DNA from: Deltaproteobacteria bacterium
GTDB taxonomy: Bacteria; Myxococcota; JACPTQ01
Direction of reading: 5' to 3'
DNA length: 64,000 nt
NCBI GenBank assembly: GCA_016192705.1
Contig: JACPTQ010000028.1
Span: 33,300-97,299, forward strand
Below the pieces are notes generated by a model. The model was not told the DNA's origin, made no database searches, and saw only the letters and a program-made list of their open reading frames with translations. Position 1 is the first letter of the stretch; every line of letters begins with the position of its first letter. Below are positions 1-64,000 of this stretch, piece by piece. Made by a program: the position numbers and the translations under genes.

Positions 1-116
1 GGGAGAGCGCTGTCCCGCGCGAGCCGGGCTCGGGGACGACGGGACTGCCTCGCGGTTCCCAAGCCGACCAATCGATTGTGGAGATGCGGTGGCGACATTG
101 GCATCCCGTGGAGTGA
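1..116 (+). CDS. Possible 3' end of an upstream gene (partial)
   Basis: The frame beginning at base 3 is open from the left edge and stops at TGA 114-116. Its third codon positions are GC-rich like the other genes here, and the last residues read IVEMRWRHWHPVE. The fragment is too short to assign a family. It may simply be non-coding upstream sequence of the next gene, so confidence is low. Confidence 0.25.
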   Translation, partial: ESAVPREPGSGTTGLPRGSQADQSIVEMRWRHWHPVE

Positions 117-164
117 GCCGTTAAGATGAATTTGCGGTTTCACGATGAGCGATTGGAGAGTGTG

Positions 165-2546
165 ATGGTTCGACGCAATGTTTTCTCGTTCCTTGCGGTC
201 GGAATATTCTTCTTTGAAAACGGTTGTGCGCCCCCAGGATCTGGGCCGGGACCGGCCGATGGCGGCGATGCTGGAGCGGGCGCCGACGCCGGACCGGTTG
301 CGGACGCCGGACCGGATGCGGACGCGGGTGCGGTAGCGGATGCGGGACCGGTTGCGGACGCGGGTGCGGACGCCGGAACCGACGCTGGCCCAAGCGGTCC
401 CCCGACGATATCAGGGTTTAACCCGACCTCCGGCTACCTGAATGCGGCGGTCGTCATCACAGGCGCGAACTTTACGGGAGCGACGCAGGTGCGGTTTGGA
501 AGCAACAGCGCGACTTATACAATCGACGGCCCGACTCAGATCACCGCCCGCGTGCCGCTGAACGGTCAGACTGGGCAGGTCAACATTGAAGTTCAAGCCC
601 CGTCGGGTGCCTTCACTTCGCTCACCCCATTCACAATTCTCGAGTCGTACGGCGTGTGGCGCGAAGACGTCGATGCCTCGTATGCCAGCGCGGACGCTGG
701 ACTCACAGGGAACTTCCAATCGGGACAAAACGCCGACATCATGTTGTCGGGGATCGATTTTAACCAGACGGGCGGCCCGCTCCTTTTCAACCACCCCGGG
801 ACCTGCGCGAGCGACGGAACGCGCCTCTTTTTGGCCGATCGCAACAACAACCGAATTCTCGTTTGGTCAACGATCCCAACCGCAAACACCCCGCCCGATT
901 ACGTTTTGGGACAGCCCGACTTAACCTCGAACAACCCCGGCACGGGCCTCAACCAATTGAATTGGCCGGTCAGCGTCTCCGTGGGCGGCGGAAAACTCGT
1001 CGTTGCTGACACCGAGAACAATCGGCTCCTCCTCTGGGACTCGATCCCGACCGATGGTGGCCAGGCGGCGAATCGTTCAATTCAGATCACGGAGTGGCCT
1101 TGGGGCGTTTGGACGAACGGCACGAAACTCGCGGCGACGGCCACGCGTGGCGCGAAACTCCACGTTTGGGACAGTTTCCCGACGATGACAAATCAGGCGG
1201 CGACCCACACGATTACAGGGAACGGAATGGGGACGCCGCGAACCATCACGTCAAACGGCACCTATGTGATTGTCGGTGACCACAACGCGGTGACCGACGC
1301 CGGCGAGGGGCAGATGAACTTTTTCTGGACATCGTGGCCAGACGCGGATGACGCGGGTCCAACGTTTTCGCGGCGCCCGGTCGGCGACACAAATTATGGG
1401 TGGATGCAGGGCGAAATCACGGCTGACAATAAACTCGTCATGATCGGCCGCAGTCTCTTCATCTGGGACAGCCTCCCCACAAACGCGACGCAAGAACCGA
1501 ATCTCATCGTTGGTACGGGCGGCACTGGAAATCCGTCAACGTTTTATGACTTTACCGGAGGTGATGGGTCGGGCCTCTGTTTCGCCGCGGGTCGCCTCTT
1601 CGTGAGTCTATCGAATGGCAATCTTTTTGCGGCGTACAACGCGCTCCCGACCGATGCTGGACAGAAGCCTGACTTTGCAGTGGGTGCGCCCGACCTGACC
1701 ACCAACACGCTCAATGCAAACTATTTCATCACGAACCCAAACCCGACGACCGATGGCGTCAGCTTGTTTGCGTCGTCCGATTTCGACCGCGCCGTTTACG
1801 TCTGGAAGAAAATCCCGAACCAGAGCGGTGCCAGGCCAGATTACGTTTTTCACACCCCGATGGCTCCGTGGGACAGCGTCGCCTATGGAGGAAAACTTCT
1901 CGTCGCAGGCGGCGATCAGATTCTCGTCTGGAACACGCTTCCTACGAATGGCGCCTATCCCGACCGAAACTTTCAGGGCACGATCGGAATCGCCTCGTTG
2001 AACGGGGTGAATGGAGTTTCGTGGGATGGGACGTACTTCGCCGTGGCGAACGGTATGGCGGGAAAAATCTGGGTGTGGACGGGAATCCCCGATGCCGGGT
2101 CGAACCCGACATTCGTTTGGGAAACGCCCGGGCAACAGCCGAACCGACTGTCGAGCAATGGAACGCGACTCGTGACGGCGATCACGAATAACCAGCGCGT
2201 CGCGGTTTTTACGCTCACCGATCCCGACGCGGGTGCGCGCTATGTGCAGGGCGGGCCCGGAATGCAGCCGTTTAACTTGCCGGAGTCGGCGCTCTTGCGC
2301 GGGAGCACGCTCATCGTCGCTGACACCGGATTTCACCGCGTGCGCGTGTGGAACGACGTCGAGACGGCGATCGACGGCGGCGAATCGAATATCGTTCTCG
2401 GTGAAACGACGCTCTCGGACTATGTCCCCGAGATCGGGATCAACAAAGTTTTTTGGCCCGCGACGCTCGACTTTGACGGCGACTACCTTTGGGTTGGCGA
2501 ATACAAGTTCTCGGGGCGGCTTGTGCGGTATTCGATCCGACCGTAG
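165..2546 (+). CDS. Exported TIG/NHL-repeat lipoprotein
   Basis: The ATG at 165 is chosen over 126 because GGAGAG (155-160) precedes it and a signal-like sequence MVRRNVFSFLAVGIFFF follows at once. The Cys after ENG is a non-canonical lipobox candidate. Residues about 31-77 are an Asp-Ala-Gly/Val linker. Residues about 80-165 form an IPT/TIG immunoglobulin-like domain (PPTISGFNPTSGYLN). The remainder is a beta-propeller-like array with repeated units such as NRILVWSTIP and YVLGQPDLT, related to NHL repeats. The 793-aa protein is probably surface-anchored; such propellers usually bind ligands or proteins, but the partner is unknown. The GQPD-type repeat recurs in the lipoprotein at 50069-53710. 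Confidence 0.8.
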   Translation: MVRRNVFSFLAVGIFFFENGCAPPGSGPGPADGGDAGAGADAGPVADAGPDADAGAVADAGPVADAGADAGTDAGPSGPPTISGFNPTSGYLNAAVVITGANFTGATQVRFGSNSATYTIDGPTQITARVPLNGQTGQVNIEVQAPSGAFTSLTPFTILESYGVWREDVDASYASADAGLTGNFQSGQNADIMLSGIDFNQTGGPLLFNHPGTCASDGTRLFLADRNNNRILVWSTIPTANTPPDYVLGQPDLTSNNPGTGLNQLNWPVSVSVGGGKLVVADTENNRLLLWDSIPTDGGQAANRSIQITEWPWGVWTNGTKLAATATRGAKLHVWDSFPTMTNQAATHTITGNGMGTPRTITSNGTYVIVGDHNAVTDAGEGQMNFFWTSWPDADDAGPTFSRRPVGDTNYGWMQGEITADNKLVMIGRSLFIWDSLPTNATQEPNLIVGTGGTGNPSTFYDFTGGDGSGLCFAAGRLFVSLSNGNLFAAYNALPTDAGQKPDFAVGAPDLTTNTLNANYFITNPNPTTDGVSLFASSDFDRAVYVWKKIPNQSGARPDYVFHTPMAPWDSVAYGGKLLVAGGDQILVWNTLPTNGAYPDRNFQGTIGIASLNGVNGVSWDGTYFAVANGMAGKIWVWTGIPDAGSNPTFVWETPGQQPNRLSSNGTRLVTAITNNQRVAVFTLTDPDAGARYVQGGPGMQPFNLPESALLRGSTLIVADTGFHRVRVWNDVETAIDGGESNIVLGETTLSDYVPEIGINKVFWPATLDFDGDYLWVGEYKFSGRLVRYSIRP
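255..395 (+). repeat. Low-complexity Asp-Ala-Gly coding repeat
   Basis: This is an imperfect short-period GC-rich repeat (variants of GCGGACGCCGGACCG) inside the first lipoprotein gene. It encodes alternating DAG, DAGPV and DAGAV units, a flexible linker that holds the folded domains away from the membrane anchor. Its repetitiveness makes it prone to length change by slippage. Confidence 0.7.
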
Positions 2547-2593
2547 GTACGCTTTCATTGAATTGGGGTGAGCGTTCTGTCACCTTGGAGGTG

Positions 2594-5500
2594 ATGGCGA
2601 AAAGCGCAGTGCTCGCTGTGACCATCGCGCTCGTGTCGGTTGCTGGTTGCGGGAGAACGCCCCCTTTTATACCGAACGGAAATGGTGGTGATGCGGGGTC
2701 GACGTTGCCGACTGTCGCGTGCAGCGTCGCGGCGCAGAGCGTCGCCGAGTCGGTCGGAAGCGTGACGATCGCCGTGAGTTTGAGCGAGGCGAGCGTTGAT
2801 ACGGTGACGGTGCCGTACAGCGTGACGGGGACTGCGGCGAATCCTGGCGACCATGACCTCGCGGCGAGCGGGACGATTACGATCGCCGCCGGACAGACGA
2901 GCGCCAACCTGACATTCAATGTGGTGAACGACACGGGTGACGAGCCCGACGAGACGGTCGTGGTGACGCTCGGGACGCCGACGAACGCGATGCCGGGCGC
3001 GATCACTGTGCACACCGTGACGATCACCGACGACGATGCGACGCCGACGGTCGCCTTCACGGCGTCGAGCCAAAATTCGGCGGAGTGGGCCGGCACAATC
3101 ACGATTGCCGCGAGTTTGAGCGCGGCGAGCGGGCAGTCGGTGACCGTGCCTTACGGCGTGACGGGGACGGCGACCTACCCGACGGACCATAACCTCACAA
3201 GCGGGACGCTCACCTTCGCTGCGGGCGCGACGACGGCGAACATCACTTTCGCATTGCTCAACGATAATCTCGACGAAGTCGATAAGACGGTCATCGTAAC
3301 GATGGCGACGCCGACGGACGCGACGCTCGGTGCGACGACGGTCCACACGGTGACAATTACGGACGAAGATGCGCCGCCGACGGTTGCCTTCACGACGTCA
3401 GCCCAAACGGTCAGCGAAGCGGTCGGCACGGTGACGATCACTGCGAGCTTGAGCGTGGCGAGCGCGCTGGCCGTGACGGTGCCTTACACGCTAACGGGAA
3501 CAGCCGCGGCTCCGGGCGATCACAGCCTTACGAACGGCACGCTGGCGATTGCCGCTGGGTCGACGAGCGCGAACATCACGTTCACCGTTGTGAACGACAC
3601 GCTCGACGAACCCGACGAAACGGTCGTTGTGACGCTCGGGACGCCGGCGAACTCGATGCTTGGCTTGACGACGGTTCACACGGTGACGATTAACGACGAC
3701 GACGCGACGCCAACGGTCGCGTGGAGCGCGGCAGCGCAAACGGTCGCGGAGGGTGTTGGAACCGTGACACTCACCGCAAGTTTGAATGCGGTCAGTGCGC
3801 AAATGGTGACCGTGCCCTACACGGTGACCGGAACGGCGGCGAACCCGGCCGACCACAGCCTCGCGAACGGAGTGCTCACGATCGCCGCAGGGCAGACGAG
3901 CGCGGACGTCACGCTCACTGTCGTCAATGACCTTCTTGACGAGCTCGACGAGACGGTCATCGTGACGATGGGGACGCCGACGAACGCGACCGCGGGCGCG
4001 ACGACGGTCCACACGGTTACGATATCCGACGATGATGCGACGCCGACGTTCAGTTTTACGGCGGCGAGTCAAAGCGTCTCCGAATCGATCGGGACGGTGA
4101 CGATCCTCGGGAATCTGAGCGCCGAAAGCGGTCAGACCGTGACGATTCCTTACACGGTGACCGGCACGGCGGCGAACCCAGCCGACCACAACTTGGCGAG
4201 CGGGACGCTGACCTTAACGCCCGGGACGACGAGCGCGAACATCATCTTCAACGTGACGAACGATTCAGCTGACGAACTCGGCGAGACGGTGATTGTGACG
4301 CTCGGGACGCCGGCAAATGCGGCGCTCGGCGCGACGACGGCGCACACCGTGACGCTTACGGACGACGATGCGGTGCCGGTGGTTCAGTGGACTGCGCTCG
4401 CGCAGAGCGTCGCCGAGTCGATCGGGACGGTGACGGTCACCGCGAGCTTGAGCGCGCCGTCGTGGCAGGCCGTGACGGTGTCGTACAGCGTCTCCGGCAC
4501 GGCAACGAACCCGGCCGACCACAACCTCGCGAGCGGGTCGTTCACGATTAACCCGGGGCTGACGACGGGGACCGTGACGTTCAACGTGGTGAACGACGGC
4601 GTCATCGAATCGGCCGAGACGGTGATCGTGACGATGACGAGCGCGACGAATGCGACGCTCGGTGCGACGACGGTTCACACGGTCACGATCGTCGATGGCG
4701 CTGGGACGGTGGCGGAGGTGCGGGCTGGTGGCGAGCATACGTGCGCGCGGCTTTTGAATGGCAAGGTTCGCTGCTGGGGGCGAAACAATTACGGTCAGCT
4801 CGGCTACGGGAACACGAACGACATCGGCGACACGGAGCTGCCATCGACTGCGGGTGATGTGAGCGTCGGAGGGGATGTGGTACAAATAGCGCTCGGGTAT
4901 AGTCACACTTGTGCGCTCCTCTCGACCGGCAAGGTGCGCTGCTGGGGGCGCGACAACTTCGGTCAGCTTGGGTACGGCTCGCCAGAGAATAATATCGGCG
5001 ACGATGAACTGCCGTCGAGCGCGGGCGATGTCGACGTCGGTGGAATCGTGATCCAGATCACGGCGGGCGGGGAACATACGTGCGCACTGTTATCGACGCG
5101 AAAGGTGCGGTGTTGGGGGTACGGTCTTTACGGCCGGCTCGGTTACGGAAACACGAACATCATTGGCGACGACGAAGCGCCATGGACGGCTGGAGACGTG
5201 AGCGTCGGCGGCGACGTCGTCCAGATCGCCGCCGGCTGGTACCACACGTGCGCGCTGCTTGCGACCGGGAGGGTGCGGTGTTGGGGGGCTGGCGCGGACG
5301 GCCGCCTTGGCTACGGGAATCAGAACGATATCGGCGACAACGAGCTGCCGTCGAGCGCGGGGGATGTGAGCGTTGGCGGCGACGTGGCGCAGATTACCGC
5401 AGGGAACAACTATACTTGCGCGGTTCTGTCGACCGGCAAGGCCCGGTGCTGGGGTAATGGCGGGGATGGGCGGTTGGGGTACGGAAATACGAACAGCACT

Positions 5501-7127
5501 GCCGGCGGCTTGCCGTCCACAGCGGGCGATATCGCCGTCGGCGCAGATGTGGTGCAGATCGTTGCGGGCGGAAACCACACTTGCGCGCTTCTCGCTACGG
5601 GCAAGGTTCGATGTTGGGGAAAAAGCTGGGCAATGTTCTCGTATGGAGGCCAGCTGGGCTACGGGAACACGGTCTCGATCGGCGATGACGAGCTCCCCAC
5701 GGCCGCGGGCGACGTCGAGGTCGGGGGGACCGTCGTCCAAATCTCCGTGGGCAGCGTTCACACATGCGCGCTGCTTTCGACGGGGAAGGTACGCTGTTGG
5801 GGGTGGGGTGGTGAGGGACGGCTTGGACTTGGGATTGGTTGCTGTTTCGGGATCGGCGACGACCGACGACGAGCTGCCTATTACCGCTGGCGATGTGAGC
5901 ATCGGCGGGCCGCCGGGGGTGCGGCAGGTGGCGGCGGGCGATTCGCATACGTGTGCGGTGCTGTCGAGCGGCAAGGTGCGGTGCTGGGGACTCGCGGCGA
6001 GCGGGCAGCTCGGCTATGGCAATACGCAGAGCATCGGCGACGACGCGGGCGAAACTCCATCGACGGCGGGCGATGTCAGCGTTGGCGGCGATGCGATCCA
6101 AGTTGCGACGGGCGGCAATCACACTTGCGCGATCCTTTCGACGGGGCGCGTGCGCTGTTGGGGCCTCGGCGCGAGCGGGCAGCTCGGCTACGGCGCCGCG
6201 ACGAACATCGGTGACGACGCGGGTTCCGTGCCGTCGGACGCGGGCGACGTGAGCATTTACGCCGATTCTGGCGTCACCGAGATCGGCGCGGGCGCGAATC
6301 ACACCTGCGCGCTTATCGCGACGGGCAACGTTCGCTGCTGGGGACTCGGCGCAAGCGGCCAACTCGGCTACGGCAACACCGAGAATATCGGCGACGACGC
6401 GGGCGAACTCCCCTCGACTGTGGGCGATGTGAACGTCGGCGCGACCGTCAGCCAGATCGCCGTCGGCGCGAATCACACGTGCGCGGTCACATCGACGGGC
6501 ACGGTCCGATGCTGGGGCGAAGGCGCTTTTGGAAAACTCGGCTACGCGAGCACCACGTCGGTTGGCGACCTCGTCGTACCCGCGTCGGCTGGCGACGTTG
6601 GCGTTGGTGGTCTCGTGGTTCAGGTCGCCGCGGGCGCAAACCACACCTGCGCGCTCACCGCGACCGGAAACGTGCGCTGCTGGGGAAGCGCGGCGTACGG
6701 TCAGCTCGGCTACGGAAACACGATCGCCATCGGCGACACCGAGACGCCTTCGACGGCGGGCGATGTCAGCGTCTTTCCCGATGGCGGCATCGTGCAGCTC
6801 GCGGCGGGCGCGAATCATACCTGCGCGCTTCACGCGACGGGGAATCTCCGCTGCTGGGGGCGAAACAACGTCGGTCAACTCGGTTACGCGCACACGAACG
6901 ACATCGGCGATGACGCGGGCGAATACCCATCGACAGCGGGAGATGTCGGCCTCGACGGCGGCGCGATTCGGATCACCGCGGGCGCGTCGCACACCTGCGC
7001 GATCCTCGCGAGCGGGCAACTCCGCTGCTGGGGCCAGGGCGCAAGCGGCCGCCTCGGCTACGGCGCGACGACCGACATCGGCGACGACGAATTCCCCTTC
7101 GCCGCTGGCGACGTTTCGGTACAGTAA
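2594..7127 (+). pseudogene. Frameshifted Calx-beta/RCC1-repeat lipoprotein
   Basis: From ATG 2594 the protein begins MAKSAVLAVTIALVSVAGC, a good signal with lipobox VAGC. Six Calx-beta repeats of about 110 aa follow (nt 2705-4690), each with PYxVTGTA and DETVxVT-like cores. These resemble calcium-binding extracellular beta-sandwiches. Fourteen RCC1-type blades follow (nt 4715-7127), each with HTCALLxTGKVRCWG, GQLGYGNT and IGDDELPSTAGDV elements, numerically two seven-bladed propellers. In blade 7 the sequence CGACGAC is duplicated in tandem (5857-5870), so the first frame runs on as nonsense to a stop at 6214. The correct continuation lies in the next frame through 7127. Removing one copy restores IGDDELPITAGDVSIGG and a 1,508-aa protein. 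It could be a real frameshift, a phase-variable gene or an assembly error. Confidence 0.85.
5857..5870 (+). repeat. 7-bp tandem duplication causing a frameshift
   Basis: CGACGAC occurs at 5857-5863 and again immediately at 5864-5870. The flanking bases encode G-I-G-D-D before it and E-L-P-I-T-A-G-D-V after it, which join perfectly when one 7-bp copy is removed. This matches replication slippage. Confidence 0.85.
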
Positions 7128-7172
7128 CCAACCGATTGACGATTCCGTCTTGCTTTTCTATGGTGGTCTTCC

Positions 7173-8846
7173 ATGGCACAGAAACGCGCAAAGTTCATTG
7201 TTGTCACGGGTGGAGTTTTGTCGTCGCTCGGCAAAGGTCTCGCGGCCGCGTCGGTCGGCGCGCTCATGGAGAACCGTGGCCTCAAAGTCACGTTCGTGAA
7301 ACTCGACCCGTACATCAACGTCGACCCCGGCACGATGTCGCCATTTCAACACGGCGAAGTTTTCGTGACCGACGACGGCGCCGAAACCGACCTCGACCTC
7401 GGGCACTACGAACGGTTTTCGAGCGCGCGCATGGGCAAGCTCAACAACTTCACCACGGGGCAAGTTTATTACTCCGTCATCATGAAGGAGCGGCGCGGCG
7501 AATACCTCGGGCGCACGGTGCAAGTGATTCCGCACATCACCGACGAAATCAAACTCAACATTCACCGCGTCGCCGATGGCAACGACCTCATCATCGTTGA
7601 AGTCGGCGGCACGGTGGGCGACATCGAGAGCTTGCCGTTTTTGGAGGCTGTGCGACAGCTGCGCGTCGACCTCGGGCCCGAAAACGTTCTCAACATTCAC
7701 CTGACGTACGTGCCGTACATTGGCGCCGCGGGCGAACTCAAAACGAAGCCGACGCAGCACAGCGTTAAGGAGCTTTTGTCGATCGGAATTTCGCCCGACA
7801 TCTTGCTTTGCCGATGCGACCGGCAGTTGCCCAAAGACGTGAAGAGCAAGATTGCGCTCTTTTGCAACGTCGACCCGACGTGTGTTGTTGCCGCGCGCGA
7901 CGTCGAAACGATTTACGAAGTGCCGTCGGTCTTTCATGCGGAGGGCGTCGACGAAAAGGTCGCCGAGAAGCTCAACATTTGGTCGCGGGCGCCGTCGCTC
8001 GAGCGCTGGGAGCAAATCGTCGAGCGCGTGAAGCGGCCGTCGGGCGAGGTGTCGATCGGCATCGTTGGGAAATACGTCGACCTGCGCGAGTCGTACAAGA
8101 GTTTGAACGAAGCGTTGACGCACGGTGGGATCGCGAACGATTGCCGTGTACATCTCGATTACATCGATGCCGAAGCGCTCGACCAGGCGGGCCAGGCCGG
8201 GGAAGACGAGCGCGCGCTTGGGGTTTTGGCGAAAGTCGACGGTGTGCTGGTGCCTGGCGGATTTGGTGAACGCGGGATCGAGGGGAAGATTCGCGCGATC
8301 CGATATGCGCGGGAGGCGCGCGTGCCGTTTTTCGGGATCTGCCTCGGGATGCAGCTCGCGGTCGTCGAGTTTGCGCGGCACGTGTGCGGTCTCGCGCGGG
8401 CGAATTCGAGTGAGTTCGACAAAGATTCGCCGTATCCGGTTGTCGACTTGATGCCCGATCAGCGCGGTGTGACCGACAAGGGCGCGACGATGCGGCTCGG
8501 CGCGTACGACGCGGTTTTGGTCGAGGGGTCGCGCGCGCACGAGGTTTACGGCACGACGCAAATCAGCGAGCGGCATCGTCACCGCTACGAAGTGAACAAC
8601 GCTTTTCGCGATCAGATCGAAGCGGCTGGAATGCGATTTGGCGGCGTGTCGCCGGACGGTCGGCTCGTTGAGATGGCGGAAATCCAGGACCATCCGTGGT
8701 TTGTGGGTTGCCAGTTTCACCCGGAGTTCAAGTCGAAGCCGATCGACCCGCACCCGCTCTTTGCGAGATTTGTGCGTGCGGCGAAGATGGAGCGCGATCG
8801 GCGCGCCGAAGGGGTCTCAAGCAACGGCGCGCGGAGGTTGGCGTGA
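7173..8846 (+). CDS. pyrG: CTP synthase
   Basis: This enzyme makes CTP from UTP, ATP and glutamine in the cytoplasm. At 557 aa it is of normal length. The N-terminal amidoligase domain (about 1-270) begins with [15 protein letters not shown] and contains [20 protein letters not shown]. The C-terminal class I glutaminase domain has the nucleophile Cys390 in FFGICLGMQ and His516/Glu518 in CQFHPEF. All expected catalytic residues are visible. The stop codon overlaps the gmk GTG start as GTGA, so the two genes are translationally coupled. Confidence 0.98.
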
Positions 8847-9484
8847 GGGACGAAGTGGAGGTTGTCGGCGACGACGCGGAAGGTGAGGGGGGCAAGAGGC
8901 GCGGGCTGCTCGTTGTCGTTTCGGCGCCGAGTGGGGCTGGGAAAAGCACGATTGTTAAGGGGCTGCTTGAGGGCGATGAGAATCTGCGGCTTTCGGTTTC
9001 GATGACGACGCGGGTTCCGCGCGAGGGAGAGGTTGATGGCGTCGATTACCGATTTATCGACGACGCGACGTTCGATCGCGTAGTCAAGGATGACGGGTTC
9101 GCCGAGTGGGCCGAGGTTCACGACCATAAATACGGGACGCCCGCCGATTTCATTGAGGCGGAGACGGAGGCTGGGCACGACGTTCTGCTCGACATCGACG
9201 TGCAAGGGGCGCGCGCAATCCGCGAAGGGTATCCGGATGCGGTCCTCGTTTTCATCGCGCCGCCGTCGGTCGAGGAACTCGAACGGCGCCTGCGTTCGCG
9301 CGGCACCGAAGACGCCGAGGAGATTGAGCGGCGACTCGCGACCGGCGTTCAAGAGCTCGATGCGTGGCCCGACTACGATTACCTCGTTGTGAACGACGAC
9401 GTCGGAACGGCGGTCGACACGATCTTCGCGATCATCACGGCCGAGCTTCACCGCACCGCGCGTCTCGATTCGGCGAAGGAGTGA
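8843..9484 (+). CDS. gmk: Guanylate kinase
   Basis: This enzyme phosphorylates GMP or dGMP to the diphosphate using ATP. The GTG at 8843 is chosen as the start: it overlaps the pyrG stop (GTGA) and has GGAGG at 8832-8836. Longer readings would lie inside pyrG. The 213-aa product has a P-loop SAPSGAGKS (27-35), the GMP-binding region with [19 protein letters not shown], the HDHKYGTP motif and [10 protein letters not shown] short acidic leader of about 20 residues precedes the usual N-terminus. The neighbours suggest a nucleotide-supply pair with pyrG. Confidence 0.96.
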
Positions 9485-9518
9485 GCGAACGTCGTTTCCT
9501 GGGGCGATGCATCACGAA

Positions 9519-10286
9519 CTATGTGCCTTCGCCAACCACGAGCGGTCGCTGATCCTCGCTGAGCGCGGCGGCCACCACATCGTGAACGAACTCCGCGTGC
9601 GCGCGGGCCGTCTTTGTCGTCCACGACGTTGTTTCGATCGCGGGAAGAACGTCGATGGGGACGTCGATGCGATTGAGATCGAGAGAGCCTTTTTGCCACG
9701 TGCGGTGCAGGCCGTGGAAAACAATCGGGACCACGGGGAGGCCTGTGGCAACCGCGAGGTGAACGAATCCCGGTTTAAACGGCTGAAGCCGCCCATCGCG
9801 GCTGCGCGTCCCTTCGGGCATGATCCAGATGCCGAGTCTGTATTTTTTGACGAGCTGCACAGCTTCGTCGACGGCGCCAATGGCGCGCGCGCGATCGGCG
9901 CGGTCGATGAGCAGGTGTCCGGAAAGGAGGTAGAGCTGACCGAAGAATGGGACTTTCGTGATCTGCTTTTTTGCGATTCCGCAACCGCCCACGGGGCACA
10001 GCCAAATCGAGAGGAAGACGTCGAGCGTCGACGTGTGGTTGGCGACGTAGATGGCGGGGAAGTTGTCGCGGATGCGTTCGCGGTGACGCACAATGGGAGT
10101 CGCGCCCGCGAGGCGCGTGACGGTGTAGCCCACCGACTTTCCATAGACGTTGCAGAGTTTGATTCGAACGTGCCGCCAAGGAAAGAGGAGCAATGCGGCG
10201 CAAAAGAACAACGCGGTCGCAATCGCGAAGGCGATGAATCCAAAGAAGATGCGAACGATCGAGGCGGGGCCGGGCATTCGACGCAT
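9519..10286 (-). CDS. plsC: 1-acyl-sn-glycerol-3-phosphate acyltransferase (PlsC family)
   Basis: This is a membrane-associated acyltransferase that makes phosphatidic acid from lysophosphatidic acid. Start at 10286 (MRRMPGPASIV) is chosen because it lies just after the upstream stop (10295), and longer readings would run through that gene. The 255-aa protein has an N-terminal membrane segment (about 11-37), the catalytic NHxxxxD motif (NHTSTLD, His84 and Asp89) and the substrate motif PEGTRSR (157-163). It is probably co-transcribed with the upstream small lipoprotein gene and is convergent with gmk. Confidence 0.9.
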   Translation of the reverse strand: MRRMPGPASIVRIFFGFIAFAIATALFFCAALLLFPWRHVRIKLCNVYGKSVGYTVTRLAGATPIVRHRERIRDNFPAIYVANHTSTLDVFLSIWLCPVGGCGIAKKQITKVPFFGQLYLLSGHLLIDRADRARAIGAVDEAVQLVKKYRLGIWIMPEGTRSRDGRLQPFKPGFVHLAVATGLPVVPIVFHGLHRTWQKGSLDLNRIDVPIDVLPAIETTSWTTKTARAHAEFVHDVVAAALSEDQRPLVVGEGT

Positions 10287-10294
10287 CGTACGTT

Positions 10295-10939
10295 TCAGTT
10301 CGTCGCGGAGCAACCGCCGTCGGTGCACGATTCGCCGAACGCGCAATCTTCGGCGCCGCGGCAGATCGACGGTAAGCATCGATTTAACGTGCAGCGACGC
10401 GACGGGCCAGGACACCCGCCACCGTCGGCCGTACACGCATCCGGGAGGCGGCAATATCCGAACGCGCACTGGAATCCGGCGGCACACAAAGCGTCAGCGG
10501 TGCATCGCGCCGGAAGGCAGAGGCCGCCCGCGCAGGCGTCGCCTCCCGAACAGGTCGCCGACGCATCACATGCCGCTTCCGGATCGTTGCGAATCTCGAT
10601 TGCGATGAGCGTCGATGTCGTTGCACCGCGGTCGTCGGTTGCGCCAACGGTGACGTCGAACGTTCCGGTTGAGAGGAAGATGTGCGTCGAAATCGTTTGC
10701 GACGAGTCCGAGCGCGGCGTGCCATCGGCGGCGAAAACAAAGTAGTTGGTGATGCGTCCGTCGGGGTCGTAGGTGTCAGAGAGGTCGTACGATACGTTGG
10801 CGTTGATGAGAGCGCGCGGTGGAACAACCACCGATAGAATTGGGCTTAGGTTTGCAACGGTTGCGGGAGGAGCCGAATCGTCGGCGCAAGCAACGGGCAT
10901 GATGGCAAGCGCGAGCCGTATTCGCCGAAATCGGCGCAT
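10295..10939 (-). CDS. Small lipoprotein with PKD-like and Cys-rich modules
   Basis: This 214-aa protein starts MRRFRRIRLALAIMPVAC, a short signal with a possible lipidated Cys. Residues about 28-115 resemble a PKD or Ig-like fold (YDLSDTYDPDGRITNYFVFAADG, then TFDVTVGATDDRGA). Residues 118-214 are a run of Cys-rich modules of the CxxxxxCxxGFxCxxGxC type common in Myxococcota surface proteins. Its function is unknown. Only 8 nt separate it from plsC downstream, suggesting one transcript. Confidence 0.75.
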   Translation of the reverse strand: MRRFRRIRLALAIMPVACADDSAPPATVANLSPILSVVVPPRALINANVSYDLSDTYDPDGRITNYFVFAADGTPRSDSSQTISTHIFLSTGTFDVTVGATDDRGATTSTLIAIEIRNDPEAACDASATCSGGDACAGGLCLPARCTADALCAAGFQCAFGYCRLPDACTADGGGCPGPSRRCTLNRCLPSICRGAEDCAFGESCTDGGCSATN

Positions 10940-11020
10940 GCTCTAAAGGTAGCACAGGCGCGATGCGTGAGTGTGGGGAGCAGGTATCGTGGTCGTTGTC
11001 GTAGCGGAGCCGGTCACGCG

Positions 11021-11284
11021 TCAGTCTTCGGCGGAGTCGCGTCGGGGGGCGCCAGGTCCCATCGTGCGGAGCGTGGCGCGCGCGAATCGCCAAAGGTGGG
11101 TCATGAAGATGACGCCCCAGGCGAGCGCGAACCAATGCGCCCAAAGCGTCTCGGGCGACGTGAAGCGATTGATGACGAAAAGGGCGCCACATCCTGCAAT
11201 ATAAAGGATAAAGTGGAGTGTGAGCAGGGAGCGGTGTTCGTCACGAATGGCAAAAGCGCGCGAAGGGGTGGCTCGGTTTTTCAT
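11021..11284 (-). CDS. 2TM-domain membrane protein
   Basis: From ATG 11284 (MKNRATPSRAFAIRDEH) the product is 87 aa. It has two hydrophobic helices (HFILYIAGCGALFVIN and WFALAWGVIFMTHLW) joined by a short loop, the layout and the H-x3-Y/N-W-x-WG-x3-H pattern of the 2TM family (PF13239). That family has no established function and sometimes precedes sensor kinases. The gene is divergent from queG. A longer start at 11320 is possible but would consume the candidate promoter. Confidence 0.7.
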   Translation of the reverse strand: MKNRATPSRAFAIRDEHRSLLTLHFILYIAGCGALFVINRFTSPETLWAHWFALAWGVIFMTHLWRFARATLRTMGPGAPRRDSAED

Positions 11285-11291
11285 GGACTCA

Positions 11292-11320
11292 ATATGCCCA
11301 TGAAGTGCGGCGGGCGTCAA
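11292..11320 (-). promoter_or_regulatory. Candidate sigma70-type promoter for the 2TM gene
   Basis: On the minus strand TTGACG (11320-11315) is followed, 17 nt later, by GCATAT (11297-11292), just ahead of the ATG at 11284. The -35 matches well and the -10 poorly, and the start would be almost leaderless. This is a weak inference. Confidence 0.3.
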
Positions 11321-11355
11321 CGACTAATAATGTCCACTTTACACATCGAGGTGTC

Positions 11356-12531
11356 GTGACACCATCGGAACGTGGGGCGCACATTCGCGAGGCGGCGCGC
11401 GCGCTCGGGTTCGACCGCGTGGGGATCGCAGCGGCCGGGGCTGTCGACGATCGCGCGCACTTTGAGGCGTGGCTTGCGGCCGGCCATCAAGGCGATATGG
11501 CGTATATGGAAACGCGTGCGAGCGAGAGAGCAGACCCGCGCGATCTCTTGCCAGGCGCGAAATCGGTCGTGGTCGTCGCAATCGCCTACGCGACGCAAAC
11601 GACGCCCGGGCGCCCGGTCGCGCGCTATGCGCAAGGCCGCGATTACCATAACCCAATGCGGCGCCGCCTTCGGAAGTTGGCGCGGGCGGTCAAGCGCAGG
11701 GAGCCGGAGACGCGCACCTACCTCGCGGTCGACACAGGTCCCGTGCTTGAACGGTACTGGGCAGAGCGCGCGGGGATCGGCTGGATCGGAAAAGCGTCAA
11801 ACCTCGTGACGCTCACACACTCATCGTGGGTCCTCCTCGGAACGCTCATCATCGATCGTTTGTGCGATTACGACGAGCCGACGCGCGACCACTGTGGCAC
11901 GTGCGACGCCTGCATTCCAGTTTGCCCGACGCGCGCCATCCTCGCGCCGGGCGTCGTCGATGCGCGGCTTTGTATTTCGTACCTCACGATCGAATCGCGC
12001 GGCGGAATCCCGCGCGAGCTGCGTGCGGCGGTTGGCGATCATCTTTTCGGCTGCGACGACTGTCAGGAGGTTTGTCCCTGGAATCGTTTCGCCGTGCATT
12101 CGCCGAATGCGATGCTTGCGGGGCGGAACGCTTTGGCGTCTACGAAAGTTGAAGAGAAAAACGCGACGGTGGCACTCGCGGTGCATCTCCTCGACCTCGA
12201 CGAAGCGACGTTTGTGCGCGACTTCGAGGGGACCCCGTTTCGGCGCGCTGGCCTCACGGGAATGAAACGAAACGCACTCGTCGTGCTCGGCAACTCGCGT
12301 GACGCGAGAGTGGTCCCGCGCGTCGAACGTGTGCTTGAGGACGATCCATCGTCCATGCTTCGGGGTCATGCGGCGTGGGCGCTGGGCCGCCTTGGGGCGC
12401 TTGCGGCACTTCTGCGGGCGCGAACGAGCGAGTCGGACAACGACGTGCGTGAGGAGATCGCAGCGGCGTTACAGGGTGCGCTCCTTGTCGACGACCGCGC
12501 GAACGAAGCGCCGGAAATAGCCGAACGCTGA
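11356..12531 (+). CDS. queG: Epoxyqueuosine reductase
   Basis: This cobalamin-dependent iron-sulfur enzyme carries out the last step of queuosine tRNA modification. The GTG at 11356 is chosen as start because a GAGG lies just upstream (11348-11351) and the homologous region begins here. The product is 391 aa. The catalytic part contains RYAQGRDYHN and GIGWIGKASNLV, and two [4Fe-4S] cluster motifs (HCGTCDACIPVCP, then GCDDCQEVCPWN). A HEAT-like C-terminus (about 305-375) matches full-length QueG. Its 3' end overlaps the 3' end of pgsA by 63 bp on opposite strands. Confidence 0.93.
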   Translation: MTPSERGAHIREAARALGFDRVGIAAAGAVDDRAHFEAWLAAGHQGDMAYMETRASERADPRDLLPGAKSVVVVAIAYATQTTPGRPVARYAQGRDYHNPMRRRLRKLARAVKRREPETRTYLAVDTGPVLERYWAERAGIGWIGKASNLVTLTHSSWVLLGTLIIDRLCDYDEPTRDHCGTCDACIPVCPTRAILAPGVVDARLCISYLTIESRGGIPRELRAAVGDHLFGCDDCQEVCPWNRFAVHSPNAMLAGRNALASTKVEEKNATVALAVHLLDLDEATFVRDFEGTPFRRAGLTGMKRNALVVLGNSRDARVVPRVERVLEDDPSSMLRGHAAWALGRLGALAALLRARTSESDNDVREEIAAALQGALLVDDRANEAPEIAER

Positions 12532-13044
12532 AAAGAGCGAGAAGAAAAGCGAAAGATAAATAAGCCAGAGCCCGACGACGTGAAAGTCGATCGTCGCGGT
12601 GACGACGACGTAGTCGATCGTGTAATCGTAATGGATGATGAGGCAAAGGACTCCGACGAGCTGAAACGCGGTTTTGAGGCGACCCTCCTCGCTCGCCGCG
12701 ATGACGAGCCCTTCGGTGCTCGCGAGCGCGCGAAGCCCCGTGATGGCGAATTCGCGCGACAAAATGAGAACGACAAGCCACGACGGGATTCGGTCGAGCT
12801 CGACGAGAACGATCGACGCCGACATCACAAGAAGTTTGTCGGCGAGCGGGTCCATGAACTTGCCGAGCACGGAGATGAGGTTGAATTTGCGCGCGAGGTA
12901 ACCGTCCATCGAGTCGGTGATTGCCGCGAGCGCCACGATGACCGATGCAATAAAGCTCTCGCGCGGTGAGCCGCGGCCGAGAAAAATGATGAGCGGGGCG
13001 ATGAGCACGATGCGCGCAAACGTGAGGATGTTGGGAAGGTTCAA
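12469..13044 (-). CDS. pgsA: CDP-diacylglycerol-glycerol-3-phosphate 3-phosphatidyltransferase
   Basis: This enzyme makes phosphatidylglycerol phosphate at the inner membrane. No ATG or GTG lies between the upstream stop (13076) and the family start, so TTG 13044 (reading M-N-L-P-N-I-L-T-F) is the likely initiator, with AAGAG just upstream. The 191-aa length fits the family. The CDP-alcohol phosphotransferase signature D-G-x2-A-R-x8-G-x3-D-x3-D is complete (Asp47, Gly48, Ala51, Arg52, Gly61, Asp65, Asp69), with several membrane helices. The gene is third in a minus-strand run after the TPR-AIM24 protein. Confidence 0.92.
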   Translation of the reverse strand: MNLPNILTFARIVLIAPLIIFLGRGSPRESFIASVIVALAAITDSMDGYLARKFNLISVLGKFMDPLADKLLVMSASIVLVELDRIPSWLVVLILSREFAITGLRALASTEGLVIAASEEGRLKTAFQLVGVLCLIIHYDYTIDYVVVTATIDFHVVGLWLIYLSLFFSLFSAFGYFRRFVRAVVDKERTL

Positions 13045-13075
13045 AAACTCTTGACGCAGCGTCGATCGTCGTACG

Positions 13076-14332
13076 TTATGCAAGAGATCGCTCCACGGCC
13101 TTGAGGCCGGGCCGAAGCGCGATGAGGGCCGTTCCATCCCCCGAGAGGTGGAGCGTCGGCACGGGTCGCCCAGCGGCGTCGTTCCAAACGGTCGCTGAGG
13201 GTACGATTCGACCTGTCCACCCAACGAGGTTTTCACCGGCGACCGAAATGCTGTGGCCGCGCTCGACCGCGAGCCGCGTAAAACCGCCGGACGCCACAAG
13301 AAGAACTTCGCCGGTGCCCTCGAGGAAAACCAGCGAGAGCGCCCCCGGCGACGGCGCGAGATCGAGCGTACCGTTTTCCCACTCGAGTCCGCCGCTAAAT
13401 CCAAAGAGCGCTTCCTCGTTCACGTAAATCGTCTCCCCGGCCAGATCGATGCGTGCGAGCGCGGTGCTCGCGGGCAGGGCAAGCGTCAGGTTCCCATCCC
13501 CTTCAATTCGATGGATGGGGACCTCACCTCCAAGCGGCTGCTCGGTCGCTTGCCCGTTCACCCGTGCCGTCTCCGCGAGCCAAGCGAGGTGGGCGTCCGC
13601 ACAGACGATGCGCGGAAGACGCGCGAACACGCGCTCGGCGCATCGCACGCCGAGCCACGCACCGTTTGGCGAGAAGACGTGGTCGGCTGCGGGTGTCGGC
13701 AGGGCCTGGAGCGAATCGCGCAAACCCGCGCGGGGTGCGGCGCGCGCGTTCGGATGGGCGGACCCGCTTGATTTCACGACCCAGGAACTCTCGACACCGA
13801 AAGGCGCGGCTCCTCGATCGAACGGATTGTCACCACCGCGATCGGGTTCGACGGCCACAAGCGTGTTCCCGTCGATGGACGGCGCAGAGGTCGCGATGTC
13901 GCGCTCGACCTCGCGAATGACGGCCGCGTTTTCGGCGCGTGCGAACGCCTGCCCGGCAAGGCCAATTTCGCCTCGGTAACGGAAGAGGTGTCCAAGCCCA
14001 GCGTGGGCGCGCGCGGCGTTGGGGGCCGATGCGAGAACGCGGCGGAACGTCTCTTCCGCATCGACGGTTCGCCCGAGCTTGAGGAGCAAGACGCCGAGCT
14101 CGGCGCCGGCGCTCGCCGCGGCGGCACTATCGTCGAAGAGTCCGGGCGTCGCCTCAAGGATGTCGATCGCTTTGAACGCAAACCCTTGGCGCACGAGTGC
14201 ACGCGCGAGGAGCACGCGAAGTTCAGGGTCGGCGCCGTCGATTGAAACCGCGTGTTCGAGGAGATTGCGCACTTCCGACCACCGCTCTTGGAGTGCTGCA
14301 CGAAGGGCCCCTGCGAAGATTTTTGATTCCAT
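13076..14332 (-). CDS. TPR protein with AIM24-like domain
   Basis: The start at ATG 14332 overlaps the stop of the upstream transglycosylase as ATGA, implying translational coupling. The 418-aa protein begins MESKIFAGALRAALQERW. Residues about 1-150 form tetratricopeptide helices (ARALVRQGFAFKAIDIL, AEETFRRVLASAPNAARAHAGLG). Residues about 190-410 resemble the AIM24 beta-barrel domain, with GETIYVNEEALFGFSGGLEW, GTGEVLLVASGG and a late NLVGWT segment. AIM24-like proteins have no settled bacterial function. No signal peptide is visible. The position between a lytic transglycosylase and pgsA suggests an envelope-related role, which is inference. Confidence 0.8.
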   Translation of the reverse strand: MESKIFAGALRAALQERWSEVRNLLEHAVSIDGADPELRVLLARALVRQGFAFKAIDILEATPGLFDDSAAAASAGAELGVLLLKLGRTVDAEETFRRVLASAPNAARAHAGLGHLFRYRGEIGLAGQAFARAENAAVIREVERDIATSAPSIDGNTLVAVEPDRGGDNPFDRGAAPFGVESSWVVKSSGSAHPNARAAPRAGLRDSLQALPTPAADHVFSPNGAWLGVRCAERVFARLPRIVCADAHLAWLAETARVNGQATEQPLGGEVPIHRIEGDGNLTLALPASTALARIDLAGETIYVNEEALFGFSGGLEWENGTLDLAPSPGALSLVFLEGTGEVLLVASGGFTRLAVERGHSISVAGENLVGWTGRIVPSATVWNDAAGRPVPTLHLSGDGTALIALRPGLKAVERSLA

Positions 14333-14916
14333 CAGCGTGCTTGAAACCGACTGTGATGAGTCAGAACCATTCGAACGTATTCGCGCGTCGTGGACCACGC
14401 CGGGAGTCCCTGAGCGCGCGCGACAGCGTCCTCGCCCGCATGATACGCGGCGATGACGAGCGGCAGCTGTCCCGCGAACGTATCGGCGAGAAAGCGCAAG
14501 TAGCGCGACCCGCCCTGGATATTTTGGCGCGGGTCGAAGGCGTCGCGGACACCCATGCGCCGTGCGGTTTCGGGGATGAGCTGCATGAGGCCCTCGGCTC
14601 CCGCGCGTGACACGGCGCGCGGATTGAAGTTTGACTCGGATCGCACAACGGCGCGAATGAACGATTCGGGGAGAGCAAATCGGAGCGCGGCGTCGGCGAT
14701 GAGCGCGTTGTAGCGTGTGGGGGCACCGGGGGGCGCGATCGACGCCGAGCCGAGGGCGGCTGCGGCGCGCGAGCCCGGTGGGCGATTCGTGTAGGTGATG
14801 TTTCCGTCGCGGTCGACGACTTTATAGATTTTCGCGGCGGCACCCTGCGGCGCGAGCAGAATGACAAGCCAAACGAGATCGTATTGGCGACGCAAACGCA
14901 CGCGCGGATCATACAC
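14332..14916 (-). CDS. Lytic transglycosylase with DUF4124 segment
   Basis: This enzyme cleaves peptidoglycan glycan strands in the periplasm. GTG 14916 is taken as start because it gives a compact signal peptide (QYDLVWLVILLAPQGAAA) followed by a DUF4124-like strand pair (KIYKVVDRDGNITYTNRPPG). The SLT domain (about 65-190) has the catalytic Glu94 in VVRSESNFNPRAVS, then GLMQLIPETARRMGV and AAYHAGEDAV. The product is 194 aa. Its TGA overlaps the next start codon. A copy of a 27-bp repeat lies just upstream. Confidence 0.88.
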   Translation of the reverse strand: MYDPRVRLRRQYDLVWLVILLAPQGAAAKIYKVVDRDGNITYTNRPPGSRAAAALGSASIAPPGAPTRYNALIADAALRFALPESFIRAVVRSESNFNPRAVSRAGAEGLMQLIPETARRMGVRDAFDPRQNIQGGSRYLRFLADTFAGQLPLVIAAYHAGEDAVARAQGLPAWSTTREYVRMVLTHHSRFQAR

Positions 14917-14933
14917 GATTCCAGCGGACAAAA

Positions 14934-14960
14934 CGGATTTGACGGTTTCGGATGAGGAAG
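14934..14960. repeat. 27-bp direct repeat, left copy
   Basis: Bases CGGATTTGACGG through GATGAGGAAG recur at 17024-17050 with one mismatch, in the same orientation. The pair brackets the DUF2079 gene. Nothing else in this 171-nt gap (14917-15087) was recognised. Confidence 0.7.
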
Positions 14961-15087
14961 TGATAAAGACGAAGGTGGGGCTACTTGAGCTTGCGAAGCG
15001 TGGGATGAATGTGTCCCCGGGGCGTGCGCGGCGTCTGGCTGCGACATGATCTCGTAGCAGATTCACACACATTTCTAGACAGAGGCC

Positions 15088-16959
15088 GTGTATTCTGGCA
15101 ATCGACCGATGGCGCCGCCGGCCACAAAGCGATTCCCCAGTTTCCTCGCGACCGACCTCGCGCCGCTCGTCCTCGCTGGCATTCTCGGACTCCTACTCCT
15201 ACGTGGCCTCTTCGCTGGTCAGGCGCAAAGCCACGACCCGACGATTTACGCCCGCGCACTCTGGGGGTTTGCGCACGGCGACTTCCAAAACTCCGTGTTC
15301 GACCTCAACTCGTTTTCAATTCACGGCAACTTCCTCATGCTCGCCTTGGCTCCCCTCGCGTGGGTGCTTTCGAGCGCCGCCGCGCTCATCATTGCCCAGT
15401 CGTTCGTCTTCTATTGGGTTGCGCGTCTCACACTCGGCGCGCTCATCCGCACGACCGACGCGGCAGCGGTTGGCCGCTCGCGCGCGTTCGCCGCCGCGTT
15501 CGGGTGTTGGCTCGTCGTGCTCGTGGGTTCGCCAATTGTCTCGAATCCGTTCTTGTATGATGTTCGCCCTGACTTCCTGGGACTCCCGTTCTTGCTCGTG
15601 GGGCTGCTCCGCGCAATGCGACTCGGCGGCTTCGACGGGCGCTCCGTCCTGATAATGGCCATCGCCGCACTCGCGCGCGAGGAGTTTGCCCTCGTCGTTG
15701 CGAGCGCCGTGCTGTTTTCGCCGAAGGGCGCGCCCGGCACGCTCGTGTTTCAGCATCGCGTCGTTGTCGCGCTCGGCGGCGCGCTCTACTTCGCGGCCTA
15801 TTCGTTCGCGCTCCGTCCGATGCTCGGCGGAACGCTCGGCGTGTACGGCCTTCACGTCTTGGGCGGAGGCGCGTCGAGCGGCGGCGATGTTCTCTCGACG
15901 CTTGTCTCATGGCCCAAGATCGAACTGTTGCTCGTGATCGTCGCGAGCGCGGGCGGGCTCGCCATTTTGGGCTGGCGTTGGGCGGGCGGCGTGTTGCCGG
16001 GTGTTGCTATTCTGCTGCTCAATCGGCACTTGCCGGAAAGCCAGTTAAACTTCCACTATGGACTCTTTCTCGCGCCATCTCTCATCGTCGCGGCGGTGTC
16101 GGGCTTTGGGCGTGTCGCAGTGTTCGCGCCGAAGACGCGAGTCGTCGCGGCGGGCGTCGTCGCGGCGGTTTCGGCCGCATCATTTCTCTGCGCGTCATCG
16201 GCCCCGGGCGGGGCGCGGTTTGCACGCTACAACTTCGACCTCGGTGCGCCCGACGGCGGCTTCAGATTCGGCGCCGACGAGCGAACAGACGCTCTCGCGC
16301 GAGTCCACGCGCGACTCGCCGAAATCCCGAGAGAGCACGGGGTTGCCGCGCCGTTTGCGTACTCGGCGCCGCTCGCGGATCGCCGGTTCATAATGACGCT
16401 GAACGGTCTCGACGAAAGGCTGTCGAGCGGGCAGCCGCTGCCTGACGCGCTCACTTCGGTGGCGGTTCCGAGGTCACGGTTTTCGGACCTGGGTCGGCGG
16501 CTCGCGCTTGCGCATGGTTTCAAACTGTCGGGGTTCGAAGGGCGGGCCGTCGAGGTGATGACCCGTGACGCGGCGCGGGTGGCGATCCCGTGGGACCGGC
16601 TTGGGACGGCGCGCGCCGAGGCCGGTTGCGAGCGGCCGCTTCGAACGTGGCCGGCGGCGGGGCTCGCGCTCTGCCACATCCGGATGGCGGCTGGAGAAAC
16701 GGGTACGGCGACGATTCTGCGTGTCGCGGAGGCGGCGCCTGGCTTTGCCGCGCACGTCATTCCGACATTTGAACGCCCAGTCCACGGCCCCGCGAAGCCG
16801 AACGCGCTTTTCTTTTTGGGTGGTCTCATCACCCTCTCCGATTTGCCGACGGGAGTCGCGCTCACGCTCAGGTCCGAGCGGGCAACGACGGGCGACGAGA
16901 CGGCTGTAAATCTGTGGGGGAGCGATGGGCGTGTGGTCGGCGTAGAGCCCGCACGATAG
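15088..16959 (+). CDS. DUF2079 polytopic membrane protein
   Basis: This 623-aa protein (from GTG 15088; ATG 15109 is equally plausible because neither has a well-spaced ribosome site) has about eight to ten hydrophobic segments in its first 370 residues and a hydrophilic C-terminal half. The patterns DPTIYARALWGFAHG, SFSIHGNFLMLALAPLAWV and YDVRPDFLGLPFLLVGLLRA with an Arg-Glu-Glu loop (AALAREEFALV) fit the DUF2079 family. Those membrane proteins look like GT-C glycosyltransferases, but no substrate is established. The gene is flanked by 27-bp direct repeats and oriented opposite to the genes on its left. Confidence 0.8.
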   Translation: MYSGNRPMAPPATKRFPSFLATDLAPLVLAGILGLLLLRGLFAGQAQSHDPTIYARALWGFAHGDFQNSVFDLNSFSIHGNFLMLALAPLAWVLSSAAALIIAQSFVFYWVARLTLGALIRTTDAAAVGRSRAFAAAFGCWLVVLVGSPIVSNPFLYDVRPDFLGLPFLLVGLLRAMRLGGFDGRSVLIMAIAALAREEFALVVASAVLFSPKGAPGTLVFQHRVVVALGGALYFAAYSFALRPMLGGTLGVYGLHVLGGGASSGGDVLSTLVSWPKIELLLVIVASAGGLAILGWRWAGGVLPGVAILLLNRHLPESQLNFHYGLFLAPSLIVAAVSGFGRVAVFAPKTRVVAAGVVAAVSAASFLCASSAPGGARFARYNFDLGAPDGGFRFGADERTDALARVHARLAEIPREHGVAAPFAYSAPLADRRFIMTLNGLDERLSSGQPLPDALTSVAVPRSRFSDLGRRLALAHGFKLSGFEGRAVEVMTRDAARVAIPWDRLGTARAEAGCERPLRTWPAAGLALCHIRMAAGETGTATILRVAEAAPGFAAHVIPTFERPVHGPAKPNALFFLGGLITLSDLPTGVALTLRSERATTGDETAVNLWGSDGRVVGVEPAR

Positions 16960-17023
16960 CGAGGGCGGCCGAGGGGAGGGCAGGAAGCGATGGAGGTTCG
17001 AGGCAGGAATTCGAGGGGGAATG

Positions 17024-17050
17024 CGGATTTGATGGTTTCGGATGAGGAAG
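17024..17050. repeat. 27-bp direct repeat, right copy
   Basis: It matches 14934-14960 at 26 of 27 bases (T for C at 17032). It lies in the 236-nt gap after the DUF2079 gene, which otherwise contains a purine-rich stretch and no recognisable gene. Confidence 0.7.
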
Positions 17051-17195
17051 GGAGTGAAGCACCTTAGCGGTCCGCGTCGCACTTAGGTGCTTGTGCTTTG
17101 CGAGCCCTACATACGAGATACGCGATGGGTCGTCTTCTCGTGTTGGATTGCCAATTGCAGTATTGTCCAGGAGTTAACCGAAGGAGGAACAGGAA

Positions 17196-18710
17196 ATGAT
17201 GAAGTCGTGGATTTCGCTGACGGGTGCGGCGATTTTTTTCTCGGCGACGGCCTCGGGCCAAGAATCGGCATGGAACAAACGCAAACTCGATAAAGCGATC
17301 GAAGCGTGCCTCGGGATCGTGAGAATGGAAAAGGTCCTTGCGCAGAATCCGAACAACTCGACCGTTTTTATGCGGTTCAAGCAGCTCCATGCGGGCTGCA
17401 GCGCCATCGCGAAGGAGATGCCCGACGATCCGCGCGTGCAGCTGTTCGCGCCGCCGATGGAGCGCCTCGCACCGAAGATTATCGGAACGGGTGAGACCAA
17501 GGGCGGTGACACGCGGGTCGACCAGATTTTCCAGACTCTTAAGGCGAATAACGATGCGTTTGAAAACGCCGTCAAGGAGGCGAAGGAGCGCTTGAAGGGC
17601 GCCTACGAGGCGAAACCGCATGACGAATACAAGGCCGCGCACAAGGCGCTTCGGGGCACCGCGCTTCTCGCGTCGACGATTTTGAAGGCGCTCCCCAATG
17701 ACGCCGACGCGAAAAAAGAGGCCGAGCGATTTGAACAGATCATGAAGGATGTCGATGCGGTGTCGTTTGGCGAGGTGACGGCGCCGCTTTACGACCTTTA
17801 CCAACCGAAGAGCGACGCCTGTGCCGAACGGCGGAAGTCGCTCGCCGAGAAGGACACCGCGTGGCGAGCCAAAGACCCGGAGTACGATCCCGAGAGGATC
17901 GTCAAGCTGAACGCGGCGCTCGATGCCCTTGATGCGCCGGCCGACAAAGAGAAGCTCGGTTGGCGATTCAAGTTGCATCGCCAGTTCAACGCGACGGCGA
18001 AGAAGGCGAAGGACCTCGCCGAGATGTCGGATACGTGCTCGAAGTATATCACCGAGACGCTGAACGCCGAGGTCGCGACGAAAATCACGGCGTCTTATAA
18101 AGCGTATACGCTGAAGGCGTGCAAAGCGCTCGGGAAGAGCCACACGAAAGTCTGCGCGAGGGAAATTCATGTCGTGCTCAGCGAAACGGGAAGCGACGAC
18201 GCGCTCGAGAAGCTCGAACGAGAGATTTTCGAGACGATTGGCGAGAACACGATCGCTGAGGCGAAGGAGAGCGGGAAACTCAAAGCGCCGGGCTGTTACT
18301 TCTTTAAGGGGAAGGCATCGGATTCTGGGAGTGGGCTGACGACCGTGTTTGATGGCGGCTCGGTCAAGTTGCGCTGCTTTTTCAGCGGCGAACAGGAAAC
18401 CGGGGGTTGGAGCGCGGCCGGAATTAAGGTCGTGGGCCTTCGCGCGGGCGGAAAGTCGGGTCACAGCGGGATCGCCTTGAAGCCGGCGAAGCTGAATGGA
18501 AAGAGTCAGGTTGACCACGACGTGACGAAGGCGATCGCGAAAGTCGTTGAGGATGGGCGCAACAAAATCACGCTGTCGGTTTTCTACCAGTGGATCGAAC
18601 ACTTTTGGGAAGAGAAGTGGGACGAATCGCGGCAGGCCGTTGTTAAACGAAAGATGCAGAAAACCGAGCAGCGGATGCTCTCTTTCGGGGAGTTCCTCTA
18701 TTACAAGTAG
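17196..18710 (+). CDS. Secreted protein of unknown function
   Basis: ATG 17196 follows AGGAGG at 17182-17187. The 504-aa product begins MMKSWISLTGAAIFFSATASGQE, a signal peptide with cleavage near ASG-Q and no lipobox. The mature part is highly charged and largely helical: many Lys/Glu-rich segments and scattered Cys pairs up to about residue 360, then a beta-rich end (GGSVKLRCFFSGEQETGGWSA). No known domain is recognised. It stands alone between the DUF2079 gene and the convergent 1,809-aa lipoprotein gene. Confidence 0.75.
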   Translation: MMKSWISLTGAAIFFSATASGQESAWNKRKLDKAIEACLGIVRMEKVLAQNPNNSTVFMRFKQLHAGCSAIAKEMPDDPRVQLFAPPMERLAPKIIGTGETKGGDTRVDQIFQTLKANNDAFENAVKEAKERLKGAYEAKPHDEYKAAHKALRGTALLASTILKALPNDADAKKEAERFEQIMKDVDAVSFGEVTAPLYDLYQPKSDACAERRKSLAEKDTAWRAKDPEYDPERIVKLNAALDALDAPADKEKLGWRFKLHRQFNATAKKAKDLAEMSDTCSKYITETLNAEVATKITASYKAYTLKACKALGKSHTKVCAREIHVVLSETGSDDALEKLEREIFETIGENTIAEAKESGKLKAPGCYFFKGKASDSGSGLTTVFDGGSVKLRCFFSGEQETGGWSAAGIKVVGLRAGGKSGHSGIALKPAKLNGKSQVDHDVTKAIAKVVEDGRNKITLSVFYQWIEHFWEEKWDESRQAVVKRKMQKTEQRMLSFGEFLYYK

Positions 18711-21700
18711 TTAGTTACAGAAATCGATTCCTGCCGGCGACGCAGTGCCGATGGTCGATTGGGTCACAACTTGCTCGGGCATCACATTGCCGGTCGCGGT
18801 GCGCTTGAACGCCGTGACGGTGTGGTTGTCGCTCGTTGCGATGATTTGGTCCGCCCAGGGATCGTAATGCAAACCCCGTACGCCCGAAAACCGCGTGGCC
18901 GGGCCAGAGATCCGCCGAAGCGGAACAGCCGCGCCGGCGGCGTCACGGGAGAACGTCCATATCGTGTTGCCGCCGGCGACGAAAAGCTCGTTGTGTGCCG
19001 AGTCGATCGCGACGGCGCGGGGTGAGACGCCTGTAATGAGGCGGAGGGGCTGCTCGGTGCCGTCGGCGGTGCGCCGATAGACTTCGACCACATCGGTGTT
19101 CGCGACGAACAGTTCATCGCGCTGAATGTCGACCGCCAGCGCCGAGGGATAGCGAAGCGTGGTGGACGACGGACGGTGAATTCGGCGAATGGGCGCGACG
19201 GTGCCGTTTGCGCCAAGCGGGTAGACCGTTATGGTGCTCTCCCACTCAAAGTTATTTGCGACGAAGAGTTCGCCATGCGCCTTATCGATTGCGATCCCGT
19301 ACGGCGTGGCGAGCCGGGTCGAGGTTCCGCCGAACGTGCGAAGCGGGAAGGCGTTGCCGCTGGCGGCTTTGTCGTGCACCACGAAATACGGATCGACGTT
19401 GCGCAGCAGGAAGAGTTCGTTGTTGGTGTTGTCGAGCCGAACGCCGTAGCCGCCTGAAATCAGCGTCGCGGGGCCCTCGATGGTGTTGAGAGGTGTCGAG
19501 CTTGCGGTGTCAAGCGACCATTCGTGGATTCGCGCGCCTGAATTGTACGAATAGACGCGTCGAGTGGCGAAGTCGATGCCAACGTCGTGAATCCCGGAGC
19601 CGCTGATCCTCTGCTCGGTGAGCGGCGTCGCCCCTCCCGACGCAGTGAGTGGAAAGCGGAAAAAGTGAGAGTAAGCGAAATAGAACCCGCCGTCGGAGAG
19701 CATTACAACGACGAGTTCGTTTGTCGCGGGATTGGCGTAGACGCCCCAAGGCTGATTCACGCGCGTGATCGTACGGAGGCGCGGCGCGAAGCCCGTCGCT
19801 GTGCGGCTGTACACGCGGACCGCGTTCGCACTTTGACGCGACACGAAGATTTCATTGTTAACCGTGTCGACCGAAATGCTGCCCGAGGACCGGTTGGTGC
19901 TCGCGAAGTCGTCCGAAATGGTGCGAAGCGGCGCGACATTGCCGCTCGCTGTGCGCGGATAAACGGTGACGGAGCGATCGTTTGCGACGAGGAGTTCGTT
20001 GTTGACGGTGTCGACGGCGACGGCGGATGCGCGAAAGAGGCCGGTCTTCGACCCGACCAAGCGGCGGATGGGGACCGTGGCGCCTTCTGCGGCGCGCGCG
20101 AAAACGAGAACCGCGTCGTCGTTCGCAACGAAGAGTTCATCGTTGACCGCGTCGATGGTGAATCCCACGGCGTTCTCGAGCCCGCGCTCGCCGTCCCAAA
20201 TCCGGCGCGTTGGCACCGTCGATCCATTGGACGCAATCGGGTAAACAGCGACCACGGGTTTGACCGAAGTCCCCCCAGGGCTCGACACGTAAATCTCGCC
20301 CGCCTCTCGATCGACGGCGATGCCGCGTGGTCCGAGCATGAGTGACTCTTCGGAGAAAATCGTTCGAAGGGGCGTCGCGTTTCCGTCGGCCGTTCGCGCG
20401 AACGTAGCGACGACGCTCGCGCCCGCGATCGTTAGCTCGCCGCTTGCCGAGTCGATCGCAACACCATATCGCTGCTCGGTGCCGCGGAACCCGCCGTAAA
20501 TCCTGCGAACGACGGAGTCTGTATAGCCGCCTGCGCCGCGCGCGAACACCGTCGTCGCGGAGTAAGGCCCGCCCGCTTCGTTATCGAGGTAGTTGACGAC
20601 ATAGAGTTCGCCGTTCGTGGGGTCGACCGCGACGCCGCGCGGGTCAAAAACTTTGTTCGTCAGGTTTTGAAGCGGCGCGGTATTTCCATTTGCGGTCCTT
20701 GCGAAGACCCCGACCGTTTTCGGATTCGCGCCACGGTTCGCGACGATGAGTTCGTTGTTGGTCGTATCGACCGCGACGCCCCATGGGTTCACGAGCTTCG
20801 TTGCCGTTCCCGTGAGGATCCGTTTAGCGAGCGTGTTGCCGCTCGCGTCGAGATCGAAGACGACAACCGACGTCGCCGCGCCATTTGCGACGACGATTTC
20901 TCGATTGACAGAATCGATGGCGATGCCTTGAGGCGAGTAGAGTCCCGTTTGTGCGCCGACGATGGTGCGAAGCGGGGCGGTGTCTCCGCTCGCGGTGCGA
21001 TTGAAAACCAAAACCGAGTTCGAGCCTTTGTTCGAAACGGCGATGATCCCGAGCGACGGGGCGACGGCGACGGCTTCGGGTTGATTGAGGAGCGTTGCGG
21101 CGCCGCGGAGTTTTCGAATCGGCACGGAGCGGCCATCGGAATCGCGCGAGAACACGAAGATTTCGTTGTTGCCCGTGTGTGCAACAAAGATTTCGTTATT
21201 CACGGAATCGACGGCGACACCGCGCACGTCGCCCATCGGCTGATCGAAGAACCCAAACTTTCGCACCAGCGCGCCCTCGCCCAAAACGGTCGTCACCTTG
21301 TTATCTCCCGCGCCGGCAAAGCAGAACTCGCGGCCGTGTACGGCGCGAACCTCGACCGACGGGAGGCTCTCGGCCGATTCGCGCAAGGCCGTGACGATGT
21401 AATAGGTGATCGATTTTCCCGAGAGTCCCGTGTCGGTGAGTGCGAGACCGGACGTTTCGCCGAGGACGCTGTACGGGCCGCCGCTGACGGTTGCCCGCGA
21501 AACTTTGTACCTCGTCGCGCCGGTCGACGCGGCCCACGAAACGGTCGCCGTTCCGTTGCCGGGATTCGCCATAACGCCGATCGGCGCAAGCGGTGCAACG
21601 ACGAGCGAGACTTCGAGCGAATACGCGCTCTCGCCGGCTGCGTTTCTTCCGGTCACGACGTAGTGGTTCGTTGTTCCCGCGCGCCCGGTGTCGGTGAACG

Positions 21701-24140
21701 TTGTCGTCGATGCCGATGAGGTCGTCGTGCGGAGCGTGTAGGGGCCGCCGCTTGTGGTCGCACGATAAACTTTGGACGATGTCGCGGCCGTCGGGACAGT
21801 CCACGAGACGATTGCTTCGCCAACGCCGCCTGCAGCGACTTGAACGTCGGTCGGTGCGCCGGGCGCAACCGTCGCCGCGCGTTCGGTCGACATAGCGCTT
21901 TCGCCGCCGGCATTCAGTGCCGTGACGACATAGTAATAGGTGGTGCCGTCCGTGAGGCCGGTATCGGTGTACGTCCTCGTGGCCTGTTCGGTGACGAGTG
22001 CGTATTCGCTCCCCGATGTGACCGATCGGTAAACTTTGTAGCTCGTAGCGCCCGTGCTCAACCCCCACGACAACGCGACTTGGCGGACGCCGGGTGTTGC
22101 CATCGGCGGTGGTGGTGCAGATGGCGCAAACGTAAGCCCGACTTGGTTGGAGTTCGAGCTCGCACTCGTGCCGTTGAGTGATTTGACGACCCAGTAGAGC
22201 GCGTAGCCGTAGTTTCCGATGTCGGTATAGGTCGGTGCCGTCGTCGTCGCCCAGTACGTATATGGGCCGCCATCAACAAACGAATAGTAGACATTGTTGC
22301 TCGAGGTGCCGAACGGGGCGGTCCATGTCAAAACGGCTTCGCCAGCGTCCCCCGGCCTCACGGCGAGGTCTGTCGGCGCATCGGGCGCGATGCGGACCGC
22401 GCGCTGGAGCGACGGGAGTCCTTCGCCACCATCGTTAACCGCCGAGACGACGTAGTAATAGGTCGACCCCGAGGGCAGGCCATCTTGCACGAACGACGTT
22501 GTCACGGTGCTCCCGGCGTCGTCGTACGGGCCTCCATCGATTTCCGAGCGGAAGACTCGGTAGCTCGCGGCGCCGTACGGTCTGGTCCACGTGAGCGTCG
22601 CGGTGCCGCCGTCCGGCGTCGCTGTGACGATGGGTCGGCTCGGAGGAATCGTGGTGGTCACTTCGTTCGTGTAGTTTGACCAGAACGTCGCACCGGCGTC
22701 GCCGACGGTGATCGCCCGCACGCGGTACCGATATTCGTAGCCGGCCGCGGAGCCCCATTCGATCGATGTCGCGCCGGCGTTGGTGACTCTGACCTGCTGG
22801 AAAACACGGATGCCGCCATACATCCTCTCAAACGCGAAGCCGGTTTCGTTGTCGCTGTTATCGGTCCACGACAGATTGACCAAATAGGATGTACCGGCGT
22901 TGCTAGGCGCGCCGAGCGTCGCCGTGAGTCCGGTTGGCGCGGCGGGCGCGTATTCGCAAGACCCGCAGCTCTCAACGGTTCGCGTGGCGCCGCAGTTGTC
23001 GACGGCGGTGAGGCTGCCGCAGCCGCGGCCGTTGCGTGCACAGAAGGCGGTGTCGGACTCGGCGATGCAAGCGCAGGTGTTGTTCGGTTGGCACGTCGCG
23101 GGTGTTGTGCAATGCCCGCAATCGGCGACGGTGCGCGCGACGCCACAGTTGTCGGGGGCGGTCTTTGAGCCACAGATGGCGCTCGTGCGCGCACAGAAGG
23201 CGAGATCCGTTTCGGGCGCGCAGACGCACTGATTATTGGCGTCGCACCTCTCCAAGGTTCCGCACGTGCCGCACGACTGGACAGTGCGCGGGTTGCCGCA
23301 GTTATCGAGCGCGGCGAATTGGCCACACGCTTTTCCGAGGCGCGCGCACAGCGCCGTGTCCATCTCCGGCACGCACGGCGGAGCCGATGGGGGTGGCGTT
23401 AATCCGGCGTCTTGTAGAGGAGTGCCAGCGTCAAGTTCGGCGCCTCCGTCGGTTGGCCCAGCCCCACCGCCGTCTTCACCGCCGCCGCCGTTGCCTCCGC
23501 CGTCCCCGCTCCCGGTTCCGCCGCCGTTCCCACCGCCGGTTCCGCCTCCATCCGAATCGCCGCCGCCGCCCGTTCCCGCGTCCGGAACAAGGTTTTCCCC
23601 GACCCGGCACAAAACCCCCGGCGCGCAATCGAGCGTCAGCGTGATGGTTATCGCATTCGGTGAGAAATCGAGCGCACGCCCCAGATCATCCACGTTCACC
23701 GACGCGACCGCGATCACATCGACGGCGCCATTCACGAGCCGCCACACGCGCGCGCGCAATGTGAGGTCGTCGCCAATTGGCGCGCTGCGCAGCGCGAATC
23801 GCCACTCGTCGCCCGCAGCCCACGGATTCACGTCGGCCCAAAACCGGACTTCGCGAAAGCCATCGGCATCAACGTCGACAAACGATCGCGAAATCGTCGC
23901 GCCATCCGTCGCCGACGCCGCCTCCGCTTCAGGGAGCGCCTTTTCGGACAGGCCGTCGGTCTTCCCATTTTTCGAATCGATTACGACATCCCAGCCAGAA
24001 ATCTCGTTCCGAAGCGCGAAGTCGGTCGGCAGCCGGGTGACCACCTCGATGGCGAACGTCTGCGCAAGTGGGTTCTCCGCGCACCTCATTGCAACAAATC
24101 CGAGACAACACATAAGTGCTCTGTACGTCGATGTCTTCAT
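18711..24140 (-). CDS. Giant composite lipoprotein: new N-terminal domain, Cys modules, six FN3 and NHL-like propellers
   Basis: Start at ATG 24140 (MKTSTYRALMCCLGFVAMRC) is preferred over 24200 because it begins the signal sequence; Cys20 may be lipidated although the lipobox is imperfect. The 1,809-aa protein has these parts in order: residues 29-178, a domain also found twice in the lipoprotein at 50069-53710; a Gly/Asp-rich linker; three Cys-rich repeats of about 48 aa (ALCARLGKACGQFAALDNCG type, nt about 23380-22960); six fibronectin type III domains (nt about 22960-21330, each with SWTxPxGxxSYxVYR and YYYVVTAxN cores); and an array of about 16 NHL-like propeller blades (nt 21300-18711) with IAVDxxNNELFVAN and VFxRTASGNxAPLR units. 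It is predicted to be a cell-surface adhesion or binding protein; its ligand is unknown. The frame is intact. Confidence 0.85.
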   Translation of the reverse strand: MKTSTYRALMCCLGFVAMRCAENPLAQTFAIEVVTRLPTDFALRNEISGWDVVIDSKNGKTDGLSEKALPEAEAASATDGATISRSFVDVDADGFREVRFWADVNPWAAGDEWRFALRSAPIGDDLTLRARVWRLVNGAVDVIAVASVNVDDLGRALDFSPNAITITLTLDCAPGVLCRVGENLVPDAGTGGGGDSDGGGTGGGNGGGTGSGDGGGNGGGGEDGGGAGPTDGGAELDAGTPLQDAGLTPPPSAPPCVPEMDTALCARLGKACGQFAALDNCGNPRTVQSCGTCGTLERCDANNQCVCAPETDLAFCARTSAICGSKTAPDNCGVARTVADCGHCTTPATCQPNNTCACIAESDTAFCARNGRGCGSLTAVDNCGATRTVESCGSCEYAPAAPTGLTATLGAPSNAGTSYLVNLSWTDNSDNETGFAFERMYGGIRVFQQVRVTNAGATSIEWGSAAGYEYRYRVRAITVGDAGATFWSNYTNEVTTTIPPSRPIVTATPDGGTATLTWTRPYGAASYRVFRSEIDGGPYDDAGSTVTTSFVQDGLPSGSTYYYVVSAVNDGGEGLPSLQRAVRIAPDAPTDLAVRPGDAGEAVLTWTAPFGTSSNNVYYSFVDGGPYTYWATTTAPTYTDIGNYGYALYWVVKSLNGTSASSNSNQVGLTFAPSAPPPPMATPGVRQVALSWGLSTGATSYKVYRSVTSGSEYALVTEQATRTYTDTGLTDGTTYYYVVTALNAGGESAMSTERAATVAPGAPTDVQVAAGGVGEAIVSWTVPTAATSSKVYRATTSGGPYTLRTTTSSASTTTFTDTGRAGTTNHYVVTGRNAAGESAYSLEVSLVVAPLAPIGVMANPGNGTATVSWAASTGATRYKVSRATVSGGPYSVLGETSGLALTDTGLSGKSITYYIVTALRESAESLPSVEVRAVHGREFCFAGAGDNKVTTVLGEGALVRKFGFFDQPMGDVRGVAVDSVNNEIFVAHTGNNEIFVFSRDSDGRSVPIRKLRGAATLLNQPEAVAVAPSLGIIAVSNKGSNSVLVFNRTASGDTAPLRTIVGAQTGLYSPQGIAIDSVNREIVVANGAATSVVVFDLDASGNTLAKRILTGTATKLVNPWGVAVDTTNNELIVANRGANPKTVGVFARTANGNTAPLQNLTNKVFDPRGVAVDPTNGELYVVNYLDNEAGGPYSATTVFARGAGGYTDSVVRRIYGGFRGTEQRYGVAIDSASGELTIAGASVVATFARTADGNATPLRTIFSEESLMLGPRGIAVDREAGEIYVSSPGGTSVKPVVAVYPIASNGSTVPTRRIWDGERGLENAVGFTIDAVNDELFVANDDAVLVFARAAEGATVPIRRLVGSKTGLFRASAVAVDTVNNELLVANDRSVTVYPRTASGNVAPLRTISDDFASTNRSSGSISVDTVNNEIFVSRQSANAVRVYSRTATGFAPRLRTITRVNQPWGVYANPATNELVVVMLSDGGFYFAYSHFFRFPLTASGGATPLTEQRISGSGIHDVGIDFATRRVYSYNSGARIHEWSLDTASSTPLNTIEGPATLISGGYGVRLDNTNNELFLLRNVDPYFVVHDKAASGNAFPLRTFGGTSTRLATPYGIAIDKAHGELFVANNFEWESTITVYPLGANGTVAPIRRIHRPSSTTLRYPSALAVDIQRDELFVANTDVVEVYRRTADGTEQPLRLITGVSPRAVAIDSAHNELFVAGGNTIWTFSRDAAGAAVPLRRISGPATRFSGVRGLHYDPWADQIIATSDNHTVTAFKRTATGNVMPEQVVTQSTIGTASPAGIDFCN

Positions 24141-24373
24141 AATCCCCACTCTTGGCGCGGAAAACCGGTCCGAATCCGCGTCTCGTCTGAATATGAGCAA
24201 GCGTTGGACCCGACGCGGGCCGGTTCGAATCGCTCAATCTCTTACGGTTTTTTTGATTCAGCTGACTCATTTCCAGATGCTCTGATTAGATGAGAATGAA
24301 CCCGTTAGAAAAATGTGCGCGCCTCACTCAGATGTATGAAAATCCGATCCCCGGTTGAGCGGCCAAAACCAGC

Positions 24374-24634
24374 GTGGGGCGGTCGGGGTTGGGCTCGCTC
24401 CGGCTCGCAGAAGTCCTCGGGTCTGACATTAAATGTGAGTCTGCACGAAACGAATCAAACATCATGAGAACGGCAAATCCAAGCCCCATCGGCACCTCAT
24501 CCCCTGCGGAAGCGAGCCTTCGCTTGCCCAATCACCGCCCGCCGAACCAGAAACCGGCCCTTTCCCCGGAACGGCGGTTAAGAGACTTGGGGGTCCGCTC
24601 ACGAGCGAACGAACCGCTTAACCTGGGATGAAGG
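24374..24634. repeat. Interspersed repeat, copy A
   Basis: This copy lies in the 550-nt divergent gap between the giant lipoprotein gene and argJ. Bases 24374-24507 match 33892-34025 at about 91 percent by eye with no gap. A second block (about 24550-24597) matches 34186-34233, and the end (24598-24634) matches 34494-34530. The core GTCCTCGGGTCTGA is at 24413-24426. No transposase gene is present. The rest of the gap has no recognisable feature. Confidence 0.8.
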
Positions 24635-24690
24635 TATGAAAATCGTAATTCGTTGACAGCCGCGCGGCGCGCGATCCATTCTGCGCGACC

Positions 24691-25899
24691 ATGTCGGGCA
24701 CGCTTCCTTTTGTTCGCGGATTTGAGTTCAGTGCGGTTGCAGCTGGCATCAAGAAGTCGGGCGCGCTCGACATGGGCCTCATCCACTGCGAGGCCTCGGC
24801 GACCTCTGCGGCGGTCTTTACGCAAAACCTGGTGCGGGCGGCGCCGGTCGTGGTGTCGGAGGTACGCGCGAAGAAGGGGCGATGTCGGGCGGTGCTCGCG
24901 AACAGCGGCAATGCGAACGCGTGCACGGGCGAAGACGGTGTGCGCGATGTTGAGACGTTAACCGCTGCGGTGGCGCGTGGAATTGGCGATGAGCCTGCGG
25001 GTGTTTTGATGGCGTCGACGGGCGTTATCGGCGAGCGGCTTCCGGTCGACGTGATGATGCGCGCGGTGCCGGAATTGCTTTTGAGGCGGCGCGCGGACGG
25101 CGCGGGCGATTTTGCGCGATCGATTATGACGACCGACAAGTTTGAGAAGGTTGCGGTTGCGGAGGGGCGCGTTGGGCGACAGGATGTGCGTATCGTCGGG
25201 TGCGCGAAGGGCGCGGGGATGATCGCGCCGAACATGGCGACTATGCTTGGGTTTGTTTGGACCGATGCCGATGTCGACAATCTTTTTTTGCGCGAGGCGA
25301 CGGCCGCGGCGACCGATGCGACGTTCAACCGCATTGTCGTCGATGGCGACACGTCGACGAACGACATGGTCGTCGTGCTCGCGAGCGGTCGCGCGAACGG
25401 GCACGGGGGGAGCCCACTCCGCGAGTCGGGACGCGGTGGGGGCGCGGCGTTCGAGGAACTGCTTCGGCGCGTGATGATGCCGCTCGCGAAGGCGATTGTG
25501 AAGGACGGCGAAGGCGCGACGCATGTCGTTGAGATCCGTGTCGAGGGCGCGGCAAGCGACAAAGACGCGCGGTTGATTGCGCGGCGAATCGCGGAGTCAC
25601 CTCTCGTCAAGACCGCGTTTCATGGGTGCGACCCAAATTGGGGGCGACTCCTCGCGGCGGCGGGGCGCGCCGGGGTTCCGGTTCGGCCGGACGGCATGGC
25701 GATTAAGGTGGGGGGCGTTGCGATCGTAAAGCGGGGTGTGGGGCTCGGCAAGGAACGCGAGAGCGAGGCGAAGGCGATTATGCGCGGGGCCGAATATGTG
25801 GTTGAGGTTGATGTTGGGGTTGGCAAAGGCCGGGCGGAGGTGGTGACGTGCGACTTTTCGGAAGAGTACGTGCGAATCAACGGCTCGTATCGATCGTAG
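24691..25899 (+). CDS. argJ: Bifunctional glutamate N-acetyltransferase / ornithine acetyltransferase
   Basis: This cytoplasmic enzyme cycles the acetyl group between N-acetylornithine and glutamate in arginine synthesis. The 402-aa precursor contains the self-cleavage site KGAGMIAPNMATML, where Thr184 becomes the nucleophile of the beta chain. It also has LANSGNANACTG (oxyanion region) and the terminal signature INGSYRS, so both chains are complete. Whether it retains acetyl-CoA activity cannot be read from sequence. The last 52 nt overlap the next gene, a lipoprotein of the M18 fold. Confidence 0.95.
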   Translation: MSGTLPFVRGFEFSAVAAGIKKSGALDMGLIHCEASATSAAVFTQNLVRAAPVVVSEVRAKKGRCRAVLANSGNANACTGEDGVRDVETLTAAVARGIGDEPAGVLMASTGVIGERLPVDVMMRAVPELLLRRRADGAGDFARSIMTTDKFEKVAVAEGRVGRQDVRIVGCAKGAGMIAPNMATMLGFVWTDADVDNLFLREATAAATDATFNRIVVDGDTSTNDMVVVLASGRANGHGGSPLRESGRGGGAAFEELLRRVMMPLAKAIVKDGEGATHVVEIRVEGAASDKDARLIARRIAESPLVKTAFHGCDPNWGRLLAAAGRAGVPVRPDGMAIKVGGVAIVKRGVGLGKERESEAKAIMRGAEYVVEVDVGVGKGRAEVVTCDFSEEYVRINGSYRS

Positions 25900-27233
25900 T
25901 GGGCGTCGTCGTCGCCTCGACGTTGCTTGGCGGATGCGCAAGCCGTCCTCCGACCGGTGTGAGGGGCGCGCTCGTGCCGACGCCGATTGCGGCGCTTTTC
26001 GACACGGCGAAAAATCGCACCGAGCTCGATCGATTCGCGAAGGCGTACGTCGACTTCGTGACGGCGGCAAAGACGGAGCGCCTCGTGGTGCATCGGCTTT
26101 CGCGTCGCGCGGACAAAGCACCCGTCGCACCTCTTCCCGCGCGCGCGGGTGGACCCGGATCGCTCTACGCGCTCTCATCGCGCGGGAAAGCGCTCGCGCT
26201 TGTTGCGATTGGGAAGCGCCCGATTTCTGCGGGGCTGAACGTGCTCATGGCGTCGATCGACGCGCCGGCCCTTGGCCTCAAGCAAAACGCGCTCTACGCG
26301 AAACAACGGTTCGCGCTTTTCGACACGTGGTTTCGTGGGCCGCTCGCGGAGCATCGTTGGTTGTCGGTGCCCCTCGCACTTTACGGATTCGTCGCGCGCG
26401 ATGCGGGCGATGCGGCGCACATTCAGGTGGGCGATGGCCCGAACGACCCGGTGTTTGTGGTGCCCGACTTGTTGCCGCACCTCTCGGCGACGGCTCAGGC
26501 GAAGCGGATTATCGAACCCGAAGAGACCGACGCGATCGCGGGCCACGGCGCCGTTCGGAAGGTCGCGAAGATGCTGGCTCGGCGCCACGGTGTTCGTGCG
26601 GACGAGTTCGAGCACGCCGAGTTGTCGCTCGTGCCCGCCGGCCCCGCGCGATTCATCGGCGTCGATCGCGCGTTCGTCGCCGGTTATGGCCATTCGGCGC
26701 GCGCCGCGGCGTTTGCCTTCGTTCGTGCGCTCGAGGGCGTTGTTCCCGCGCGCACGACGGTGGTCGCACTTGTCGGCGCCGCAAATGGCGATGCGCACGG
26801 AAACGTTGGTCTCGCCTTTGTGCGACACGCCGTTGGCCAGGTTCAATTGGCGCTTCGAGAAACGGGCGACGCCGGCGAGCCGGACGAACCGGCCCTTCGC
26901 CGAATTCTCGCGCGAAGCCTTGTCGTCGTTGCGGAGCCGTCGGGCGGCGCACTCGCTCACGGCCTCGTCCTGAATCAGGTTCAAGACGATGGGTTCCCGG
27001 ACGCATTTCAAAAAGTTCTCGGTGCGTTTCGCCGCGATCGCGTCCCGTTTCAGATTTCGCACAAATGGGTCAAATGGCCAGTCCTCGCGCGCGAAGTGAC
27101 AGCCTGGAACGTTGACGCCGTCGGGTTGTCGATCCCCGTCTCTGATGTTGGCGCGCCGATCGAAATGGTTTCGACCGTGGATTTGTACGGGCTTTTCGCG
27201 GCGGCTCGCGCGATCGTGAGGCACGTCGAATGA
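25848..27233 (+). CDS. Lipoprotein pseudo-aminopeptidase, M18-like fold without metal ligands
   Basis: GTG 25848 is preceded by GGAGG (25836-25840) and lies inside argJ. The 461-aa product has a clear lipoprotein signal, VVVASTLLGGC with Cys30. Its length and order of segments parallel the M18-type protein encoded next door, but every metal or catalytic position differs. HVD becomes Ser136-Ile-Asp (LMASIDAP), QDD becomes His282-Ser-Ala (AGYGHSARA), the REEVGS loop becomes AANGDAHG, and the late MHAAF is lost. It is therefore probably inactive and may act as a scaffold or inhibitor of its partner. The assignment to M18 rests on paralogy with the downstream gene. The stop overlaps that gene's ATG (ATGA), so the two are co-translated. 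Confidence 0.75.
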   Translation: MRLFGRVRANQRLVSIVVGVVVASTLLGGCASRPPTGVRGALVPTPIAALFDTAKNRTELDRFAKAYVDFVTAAKTERLVVHRLSRRADKAPVAPLPARAGGPGSLYALSSRGKALALVAIGKRPISAGLNVLMASIDAPALGLKQNALYAKQRFALFDTWFRGPLAEHRWLSVPLALYGFVARDAGDAAHIQVGDGPNDPVFVVPDLLPHLSATAQAKRIIEPEETDAIAGHGAVRKVAKMLARRHGVRADEFEHAELSLVPAGPARFIGVDRAFVAGYGHSARAAAFAFVRALEGVVPARTTVVALVGAANGDAHGNVGLAFVRHAVGQVQLALRETGDAGEPDEPALRRILARSLVVVAEPSGGALAHGLVLNQVQDDGFPDAFQKVLGAFRRDRVPFQISHKWVKWPVLAREVTAWNVDAVGLSIPVSDVGAPIEMVSTVDLYGLFAAARAIVRHVE

Positions 27234-28624
27234 CGGCCCTCTTCGCAGCGACGATTGCGCTCATTTCGCAAGCGGCGCCGCCCGCCGATTTCGGGCGACA
27301 CTACATGGCGTTTCTCGACGCGGCGAAAACACCGCGGCTCTTGGTTCGCGAAGTCGCCCGCGAGGCCGCGACGCGTGGATTTCGTGTGCGAGATGTTTTT
27401 GACGCTCCGACCCCCGCGAAGCCGGGCGACCGCTTGATGTTCGTGTCGCGCGAACGATCGATTGCCTTGGTCGTGGTGGGCCGTGCGCCGGTGACGACTG
27501 GCTTTCGCCTCGTCGGAACGCACGTCGACACACCGAAATTTCGCGTGGTGCAGCGACCCATCGTTGTGACCGACGGGCGCGTCGCGCTTCGCACGGTGTT
27601 TCACGGCGGTATCAAGGAGTACCAGTGGTGGACGCGGCCGCTCGCGCTTGTCGGGACGGTTCATCGTGCCGACGGGAAGGAGGTCGATGTTGCGCTCGGG
27701 CTCAAAGACGAAACGTCGTTTGCAATGGGAACGTGGACGTCGACAGGGGTTCCAGGCAAGGTTGGTCGCAAAGACCCTTGGGCCGGATGGGCGCGCGAAT
27801 ACGACGTCGTTGTTGCTGGATTCCCAAAGGGCGGAACGTCTGGCGACCCGAAAGGCGCGTTTCTAAAGGTTCTTGGGGACCGGTTTGGGGTTGTCGAGGG
27901 CGATCTCGATTCGAGCGAACTTTACTTTGTTCCCGTGCAGACGGCACGGTGGGTCGGTGTTGGCGAGCGCCTCGTGGGTGGTTTTGGGCAGGACGACAAG
28001 GCTTGTTCGTACGCTGCGGCGCGGGCGGCGATCGACCTCGACGTTGTTCCTGAGAAAACGGTTATCGCGTTTTTGACCGACCGTGAGGAGGTTGGCTCGA
28101 CCGGGCCGTCGGGCGCCGCGTCGGAGTGGATCGACGCGCTCATTGCGCACCTTATTGTGGCGACGCGATCGAACCCATCGAAGGATCGCCCTGTCTTTGA
28201 GACCGAGGTGCGGACGGCCTTCGTTCAGGCTGAGGTTTTGTCGTCCGACGTCACAGCGGGCGTCAACCCGCTGTTCCCGCGTGTCCATGAGCTTCGAAAC
28301 GCGGCGCGCCTCGGGAAGGGACCCGCGATGATGAAGTGGACCGGTCGCGGTGGGAAGTTCGGCGGGTCCGATGCCCACGCCGAGTATGTCGATCGGGTTG
28401 TGCGGATTTTTGCCGAAGCGAAGGTCCCCCTGCAGATCGGGAACATTGGGCGCGTCGACGAAGGAGGCGGTGGAACCATCGCAAAGTTCATTGCGAACAA
28501 GGGCGCAAACGTCCTCGACCTTGGCATTCCGATGATTTCGATGCACGCCGCATTCGACGTGACGCACGTTCGAGACATCGAGAATCTCGCGCGCGGATTA
28601 CGTGCTTTTTTTGTAACAAAGTAG
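27230..28624 (+). CDS. M18-family aspartyl-type aminopeptidase
   Basis: This zinc aminopeptidase should remove N-terminal residues, acidic ones in most of the family. The 464-aa length is normal. Predicted ligands and catalytic residues are all present: His98/Asp100 in GTHVDTP, Asp255 in GFGQDDKA, Glu286-Glu287 in DREEVGS, Asp340 in SSDVTAG and His439 in PMISMHAAF. The N-terminus MTALFAATIALISQAAPPAD looks like a weak signal peptide without positive charge, so export is uncertain; M18 enzymes are usually cytoplasmic dodecamers. It is translationally coupled to the dead paralogue upstream. Confidence 0.88.
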   Translation: MTALFAATIALISQAAPPADFGRHYMAFLDAAKTPRLLVREVAREAATRGFRVRDVFDAPTPAKPGDRLMFVSRERSIALVVVGRAPVTTGFRLVGTHVDTPKFRVVQRPIVVTDGRVALRTVFHGGIKEYQWWTRPLALVGTVHRADGKEVDVALGLKDETSFAMGTWTSTGVPGKVGRKDPWAGWAREYDVVVAGFPKGGTSGDPKGAFLKVLGDRFGVVEGDLDSSELYFVPVQTARWVGVGERLVGGFGQDDKACSYAAARAAIDLDVVPEKTVIAFLTDREEVGSTGPSGAASEWIDALIAHLIVATRSNPSKDRPVFETEVRTAFVQAEVLSSDVTAGVNPLFPRVHELRNAARLGKGPAMMKWTGRGGKFGGSDAHAEYVDRVVRIFAEAKVPLQIGNIGRVDEGGGGTIAKFIANKGANVLDLGIPMISMHAAFDVTHVRDIENLARGLRAFFVTK

Positions 28625-28646
28625 ATGCGTTGAGGGAGGTTTATTG

Positions 28647-29657
28647 ATGAATCGAATTAACTACCCCGATCGGGTAAAACTCGCATCAATGCCGACTCCG
28701 ATTGTGCGGCTTAACCATTGGTCACGTGAGCTCGGCGTCGACCTCTACGTAAAACACGACGACCGAACGGGCAGCGACCTTTCAGGCAACAAAGTTCGCA
28801 AACTTGAGTTCCACTTTGCCGAGGCGCAGGCGCGTGGGTGCGACGTCGTCGTCACGTGTGGCGGTGTTCAGTCGAACCACGCCCGAGCGACGGCGATTGC
28901 GGCACGCCAACTTGGGCTCGACGCTGTGCTCATTCTGCGGAGCCGAACGACACCGCCCGGCGGCGAACCGGTGGACGGCAACCTATTTCTTGACCGGCTC
29001 GTCGGTGCGCGCGTCGTCTGGGTGACGCCCGACGAATACCGATCGCGCGAAGCCGTTTATGAGCGGCTGGACGCCGAGCTTCGTCTTGCTGGGCGGACGC
29101 CTTACCTCATGCCGGAAGGCGGCTCGGACGAAGTCGGAGCGTGGGGGTACATCGCGGCGGTTGAGGAGATCGCCGCGCAGGAAAGCGAGATGGGCGTTCG
29201 GTTTGACGCGATCGTGCACGCGGTGGGCTCTGGCGGGACGACGGCCGGGCTTGTGCTTGGGACGAAACTCGCCGGGGTCGGGGCCGAGGTGCGTGGGTTC
29301 GCGGTTTGCGACGATACGGCGTACTTCGTTTCGCGCGTCATGTCGATCGTTGAGCGCACCGTCGATCGATACCAGCTTCGAATCCCGTTTTCGTCGAATG
29401 AGCTGCGCATCGACGACCGATACAAGGGCGTTGGGTACGCGTTGTCGCGCCCGGAGGAGATTTCGCTCATCAAGAGCGCCGCGCGGACCGACGGAATCAT
29501 TCTCGACCCTGTTTATACGGGCAAGGCTTTTTTCGGGATGGTTGACCTGATTCGTGCGGATCGGCTCTCATTTGGGCGTCGCGTGTTGTTTGTTCACACC
29601 GGGGGAATTTTTGGCCTGCTCGCGGCCACGTCAGATGTTGTTCCGTCGTTGGCATAG
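28647..29657 (+). CDS. D-cysteine desulfhydrase / ACC deaminase-family PLP enzyme
   Basis: ATG 28647 follows GGGAGG (28634-28639). The 336-aa product belongs to fold-type II PLP enzymes. SGNKVRKLEF holds the Schiff-base Lys, TCGGVQSNHARA is the next conserved segment, and VHAVGSGGTTAGLVLG binds the cofactor phosphate. The family includes D-cysteine desulfhydrase and 1-aminocyclopropane-1-carboxylate deaminase; sequence reading does not separate them, though D-cysteine desulfhydrase is the commoner bacterial activity. It is 22 nt downstream of the M18 gene, probably in the same transcript. Confidence 0.88.
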   Translation: MNRINYPDRVKLASMPTPIVRLNHWSRELGVDLYVKHDDRTGSDLSGNKVRKLEFHFAEAQARGCDVVVTCGGVQSNHARATAIAARQLGLDAVLILRSRTTPPGGEPVDGNLFLDRLVGARVVWVTPDEYRSREAVYERLDAELRLAGRTPYLMPEGGSDEVGAWGYIAAVEEIAAQESEMGVRFDAIVHAVGSGGTTAGLVLGTKLAGVGAEVRGFAVCDDTAYFVSRVMSIVERTVDRYQLRIPFSSNELRIDDRYKGVGYALSRPEEISLIKSAARTDGIILDPVYTGKAFFGMVDLIRADRLSFGRRVLFVHTGGIFGLLAATSDVVPSLA

Positions 29658-29845
29658 TGCGTCATTTCTTGTCAGCAGTGGGGTCTTAAGAACTGGAGTC
29701 TATTGTCCCCAATACGTCGCCAAAAGTGAAACCTGCTAGAAAAAACACCAGTTTCTGACGCGCCCAAGTTGGCTTAGCGCTTGCTGAAGGACTGGGGGAA
29801 CTGGTAGAAGACCGGCTTTGTCCTTTGGTGGTTGGAGGAAGCGCA

Positions 29846-31594
29846 ATGAAGTCATTCTGGGCCGTTAACAAGGGAGCCGTCGTCGGGTTGGCGATGCTCA
29901 TGGGTTTTGGTGTCGTCGGTTGCGGGGATGACCCGGGTACTGGGTTGCCAGGCGAAGGGCCCGCGACGAATGGTGGTGGTGGCGGCGGCGGCGGAAACCC
30001 ACCGGTGACGCCAGCGCCGGGCTCGCGGATTTTGGCGCTCGAGGGGCCGAACCAAGTCGAGCTTCGGCCGAGCGCGGGAACGGACATCGCGTTCGTTTTG
30101 AAAACGAGCACAAACGACGTGCTGATCGGTGAAACCATCGACTTCGCGACGATTGGTGATGTCGCCGGGTCGTCGATCGCGGCGCAGCAGGTGCTTACGG
30201 GCGCGGGCGGGCGCGCGGTTCTTCATCTCCAGGCGGGCGCGAGCGCGGCGCAGTTCCAGCTCAAGGCGAGCGCGGCGGGCGCGAACGACGTTTTTGTGAA
30301 CATCAAGGTCGCGAGCGATCCGTTCGGGACGCTCGACGTGACGGTTTCGTACGTTCAGGAGTATGGAGTCCTGTTGGCGACCGGCAAGGTGTCGCTGCTT
30401 CCACCACAGAAGACGTGCGCGATGATCCAGTCGACGCCGACCGATCTCGGGACGCCGATTCGTACGGCCGACCTCACGAGCTTCCCGTCGACGGCGCAGT
30501 TCAATTCGCTTGGCGCGGGTTCAACGTTTACGGTTGTTGCGCAGGGGTTCCGGCAGGCGAGCGGCCTCACGGCGCATGGCTGCGTGGACAACGTTTCGGT
30601 GCCGTCGGGGCAGACGACGACGCTTGCGATTCAGCTTCATGTCATCGCGCTGAACCCGCTCGGGACGTACACGGTCGACACCGACTACAACTTCACGGGG
30701 ATTTTCCAGTCGATGGGGACTTTTGGGACCGTGTTTACGGAGATTACGAACGCGTTTGACGACCCCGATGATCCCTACCTCTATGTCGCCCAGAAGGTTG
30801 CGAATGCGATCGGCCTCGGGAGCGGGACGGCGACTGTGCTTGCGCCGATCATTCGGCAGGCGCTTGAGCCGATCCTTCCTTCGTGGTTCCAGAAGTTCGT
30901 GACGGTCGCGCGGGATATCACGAGCTACCTGACGAAGTTTCACGTTATCAGCAAGCTTGAGTTGTCGAAGTTGGCGAGCCAGCTGACGCTTTCTGGGAAG
31001 AACAGCTGGGAGAAGATCGTTGTGTACTGGCGCTTCAACTGCGCTCAGGGCGCGCCGCCGGATTGCGGGCGTCGTGAAATCGGGATTCTGTCGAGCGGCA
31101 TTTCGCCGGTCGAGGGGTCGTTCACGGCGGCGGTCGAGAACTACAACCAGCTCAAGATCAACCAGCACACGGTGCCGATTGCGTACGGTCAGATTGTGAT
31201 GGCGCTTTTGAACGACTTGCTCTGGCCGGCGCTTACGAATGGCGTGGCGCACAACTTGGGCGAGGCGCTTCAGGCGCTCGTCAATTGCTCGAGTATTTCG
31301 ACGCGGATCGCGGCGAGTTCGCTCGGGCAAAGCCTCGGTCTTACGGCGCAGTCGTTTACGCAGGTTTGCACGTCGGCGCTCCAGGCGGTTGCGGTCATGA
31401 TCGAGTCGCGTATCAACGCGCTCAGTTTGGACGGTGTCCTTGGTTTCAGCGGGACGGCGACGATGCTCGAGACGACGGGCGATCTTTTGGTCGACAAGTT
31501 TGATCCGGGTCAGTTCAACGGGTCGCTCACGTTCGGAAGTTCGCAGCCACGCAACTTCACAGGAACGTGGACGGCGACGCGTCGGAATCCGTAA
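29846..31594 (+). CDS. Lipoprotein of unknown function
   Basis: ATG 29846 follows GGAGG (29833-29837). The signal VGLAMLMGFGVVGC ends in a good lipobox. A Gly-rich linker (about 40-55) precedes two beta-rich segments: EGPNQVELRPSAG, which is invasin/Ig-like, and GTLDVTVSYVQEYG. A largely helical half from about residue 230 contains long amphipathic helices (LAPIIRQALEPILPSWFQKFV). The 582-aa protein matches no domain I recognise. The 188-nt gap before it contains no recognisable feature. A strong terminator follows. Confidence 0.75.
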   Translation: MKSFWAVNKGAVVGLAMLMGFGVVGCGDDPGTGLPGEGPATNGGGGGGGGNPPVTPAPGSRILALEGPNQVELRPSAGTDIAFVLKTSTNDVLIGETIDFATIGDVAGSSIAAQQVLTGAGGRAVLHLQAGASAAQFQLKASAAGANDVFVNIKVASDPFGTLDVTVSYVQEYGVLLATGKVSLLPPQKTCAMIQSTPTDLGTPIRTADLTSFPSTAQFNSLGAGSTFTVVAQGFRQASGLTAHGCVDNVSVPSGQTTTLAIQLHVIALNPLGTYTVDTDYNFTGIFQSMGTFGTVFTEITNAFDDPDDPYLYVAQKVANAIGLGSGTATVLAPIIRQALEPILPSWFQKFVTVARDITSYLTKFHVISKLELSKLASQLTLSGKNSWEKIVVYWRFNCAQGAPPDCGRREIGILSSGISPVEGSFTAAVENYNQLKINQHTVPIAYGQIVMALLNDLLWPALTNGVAHNLGEALQALVNCSSISTRIAASSLGQSLGLTAQSFTQVCTSALQAVAVMIESRINALSLDGVLGFSGTATMLETTGDLLVDKFDPGQFNGSLTFGSSQPRNFTGTWTATRRNP

Positions 31595-31723
31595 TTCGGG
31601 AAGCGACGAGAGAGAATAGAGTAGCGAAAAGAATAAACTAGGAAAGGTAAAAGCGAGTTTCGTAAGAGAGAGTCGGTAGATTCTCGAAGGGTTTCAAAAG
31701 ACCCCCAGAGTAAAGCCCAGCCG

Positions 31724-31758
31724 AAGGCCCAGGTCATCCCCCTGGGCCTTTTGCTTTT
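31724..31758 (+). terminator. Rho-independent terminator
   Basis: A perfect 10-bp stem AAGGCCCAGG / CCTGGGCCTT with a 7-nt loop is followed by TTGCTTTT. It lies 130 nt after the lipoprotein stop and would end the plus-strand transcript. Facing the UbiB gene, it may also work in the other direction because the stem begins AAGG. Confidence 0.85.
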
Positions 31759-31795
31759 CCCTCATTCACGAGAACGCTGGCTACTCTTACGTCGT

Positions 31796-31955
31796 CGGGG
31801 CTCGCGGGAGTCCGCGTCGGCGCGCGAACGTCCTCAGGTCTGTCTTTAATCGAGCGGCGCTTAGTCAAACCAGCCAAGTTCATAGGCTCAATTCCTCGCC
31901 TCATCGGCACCTCAGACCTTGCGGACGCGCGCCTTCGCTTGTCTCCCGCGGCCCC
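31796..31955. repeat. Interspersed repeat, degenerate copy C
   Basis: Located in the 479-nt convergent gap 31595-32073. It shares GTCCTCAGGTCTG (31830-31842), CATCGGCACCTCA, CTTGCGGACGCG and GCCTTCGCTTG with copy A in the same order, but with indels. No other feature besides the terminator was seen in this gap. Confidence 0.6.
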
Positions 31956-32073
31956 TTACGCGCAATACGCCGAGCGCGTTCTCGTGAAAACTTTTTCCAG
32001 ATTTGGTGGTATCCGAACGTTATCCAGCCAGATTCGGGTCATATCGTCGGCCAATGCGGGCCGACTCAGGAAT

Positions 32074-33462
32074 TCACGCCTCAGCGGTCGAGGAGGATTC
32101 GCTGTTGCGGGCGGCGGTTTGGGCTTGAAGTTTGACGAGCGACTCCATGATCTTCGGAACGTCGAGACCGCACTCAGTTGCGATCGGCAGGAACAAGAAA
32201 TCGACGAGTGAAAAGTCCTGCCATACGTTGAGGTTGGGCGCGGTGAGTTTTGCGTAGCGATCGAAGTAGAGGAGCTGCTTGAGCACGAGAATAAACTCGC
32301 GCGGCAGCCGAACGCCAAACTTGATGGCGCCGCGAACGATGGTCGGAAGGATTTCTTCGTATTTAATGCTCGCGAGAGACTTCCCAAGAATCGGACTGTA
32401 GGTTTCTTTGAGGTGAACCGCAAACTCCTCGAGGTCGATGTCCTTGGGGGCCGCTCCAATTTCAACGAGAAGTTCGGCGTTCTTTCGGAAATCGGCGCCG
32501 GCAAAAGTGATGATGTAGCGCATCACTTGGTCGCGTTGCTCGGGCGTGAACTTTCCGATGATGCCAAAATCAAGAAACCCGATTTTCCGCCGATCGGCGA
32601 GGAACATGAGATTCCCGGCGTGAACGTCACCGTGAAAAAAACCGGTACAAAGCATGATCATGAGCCACCCGCGAAGCCCACGGCGCAAGTAGTGCTCGCT
32701 GTCGATTCCGAGCCGCGTGATCGCTTCGACGTCGTCCGCCTTTAGACCGTGAAACCGTTCCATCGTGAGGATTCGTTCGGTCGTGTAATCCCAATAAACT
32801 TTTGGCGCGACGAGTTCGTCTTCGCCGACGCGCGCGAAAAACGCGTTGAATTGGTCGAGGTTTTTCGCCTCAAGCCGAAAGTCGAGCTCTTCGCGAATCG
32901 TGCGGTCGAAGTCTTCGATAATCGCGACGGGGTTCGCAAGCTCGGCGGTCTTGACGAGCCGCTGCACGACCCTCGCAAAAAAACCCATCACTTTCATGTC
33001 GGCGATAACGCGGTTTCGAATCCGCGGGCGCTGAATTTTCACGACGACTTCGGTTCCGTCCTGAAGCGTCGCGGCGTGAACTTGCGCAATCGACGCGGCC
33101 GCGATCGGTTTTTCGTCGAAGGTCAGGAACACTTGGTTCGCCGGCTTTCCGAGCTCAGCCTGCACGATCTCAAGCGCGGTCTTTGTCGAAAATGGCGGGA
33201 CGCGGTCGAGGCACTTTTGAAACTCGCGGCTGTACCGCGCGGGGAAAAGCCCCGGCGACGAGGCGATAATTTGACCGAGCTTGATGAAGGTTGGGCCGAG
33301 GTCTTCGAAGAATTTTCGGAGCATGGCCGGTGCGTGAAGCCAGGCCACACCGCGGCCGGTTATTCTCGCGACGAGAAAACGCAGCCCCACCAACTGATAC
33401 AGCCACAGAAAGAACATCTTGAAATTAATCGCCGTGAAGGCGAGGAATCGAAGGAATATCAT
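32074..33462 (-). CDS. UbiB/ABC1-family atypical kinase (paralogue 1)
   Basis: UbiB/COQ8-like proteins are membrane-bound protein-kinase-like ATPases supporting quinone biosynthesis. The 462-aa product has an N-terminal hydrophobic segment and the invariant KxGQ (PTFIKLGQIIASSPGLFP). It also has the Ala-rich loop AAASIAQVHAA, the catalytic HGDVHAGN and metal-binding FLDFG. It starts only 3 nt after the DUF2007 gene. A second, shorter paralogue is at 48609-49955; which one serves quinone synthesis is not evident, and no ubi genes flank either. Confidence 0.9.
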   Translation of the reverse strand: MIFLRFLAFTAINFKMFFLWLYQLVGLRFLVARITGRGVAWLHAPAMLRKFFEDLGPTFIKLGQIIASSPGLFPARYSREFQKCLDRVPPFSTKTALEIVQAELGKPANQVFLTFDEKPIAAASIAQVHAATLQDGTEVVVKIQRPRIRNRVIADMKVMGFFARVVQRLVKTAELANPVAIIEDFDRTIREELDFRLEAKNLDQFNAFFARVGEDELVAPKVYWDYTTERILTMERFHGLKADDVEAITRLGIDSEHYLRRGLRGWLMIMLCTGFFHGDVHAGNLMFLADRRKIGFLDFGIIGKFTPEQRDQVMRYIITFAGADFRKNAELLVEIGAAPKDIDLEEFAVHLKETYSPILGKSLASIKYEEILPTIVRGAIKFGVRLPREFILVLKQLLYFDRYAKLTAPNLNVWQDFSLVDFLFLPIATECGLDVPKIMESLVKLQAQTAARNSESSSTAEA

Positions 33463-33465
33463 CGG

Positions 33466-33822
33466 TTACGACGGCTCAACCACAAAGTGGCCGGCTTTCG
33501 ACAACATTCCCGCCTCGAGCGCTTCGTCGAGCGCCTCGCGAGCTTTGGCCTTCGTCGCCGCCGTGACAAACACCCGGCGCTCGTACTTATCCGAAACGTT
33601 GAATGGGTATGGCGCCGTGTCGAAAACCACGCAATCGACCCCACGATCGGTCAAGTAATCGCGAATCAGATTCGACTCCAGCCGGTCGGTTGTCCGATAG
33701 AATTCGACCAGATCGGCGCGGTCGCCCGCTGGCGGCGCTTCCGTCACCAGCGTTACGCCGCAGTCGTTGCAGGTCGTGACCCCATCCAAAAACTCGAGCT
33801 CACACTTTGGACAATACGGCAT
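33466..33822 (-). CDS. DUF2007 protein with zinc ribbon
   Basis: This 118-aa protein begins MPYCPKCELEFLDGVTTCNDCG, a four-Cys zinc ribbon. A ferredoxin-like DUF2007 domain (about 38-105: YRTTDRLESNLIRDYLTDRG, then RVFVTAATKAKAREALDEAL) follows. DUF2007 proteins have been labelled putative signal transducers, without proven function. It is directly followed by the UbiB-like gene, which suggests joint expression. Confidence 0.8.
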   Translation of the reverse strand: MPYCPKCELEFLDGVTTCNDCGVTLVTEAPPAGDRADLVEFYRTTDRLESNLIRDYLTDRGVDCVVFDTAPYPFNVSDKYERRVFVTAATKAKAREALDEALEAGMLSKAGHFVVEPS

Positions 33823-33891
33823 AAACGGAGAATAGCACGCTGCCGCGCCGAAATCTTGTGCCCTGATTCCCGGATATCGGAGAGGACTTCA

Positions 33892-34530
33892 GTGGGGCGG
33901 TCGGGGTTGGGCTCGCTCCGGCTCGCGGAAGTCCTCGCGTCTGACATGAAATGTGAGGTGGCACGAAATGAACCAAACATTATGAGAACGGCAAATCCAC
34001 GCCCCATCGGCACCTCATCCCCTGCACAAAGGTGCGCTGCGGGCTCCGTTCCGTCGCCCTCGCGATTCTGTTCGCGTCGGCCCGGTGTAGACTGCGGGCT
34101 CCCATTCGGTCGCCCTTGCCATTTCCGCTGCGCGGACGCTCCACTGGAGCATCCGCAGAAGGCAGCGGAAATAGCCACCCCAAGGAGAAACCAGCCGTTT
34201 CCCTGGAACGGCGGTTGAGAGACGCGGGGGTCGATCGAACGGTGGCCGACACCCAACGGGTGAACTTTTCGTACCACCCTCAAGCCCAGAAAACACGTCC
34301 CCGGAAAGCGGTCCGCCCGGATTTGCGTAGGGTCGGCATGGGCGCCGCAAAGGTGCGTCTCCGCAGGGTCTGCAGCGCGATATCGGCTGGGACCACCGAG
34401 CTTTCGCGTGCCGCTAAACTGCGAATCAAACGCACGCCTCAAATCAGACCCGAGGACGTCGGCGCACCGAAGCGGGCTCCTGTCGACCCTCACGCTCACG
34501 AGCGAACGAACCGCTTAACCGGGGATGAGG
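33892..34530. repeat. Interspersed repeat, long copy B with inverted cores
   Basis: This fills most of the 712-nt gap between the DUF2007 gene and atpE. Block 33892-34025 matches copy A; the middle and end also match A, but 160-260 extra bases are inserted in two places. GTCCTCGCGTCTGA (33931-33944) is mirrored by TCAGACCCGAGGAC (34444-34457), so the ends form an imperfect inverted pair about 500 nt apart. Open frames across it are not convincing genes. Confidence 0.8.
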
Positions 34531-34534
34531 GAAA

Positions 34535-34864
34535 CTACATCTTGCCGATGAGACTAAACGAAATAATGAGCGAGTAAATAACGAGCGACTCGATGAGCGC
34601 GAGACCGAGAATCATCGGCACAAAGAGTTTCCCAGCCGCGCCTGGGTTCCGCGCAATCCCGTCGAGAGCGGCAGCCGCCGCACGGCCTTGGCCGAGCGCG
34701 CCACCGAACGAGGCAATCGCGATTCCGAGGCCCGCCGCGAGCGCGATCCACTTCTTCGCTTCGTCACCCGCGCCACCGCCTTCAGCCGCAGACGCGAGCG
34801 CCGGGAGACACACGATCATCATCACCACCACGAGCCCAAACCACTTCCGCATGGATGTCATCAA
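34535..34864 (-). CDS. atpE: F0F1 ATP synthase subunit c with N-terminal leader
   Basis: This forms the membrane rotor ring that carries ions. The hairpin has helix 1 (IALAAGLGIAIASFGGALGQ), the polar loop RNPGAAGKLF and helix 2 with the ion-binding Glu in LALIESLVIYSL. The Gln of GQG and the Ser and Tyr after the Glu resemble sodium-type rings, but the Thr expected next is Leu, so proton use is more likely. Unusually, about 27 residues (RKWFGLVVVMMIVCLPALASAAEG) precede the normal start and look like a cleavable signal peptide; the total is 109 aa against the usual 75-90. It follows atpB by 39 nt. Confidence 0.93.
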   Translation of the reverse strand: MMTSMRKWFGLVVVMMIVCLPALASAAEGGGAGDEAKKWIALAAGLGIAIASFGGALGQGRAAAAALDGIARNPGAAGKLFVPMILGLALIESLVIYSLIISFSLIGKM

Positions 34865-34903
34865 AGCACTCCTTCAGGTTGGAAAAAGTTCAAACGACAA
34901 ACT

Positions 34904-35755
34904 TTATTCATGCGCGACCGCCATCGACACGTAAACCGTCGAGAGCAAACAAAAAACAAAGGTCTGGATCACGGCGACCAACGAGCCAAGCACCAAGAAC
35001 GGCATCGGGACAACGAGCGGTACGATGCCGAGGAAGATGCCGAAGACTTTGTGATCGCCCATGATATTGCCCATGAGACGCAAAGCGAGCGACATCGGCC
35101 GCGCGAAATGGCTGATAATCTCGATGGGAAACATGAGCGGCGCGAGGAAGTACCCCCACCACGCACCGACGGGATTTGCAAAGTGACTCAAGTACTTCAA
35201 GAACGCGAGAGGCCAAAGCGCAACCTTCGCACCGGCCGAAAGTTTTGTGTGGCCGTGGTGTTCGCGCTCATGGACAAGGTGTTCCCACGTCGCCCGAACG
35301 CCATACGCTTGATAAAAAAGAAAGACGATGAGCCCGCAGGCCGCGGTCGTGTTGAGGTTGTCCGTTGGTGGAACAAAACCAGGAATGAGCCCGAGCACGT
35401 TCGACATAAAGATGAAGATGGCGAGCGTCGCGATGAGCGGGAAAAACCGTTTGGCTTCCGGGCCGATGATGTCTTTCATCAAGTTGAGCACGGCGCTCGA
35501 AAGCACCTCGAAGAAATTACGGGCGGTGAATCGCGCGTCCGGGACGAGAGCATCACCGGTTGCGGCGGCTCGCGCGATTTGGCGGCGCGCCGAAAAAACC
35601 AGATACGAAACAACGAAGAGCAAGAAAATGGCGCCCGTGACGTGTTCGATGTAATGGACGTGCGACTTCTCAATGAAGCTCAGCCCGAGTGCGTGCTGGA
35701 TCGACCGGGCGAGGTCGCCGTACACGGGAATCTGATTGAACCAACTTTCGTGCAT
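34904..35755 (-). CDS. atpB: F0F1 ATP synthase subunit a
   Basis: This is the stator channel subunit, with ion half-channels against the c-ring. The 283-aa polytopic protein carries the essential Arg in SLALRLMGNIMGDH. It also has SNVLGLIPGFVPPTDNLN and a terminal hydrophobic helix pair (VPMPFLVLGSLVAVIQTFVF). A cytosolic or periplasmic His-rich loop (EREHHGHTK) is present. It lies between atpI and atpE. Genes for b, delta, alpha, gamma, beta and epsilon are not adjacent, so the atp genes are split. Confidence 0.96.
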   Translation of the reverse strand: MHESWFNQIPVYGDLARSIQHALGLSFIEKSHVHYIEHVTGAIFLLFVVSYLVFSARRQIARAAATGDALVPDARFTARNFFEVLSSAVLNLMKDIIGPEAKRFFPLIATLAIFIFMSNVLGLIPGFVPPTDNLNTTAACGLIVFLFYQAYGVRATWEHLVHEREHHGHTKLSAGAKVALWPLAFLKYLSHFANPVGAWWGYFLAPLMFPIEIISHFARPMSLALRLMGNIMGDHKVFGIFLGIVPLVVPMPFLVLGSLVAVIQTFVFCLLSTVYVSMAVAHE

Positions 35756-35758
35756 CGC

Positions 35759-36220
35759 TTAGCCGTCTTTGTTCACGCGGAGCGCCGATCGAAACGAGAC
35801 CGCGACCGTGGCAAGTAAGACCGTTGACAACCCGATGGCAAGGCCGATGGTGTCGACCTCGGTTTGTGTAATGAGTAAGTAAACCGCGGCGATGAGAACC
35901 GCGAACTTGACGAAAAAGAGCGCGAGGAACGCCCAACGGGGAGCCGACTCGCCTTCCGCGCCGGCGCGGGAACTGCTTTGGAGACCGCGGGCGACGATGA
36001 AGCGAATCGCGCGAAAGTTGGCGAGCCCAATGACCGCTCCGACCACCACGCCAAGCGAAAAAGGAATCGATTGCGCGATGAGGGAGCCGAGCGTCGCGAT
36101 CCCCGCAAGCGCATACGCGGTGCGCTCAACGCGAAGCAGAACGGCGCCGGGATCGTCGCGTCGCTCGACCTCGCGTTCGGCGCTATTTCTGTTGTCCGGC
36201 GCCTGGTCCATCGTCGTCAT
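35759..36220 (-). CDS. atpI: ATP synthase I (AtpI-like) membrane protein
   Basis: This is an assembly-associated small membrane protein of the F0 operon. Start 36220 (MTTMDQAPDNRN; 36211 is the alternative) is chosen because the longer frame overlaps most of the upstream gene; even so it overlaps atpZ by about 38 nt. The 153-aa product has four hydrophobic segments: AGIATLGSLIAQSI, FSLGVVVGAVIGLANF, AFLALFFVKFAVLIAAVYLL and GLAIGLSTVLLATVAV. Position and topology rather than strong motifs support the call. Confidence 0.75.
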   Translation of the reverse strand: MTTMDQAPDNRNSAEREVERRDDPGAVLLRVERTAYALAGIATLGSLIAQSIPFSLGVVVGAVIGLANFRAIRFIVARGLQSSSRAGAEGESAPRWAFLALFFVKFAVLIAAVYLLITQTEVDTIGLAIGLSTVLLATVAVSFRSALRVNKDG

Positions 36221-36437
36221 CGCGCGGTCGGGCGGCCCGAGCGGTTCGCCAGAGTCCGTAGAAACCCGCGGCGATTCCCAAGCAGAGACCGATCGTGGTG
36301 AAGGCGCCGCCGGTTCGAAATCGCTCATCCAGCCAGCCTCCGCCCCAGTAGCCGAGCATCGTCGCAAGGGCCATTTCGATCCCGATCGCGCCAACGCGCG
36401 CGGCCGTTTTCCACTGCTCTCTCTGTTCCTTTTCCAC
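36183..36437 (-). CDS. AtpZ/AtpI-family small membrane protein
   Basis: This 84-aa protein has two transmembrane helices: VGAIGIEMALATMLGYWGGG and FTTIGLCLGIAAGFYGLW, with a GWLDERF linker. It fits the AtpZ family at the head of many atp operons, implicated in magnesium uptake or c-ring assembly. The C-terminus is Asp-rich. It follows cdaR by 61 nt, so F0 genes may be read through from the folP-cdaA-cdaR transcript. Confidence 0.82.
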   Translation of the reverse strand: MEKEQREQWKTAARVGAIGIEMALATMLGYWGGGWLDERFRTGGAFTTIGLCLGIAAGFYGLWRTARAARPRDDDDGPGAGQQK

Positions 36438-36498
36438 GCAAGGTCCGAGGGGTTCTACACAGAGTCGCGGTCAATGTCAAAAGGGAAAGCGCGGGCGA

Positions 36499-37437
36499 TC
36501 AGCGCCGACGCGACACGATAACTCTGAATTTCTTAGGGTTGAACCCCACCGGGCGAACGTCGATGGGAAGGTTGTCGATGCGCGCGGCGGACTCGAACGT
36601 GGTCGGCGTCGTAAAGGCGCGGCGGCGCAGGTCGATGACCGCGACGATATCCGTTTCTCGCAGCGCCGTGAGCTGACTGACGGGGCCTTCGACGTCGATG
36701 TCGAGTGTGGTCGGTTCGATCGAAACGAGCAGCTTGCGGTCGACCTCCGTGAGGAGACGCACGGGCAACGCGGACAGCCGGCGTCGCTCAATGATCGGCG
36801 AGACGATCGTCTTTATTTGGACGCGCGTCGGCGCGACTCGGACGCCAAGCCCGTTCACAATGAGGAGTGCGTCGCGGGTGAAGCTCTGAGTGGTCGCGTG
36901 GAGGCTGATTTCTTCGGTCGAAATCGACGAAACACGATCGACGCGCCCGCGCGGGCCGGAGGCGAGCACGTCCGGAGGATTCGCGACAATACTCTCGAGG
37001 CGAAACCCGGGGGGCGGCAGCGCGCGATGGACGACGCGCACGGGAACGCGGCGCTCGAGCCGATCTTCGAATTCAAGCACAATCTCGGGAGGCGCGATGG
37101 AAACGATTTTGGTGCCTTTGGGGATTTCGAACTGATCGGGCGAAAACCGATACGGCCCCGAGCTGAGGCGTGATGCGTCGATGTCGAGCGCAGCGAGACG
37201 TCGTTCGGTCGCATCGCGGACGCGCGATCGCGGTCCAGCGACGACGAGGGTGATCTTGTCCGAAACGGGGGTGACGAGAATTCGGTCGTCTGGGATGTTC
37301 TTGATGCGCACGGACACCTGAAGGTTGACGATCTCTTCGCGCGCGCGCTCACCGCGAACAAAGATGAGGAAGGCGATGGCGAGAACCAGTGAAAGGAGCT
37401 TGAGGCGGCCGTTGGCGAAAACTCTTTCGCGCATCAC
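36499..37437 (-). CDS. cdaR: YbbR-domain regulator of diadenylate cyclase
   Basis: The 312-aa protein has one N-terminal membrane anchor (LKLLSLVLAIAFLIFVRG) and an extracytoplasmic beta-rich region with repeated YbbR domains. Examples are VSDKITLVVAGPRSRV, PPEIVLEFEDRLERRVPV, VNPPDVLASGPRG-type and EPTTLDIDVEGP. CdaR binds and modulates CdaA in other bacteria. Its start overlaps the cdaA stop as ATGA, supporting a stoichiometric complex. The glmM gene that usually follows is absent; atpZ is in its place. Confidence 0.88.
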   Translation of the reverse strand: MMRERVFANGRLKLLSLVLAIAFLIFVRGERAREEIVNLQVSVRIKNIPDDRILVTPVSDKITLVVAGPRSRVRDATERRLAALDIDASRLSSGPYRFSPDQFEIPKGTKIVSIAPPEIVLEFEDRLERRVPVRVVHRALPPPGFRLESIVANPPDVLASGPRGRVDRVSSISTEEISLHATTQSFTRDALLIVNGLGVRVAPTRVQIKTIVSPIIERRRLSALPVRLLTEVDRKLLVSIEPTTLDIDVEGPVSQLTALRETDIVAVIDLRRRAFTTPTTFESAARIDNLPIDVRPVGFNPKKFRVIVSRRR

Positions 37438-38276
37438 GGTGTTCCCTCGACCGCTCGGGTGCGCGGGCGGGGCAGGCTGCGGCGGTCAAAAAGTTGACGG
37501 AGGCGTTCGCGAAGGTCGCCCGAGCTCTCCATCTCTGCGAGCACACCGTCTGCTGCAACGCTGATGCGCCCCGTCGATTCGGAGACGACGACGGCGACGG
37601 CGTCGGTTTCCTCGGCGACTCCGAGTGCGGCGCGGTGTCGGGTGCCGAGCGTCCTCTTGACGTTGGGATTGGCGGTAAGAGGCAGGAAGCATCCGGCGCG
37701 GGTGATGCGCGCGCGCGACACGATGATGGCGCCATCGTGAAGGGGTGAGCTGGGATGAAGAATCGAAAGGAAGAGATCGCTCGCGATCTTGGCGTCGAGC
37801 TGGGTGCCGGCGTCGAGGCGATCGATGAGGTCGGCTTCGCGCGTGATGACGATGAGCGCACCGATGTGCTTTGCGGCGAGGTCTGTCACGGCGCGTGCGA
37901 CTTCGTCGATGTGCGGTGCGAAGAGCGACGCCGAGTTGGATGCGCCGAGGCCGCGGCGGCCGACGCGTTGGAGGCCGCGTCGAATGTCGTCTTGGAAGAC
38001 CACCACCAGGATGACGATGAAGGAGCTCGTGAAATTTTCGATGAGCCAGCGGAACGTGTCGAGACCGAGAAGTTTCGAACCGAAAAAACCGATCGCCACG
38101 ATGACGATGCCGACGAGGACGTGAAAAGCGCGCGTTCCTTTGATGAGGAGGAGGACTCGGTAAAAGACGTACCAGACGATGAGCAGGTCGAAGAGGGCGA
38201 TGACGAAGCCGAGCGGCGTGTCGGGCAGCGAGAACTCAGGGAGGAGAGCGCGAAGTTCGCGTTCAAAAGTGGTCAT
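37434..38276 (-). CDS. cdaA: Diadenylate cyclase (c-di-AMP synthase)
   Basis: This membrane enzyme converts two ATP to the second messenger c-di-AMP, which controls potassium and osmotic balance. The 280-aa protein has three N-terminal helices (about 20-95), then the DAC domain with LHDGAIIV (Asp181-Gly-Ala) and GTRHRAALG (Arg213-His-Arg). The adenosine-binding STGRISVAADG follows. All catalytic motifs are intact. It is coupled by 4-nt overlaps to both folP upstream and cdaR downstream. Confidence 0.95.
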   Translation of the reverse strand: MTTFERELRALLPEFSLPDTPLGFVIALFDLLIVWYVFYRVLLLIKGTRAFHVLVGIVIVAIGFFGSKLLGLDTFRWLIENFTSSFIVILVVVFQDDIRRGLQRVGRRGLGASNSASLFAPHIDEVARAVTDLAAKHIGALIVITREADLIDRLDAGTQLDAKIASDLFLSILHPSSPLHDGAIIVSRARITRAGCFLPLTANPNVKRTLGTRHRAALGVAEETDAVAVVVSESTGRISVAADGVLAEMESSGDLRERLRQLFDRRSLPRPRTRAVEGTP

Positions 38277-39208
38277 GGCGCACCGCTCGCGGGATCGTGT
38301 GTTGCCGTGGCGATTGCGTGCGCGACGAGCGCGACTTCGCGCATCGCAGCGACATCGTGAACGCGAATCATCGACGCGCCTTTCGCGACGGCGATCGCGA
38401 CGGCGGCAGCCGTGCCGAATGCGCGCTGGTCTGCCGGTTTGCCGGTGATGTGCTCAATAAATGACTTGCGCGATGGGCCGACGAGAATGGGGAGTCCAAG
38501 CGCGAGAAACCGTTCGAGCGCGCCGATGATCTCAAGCGACTGAGACGCGGTCTTCGCGAAGCCAATCCCGGGATCAACCGCGATGGCCCGACGCCGTATT
38601 CCTGTGGCGATCGCATGTTCCACGGCAACGCGCAATTCGGCGAGAACGTCATCGATCACGGCTTTGTAGTGCGTCTTATCGCGCATCGTCGCGGACGTAC
38701 CGCGCGTGTGCATGATGATGACGCCGGCGTTTCGTTCGGCGACAAGTCGCGCCATCGCCGGGTCAAACGCGAGACCGCTCACGTCGTTGATGATCGCCGC
38801 GCCCGCATCGAGAGCGGCGGTTGCGACGGCGGCCTTTCGCGTGTCGATCGAGACGATCGCGCCGCTACGCGCGAGTTCTCGAACGATCGGCACAACGCGC
38901 GAGATTTCAACATCGACGGCGACTTCTGAAGCTCCGGGTCGCGTCGATTCACCGCCAACGTCGATGACGTCGGCGCCTTCGGCGGTCATCGCCGTCGCGT
39001 GTGAGAGAGCGCGCTCGACCGAATCGAATCGGCCGCCATCGGAAAACGAGTCGGGCGTGACGTTGAGGATTCCAAAGAGGATCGGTCGGCTCGCGACTTC
39101 GAACTCTCCTCGCGCATGATGAAAGGATTGTTTCGTCAAGCTCCCTCTCGACGTGCGGAGCCTTTCGCCGCCACCGGCGATGCCGCATCGGAGAGGTCGA
39201 ATTATCAC
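38273..39208 (-). CDS. folP: Dihydropteroate synthase
   Basis: This folate enzyme condenses p-aminobenzoate with hydroxymethyl-dihydropterin pyrophosphate. The motifs are ILFGILNVTPDSFSDGG, DVIDVGGESTRPGA, IVSIDTRKA, AAIINDVSG, AVDPGIGFAKT and LVGPSRKSF. The GTG 39208 start gives a 311-aa protein with about 35 extra N-terminal residues; an internal TTG at SLTKQS would also work, so the start is uncertain. It is coupled to cdaA by an ATGA overlap. It is divergent from the secreted PLC gene. Confidence 0.95.
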   Translation of the reverse strand: MIIRPLRCGIAGGGERLRTSRGSLTKQSFHHARGEFEVASRPILFGILNVTPDSFSDGGRFDSVERALSHATAMTAEGADVIDVGGESTRPGASEVAVDVEISRVVPIVRELARSGAIVSIDTRKAAVATAALDAGAAIINDVSGLAFDPAMARLVAERNAGVIIMHTRGTSATMRDKTHYKAVIDDVLAELRVAVEHAIATGIRRRAIAVDPGIGFAKTASQSLEIIGALERFLALGLPILVGPSRKSFIEHITGKPADQRAFGTAAAVAIAVAKGASMIRVHDVAAMREVALVAHAIATATHDPASGAP

Positions 39209-39370
39209 GGATGAGCGTGGGTGAGAAGGCGCGCATCACGGCGTTGGCTGGCGCGGGCGGGTGAAGCGGGCAATTGAAGTGCTTGTTACAGGCGCGGAAG
39301 AAAGAATTGACAAGGTGGGCGGAACATGCAGGAGTGGGTCTTGCAGACCTTCAGGGACAGGAGGCTCTCG

Positions 39371-42300
39371 ATGACACGAATACGTAACACGCGCGGCATC
39401 AGCTTTCTCGTCTTTCTCCTCTCGACGCTCCAAGTCGTCTTGCCGATCGAGGCGCGCGCGCACAAGGAACCAACCCATTCGCGGTTGACCGAGATCGCGT
39501 TCCAATACCTCGAGTCGTACGCGAAAGCGGGGAAGGCCGGCGCGGCGCTTCCGAGCGGCGAGGCGAAGGTGGTCATGAGCTACCTTGACGATCTCAAGTT
39601 CACGTCGGACGACGGCCGGCTCATCTTCGGGATGCTCCCCGTGGGGGAGGGCGTCTATCCACAGTATGCCTTTATCGCGCCAGGACTGCGCTACGCGCTC
39701 AACTGGCCGTCGCTCGCAACGCAGTCGTTCGATACGTCGTCGCCGGTCAAGAAAGATGGAACGAACGTCTCGTTCCGCGCGTGGCTTGGCCGCTACTCGG
39801 ACGACACGACGGACACCTGGGTCTCGTCCGCGCAACCGTTTCAGACGATCGTGAAGCTAACCGACGAAGAGCTCGACAAGGCGTACGACGCGGCAGCAAA
39901 GTTGCTTTCGACGGTCGCGATGGAAAAGGTGGGCGACTTTCTGGGCGACTGGGCGCAAGGCTGCGGCGACCAGGGCAATTGGTTCCTCGAAGCAATGTGC
40001 TTCATCTTGTTCGCGATCCTTTTCCCGTTCATCGCCGGACTGACCCTCGCCGCCGAGATGATCATGACGCTCGTTGTTCTCCCGATCGTCGAACTCATCC
40101 TCGCGATCGATCAAGCGAACGGACAGGCCGAAGAGCTTGCCGGCGACTCGGTGATGGCGTGCTACCCATCAACGTACATGATGCAGGATGTCGTCTCCGA
40201 ACCCGACCCGCTCTGGCGCACCCGCGGCCTCGAATCGGTTTGCACGCACGCGCGGACGTTTTGGCTACCAAAGCTCGACGACATTCGAATCCACGGCAGT
40301 CCGGCGTCACTCGGCGGTGTCAAGTCGTTTTTCAGGGGGATGATGTTTGGCCACTACAAACGCTGTGTTGAGCTGGGAATCGTTCCCGAGCTTGAAGGGG
40401 TCACTCCAGTCGGGATCTTTGGTTTCGACGGGGAAACGCTTTCGAAACTCGAGACGTGTCGCGCCAATCTCAACAACTACTTTGCGCAGTGGAGAAACGT
40501 CATCCTCTCGTCCGCGATGAAGGTGAAGCTCGGCAAGGGCTGGAACAGCGACGACATGGAATTCAAGGCGACGACGGCGCAGAACCCCTTTAAGGACTAC
40601 GTGAGCGACGTGAATAATTTCTCGGCGCAGTACCATTTTGCCGACCTCTTAAGCCCGAACGGCGTCACGACGCCGAAGTTCACGGACGTTGCGACCTTCA
40701 AGAAGCAGTGGAAGGGGATCCACGACGCCATCGACGGCTACAGCCTCGGCGACGCGAACGTCTTTAAGAACGCGTGGGGTGAAGTCTCCTCGTTCGATCA
40801 GGGGAAGATTGTCGACGCGGCGAAAGACTTCAACGCGACGCTGGCGTGGAAGGAGTCGGGCAACACGGCGCTTCGGCGACGCGTCGGATGCCCCGTCAAG
40901 AGCCTCTCGCTCGGGAAACAGGTCATGCTCGAGACGAACGACGGCCTCGGCGCGACGAGCTGCAAAGACGACACGACGCAGGGGATGTTGAGCGCGCCGT
41001 TTGTCACCGTCGTCACGCGCCCCGCGCACAACATGGCGCTCGATGGCTGGGCGATGTGGCTCTCGGGGCGACACCCCGGCATGTTGGAACACGGCGGGAC
41101 GAAGCACGAGGTGGTCGATTTCGGCACGGCGTTCCGCGACGCCTTCAAGAACGGAACCGACTTCGGGACCCTCATGGGCGCGAACAAAGGCTGTAAGGCG
41201 TCGGGGGCGCCGTTTACGTCGGCGTTCACATGCGCGGACGAGATGGCGGATGCCACCCTCGAAACGCGCCTCGCGCAAGGCGATGTCCCAGAAATCGGAT
41301 TCGTCGGCCTCGCGCACGCCATTCACGCGGTCCAGGACGTCACGGTGCCGCAGCACATCGCGCCGACGACGGGGTTTGGGCACGCGCCGTACGAGGCGCT
41401 CTTTCGCCGGTGGGTTTACAACGACAACGCGGAGACCGTCGCGACGTTTCGCGACCCGTCGTCCGGGGCGACATCGCTCGCGAAGCCGGTCAAATGGTTT
41501 TCGGGAGGCCCGGACCAGAAGGGCCTTAAGGTGAACGACGCGTTTTTCGAGTCGGTCACGAAGCGGATGGGCGACCTCGAAAAGACGATGGCCGAGCTCC
41601 AGCCGGGATCGACCTGCTTCGGGATTCGCAAGCTCGTCATCGCGACGGCGTATCACACGGCGAAAACCATCGAAGACTCCGAGGGCGCGGGGAAGAGTGC
41701 GCTCGCCGCGCCGTTCTGGGTTCGCGAGGCCGACGCGCAGGTGTGGGAACGCGCCATCGGCCCGCTGGGGACGAAATACCCAACTAAAAGCGAGGACTTG
41801 GACGTGCGTGGGGGCCGCGTCGCACCGCGTGCGTGGGGCGATGTGGTTGTGAACACGGCGCCGTTCGCTGTTGCGGGGACAGTCTTGGCGCTCAAGTATG
41901 CGGTGCAGACGAAGTTGAAACAGAAGGAGTCGTGCGACAAGGGGTGGGGCGATGGGCCGCCGCCGCCGCCAACGCCGCCAAGCGGGGGACCGCCACCGAC
42001 GGACACGGACCCGAACAAGTGCATCATCGACGGGATGAAGGCGCTCCTCGTGAAGGCGCCGAAGATGGAGAAGTGGAAGGCCCTCGCGGAGGCGCGCTGC
42101 ATCTGCCTCTACGGCAAGGACGCGGCGAAGAAGGCGGAGTGCGTCGGGTTTAACGTGAACCTCTGGTCGCTCCTCCAACTGTACAGGGGCGGGTTGATCT
42201 CGGAGAAGACGTTCACCTTCCGATGGAACAAGCTGCATGGTGAGAGGCTTGGGCGATGGAAGCCGGGCGCGCGCGGGTCGTGTGATCGCGACTCGGATTG

Positions 42301-42532
42301 CGACGGCGTCCCCGATTGCGAAGACCAGTGCCCGAACGAAAGGTGGTGCCAGGATCCCGTGTTCGGGCCATCAGGAGGGGGGCGGACGCCGGTCGATCGA
42401 AGCGGTTGCTCGCGTCTCGTCGATGGCGATGGCGATGGCGTCCTCGATACGATTGACCAGTGCAAGAAGACGAAGAAGGGCCAAGTGGTTAATAAGGATG
42501 GGTGCAGCAATGAAGACCTCGCGCTTCGGTAG
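39371..42532 (+). CDS. Secreted zinc-phospholipase C-like protein with C-terminal TSP3 repeats
   Basis: ATG 39371 follows AGGAGG (39358-39363). The signal peptide MTRIRNTRGISFLVFLLSTL probably ends at EARA, leaving an N-terminal His (HKEPTHSRLTEIAFQYL). This suits zinc-PLC enzymes, where the mature N-terminus and early His bind zinc. Residues about 645-662 hold GLAHAIHAVQDVTVPQH followed by GHAPYEALF, the H-x-x-x-D...P-x-H zinc signature. A central hydrophobic stretch (MCFILFAILFPFIAGLTLAA) is unusual for the family. The end has a Pro-rich linker, then TSP3 calcium repeats (DSDCDGVPDCEDQCPNE, DGDGDGVLDTIDQC). The 1,053-aa size far exceeds classical enzymes; the substrate is unproven. Confidence 0.72.
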   Translation: MTRIRNTRGISFLVFLLSTLQVVLPIEARAHKEPTHSRLTEIAFQYLESYAKAGKAGAALPSGEAKVVMSYLDDLKFTSDDGRLIFGMLPVGEGVYPQYAFIAPGLRYALNWPSLATQSFDTSSPVKKDGTNVSFRAWLGRYSDDTTDTWVSSAQPFQTIVKLTDEELDKAYDAAAKLLSTVAMEKVGDFLGDWAQGCGDQGNWFLEAMCFILFAILFPFIAGLTLAAEMIMTLVVLPIVELILAIDQANGQAEELAGDSVMACYPSTYMMQDVVSEPDPLWRTRGLESVCTHARTFWLPKLDDIRIHGSPASLGGVKSFFRGMMFGHYKRCVELGIVPELEGVTPVGIFGFDGETLSKLETCRANLNNYFAQWRNVILSSAMKVKLGKGWNSDDMEFKATTAQNPFKDYVSDVNNFSAQYHFADLLSPNGVTTPKFTDVATFKKQWKGIHDAIDGYSLGDANVFKNAWGEVSSFDQGKIVDAAKDFNATLAWKESGNTALRRRVGCPVKSLSLGKQVMLETNDGLGATSCKDDTTQGMLSAPFVTVVTRPAHNMALDGWAMWLSGRHPGMLEHGGTKHEVVDFGTAFRDAFKNGTDFGTLMGANKGCKASGAPFTSAFTCADEMADATLETRLAQGDVPEIGFVGLAHAIHAVQDVTVPQHIAPTTGFGHAPYEALFRRWVYNDNAETVATFRDPSSGATSLAKPVKWFSGGPDQKGLKVNDAFFESVTKRMGDLEKTMAELQPGSTCFGIRKLVIATAYHTAKTIEDSEGAGKSALAAPFWVREADAQVWERAIGPLGTKYPTKSEDLDVRGGRVAPRAWGDVVVNTAPFAVAGTVLALKYAVQTKLKQKESCDKGWGDGPPPPPTPPSGGPPPTDTDPNKCIIDGMKALLVKAPKMEKWKALAEARCICLYGKDAAKKAECVGFNVNLWSLLQLYRGGLISEKTFTFRWNKLHGERLGRWKPGARGSCDRDSDCDGVPDCEDQCPNERWCQDPVFGPSGGGRTPVDRSGCSRLVDGDGDGVLDTIDQCKKTKKGQVVNKDGCSNEDLALR

Positions 42533-43726
42533 CCTCGTGGTGTGCAGTGGTCTTGTGTTCGCGGGCGTGGCGTCGGCTGAATTTCCGGGGCGGCGCGCGG
42601 GGGCGGGAGGGCATCGCATCAGGTCGAAACCCAAGGCGCTCATCTGCAAGGCGCTGCCGCACGACAGCGACAAGGACGGCATCCCGGATGGATGCGATCG
42701 GTGCCCCAACACCCCCAAGGGTACGGCGGTCGGCGTGGATGGGTGCCCTCTCGTTGTGATCCCGCCGATTTGTGGGGGCGACACGCAGGCGCCCGGGAGC
42801 AGTTGTTGGAGCGTTGTTCTGAAGGGGGGCTTGGTGGACGATGGAAGCGGCGGGACAGGGCGTTCTTTTACCTTGGGGTTAAGGATACGTGTGAGATCGG
42901 GCAACTATCGGGGATCCTCCAGGCTTACTGGGGCGAAACGAAGCTCGCGCCGGTCGTGTGCAAGGGCGTTCCGTGGACGAGAAACGAGAAGTTTTCCACG
43001 TACGAGAAGGCGGCGGTCCAGTCCGGGTTTTTCGAATGCGTGGCGGAGGTGAGGTTGCCGGGCGGCGGCACGGCGCCGGCGGATGCGGCGGTGAAGAAAC
43101 CGGTGAAGGTCGGTGGGTCGCTTTGGGCGACGGATGGGGCTGGGAACAGCAGCGGGTGGACGATCCCAAGCAACGGAGGGCCGATCGACGCGGATCTGAG
43201 CTGCTCGTTTGCGGGCGGCGTCGCGAGCTGCGAGCGGACGAATCTGGCGGGCGATCCGTTGGAGTTGTGCAAGAAGGGGCTTTCGAAACAAGTCCCGAAG
43301 TTAGCGTGGTCGCCGCACGTCGTGGCGATCGTCGTGCCGCACGACAAGAAAACGCTTGTCGCAATGGCCAAGCCGAAGATCAAGATCGATGTAAAAACGA
43401 TCTCGGTTGCGGCGCCGTCGATTCCAGGTTGTTCGATCGGACCCAAGATTGAGGTGGAGGCGGTTGTGAGGAGCGACAATGGGAAACCGATAAAGATGTT
43501 CTCGACCGAGGCGAAAAACGGCAATTGCGTGCTGACGCCGAAGCCGGCGCCGCCGGTTGGCTCGGCCGAAATGACGTTGAGTTGCAGCGGACCCGCGGAG
43601 GCGGTGGTCCCCGTGAAGAAGGGGACGACGTTTTCCTATGAGATCCTGATCCGGGCGAAAAATGCGGCTGGAAACGTGAGCCAGAAGGTGTTCAAGGGAA
43701 CCGTCAAGCCGTCCCCAGCGTGGTGA
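42510..43726 (+). pseudogene. Frameshifted secreted TSP3-repeat protein
   Basis: ATG 42510 (MKTSRFGSLVVCSGLVFAGVASA) overlaps the end of the PLC-like gene by 23 nt and gives a clean signal peptide, then one TSP3 unit (DSDKDGIPDGCDRCPNTP). The frame is sensible to about VDDGSGGTG and then becomes Arg/Ser-rich nonsense. The frame one base back continues AFFYLGVKDTCEIGQLSG to the stop at 43726. One missing G, either in the run at 42824-42829 or at 42858-42860, would restore a protein of about 405 aa. The C-terminal half is beta-rich and unassigned. It could be a real loss or a homopolymer sequencing error. Confidence 0.75.
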
Positions 43727-43818
43727 GAGCGCGGATGCGGGAAGGATAGGGACCGGAATCGTTTTTCCGGGCCGCGCCGATCCCCAGAGGACGCCCGGAA
43801 CACCCGCTTAGCATCGAT

Positions 43819-44064
43819 TCAGCATCGGTCCGAAGCTTGTATTGCCCAAGTCCCGCCGTCGCGCGCAACGAGGATCAGAGCGACGACCAGCGCCACGAGG
43901 GACGGACCGATGACGGCCGCCGCGGCGGCGCGACGTAGGGCGCGCGGTCCAGCCCAGCGAAGTCGCCGTTCACCCAATCTCAGCGCGGCTCCAAACGCGA
44001 GCGAAAAAGCGACCGACGTCACAAGAAAGACGAGCGCGAAGCCGATGACGCTCGGCGCCGTCAC
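43819..44064 (-). CDS. Small two-helix membrane protein after BlaI
   Basis: This 81-aa protein starts GTG 44064, overlapping the repressor stop as GTGA. It has two hydrophobic helices (GFALVFLVTSVAFSLAFG and AAVIGPSLVALVVALIL) separated by an Arg-rich loop. In most genomes a BlaI gene is followed by a full BlaR1/M56 metalloprotease sensor; here only this short frame remains, with no HExxH in the next 90 nt. It may be a truncated sensor remnant or a distinct small partner. Confidence 0.6.
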   Translation of the reverse strand: MTAPSVIGFALVFLVTSVAFSLAFGAALRLGERRLRWAGPRALRRAAAAAVIGPSLVALVVALILVARDGGTWAIQASDRC

Positions 44065-44465
44065 TTTCCATCCTTCCGATGTTTCGCGATGAGCGCATCG
44101 AGGCGCGCGAGGTTCGCAGCGTCAATGCCGGCCGCGGCGTCGACAAATGCCGCGAAGACCGGACCAACATCCGCGCGCTCCGTGATAAGCCCCGAGATCG
44201 TCTGGGCGAGGATGCGACGGCGGTAGTCGTCGCGTGTGAGCGCCGGTTCGTAAATGAACGCGAGTCCATCCTTGCGGCGCGTGAGAAGCCGCTTTTTGAA
44301 AAGGCGGTCGAGCGTCGTCATGACCGTCGTGTACGCGGGCGCGCGTTTTTTCTTGAAGTGCCCGCAAACGTCGCGAACCGTGAGGGGGCCAACGGCCCAG
44401 AGAACGCTCATGACCTTCTCTTCGAGCGCACCCAGGGGTCTCACCGGCTGGTCGATCATTCGCAC
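44061..44465 (-). CDS. BlaI/MecI-family transcriptional repressor
   Basis: This 134-aa winged-helix repressor has the family signature LGALEEKVMSVLWAVGPLTV, then APAYTTVMTTLDRLFKKRLL and RRKDGLAFIYEP. Family members bind palindromes as dimers and are released by proteolysis triggered by a membrane sensor. A perfect palindrome lies 24 nt upstream of its start, so autoregulation is likely. No beta-lactamase gene is near, and the target may be envelope stress genes. Confidence 0.9.
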   Translation of the reverse strand: MRMIDQPVRPLGALEEKVMSVLWAVGPLTVRDVCGHFKKKRAPAYTTVMTTLDRLFKKRLLTRRKDGLAFIYEPALTRDDYRRRILAQTISGLITERADVGPVFAAFVDAAAGIDAANLARLDALIAKHRKDGK

Positions 44466-44488
44466 AGGAAGAATTCTACCGACGTCAT

Positions 44489-44509
44489 CCTACTATCGTC
44501 AATAGTAGG
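44489..44509. promoter_or_regulatory. Probable BlaI operator palindrome
   Basis: CCTACTAT, a 5-nt spacer CGTCA, then ATAGTAGG: 8-bp perfect arms. It resembles TACTA/TAGTA-type BlaI/MecI operators, and sits 24 nt upstream of blaI and 38 nt after the ftsH stop. There is no T-run, so it is not a terminator. Confidence 0.75.
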
Positions 44510-44546
44510 CCGGCTCACCCTCGAAGACGTGAATCAGCGCCGCGCG

Positions 44547-46457
44547 TCAGCTTGTCGGCTGGCCTTTGGGGCTCGGCGTCACGCCGATGATCCCGGGGGA
44601 GGCCGATGTCGTGGCGCCATTCGCCGACTTGACGGTCGCGGCAATTTTGCGCACCGGTGTCTCGCCGCGCATCAACATGTTGATTTCTTCGCCGTCGAGC
44701 GATTCGAACTCGAGCAGCGTTTCGGCGACGCGCTTGAGCAGTTCCATGTTGTCCTGAATCAGCGTGCGCGCTCGTTCGTACTGCTCCATGACGATCCGCC
44801 GCACTTCGGAGTCGATGAGCTGCGCGGTCTGCTCGCTGAACGTCTTTGGCATCGCAACCTCGCGACCAAGAAACGGATGCTCCTCGCGTTTCCCGACCGT
44901 CAGCGGCCCAACGCGGTCGCTCATTCCCCACTCGCACACCATTCGCCGCGCCATTTCGGTCGCCATCTCGAAATCGTTCCCAGCGCCCGTCGTCTGTTCG
45001 CCAAAAACCAGCTCCTCCGCGATCCGGCCACCGAGCGCAACCGCGACCTGATTCTGCGCAAAGTCCTTCGAGATGTTATGCCGGTCTTCGCTCGGCAACT
45101 GTTGCGTGAGCCCCAGGGCTCGCCCGCGCGGAATGATCGACACCTTATGCACGGGATCGCATCCCGGCACGAGCTTTGCGACGAGCGTGTGCCCCGCCTC
45201 GTGATACGCCGTTGACCGCTTCTCGCGCTCGCTCATCACGAGACTTCGCCGTTCCGTCCCCATAAGCACCTTGTCCTTCGCGATTTCGAAATCGGCCATA
45301 TTGATGCGGTCCTTGTTGAGCCGCGCCGCGAGTAGCGCCGCCTCGTTCACCAGATTCTCGAGGTCCGCGCCCGAGAACCCGGGCGACCCACGCGCGATGA
45401 CTTGCAAATCGACGTCCTCCGACAGCGGCGTCTTTTTCGTGTGGACCTTCAAAATCCCTTCGCGCCCCTTGACGTCCGGACGCGCGACGACGACGCTCCG
45501 GTCGAATCGGCCCGGTCTGAGCAGCGCCGGATCGAGAACGTCCGGCCGGTTCGTCGCGGCAATCAAGATAACGCCTTCGTTCGACTCAAACCCGTCCATC
45601 TCAACGAGCAGCTGGTTCAGCGTCTGCTCACGTTCGTCGTGTCCGCCGCCAAGCCCCGTCCCACGGTGGCGCCCAACCGCGTCGATTTCGTCGATGAAAA
45701 TAATGCACGGAGCGTGTTTTTTCCCTTGCTCAAACAGGTCCCGCACGCGGCTTGCCCCAACGCCGACAAACATCTCCACGAAATCGGACCCACTGATCGA
45801 AAAGAACGGCACGCCCGCCTCGCCCGCAATCGCGCGCGCGAGAAGCGTTTTCCCTGTCCCCGGAGGCCCCATGAGCAAAACGCCCTTGGGGATTCGCCCT
45901 CCGAGCTTCGTGAACTTCTTCGGGTCTTTCAAAAACGCGATGATCTCTTCGAGCTCATCCTTTGCTTCGTCGATCCCCGCGACATCGGCGAACGTGATCT
46001 TCTTTTGATTCTCATTCAGCAACTTCGCCTTAGACTTGCCGAACGACATCGCTTTGCCGCCACCCACCTGCATCTGGCGAATGAAGAAGAAGAAGATCAA
46101 AAACAACAAAATCATCGGCAGCCAATAGATGATGACCGATTGCCAGAACGAGCTCTGCTCTTCCTTCTCGTAAACGACCTTGATGTTTTTATCGAGCAGC
46201 TTTTCGTGAAAATTTTCCGACATCGGCCCGAACGCGCGGTAGCTCGGCCGCCCGTCGATCTTCGTCTGCGTGTACCCCAGGAACTCGCGCCCCTTGACGC
46301 GGACCGCCTTGACCGTTCCCTCGTTGACGAGCTGCATGAACTCGTTAATCGGCTTTTCGACGGCCGTTGTCGTCGTCTGGCTAAAAAGCTGCCAGATGCT
46401 GACAAACATCAAAATGAGGAGGACCCACAGGAAAACTGTCTTATGGGAATGCTTCAC
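44547..46457 (-). CDS. ftsH: ATP-dependent zinc metalloprotease FtsH
   Basis: This membrane AAA protease degrades misfolded and regulatory proteins. The 636-aa protein has helix 1 ([19 protein letters not shown]), a periplasmic domain, then helix 2 ([16 protein letters not shown]). Walker A is GPPGTGKT (197-204) and Walker B is [10 protein letters not shown]. The SRH region is [20 protein letters not shown], and the zinc site is HEAGH (419-423) with a distal Asp in [10 protein letters not shown]. All parts are intact. It lies 60 nt downstream of tilS. In related bacteria folP follows; here the BlaI unit does. Confidence 0.98.
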
Positions 46458-46517
46458 GCGCTTGGCTCACTTTCTCTTTCTTCTCTTATCAGAGATAACA
46501 CATTCAACCCTCTCACA

Positions 46518-47537
46518 TCAACTGACCCCACGAAGTCGACCATTCCGAAGTGGTTGATCTGACGCGGTTTCTAGGAATTCAAGGTGGTCGCCCAAGCGCC
46601 GAACGAGGAGCGACGGCAGCGAAAGGCGCGAACGCCCGTTCGCACCCGCGACGAGGCGCAGGATGGCGGTTCGATGGGACCGCGAGAGGCGAACATCGGG
46701 CGCGACATCCTTTACCATTTGCTCGATGGCGCGGTCGAAAAGCGGGGCCGGTAAGCCGCGGAGGTTGCGGATCGAAACCGACGGTCTTGCGGTCGCGCTG
46801 GATTGTGACGTGGCGCCGTCGAGCCAGTCGTTGAGCGCGGCGAAATCGTCGGCGAGAGCGGCGAGGCGCGCGACAATTCGTGGGTTGAAGTCGCGTGCGA
46901 GAAGAGGAAGGAGCGTGTTTCTAATTCGATTGCGGACGAAGCGCGGGTCGACGTTCATCGGGTCGTCGCGGTAATCGATTTTCGCGCAGAGAGCGTGGGC
47001 ACGAATTTCGTCGCGCGTCGACTCGATGAGCGGGCGCACGAACGGGGCGCGAACGGGTCGCATGCCAGCAAGGCCGCGAATGCCGGTGCCGCGAAGGAGC
47101 CAGAGGAGAACTGTTTCCGCTTGGTCGGTCGCGGTGTGGCCGAGCGCAATCCGTATGCAGCCGAGTCGCGAGGCGCAGGTCGAGAGTGCCGTGAGTCTCG
47201 CCTCGCGCGCCGTATCCTCTATAGATGCGCGTCGAGCAACTTTGACGACGAGTCGCTCGAACGGAATGTCGCGCGCGCGGGCGAACTTTTCGACCAACGC
47301 GGCGTCCCGCTTCGTGCCGCGTCGGAGGCCGTGGTCGACGTAGGCCGCGACGAGGTCGAGCTTTAGGGCACGACAGAGCTCGGCGAGCGTGTGAAGGAGA
47401 ACCATCGAATCGGCGCCGCCCGAAACGGCGACGAGCACGCGATCGCCCTTCGCGAGGAGGTTGCGCTCACGAATGGTGCGCCAAACGCGACGCGTAAACG
47501 CAGAAAAGAGCTCGGTTGTTCGCGCCGCGCGGCTCAC
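46518..47537 (-). CDS. tilS: tRNA(Ile)-lysidine synthase
   Basis: This enzyme attaches lysine to C34 of the AUA-reading tRNA using ATP. Start at GTG 47537 (VSRAARTTELFSAF) is chosen because the longer open frame runs back through the metallophosphoesterase gene. The 339-aa protein has the PP-loop SGGADS (in LVAVSGGADSMVLLHTL), DHGLRRGTKRDA, and ALGHTATDQAETVLLWLLRGTG. The length indicates the short form lacking a large C-terminal domain. It is followed by ftsH, the usual pairing. Confidence 0.93.
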   Translation of the reverse strand: MSRAARTTELFSAFTRRVWRTIRERNLLAKGDRVLVAVSGGADSMVLLHTLAELCRALKLDLVAAYVDHGLRRGTKRDAALVEKFARARDIPFERLVVKVARRASIEDTAREARLTALSTCASRLGCIRIALGHTATDQAETVLLWLLRGTGIRGLAGMRPVRAPFVRPLIESTRDEIRAHALCAKIDYRDDPMNVDPRFVRNRIRNTLLPLLARDFNPRIVARLAALADDFAALNDWLDGATSQSSATARPSVSIRNLRGLPAPLFDRAIEQMVKDVAPDVRLSRSHRTAILRLVAGANGRSRLSLPSLLVRRLGDHLEFLETASDQPLRNGRLRGVS

Positions 47538-47577
47538 GCATCCAAGATAAGCACGGGGGACCCTGCCCGCAAGGTCA

Positions 47578-48582
47578 CTAGAAATGGAATTCGAGCAAGC
47601 CCTTATAGTGACGCTGCCACCACTCGGTGAACGTTGGGAGCGGCTCGTCGAGGAGATGGCGATAGAGCGCATCATTGTATGTCGCGCCCGAGCGAACATC
47701 GACGACCGATAGCGCGTCGCCGCGCCAGTCGCCGGCCGTCGCGTCGTTGAAGGTCCACGAACCGATGTTCGCGTAGCGCCCGCGCGGCAGTGCGACGACG
47801 CCGGGTACATGCGAGTGTCCGCACACGAGCGTTGAAACATCACCGGCCGTCGCGAGCGATTCGCGCACGGGAACAATCATCGCGCTCGGATCGCCCGACT
47901 GCCCGCGCACCCAGTATTCGAGGAAGAGCTCGGCCTGGTGTTCGATTTTTTTGAGCCCCAGCGTGCGCGCGACGTCGCGCACGACTTCCTTCCAAAGCCC
48001 GTAAGGGTACTGGGCGCGAATGACGGCGCGGTTTAGGAGGCTGTTGTGGTCGCGGACGGGCCAGCGCAAGTAAACGCCCAGCGTCTGTTCTAAGAAATTG
48101 TGAAACGCGACAACGATGCGAGGGAGGCCGCGCGGCGACACCATCGATCTGTAGTAGAGGTCGAATTCGTCGCCGTGAACGAGGCGAACGTCGGGCGCGA
48201 GGCGGATCTCGTCGACGACTTCGACGCCGTGAATCGGGAAGGTGCGAACCGCATCATGGTTGCCTGGGATGAAGAGCACGCGCAGGTTGGATGCGGCGTG
48301 CTCGAGAGCGGCGAAAAACGTCGGGTGCGCCGCGCGCGCTTCATCGGCGCCGCATTGCCAAAGCTCAAAAACATCGCCCGCGAGGATGAGCGTGTCGCTT
48401 GTGCGAATCGTGTCATCGACGAACGAAGCGAAGAAATCGTCCTTGGCGCCGAAGATATCCGAAAAGCGCCCGTGCCCGACGTGCAGATCCGAGACGATCC
48501 GCGCCTTCGTCCCCGGCTTTAGCGCGGCGATCTTCTTACCTGAGCCTTCCTCCGTGAGTGCTCCGTGTTTCCGTGTTTCCGT
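47578..48582 (-). CDS. LpxH-like metallophosphoesterase with no normal start codon
   Basis: The open frame runs from a stop at 48592-48594 to 47578 and contains all calcineurin-like motifs: SDLHVGHG, LAGDVFELW, PGNHDAV, LVHGDEFD and CGHSHVPG. The first two motifs lie upstream of the first possible GTG (48279), so the real gene must begin further out, yet no ATG, GTG or TTG occurs there in frame. An in-frame ACG at 48582-48580 stands 5 nt after AAGGAG and may be a mutated or rare start; ATC 48531 is another option. Similarity suggests UDP-2,3-diacylglucosamine diphosphatase (lipid A synthesis), but other phosphatases are possible. The 5' end lies in a short-repeat tract. Confidence 0.75.
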   Translation of the reverse strand, partial: TETRKHGALTEEGSGKKIAALKPGTKARIVSDLHVGHGRFSDIFGAKDDFFASFVDDTIRTSDTLILAGDVFELWQCGADEARAAHPTFFAALEHAASNLRVLFIPGNHDAVRTFPIHGVEVVDEIRLAPDVRLVHGDEFDLYYRSMVSPRGLPRIVVAFHNFLEQTLGVYLRWPVRDHNSLLNRAVIRAQYPYGLWKEVVRDVARTLGLKKIEHQAELFLEYWVRGQSGDPSAMIVPVRESLATAGDVSTLVCGHSHVPGVVALPRGRYANIGSWTFNDATAGDWRGDALSVVDVRSGATYNDALYRHLLDEPLPTFTEWWQRHYKGLLEFHF

Positions 48583-48584
48583 GG
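48549..48584. repeat. Short tandem TCCGTGTT-type repeat
   Basis: On the plus strand TCCGTGAG, CTCCGTGTT, TCCGTGTT and TCCGTGG units follow one another. The tract sits exactly over the 5' end of the metallophosphoesterase reading frame and may have replaced its original start codon. Confidence 0.6.
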
Positions 48585-48608
48585 TTTCTCCTTAATCTCG
48601 ATCTTATC

Positions 48609-49955
48609 TCACGACGCCGCAGCCGGCGTTTGCGCGCCGACCGCGCCACCCGTCAGAAAATGCATGAAGTACGGCTGCGCGACCTTAAACACGTTGACGT
48701 TGGGGTCGAGCGTCGACGCGAGTCCGTGGAGAAGCGCGATGGTGCGCCCATACAAGATGAGGTCGTTCGGAATCTGCAGCGTGTCGAGCTTTCGCAAAAA
48801 ATCCCAAATCTGGTCTTTGAACTTGTCGAAATCGAGCTGCGCGACGATGCCGTTGATTTCGCTCGGCGCGCCCGTGAGGATGCGGTTCGACAGGTCAACG
48901 ACGAGCCCGCGCACAAGCTCCTTGTCGTGCGCGCGAATAATCTTCAAGTCGACGAGGCACTCGAGAAACATGTCGACGTTTCGCGTGAGCACGGCGTACG
49001 CGCCCTTTCGCATCGTGTCGTGGACTTGGCGCGGGATCCACTTCGCCTGCCCGAAGTCGACGATGCCGATGCGCGGTCCCTCCATGAAAAACAGATTGCC
49101 CGGGTGCGGGTCGGACTGAAAAAACCCGTCGACGTAAATCTGTTTGCAGTAGGCCGATATGACGAGCTCCATGACTTCCGACGGCGAAACACCGAGCTCG
49201 CGCATTTTCGCGAGGTCGTTGATCTTGTGGCCCTCGATGAATTCGAGCGTGAGGACTTTCGCGCTCGAGTACTCGGTCAAGATGCGCGGGATCAGGATGC
49301 GCGCGTTGCCCTCGAAGTTGCGCCGCACGAGCGCGGCGTACTCGGCCTCTTTGGCGTATTTCAGTTCGTTGCGCAGCGCGATCGCGATTTCGTCGTAGAT
49401 GGCGCCGAGGTCGAGTTTTGACGAGAGGAGCTTGTTGAAGACGCGCACGACAATGCGCAAGAAAAAGAGGTCAATCGCGAGCGACTTCTCGATAAATTTG
49501 TGCTGCACTTTGACGGCGACGTCGTGCCCTTCCTTGGTGGTGGCGCGGTGCACCTGCCCAAACGACGCCGCTGCGACCGGCTTCGGATCGAACGACGCGA
49601 AGATCTCCTCGGGAAGCTTTCCAAGCTCGGCGCGGATCTGAGCACGGATGTAATCGACGTGTTCGGGCGCGACCTTGTCTTGCAGGAGCGACAACTCCTC
49701 GACGAACTCGCGCGGCATGATGTCAACGCGCGCCGAAACGAACTGGCCGACTTTGATCATCCCGCCCTTCAAGCGGACCGCACATTCGCGGTATTTCACG
49801 GCGTTCTTTCGGTTCAAGCGCGACAACATCGCTGCGTCGGGCTTTTGGTAGAGCACGCGCCAGCGAAAAAAGACCCAAAGGTACGACGTGACGATTTGAA
49901 ACAAGACCCACGCCATGCGCACCGTGTGATCGATAACGAAAGAGATGCGACCCAT
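48609..49955 (-). CDS. UbiB/ABC1-family atypical kinase (paralogue 2)
   Basis: This 448-aa member has the conserved KxGQ segment ([19 protein letters not shown]) and the Ala loop [13 protein letters not shown]. It also has [10 protein letters not shown] and GIVDFGQAK. It differs from the paralogue at 32074-33462 in carrying SDPHPGN rather than HGDVHAGN, and aligns only loosely outside the core. It probably heads a minus-strand transcript with the metallophosphoesterase, tilS and ftsH. The substrate or lipid partner is unknown. Confidence 0.9.
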
Positions 49956-50068
49956 GAGAACAGTATTCTAGGCCGATCCCGCAGCCAAATCACCAGCTCA
50001 TTTTCGGTTGAAACGGAATGCGTTGCGAAGGCCAGTCGCCACCTTTACTGTGTAGGTTGGGAGGTCAG

Positions 50069-53000
50069 ATGAACCGGATTCCGGGGCCAACGGATATCCG
50101 TGTGCGTCGACTGGGCCAGCGCCTGGTGTTGGTTGCCACGGCAATCCTCGTCGCGCCAACGTGCACATGTCGAACGAACCCGCTCGGCCCATCGATGCGG
50201 CTCACCATCGTCCTTCCCGCGGGGCTTTGGACGAGCACGGCGCAGTCGATCGGGTCGGTCGAAATCTGGTTTGACAACTTCTCCGTGGGGACGCCATTCG
50301 CCTCGGCAACCGCGCCCACCGCGCAAACGTCTCTCGACGGCCTCGCGTACAATTATCAAGTCGCCGACGTCGATGGTGACGGGGCCCTCGAATACCGAAT
50401 TGCGGTCCCGTCGAACCCTTTTGGCACGGAGCGTTCGCGAACCATTCGTGTTTCCGGCGACGCAGCGTGGGGGGTGTTCGATATCAAAGTCGCGGCGTAC
50501 CAGCGCGACGGAAACGCGGTCATCGCGACCGGGAAGGCATCAACGGATGAGGCCGGCCGGGCGATCACGTTTGCCTCGTCCGCGTCCGTTCGGGTCGAGC
50601 TTGAGTGCGAGCCGCTTCTAAATTGTCCGAAATCGGTCGACGGCGGACCGCCCGATCTGGACGGCGGCGGCGAAGAGGGCGACCTCATTGTGATTTGGGA
50701 TCTTTCGCAGAACGGCGTGAGCCCGATGAGCGCCGAGGTTCGCGCAAGCCTCGATCGGTTCGAGCTGGTGATCGATGAAGCCGACGCGGGCCCGGTTTTT
50801 TCGACCGCGGTGCCAAGAATCGTTGTTCGCACATTCGACGGAATCGCGTTTGAGCGCGAAGTCGCCGATGTTGATGGCGACGGGTTGCTCGAGTACCGGG
50901 TGGGCCTCCTTCAGAACCCGTTCGTGAACACGCTCACGTGGCCGATTGCGTTTCGAGGGCGAGGCCAGCTTCCGGCGTTCGTGCTGAGGGGGCGTCTCGC
51001 GTCGAACGATGGGGGAGCGGTTGTTGCGGAAGTGACGACGTCGATGGATGGGGGCGCGGCGTCGTTTCAGTTCACTGCGGCGAGCCAGGTCGTCTATTTG
51101 AGATTCGTCTGTGTTTCAGGCGGCGTCTGCGGCGCGGATGCGGGTGCGGATGCGGGTGCGGACACGACGGCGCCCACCTCGGTCATTACGGAGGTCGCAC
51201 CGGGAGTCATCGACGCAAGTGCGATCGTGACCGATGCCAGCATCGCCGTCCCGTACGGCACGTTTGTTACCGTCTCAGGGACCGCGACCGACGACCTCTC
51301 GGGTATCGCGCTCGTCGACGTCTCGATCAACAACGGCGCGACCTGGTTCACCGCGGACGGTGGAGCGATCTGGTCGACTGGCTTTTTTGCGACGGCGTTC
51401 CAGTACGTCGTCCGCTCGCGCGCGCGCGATGTCGCTGGGAACGTCGAGCCGGTCACGTCGCGTTTTGTCGTCAACTCGACCCAGACGCCGGCCGGCGCAC
51501 TTCTCGGGCAAGTGGGTTTCGACGCGGGGTGCGGCTATAAGACCGACCACACCTTTGATACGCCTCAAGATGTAGCTGTCGACCCCGTCGGCGCGCGTCT
51601 CTTTGTCGCTGATCGGCAGGGCGACCGCGTTCTCGTTTTTCCGCTTGACCTTGCGACCATGAACCCCACGAGCCTTATCGCCATTAACGTTTTGGGGCGC
51701 TACACCTTCAATGATTGCATGCACCCCTCTCTAGATCGCGCTCTCGTTAATCCCAATGGGCTCGCCGTCGACAGCGTGCGAGGGCTTCTTTTCGTGAGCG
51801 ACGCCTATCGACACCGCGTTGTCATTCACGAGACGGCAGCCCTCACAAGTGGGCAGGCCGCGAAAAGTGTCCTTGGCCAAGCCGATCTTTTCTCGAGTGG
51901 CGTTGGGACCAGCGCGACCCGAATGAACGGCCCAAGCGGGCTCTCGTACGATCCCGGGAGCCAGCGCCTTTTCGTCGCCGACCAGTACAACAACCGCATC
52001 CTCGTTTTTGACCTCACCGAGATCGACGCGGGCGAACCCGCCACCAACGTTCTCGGCCAACCGGACTTCACGTCGAGTTCGTCCGACGCGGGCGATCGCG
52101 CGATGTGGTATCCGCAGGACGTCGAGTTTTCACCGCGAGACCAGCGGCTCTTCGTCGCCGACAAGTACAACCACCGCGTCCTCATCTTCGATCTCGATGG
52201 GGGTGTCACGAATGGTCAATCGGCGATTGGCGTCCTGGGTCAACCCGATTTCACAACCACCACCTACGGCACGACCGACAAGCAGATGATTCAGCCGGCG
52301 GGGCTCGCGCGGGAAGCCGATGGCGGTCGTCTCTTCGTTTCAGAGGAGGGCAATCATCGTGTGACGGTTTTCAACGTCCAGACGATCGTGAACGGCGCCG
52401 ATGCCAGTGCGGTTCTCGGCCAACCAAACTTCACCTCGACGGGCGGCTTGCTTTGGTCGCCGGAGTTTATGCGAGGGCCAGGCGGCCTCGCGTATACCGC
52501 CCAGGGCGAGAAGCTGTTCGTGGCCAGCCGCTTAGAGGGTCGCATCTTGTTGTTTGACGTTGCCGCGATTTCGAATGGTGAAGCGGCGATTGGAGTCCTC
52601 GGGCAAACTGACGTCGATGGGGGCGCTGTTTTCAATCGTGGGTGTCTTGGCGCCGCGCAAGACGTCTCGTTTCAGTCGGTGAGCGGTGTGGCACACGACC
52701 CAGTCAATCATCGACTGTTCGTCGGGGATGGATCTCTTAATAAGCGAGTCCTCGTTTTCAATCTCGACGCGGTTAACGATCGCCCGACCGATATGTTCGC
52801 CGATTACGTCATCGGCCAACCCGATTTCTTGGCTTGCACGTTGGGAACGTGGGATGACCGCCGCTTCTGGGGCAACGTAGGTTCCGGCGGGATTGTTTAC
52901 GATCCTGTGACGACCCGCCTCTTTGTCTCAGACGGCATGCGTGTCATGGTTTTCCACGCGGGGGCGACCATGACGAGCGGCATGGACGCGGGGTTCGTCA

Positions 53001-53710
53001 TCGGCCAACCGGACTTCTCAACGCAAAGTGATTCGGTCACGGCACATGGACTGTCTGTTAACGGCGCTAAGGGACTTGCCCTCGATTCGGCTCGCAATCG
53101 CCTCTTTGTCGCCGATGAATGGGCGAATCGCGTTCTTGTTTATGACCTCGCGGGGCTTCGGAACGGCATGGACGCGGGAGCGGTCCTCGGGCAGGTCGAC
53201 TTCACGTCGTCGACCGCGTCGATAGATGGCGGTGATTCGAAGTTCAAACAACCGACAGCGTTGGCGTTCGACAGCGCGACGAGCCGTCTGTTTGTGGTCG
53301 ACACGTTCAACTACCGCATCATGGTTTTTGACGTCGACGGCGGCATTACGAACGGGCAAGCGGCGATTAGCGTTATCGGTCAACCCGATTTCGGTGGAAC
53401 GAGTTTAGGGGTGTCGGCGAGCCGCTTCACGAATCCCGCGGGGATTGCTGTCGACCCCGTGCGGCAGCGACTTTATCTTTCTGACTACGCGCGGCGGGTT
53501 CTCGTTTTCGATGTGACGACGATCACGAACGGGATGTCGGCGCAAAACTCGCTTGGGAGCGCGGACTTTGGCTGGGGCGGACAGGGACCCAGTCAATCGC
53601 TCTTTTACAGCGCAGGCGATTTGGCGCTCACGCCGACCGGGAACCAGCTCTTTGTCACCGACCGGGCCCCCGCGAACCGCGTTCTCTTCTTCGACGTCGG
53701 CACTCCGTGA
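50069..53710 (+). CDS. NHL-repeat lipoprotein with duplicated new N-terminal domain
   Basis: ATG 50069 follows GGGAGG (50059-50064). The signal ends near LVAPTCTC, a possible lipidation site. Residues about 43-185 and 205-355 are two copies of a domain with YxVADVDGDGxLEYR, an NPF turn and a terminal L-x-C-x4/5-C; a third copy begins the giant lipoprotein at 18711-24140. An Ig-like domain follows (SGTATDDLSGIALVDVSINNG). About eleven NHL-like blades end the 1,213-aa protein (RLFVADQYNNRILVF with VLGQPDFTSS). Surface-binding is likely; the ligand is unknown. The gene is convergent with the Cys-rich gene, 9 nt away. Confidence 0.85.
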   Translation: MNRIPGPTDIRVRRLGQRLVLVATAILVAPTCTCRTNPLGPSMRLTIVLPAGLWTSTAQSIGSVEIWFDNFSVGTPFASATAPTAQTSLDGLAYNYQVADVDGDGALEYRIAVPSNPFGTERSRTIRVSGDAAWGVFDIKVAAYQRDGNAVIATGKASTDEAGRAITFASSASVRVELECEPLLNCPKSVDGGPPDLDGGGEEGDLIVIWDLSQNGVSPMSAEVRASLDRFELVIDEADAGPVFSTAVPRIVVRTFDGIAFEREVADVDGDGLLEYRVGLLQNPFVNTLTWPIAFRGRGQLPAFVLRGRLASNDGGAVVAEVTTSMDGGAASFQFTAASQVVYLRFVCVSGGVCGADAGADAGADTTAPTSVITEVAPGVIDASAIVTDASIAVPYGTFVTVSGTATDDLSGIALVDVSINNGATWFTADGGAIWSTGFFATAFQYVVRSRARDVAGNVEPVTSRFVVNSTQTPAGALLGQVGFDAGCGYKTDHTFDTPQDVAVDPVGARLFVADRQGDRVLVFPLDLATMNPTSLIAINVLGRYTFNDCMHPSLDRALVNPNGLAVDSVRGLLFVSDAYRHRVVIHETAALTSGQAAKSVLGQADLFSSGVGTSATRMNGPSGLSYDPGSQRLFVADQYNNRILVFDLTEIDAGEPATNVLGQPDFTSSSSDAGDRAMWYPQDVEFSPRDQRLFVADKYNHRVLIFDLDGGVTNGQSAIGVLGQPDFTTTTYGTTDKQMIQPAGLAREADGGRLFVSEEGNHRVTVFNVQTIVNGADASAVLGQPNFTSTGGLLWSPEFMRGPGGLAYTAQGEKLFVASRLEGRILLFDVAAISNGEAAIGVLGQTDVDGGAVFNRGCLGAAQDVSFQSVSGVAHDPVNHRLFVGDGSLNKRVLVFNLDAVNDRPTDMFADYVIGQPDFLACTLGTWDDRRFWGNVGSGGIVYDPVTTRLFVSDGMRVMVFHAGATMTSGMDAGFVIGQPDFSTQSDSVTAHGLSVNGAKGLALDSARNRLFVADEWANRVLVYDLAGLRNGMDAGAVLGQVDFTSSTASIDGGDSKFKQPTALAFDSATSRLFVVDTFNYRIMVFDVDGGITNGQAAISVIGQPDFGGTSLGVSASRFTNPAGIAVDPVRQRLYLSDYARRVLVFDVTTITNGMSAQNSLGSADFGWGGQGPSQSLFYSAGDLALTPTGNQLFVTDRAPANRVLFFDVGTP

Positions 53711-53719
53711 GGTCGACGG

Positions 53720-56700
53720 CTACGGGCAACGATAGCTGGACGGGTAGCATTGGTTAACGCCGAACTGCGTGAAGCAGCTGTAGCCCGACGGGCATTGATT
53801 TGAGTTTTGGCACGGGCGACCGCAGCGGCTTCCGTTCATGAGCGGGATGCAGCGCGCGCCCTGTTCGCCGCAGTCCTGGTCCATGTTACACGACCCGCAG
53901 AGCCCCGCTTTGTCTTCGACGTTTAACGTGTAGCTGTTTTGCGCGCCGTTTCGGCCCGAAACGCGGACGACGTAGTTGCCCGCTTCGGTATCGGAAACCT
54001 GCACGCGCTCGATGTTCGCGTTCGTCGCACTTTGCGTCGTTGTGCCGGTTGGTGAAGACACAGCGAGGTCGATGTTGCCCGCGGTGTTGGTGAACGCCGT
54101 CGCTGAAGCCCCGCTTGGAGTCCCGAGCGTATTGGCGTCGCCGTCTGCGCGGTGTCGTTCGGCTCGCGCCGGTCGTCGATGCACTGCGGAATGAAAACGT
54201 ACGAGAGTTGCAGGCTGTATTTGTTTTGTGCGCCCGCGCGACCGTAAACGCGCACGGTGTACGTCCCCGCGGCGAGTGTATTGACGGAGACCGCTTCGCC
54301 GTTTCCTTGACCGCGCGAGGCCGCAAGGATCGTCGTGCCGTCGGGCCCAATGAGTTCGAGGTCGAGGTTGCCTTGGGCGTTCGTGAAGAACGCCTCGACG
54401 CGAAGCCCCTGCGTGCCGTCCATCGCGATCGAATAGAAATCATCGTTCAGCGCGCAGAGATTCGGGAAGTAGCCGACGGCGAGCGGCTTTGCGGCGCCGA
54501 CGGAGTCGTTCGGGTCGTAGGCATCTTCGGTGCACGGCGGTGGCGGTGGACCCGCGTCCTCGGGCGGTGGCGTCCCGGCATCAACGGGCGGCGGCAAGCC
54601 TGCGTCATCGGGCGGCGTGCCTGCATCGAATGGCGGCAGCCCCGCATCAATCGGTGGCGTTCCAGCATCCGGCGTGACAACGCCGTCGCACGAAAAATTG
54701 CTCCGCACGCACTGGCGAATGCCTTGGAATCGCGCGCAGAAGTAACCCGAGGGGCACGACGACGTCGCGCAGTCGCGACCGCACGCGCTCCCGTTTGGAT
54801 ACGGGATGCACGCATTCCCGGTCCCGCACTCCGCGTTCGATGCGCACGTTTCGCAAAGGCCTTTCGGCGGCGCCGACGGCACGCACTGGCCGTTTGTACA
54901 GGTCTCGCCCGTGCGACAATCGCTCGCGTTCACGCACGCGCGCGGGCATTCGAGCGTGTTCGGGAAGCACTGGCGCCCGCCGCCGCCCGGCTGTGGCAAG
55001 CACGAATAGCCCGCGGGGCAAGCGTTTCCGGCGCTGCACGCGCGCCCGCAGAACTGCTCGCGCCCATTCGAGAGGCAGTTGTCGTTTGCGCCGCCGCACT
55101 CGCTGTTGTCGGAGCAAGGCTCGCAAAGTCCACGCCCCGTACGGAGTTCGCACTGGCCATTGGTGCACGTTTCGTCGCTCTTGCAGTCGGTGTCGCTCGT
55201 GCATGCGACCGCGCATTGTCCCGACGTCGGCTCGCAGAACCGCGCGCCGCCCGCGCCCTGTACGCACTTATAGCCCGCCGCGCCGCAATCGTTGTCGGTG
55301 AAGCAGCCCGCCGTGCAGAATGTTCGTCGTCCGTCGCTAAACGCACAGAGCCCGGATCCGCAGTCGGAATTCGTTGCGCAGACCTTACAGAGCGGGGGCA
55401 AGGGCGGTGGGTCACCGCACTCTTTCGCCGCCGAGCAGACCTTTCCGGGCGGGCAGTGGCTATTCGTCACGCACGCAAAGCAGCCGCGCGTCGTCGCGTC
55501 GCAATGCGGCTTCGCGGGGTCGCCGCAGTCGGCGTCGGTCGAACACCCCGGCATTCCAACGCACGTGTTCGTCGTCTGGTCGCAGAGGCGTCCGCGCGCG
55601 CAATCTTGCGTTGTCAAGCACTCGACGCACGCCTTCGTCGACGTCTTGCAACGCTTCCCGGGGCAGTCCTGGTCGCCGCGGCACCCCACGAGGACGACGC
55701 ACACCTTTGTCGCATCGTCGCAAACATACCCCGTCGGGCATTGGCTGTCGTTTGCGCACGCGCGATCTTTGCAAAGGCCCGTCGTTCCATCGCACACTTT
55801 CGGCGCGGGACACGGCCGCGTGTCGTCGCACTCAGCCGGCCGCGGCACGCACGTGCTGGTCGCAACGTCGCACTTCTCGGTCGGTGGGCAATCGCTGTCG
55901 CGCGCGCAAATGGGCGCCAAGACGCACTTTCGCTGCGCGCGGTCGCAAATCCGTGGGGCTCCGGTTTGGCAGTCCGCGTTCGACACGCACTCAACACACG
56001 CCTTGTCGGACGGATCGCAAACGGGTGTCGGGGCCGCGCACCCCGTGACGGTGCAATCGGTCGTCGGTTGGCAAACGTTGGCGTTACACGCTTGGCCGAC
56101 CGGGCACGCGAGACACGACCGCGTCCCAGGGTCACACACGTGACACGAACCGCAGTCGATGTTCGTTGCGCATGGCCGCGCAACGCATTTTTCGGTCGCG
56201 GGATCGCAACGCTCACCCGTTGAGCATTCGTTGTCCGACGTACACCTAAAGCGAAGGCACATACTTGTCGCCCGGTCGCAGACGAAGCCGCTTGGGCACG
56301 TGCCGTCGGCTCCGCACGCGGGTGGCGCCTCGACGCAAAGCGACGACGTAGGGTCGCAAACTTCGCCCGTCAAACAATCGGTCGATCGCGTGCAGCGCCG
56401 GTCGCGCGGGACACACGCGTGCGCCGCCATGTCGCACCGCTCATCGACGCCGCAGTCCTCGTCGCGAACGCACGTCGCGGCGCGTGGACGACAGCGGTGT
56501 GACGCGCGATCGCACACTTCACCCCGCGAGCACTGGCTGTCGGTTGTGCAGACGCGCGCGAGGTTTTGGCCGAGCACCTGGAAGAGGAACGCACCGGCTG
56601 GGGCCCCCGGGGGATCGACCGAAATGCCGCCGCGCGTGTCGGTTGCGCGAACGTAATAGGCGATGAGCGAGCCTTGCGCGTGTCCTGGGATGCCGCCCGA

Positions 56701-56946
56701 GAAGATGTCGTTCCCTTGGCCGCGCATTTCGACGGTGCCGGGGTTCGCGCCGTTGACCGAGAAGAGAAGTTCGACTTTCGAGACGCCGTCCGAGTCGCTG
56801 ACGACGGAGGTCACGACGTAAGGACCGACGGTGTCCGCGGTGTTCGTGAGGACGGTCGTTTCAAGGATGGTCGGGGGCAGATTGTCGGAGCAGGCGACTC
56901 CGGCGAAAAGAAGGGCTGCGATCGAAGCTCTGCGACGACGACTCAT
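53720..56946 (-). pseudogene. Damaged Cys-rich lipoprotein with PPC domains
   Basis: Start 56946 (MSRRRRASIAALLFAGVAC) gives a lipoprotein signal; upstream codons lack homology. An Ig-like domain precedes roughly twenty Cys modules of the form CxxDxDCxxGExCDxxTxxC. A DAG/Pro linker and a first pre-peptidase C-terminal (PPC) domain follow, with AFFTNAQGNLDLELIGPDG and TYTVRVYGRAGAQNKYSL. A second PPC domain starts at EPNDTAQTATPI, but its middle, about 30-40 residues, is missing and the frame changes near 54120-54140. The tail FTNTAGNIDLAVSSPTG and a last Cys module end at 53720 in the other frame. The gene is probably non-functional at its C-terminus; an assembly gap is the alternative. Confidence 0.8.
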
Positions 56947-57214
56947 CTTCTTCTTTACCCGTCCTCTCGGGACACGAGGGTCCCGACGTTTAACGAGCAA
57001 GATGTGCGCCATCATCCGACATGGGCGCCATTCGAGGAATTCCAAGTTTTTGAGCAGTTTCACGTAGTTTTCGATGGCTGCGAGTGTGACAAAGCGACTC
57101 GATCGGGTCGACTGTCGACGCGTTTTATTGTCGCCGAGCGCCGCGTTCGCCCCGAGTTGAATAAGCAGCCGGCGCGCACCGTCTAACGGGTTGGGAGTAA
57201 GGAGGAGATCGATT

Positions 57215-57595
57215 TTGAGGATTTGGTTGGTTGCCGCAGGAATCGGTTTCGGCGTGTCGTCGCTCACGATGTTCGAGGGTGCGGCGAGCGCCCAGGACCG
57301 GTGCCGGGGCTTGAGATGCACCAATGGGCCTGACACATACCGCTGCAGGGCTACGTATCTCTACCGGACCGAGTGCCACGCGCGTGGATGCGCTGGGTAC
57401 GGGAGTTTAGACGAGAGGAAGAGGAGGATCGGCCGGTGCCAATCTGTCACGCACACGACGGCCCGGTGTGATGCCTGCCCGACGACGATATCGTGGCTTC
57501 ACTGTTCGGGCGGGTTCGTCTTCAAGAACTACTGCATGGCGGTGCGGTGCCCGCCGATTTCGCCGTACCGGATCGGAACGTGCCGCAACCTCTGA
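57215..57595 (+). CDS. Small secreted 12-cysteine protein
   Basis: TTG 57215 is chosen because AAGGAGG (57203-57209) sits at proper distance and MRIWLVAAGIGFGVSS begins a signal peptide cleaved near ASA-Q. The 126-aa precursor yields a basic mature protein of about 100 aa with twelve Cys (CRGLRC, CDAC and others), enough for six disulfides. No family is recognised. The 268-nt gap upstream shows nothing else. A secreted toxin, inhibitor or structural peptide are all possible. Confidence 0.65.
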   Translation: MRIWLVAAGIGFGVSSLTMFEGAASAQDRCRGLRCTNGPDTYRCRATYLYRTECHARGCAGYGSLDERKRRIGRCQSVTHTTARCDACPTTISWLHCSGGFVFKNYCMAVRCPPISPYRIGTCRNL

Positions 57596-57687
57596 CGGGG
57601 CGACTTTACCCGCAACCGCATTTGTTAGCGCTACGATAAATTGAATAGAGGTGCCGATCGAAACGTCTAAGCGGATGAGGTGACTTC

Positions 57688-59724
57688 GTGAACATGACTC
57701 TTATTCTTGCCGTCTTCACATCGCTTGGGGCCGCAACGCCCAAGCTCGAAATCCATGCGCTCGACATTTGGGCGAGGCCCCTACCTGCGTCCGCGAAGCT
57801 CGTTGTGAAACGGGGCGGTCGCACGATTTCGGGTGTGTCGGCGCCCAAAGCGACGCTCGACCTCGTCGCCGGCGCCTACGAAGTTTCGTTGACAACGCCC
57901 GACTTTAAGGACTTAAGCGTCTCGTTCGACGTGCCCGCAAGTGGTCCGGGCGCGTCGCTCAACATTCAACCGGGGCTTGGTCCGATGCATGGAATCTCGC
58001 AGATTCGTGAGGACCAGTTCGTTTGGAATCCGCCGAGGGTTGTTTACACGCTCGTCTTGGGGCAACGGCATCGCTGGTTTTCGGCGCAGGGGCGGCCGCC
58101 GCGCGCCGGGAGTGGGGTGCGGCTCTTGATGGACGGCGAGGAAACATGGTCAACGGTCGCGGATGAGGTGAAGCGCGCCACGAAGACCATTCACACGACG
58201 ACGTGGTGGTGGGATTCGACGTTCGAGCTGCTTCGGCCGGTCGATTCGCACCATCGGCTTTCCGAAAGCGAGCGGCGCATGAACACCCTCCTTCGGATTT
58301 TGGACTCGAGCCCCGCGGTCAAGCGCGCGCTGGTTTGGCAGCCCGTCGCGCAAGATGGCGTCGCGTCGTGGCTGACGAGCGATAGCGCGGTGCGAAGCCG
58401 CGGCGAGCAGGCGAACGACAACTTCGAATTCATGGGGCAGGCGAATTCGATCTCGGGGCGGTTTAGGTTTGCGGTCGCGCCGTTTCTTTTTCAAGAGCGG
58501 CTGAGGCGCGCGAACGCCGAATACGCGTCGAGAACTTTTACGACGGAGACGCCGGTCAAGTCGAATGCGCCGGAGATCGATGTCGACCTGACGAAGTGGC
58601 CGATCGGTGTCGAAATCGCGCACGGCGCACATCACCAAAAGATGATCGTCGTTGATTCGCGTGTCGCATTTGTGAGCGGGATGAACTACCGCGACACCGA
58701 TTGGGACACGTCGGCTCATCGGGTGTTTGAGCCGCGCCGAGTGTCGTTTTCGGAGAGTCTTGAAAACCGCCGCGCGATAAGGGATCGCGAGAAACAGCCC
58801 GCGACGAGCCCGCGAAAGGACTATTCGACGCGATTGACCGGGCCGATCGTGCGCGATGTCGAGGAGGTCGTGAAGATACGGTGGGATCGGGCGCTCGCGG
58901 CGCGCGCAACCAACTCCGATCGCAATTCGGCGTTCAACCTGTCGTCGGCGCCGGCGGCGGTTTCGGGCGGTGTCGAGGCGCAGCTCACCACAACGATGCC
59001 CGCGCCGTATGGCGAGCACTCCATTATTGAATCGATGGCGAATGCGATTCGCGAATCGAAGAAGTACGTTTTCATTGAGAATCAGTATTTTCGAAATCCG
59101 GCTCTGAACAATGTCTTGTTTTTGCACATGAACGCGGTGCCGGCGCTTAAGCTCGTCGTTGTGACCATGCCCGTGAGCGAGTGGACCGACCCGGGTTGCG
59201 TCTGGACACACAAGAGCCACGCGCGGTTTCGCGATGCGTTCCCGGGGCGTTACCTGATGCTCCAACTGCGTTCGTTTGAGACGACGACGCCGAATGCAGC
59301 GGGCGACATGAGGGCGACTTTCGCCAACATTAATACGCACTCGAAGCTGATCATCGTTGACGACCGGTTCTTGTCGGTTGGATCGGCGAACTTCAATCAC
59401 CGGAGCATGGTGTACGACACCGAGGCGGCTGTCGTGGTGCTTGACGGGACGTGGGTTCGCAGCGCGCGGCGGCGGATTCTCGGCAACATGCTGGGACCGA
59501 CGATTTCGCTTTCAAATGATGTGAGCGCATGGTTCACGAAACTCAAGGATGTCGCGAGCGTTAACGATGCGGTGCGTGCCGCGTGGTTGGAGCGTGGAGA
59601 TAAAGTCCGATTCAGCGACGGACAGCTGCCGAGGTACTTGAAGCCGCTTGGATTTCTTTACGCGCTCGATTTTCGGGAGGCGTCGAAGTGCCTTCTCGAG
59701 AGCGTTGGCCCAGATATGACGTAG
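57688..59724 (+). CDS. Phospholipase D-like protein with two HKD motifs
   Basis: The 678-aa protein starts at GTG 57688 (GAGGTGA at 57675-57681) with a short hydrophobic leader MNMTLILAVFTSLGAA, suggesting export. A small carboxypeptidase-regulatory-like beta domain (about 20-85) precedes the PLD fold. HKD motif 1 is His316/Lys318/Asp323 (HHQKMIVVDSRVAFVSG) and motif 2 is His551/Lys553/Asp558 (THSKLIIVDDRFLSVGSANF). Both are intact, so phosphodiester transfer or hydrolysis is expected; substrates may be phospholipids. It is followed by the convergent PLC-like gene. Confidence 0.88.
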   Translation: MNMTLILAVFTSLGAATPKLEIHALDIWARPLPASAKLVVKRGGRTISGVSAPKATLDLVAGAYEVSLTTPDFKDLSVSFDVPASGPGASLNIQPGLGPMHGISQIREDQFVWNPPRVVYTLVLGQRHRWFSAQGRPPRAGSGVRLLMDGEETWSTVADEVKRATKTIHTTTWWWDSTFELLRPVDSHHRLSESERRMNTLLRILDSSPAVKRALVWQPVAQDGVASWLTSDSAVRSRGEQANDNFEFMGQANSISGRFRFAVAPFLFQERLRRANAEYASRTFTTETPVKSNAPEIDVDLTKWPIGVEIAHGAHHQKMIVVDSRVAFVSGMNYRDTDWDTSAHRVFEPRRVSFSESLENRRAIRDREKQPATSPRKDYSTRLTGPIVRDVEEVVKIRWDRALAARATNSDRNSAFNLSSAPAAVSGGVEAQLTTTMPAPYGEHSIIESMANAIRESKKYVFIENQYFRNPALNNVLFLHMNAVPALKLVVVTMPVSEWTDPGCVWTHKSHARFRDAFPGRYLMLQLRSFETTTPNAAGDMRATFANINTHSKLIIVDDRFLSVGSANFNHRSMVYDTEAAVVVLDGTWVRSARRRILGNMLGPTISLSNDVSAWFTKLKDVASVNDAVRAAWLERGDKVRFSDGQLPRYLKPLGFLYALDFREASKCLLESVGPDMT

Positions 59725-59738
59725 ATGATGGATGCCTG

Positions 59739-61097
59739 TCAGTTCTTCGGGATACTCCAGGTCGCGGGTGGCTCCTGCCAAGAGAAGCTCGACCGCCACT
59801 GCCAATAGTACGGGATGTGCAGATACGGGTCGCGGTCCGGGTAGCGCTTCGGGTCCTTGGCGATGACGTTGTAGATGCAGGCCCTTTGCGCCGCCTGCAG
59901 CTCCCGGATCTTGTCCATCACGTTGCCGGATTCGACCTTGAGTCCCCTCACGCAATCTTCCTGCTTGACGCCCTTGCCGGTCTCGCCCGCACCGATGACG
60001 TAAGTGCTGTCGCGTCTCGCCGGGTCGTTGTACCAGCCCGTTACCTCGCGTTCGCTGAAGCTCATCCAGGCTTTGACGATGGCATCCGCCTCACGCGTGG
60101 CGACGGCGCGCCGCTGCTTTGCGGGTGTTCCCATCGCGCGGATGAACGCGGCCCAAACGTGTTTCGAGCCCTCGAGCGCCGCGAGCGCCACCGGCGCCAT
60201 CGAACTCGCCTTGTAGCTCGACCAACCCGCGCCGCCTTTGATCCAAATGCAGTCGCGGTTGTTGTTGTAGTTCCACGCGGAAGGGGGTGTGTGGTTGTGC
60301 TGCTCCGCTCCGGTCGCGCACAGGTAGCTCTTGATCTGCTTCACGCTCACGTAGTTGTCGCCCGCGAGGCGCACGGTGTGCTCGGGGCTGAACGAGTCTT
60401 GGAAGAGGTGCAGCGCGCGTCCAAGAAGGAAGTAGTTGCGGTCGACATTGACTTCGGTGCTGTAGCCGCCACCGTCGTACACTTTGATCCTCCCGAGCGG
60501 GGCGAGTGCGGCGCGGACGAAGTGTTCTTTGAAGCGCGCGCGCGAGCGGGAGATGGCTTGGAGCGCGCCTTTCGGGCCGTGCTCATCGTAGCGACGCATG
60601 AAGTGGTCGTATTGAATCTCGGCCGGCTCCTGCGCCACGGCGTCGAAGCAGTCATACTTCTGCACGAAGCCCTTGCTGACGTTGAAGCCGCCAATGTCCA
60701 CCCACCGCTCACCCACGATCGCGTCGTAAACCGCGCCGTAGGTCGACTGGTAACGGCCCTCGCTCGTCTTAGTCTGCTTGATTCGCTGCACCTCGGCCGC
60801 GTTCACCGCAAGCTGCGCCGCTGAGGCTCGGCCCTTGCTCCAGCTCTGGCGCGGGTCGTCGGCGTCGAATCGCAGATCGCCGAGCACCTCGAGGCCCGCG
60901 GCGCGCGTCAGCCATTCATGGCCCATGGGAATGCCGCTTCCGACGCCCAAGCCCACGCCACTCTGGGTGAATCCGTGTGCGTGCCGGGAGCCAACGGTAA
61001 TCGCTGCCAAGGCAAACAAGCCGGCGAACGCCAATCCAGCGATGTGCGGAAATGTGGTGCCACACGGTCGCCCCGTTCCATTCCTTCTTAACCCCAT
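59739..61097 (-). CDS. Secreted zinc-phospholipase C-like protein
   Basis: ATG 61097 follows AGGAGGG, about 7 nt upstream on the minus strand. The 452-aa product has a signal peptide (IAGLAFAGLFALAAITVGS) ending near AHG. GHEWLTRAAGLEVL and YFLLGRALHLFQDSFSPEHTVR give the zinc-binding His/Asp pattern H-x3-D...P-x-H of PLC/S1-P1-type enzymes; QYDHFMRRYDEHG supplies further His. The family assignment is by motif and hydropathy only. It is the second such protein here (see 39371-42532) but lacks TSP3 repeats. Confidence 0.72.
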   Translation of the reverse strand: MGLRRNGTGRPCGTTFPHIAGLAFAGLFALAAITVGSRHAHGFTQSGVGLGVGSGIPMGHEWLTRAAGLEVLGDLRFDADDPRQSWSKGRASAAQLAVNAAEVQRIKQTKTSEGRYQSTYGAVYDAIVGERWVDIGGFNVSKGFVQKYDCFDAVAQEPAEIQYDHFMRRYDEHGPKGALQAISRSRARFKEHFVRAALAPLGRIKVYDGGGYSTEVNVDRNYFLLGRALHLFQDSFSPEHTVRLAGDNYVSVKQIKSYLCATGAEQHNHTPPSAWNYNNNRDCIWIKGGAGWSSYKASSMAPVALAALEGSKHVWAAFIRAMGTPAKQRRAVATREADAIVKAWMSFSEREVTGWYNDPARRDSTYVIGAGETGKGVKQEDCVRGLKVESGNVMDKIRELQAAQRACIYNVIAKDPKRYPDRDPYLHIPYYWQWRSSFSWQEPPATWSIPKN

Positions 61098-61227
61098 CGG
61101 TAACCCTCCTTATAAGCTGATAACATCCCATTCATTTGACGAGCGAGCCAGAGTTTTATTCAGCAAAGAAGACAATCATCGCGATCAACTTCATCGCGAA
61201 ATACAACGCCGCCGGCTTCCCGCAGTA

Positions 61228-61246
61228 ACACGCGCGCGACGCGTGT
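61228..61246. other. Palindrome in intergenic gap
   Basis: ACACGCG, 5-nt spacer, CGCGTGT: a perfect 7-bp-arm hairpin in the gap between the divergent PLC-like gene and the cytochrome gene. It could be an operator or chance in GC-rich DNA. Confidence 0.35.
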
Positions 61247-61261
61247 GCGATATTCGTCTCG

Positions 61262-62809
61262 GTGAGGATCACGTCGAGAAGTGCGCTGATTTCGTTTTGG
61301 CTGATTTCGCAGGCAGAGGGCGCGGAACCGATTGTCGGCGTTGTCGTTGACGCGAATGGCGCCCCGGTGGTCGGCGCGCGGGTCAAAGTTCAGGCGTCAG
61401 GCGCTGAAACAACGACGGGGGCGGATGGCCGTTTTGTCGTTTCGCGAACGCCGGCTGACGCGCCCGCGAAGTATGTCACCGCTGGGAAAGTGGGTTATTT
61501 GAACGGTGGATGCGCGCTGCGTGCAGAGCGCCGCACCTGCAGCATCACGCTTAAGAAACTGCCCGCACGCGACTTTGTCGGCTATGCGTGGACGCACCCA
61601 CGGCGTCCAAGCGTCCCACACGATGCGACGAAACAACCGTGCCGCGATTGCCACCCGCGGCAGTTCATCGAATGGCGACGGAGCACGCACGCGACGTCGG
61701 GTGTGAACCGGGCGTTTCTCGACGCGTTTTCGGGCGGACCCACGTTCGTTAAGGGACTCGATTTTAAGACGAGCTTCCCGGCGTCAAACGGCAACTGCGC
61801 GACGTGCCACGTCCCAGCGCAGGCGCTGAAAGACCCGTTCGGCGCGAACCCGACGCGCGCGCGCGGTGTCGAACGAGCCGGCGTCTTTTGCGACGTCTGC
61901 CACAAGACCGCCGACACCGAAACAAACGCCGACGGCTCGCGACCGGGCGTCTTGTCGATGCGCTTCGTCCGCCCGCGCCCCGGCGAGAAACATTTTTTCG
62001 GCCCGCTCGCCGATGTTTTTCCGCGCCCGAACGCTTACAGCCCTGCATCCCGCGAGAGCCGTTTCTGCGCGCCGTGCCACAACGGCGGCTTTTGGAATAA
62101 CGTCGCTTACTCGGAATTCGCCGAATGGAGCACGAGCGACTACGCGCGCCGCGGCATCACGTGCCAATCGTGCCACATGAAACCCCACGCGGAATCCGGA
62201 CGATTCGCCACCCGCAAATCCGGCGGGCTTGTGCGCCCAGCCTCCGAAAACCGCATGCACGATTTTCCGGGCACAAGCCTTCTCGGAACCGGCGCCGTTC
62301 TCACAGTCACCGCGCATGTCGATGGCGACCGGCTGCGTGTCACGGTTCGCGTTCACAACCGCGGCGCGGGTCACCACATTCCGACCGGGAGCCCGGCGCG
62401 AAACGTCGTCCTCACGGTTGCCGCGAAAGACGCGAAGGGGAAACCACTGAAGCTCGTTGAAGGTCCCATTGTTCCGACGTGGGTGGGGGACGCGCTCGCG
62501 GGGATGCCAGGCCGAGGGTTCGCGAAAATCTTTGCGGGCGCGGTTTCATACGAAGGGAAAACGCGTGGACGCTCGGCCGCAATTCACCCTGCCCCATATT
62601 GGCGCCCCGCGAACATCGTCGCCGACACGCGAATTGCGGCCAACGCAACCGATGTTTCGACGTACGCGTTTGCGCGCGCGGTGCGCTCCGACGGGCCGAT
62701 CGTCGTGACGGCGCAGCTTCGACACTTCCGCTTCTATGCGGCGTGGCTCAAAAATCGTAAGATGAAGCCAGCCGCCGTGATGGAACGCGCCATCGTTGTT
62801 TCGCCTTAA
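61262..62809 (+). CDS. Exported pentahaem c-type cytochrome with regulatory-like beta domain
   Basis: From GTG 61262 the 515-aa protein has a signal peptide (SALISFWLISQAEGA) and a carboxypeptidase-regulatory-like domain (22-97: VVVDANGAPVVGARVKV). Five CxxCH haem sites follow at residues 127, 179, 210, 269 and 301 (CRDCH, CATCH, CDVCH, CAPCH, CQSCH). Arrangement resembles cytochrome c554-like multihaem proteins. A C-terminal beta-rich part (AVLTVTAHVDGDRLRVTVRVHNRG) resembles domains that sit with surface electron carriers. A redox role outside the inner membrane is likely; donors and acceptors are unknown. The start codon lacks a good ribosome site. Confidence 0.85.
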   Translation: MRITSRSALISFWLISQAEGAEPIVGVVVDANGAPVVGARVKVQASGAETTTGADGRFVVSRTPADAPAKYVTAGKVGYLNGGCALRAERRTCSITLKKLPARDFVGYAWTHPRRPSVPHDATKQPCRDCHPRQFIEWRRSTHATSGVNRAFLDAFSGGPTFVKGLDFKTSFPASNGNCATCHVPAQALKDPFGANPTRARGVERAGVFCDVCHKTADTETNADGSRPGVLSMRFVRPRPGEKHFFGPLADVFPRPNAYSPASRESRFCAPCHNGGFWNNVAYSEFAEWSTSDYARRGITCQSCHMKPHAESGRFATRKSGGLVRPASENRMHDFPGTSLLGTGAVLTVTAHVDGDRLRVTVRVHNRGAGHHIPTGSPARNVVLTVAAKDAKGKPLKLVEGPIVPTWVGDALAGMPGRGFAKIFAGAVSYEGKTRGRSAAIHPAPYWRPANIVADTRIAANATDVSTYAFARAVRSDGPIVVTAQLRHFRFYAAWLKNRKMKPAAVMERAIVVSP

Positions 62810-62821
62810 CCCGGGGGAATT

Positions 62822-64000
62822 GTGCGCAGATTATATCTCATCTCTTTAGTCCTGACCCCATTGGTCCCATTGGACGCCCGCGCTGAATGGACCCAAACCG
62901 GTGGGCCGGTCGGTGGACTCGGATACGATGTTCGGATCCAAAGTTCGAACAAGGCGAAGATGTTCGTCACCGATAATTTCGCGGGCGTCGTTGTGAGCAA
63001 CGACTACGGACAGACGTGGAAGGCACAAAACACGGGCATCACGGTGAAGGGCGGCAACTCGCTCGACGCATTCAATATTTTTTCGCTCACGCAAGATCCG
63101 AATGCGAGCAACATCGTCTGGGCCGGCACGAACGGCTCGGGCGGCGCTTTCGGCGTCTATAAGAGTACCGACACCGGCGCGACGTGGACGGCGCTAAACA
63201 CGGGGATTGTCGACCCAGGGTTTGGTCTCGTCTTTCGCGGGTTCACCGTGCAGCTCGGCAACTCGAATCTTGTGTACGCGACGGCCGAAGAGCCAACCGC
63301 GAGTCAGGGTCGCGAGTTCAACAAAACGAAAGGGCGACTCTATAAACTCATCGATGGCGGCACCGGATGGTCGCTCGTCACCACGGGGCAGAATCTCTTT
63401 CGGCACCTCATCATCGACCCGAACGACGCGAACACGCTTTACTTGTCGACGGGGATCTTCGATCGCGAGCCGAGCAACTACGACTGCGCGGATGGTGGCG
63501 CGGGCGGCGGTGTTGGCGTTCTGAAGAGTACGAACGGCGGCACGGCGTGGACCGCGGAGAATGCGGGTCTCACGGACCTTTACGTCGGCGCGCTTCGGAT
63601 GCACCCGGCGGATTCGAAGGTCTTGTTCGCCGCAAGCGGGAATAACGCGTGCTCGGGTGGGTACGAAGGCAACATCGTGAGCGGTCTTTTTAAGACGACC
63701 GACGCGGGCGCCGCGTGGACGAAAGTGATTTCAAACGACATCATGACCACCGTCGCCTTCGCGCCGTCGAATCCAACGATCGTTTACGCGGGAAGCGCGA
63801 ACGCCTTTTATCGGAGCGCGAACGGCGGCGACGCGTGGACGACGCTTCAAAACGACGCGGGGATCTGGGGGCCAGCGGGAATTCGCGCGGGAGTGCCGAT
63901 CGATGTGGTGGTCGACCCCGACGATCCGAACACGTTGTACGCGAACAATTATGGCGGCGGCGTTTTCAAGTCGTCGGACGGCGCGAAAACGTGGCAAGTG
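62822..64000 (+). CDS. Secreted BNR/Asp-box propeller protein (partial, runs off window)
   Basis: GTG 62822, after GGGGGAATT, begins MRRLYLISLVLTPLVPLDARA, a signal peptide with cleavage near ARA-E. The frame is open through the window end (393 codons visible). Repeated units such as SxDxGATWTALNTG, STNGGTAWTAENAG, TTDAGAAWTKV and SSDGAKTWQV are Asp-box/BNR repeats of sortilin- or sialidase-like propellers. The protein lies 12 nt downstream of the cytochrome gene and is probably co-transcribed. No catalytic residues are recognisable so far. Confidence 0.85.
   Translation, partial: MRRLYLISLVLTPLVPLDARAEWTQTGGPVGGLGYDVRIQSSNKAKMFVTDNFAGVVVSNDYGQTWKAQNTGITVKGGNSLDAFNIFSLTQDPNASNIVWAGTNGSGGAFGVYKSTDTGATWTALNTGIVDPGFGLVFRGFTVQLGNSNLVYATAEEPTASQGREFNKTKGRLYKLIDGGTGWSLVTTGQNLFRHLIIDPNDANTLYLSTGIFDREPSNYDCADGGAGGGVGVLKSTNGGTAWTAENAGLTDLYVGALRMHPADSKVLFAASGNNACSGGYEGNIVSGLFKTTDAGAAWTKVISNDIMTTVAFAPSNPTIVYAGSANAFYRSANGGDAWTTLQNDAGIWGPAGIRAGVPIDVVVDPDDPNTLYANNYGGGVFKSSDGAKTWQV

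Follow-up and report, generated by a model that had tools for sequence, protein, structure and literature searches.

The locus at 25848-28624 raises the question of why a dead M18 aminopeptidase homologue, apparently a lipoprotein, should be encoded directly ahead of, and overlapping with, an M18 homologue whose catalytic residues are intact. It lies in a window (the whole stretch of DNA that was analysed, 64,000 nucleotides) from a Myxococcota draft genome of 5.2 Mb in 88 contigs. The earlier note on this DNA had described a tandem M18 pair with an ATGA overlap; its coordinates are exact, and both proteins are found to be M18 members by Pfam as well as by NCBIfam. Gene A (25848-27233, forward strand, GTG start codon) encodes 461 amino acids and gene B (27230-28624, forward strand, ATG start codon) encodes 464, the stop of A and the start of B sharing the ATGA at 27230-27233 on the forward strand. 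This overlap makes translational coupling of the two genes likely, but the equal synthesis that had been read into it goes beyond what an overlap shows.

Upstream of the pair, argJ (24691-25899, forward strand; TIGR00120 / PF01960) overlaps A by 52 bases, and A does begin inside it, as was claimed. An alternative start of A at 25899 was rejected, as the hydrophobic run there has no preceding charged region; third-position GC separated the reading frames poorly across A and was set aside as evidence. The suggested tie to arginine metabolism is not supported. In a second genome carrying the pair, mutM and not argJ lies ahead of A, so that argJ adjoins the pair in the window only and the link is incidental. 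A gene for a D-cysteine desulfhydrase-like PLP enzyme (28647-29657, forward strand; family TIGR01275) follows 22 bases 3' of B and is probably on the same transcript as B; a function inferred from this enzyme was dropped, since the enzyme is not conserved beside the pair. Large NHL-type repeat proteins are encoded near the pair (18711-24200, reverse strand; 1829 amino acids, also with fn3 domains) and, at L025:7150-10530 on the reverse strand, near a further M18 gene of the same genome, C; the two repeat proteins look like paralogues by eye.

A and B match Pfam PF02127 at 8e-20 (71.5 bits) and 6e-57 (193.8 bits), respectively, with a cut-off of 24, and both are nearest to the ApeA/PRK02256 branch of M18. 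The scores against NCBIfam PRK02256, 195 bits for A (1.7e-57), 386.8 bits for B (1.1e-115) and 484 bits for C, are all under the curated cut-off of 529 bits, and the three proteins are thus relatives of ApeA and not equivalogs. The predicted monomer of A (pLDDT 71.6, pTM 0.75) has 2glf as its best fold match (E 1.5e-31, TM 0.73), and that of B, of modest confidence (pLDDT 62.5, pTM 0.71), also finds 2glf first (E 3.8e-29); for both models the top fold matches are M18 structures throughout. The M18 fold of A, on which the earlier proposal depended, is therefore present in a predicted model that matches M18 crystal structures. As both folds match M18 structures and the pair recurs in the second genome, the A-B pair is not a product of chance.

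Comparison with human DNPEP has shown that the di-metal ligands and the general base are replaced in A: His94 by Ser, Asp264 by Ser (with the next Asp changed to Ala), Glu301 by Ala, Glu302 by Asn, Asp346 by Glu and His440 by Gly, corresponding to S136, S283, A312, N313, E363 and G435 of A (26253-27152, forward strand, by alignment). The statement that His, Asp-Asp, Glu-Glu and the late His are all replaced in A was very nearly right, the exception being the Asp of the HxD motif, which A retains. Judged by the alignment, A is without a usable di-metal site. B retains all six residues (H98, D255, E286, E287, D340 and H439), as had been noted, and the full set of di-metal ligands and general base is also present in B of the second genome. 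Both proteins carry export signals, assigned from sequence patterns and not with a trained signal predictor. The N-terminus of A (25848-25937, forward strand) shows positive charge, then a hydrophobic run and then the lipobox LLGGC (Prosite-type pattern) ending in Cys30, which is expected to be lipidated; the corresponding lipobox in the second genome is AFAGC, and the description of A as a lipoprotein agrees with these matches. B begins with a probable cleavable signal peptide of weak positive charge, MTALFAATIALISQAAP (27230-27280, forward strand), which is clearer in the B orthologue of the second genome.

In human DNPEP, His170 sits at the tip of a loop from the opposing subunit, where it touches the carbonyl of the substrate and so completes the active site; the H170F substitution abolishes activity, and such a loop swap has been proposed to be general to the M18 and M42 dodecamers (PMC3472314). 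The numbering was checked: the His of LAIHLQR is located 76 residues past the first metal-ligand His (94 to 170), and LAIHLQR aligns with IPDLLPHL of ApeA. In A, the donor loop VPDLLPHLSATAQAKRI (26460-26510, forward strand) has the motif VPDLLPHLS with His211 (codon 26478-26480), which aligns to the loop histidine of six ApeA and five DAP proteins and is the equivalent of DNPEP His170; residues 208-237, which make up this loop, are of low confidence in the monomer prediction. On the other hand, the donor loop of B (27713-27793, forward strand, by alignment) is degenerate, with the histidine and the flanking ApeA-invariant residues gone and Thr or Gly at the His position, depending on the alignment. 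In B of the second genome Glu takes this position and the loop flanks are gone too. B thus lacks the trans-acting loop histidine (that of DNPEP His170) by which a homodimer or dodecamer would be self-sufficient, and since M18 dimers need the histidine of the neighbour, B is predicted not to be self-sufficient. The earlier note missed this loss, as well as the third exported paralogue C.

The reciprocal loss was scored at the 88 alignment columns that do not vary among six ApeA proteins, 7 of them in the loop and 18 catalytic. A keeps 6/7 loop residues in each of the two genomes (12/14), and only 1/18 catalytic residues in the window and 2/18 in the second genome (3/36). B, conversely, keeps 1/7 loop residues in the window and 0/7 in the second genome (1/14), with 18/18 and 16/18 catalytic residues (34/36). 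The reciprocal pattern gave Fisher p-values of 4e-4 and 3e-5 in the two genomes, the loop of A is kept above the rest of A (12/14 vs 58/126, p 0.009) and the loop of B below the rest of B (1/14 vs 90/126, p 4e-6), all of these p-values being descriptive because the columns are few and were treated as independent, though they are not independent by descent. The same figures bear on the view that A is a decaying pseudogene left by tandem duplication. Its catalytic residues are indeed lost, but the open frame, the export signal, the M18 fold and the selectively kept loop, together with the same loss pattern in the A orthologue of the second genome at only 27% identity, make this view scarcely credible.

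The loop histidine was also followed in a census of 59 distinct M18 proteins, later widened to 88, of the DAP and ApeA types from several phyla. The two B proteins are the only ones without it, and the two A proteins the only ones without the catalytic set; beyond these, the census showed one Glu302->Gly change, in C of the window's genome, and a single gene whose frame is truncated. Other phyla are represented among the 88, but many entries are DAPs from the same phylum and close relatives of one another, which makes the proteins less independent than their number suggests. It could be argued that B is active alone, another residue or water replacing the loop histidine, and that A is an inhibitor, a receptor or a decoy. 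Nearly all cis residues of B are kept through long divergence, and losing the loop is not in itself proof that B depends on a partner. However, the histidine is found in the other 86 M18 proteins, including two single, exported and catalytically intact ApeA-type enzymes from other phyla, one on the Granulicella plasmid pACIX901 (L091:5923-7362) and one in genome G303 (L124:3412-5088). This and the abolished activity of DNPEP H170F (PMC3472314) make activity of B alone very improbable.

The expectation that the pair would be conserved elsewhere was borne out in a second Myxococcota family, in the isolate Bin_71R (JAJVIH01, contig JAJVIH010000059.1; handles G006 and L024). The gene order there is mutM, A, B, C and lipid A acyltransferase, so that the three M18 genes form an A-B-C operon; A and B are orthologous to those of the window, and their genes overlap as ATGAATAG, an A/B overlap being common to both genomes. 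At L024:6204-8426, mutM (Fpg) and the dead A form a single open frame with no stop between them, which may be a real fusion, an internal start or an assembly error. C is a third exported M18 paralogue in both genomes and keeps the loop histidine in both. In the window's genome it is found at L025:5698-7128, on contig G000:C55 and thus apart from A-B (G000:C44), with one metal ligand altered (DKEGIGS, Glu302->Gly), a change that may be genuine or may stem from an error in sequencing; C of the second genome has the Glu302 site intact but lacks the GGGGT substrate loop. A lipid A acyltransferase gene (PF03279) is present near C both times (L025:693-1541, about 4 kb from C, and L024:11231-12190).

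In the tree, A, B and C each form one clade across both genomes (supports 100/99, 95/97 and 90/90), and hence the trio either existed before the two lineages diverged or was handed on as a unit. A is nearest to C (88/94), the deeper placement being unsure owing to long branches. Among 195 genomes of the phylum, the ApeA type occurs only in the window's genome and the second genome, which belong to different families and both have three copies, while the remaining genomes have at most an ordinary DAP. The search of assembled genome contigs for relatives returned only Bin_71R, the scan of viral contigs found none, and tblastn against plasmids gave single M18 genes only. In 384 sampled genomes of the same and other phyla, and in 51 genomes of three other phyla, no other case of an A-like protein next to an ApeA was found. 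The trio is accordingly known from two genomes, with monomer predictions as the support for the folds.

The presence of C opens other sources for the missing histidine, and C could be a partner of B in place of A or beside it. In one such arrangement the histidine for B would come from C, B-C particles would be the enzyme and A would act as a lipid anchor or assembly scaffold. C is exported, has its loop histidine in both genomes and shares one operon with A and B in the second genome. Yet the genes of A and B lie side by side and overlap in each of the two genomes, whereas C is on a separate contig in that of the window, and a mere anchor gives no reason for a loop of A conserved above the rest of the protein (p 0.009); this arrangement is possible though unlikely. 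It is distinctly unlikely that all three proteins mix in one A-tethered tetrahedral hetero-oligomer, in which the sites of B and C work and the loop of A is lent to one or both. The overlapping genes of the A-B-C operon would suit such a mixture, as would the drift of C (GGGGT lost in the second genome, Glu302->Gly in the window's genome), as if C were relieved of self-sufficiency. Against it, C is unlinked to A-B in the window's genome and, since it still carries the donor loop as well as most of the catalytic residues, may form a homo-oligomer of its own. A rather unlikely extension is a periplasmic or outer-membrane-tethered particle of three paralogues, where A would be the anchor and histidine donor, B would carry out the chemistry and C, its substrate loops altered, would add a second catalytic subunit or one that forms a channel. 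A is favoured over C as the donor on account of the above-background conservation of its loop and the constant A-B overlap.

We consider it moderately probable that A and B form an exported heterodimer anchored through A, in which the pseudoenzyme completes the active site of its partner in trans. A would be held to the membrane through its lipid, and B, once exported, would bind to A via the M18 dimer interface. The loop of A with His211 would then enter the di-metal site of B and act there like DNPEP His170, which binds the carbonyl of the scissile bond and stabilises the tetrahedral intermediate, while B would perform the metal chemistry. With no functional site in A and no loop histidine on offer from B, one working site per A-B dimer is predicted; A-A dimers should be inactive for want of metals and B-B dimers for want of the loop histidine. 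The dimers may or may not form the usual 12-subunit tetrahedron. An exported M18 enzyme of this kind would presumably shorten peptides in the periplasm or on the cell surface. The earlier note had suggested a membrane-anchored pseudoenzyme that recruits or gates an active peptidase. The dead lipoprotein beside its partner stands, but shared catalysis is the better fit, because B has lost the very loop histidine that M18 subunits exchange and A has kept it. From the sequence pattern, A probably contributes half of an active site divided between the two proteins, and recruiting or gating would not be its main role.

The best sequence and fold matches of the pair are the ApeA family and its structures (PRK02256; 2glf, 2glj, 1y7e), which share the fold, the length, the catalytic motifs of B and C and the loop histidine of A and C. 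In nearly all genomes examined, ApeA is a cytosolic protein; it is encoded by one gene and unites the cis residues with the loop histidine, whereas here three exported paralogues are found, of which one is dead and one is without the loop histidine. In the heterododecameric TET of family M42 both subunit types are reportedly active enzymes, unlike in A-B, which has one dead subunit. TET itself is a related tetrahedral aminopeptidase with mixed subunits (PMC4220976). Human DNPEP (3var, 4dyo), from which the loop-swap mechanism applied here originates with its essential His170 of the opposing subunit (PMC3472314), is a homododecamer where each subunit both gives and receives; in the A-B pair, the sequences predict that these roles are divided over two proteins. 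In its proposed logic, the pair resembles the mitochondrial processing peptidase and the bacterial two-gene M16B enzymes, in which an active zinc subunit is joined by a dead homologue supplying an essential element (PMC11266112); in A-B, the sequences show the reciprocal loss that such complementation would require. Those enzymes are endopeptidases of family M16 with an unrelated fold, whereas A-B belongs to M18 and is exported and, by prediction, lipid-anchored.

No M18 dead/active pair was found in the literature covered, from which most subscription journals were absent, and M18 is absent from a 2024 review of pseudometallopeptidases. If the proposal is true, this would be, as per the literature searched, the first M18 enzyme with its swapped-loop active site divided between two genes, and the A-B pair would offer a clean natural test of loop-swap essentiality across M18 and M42. 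It would also be an example of a pseudoenzyme becoming indispensable, each partner having lost what the other supplies, and of the relocation to the cell envelope of a peptidase type that is cytosolic for the most part, with the dead subunit as its anchor.
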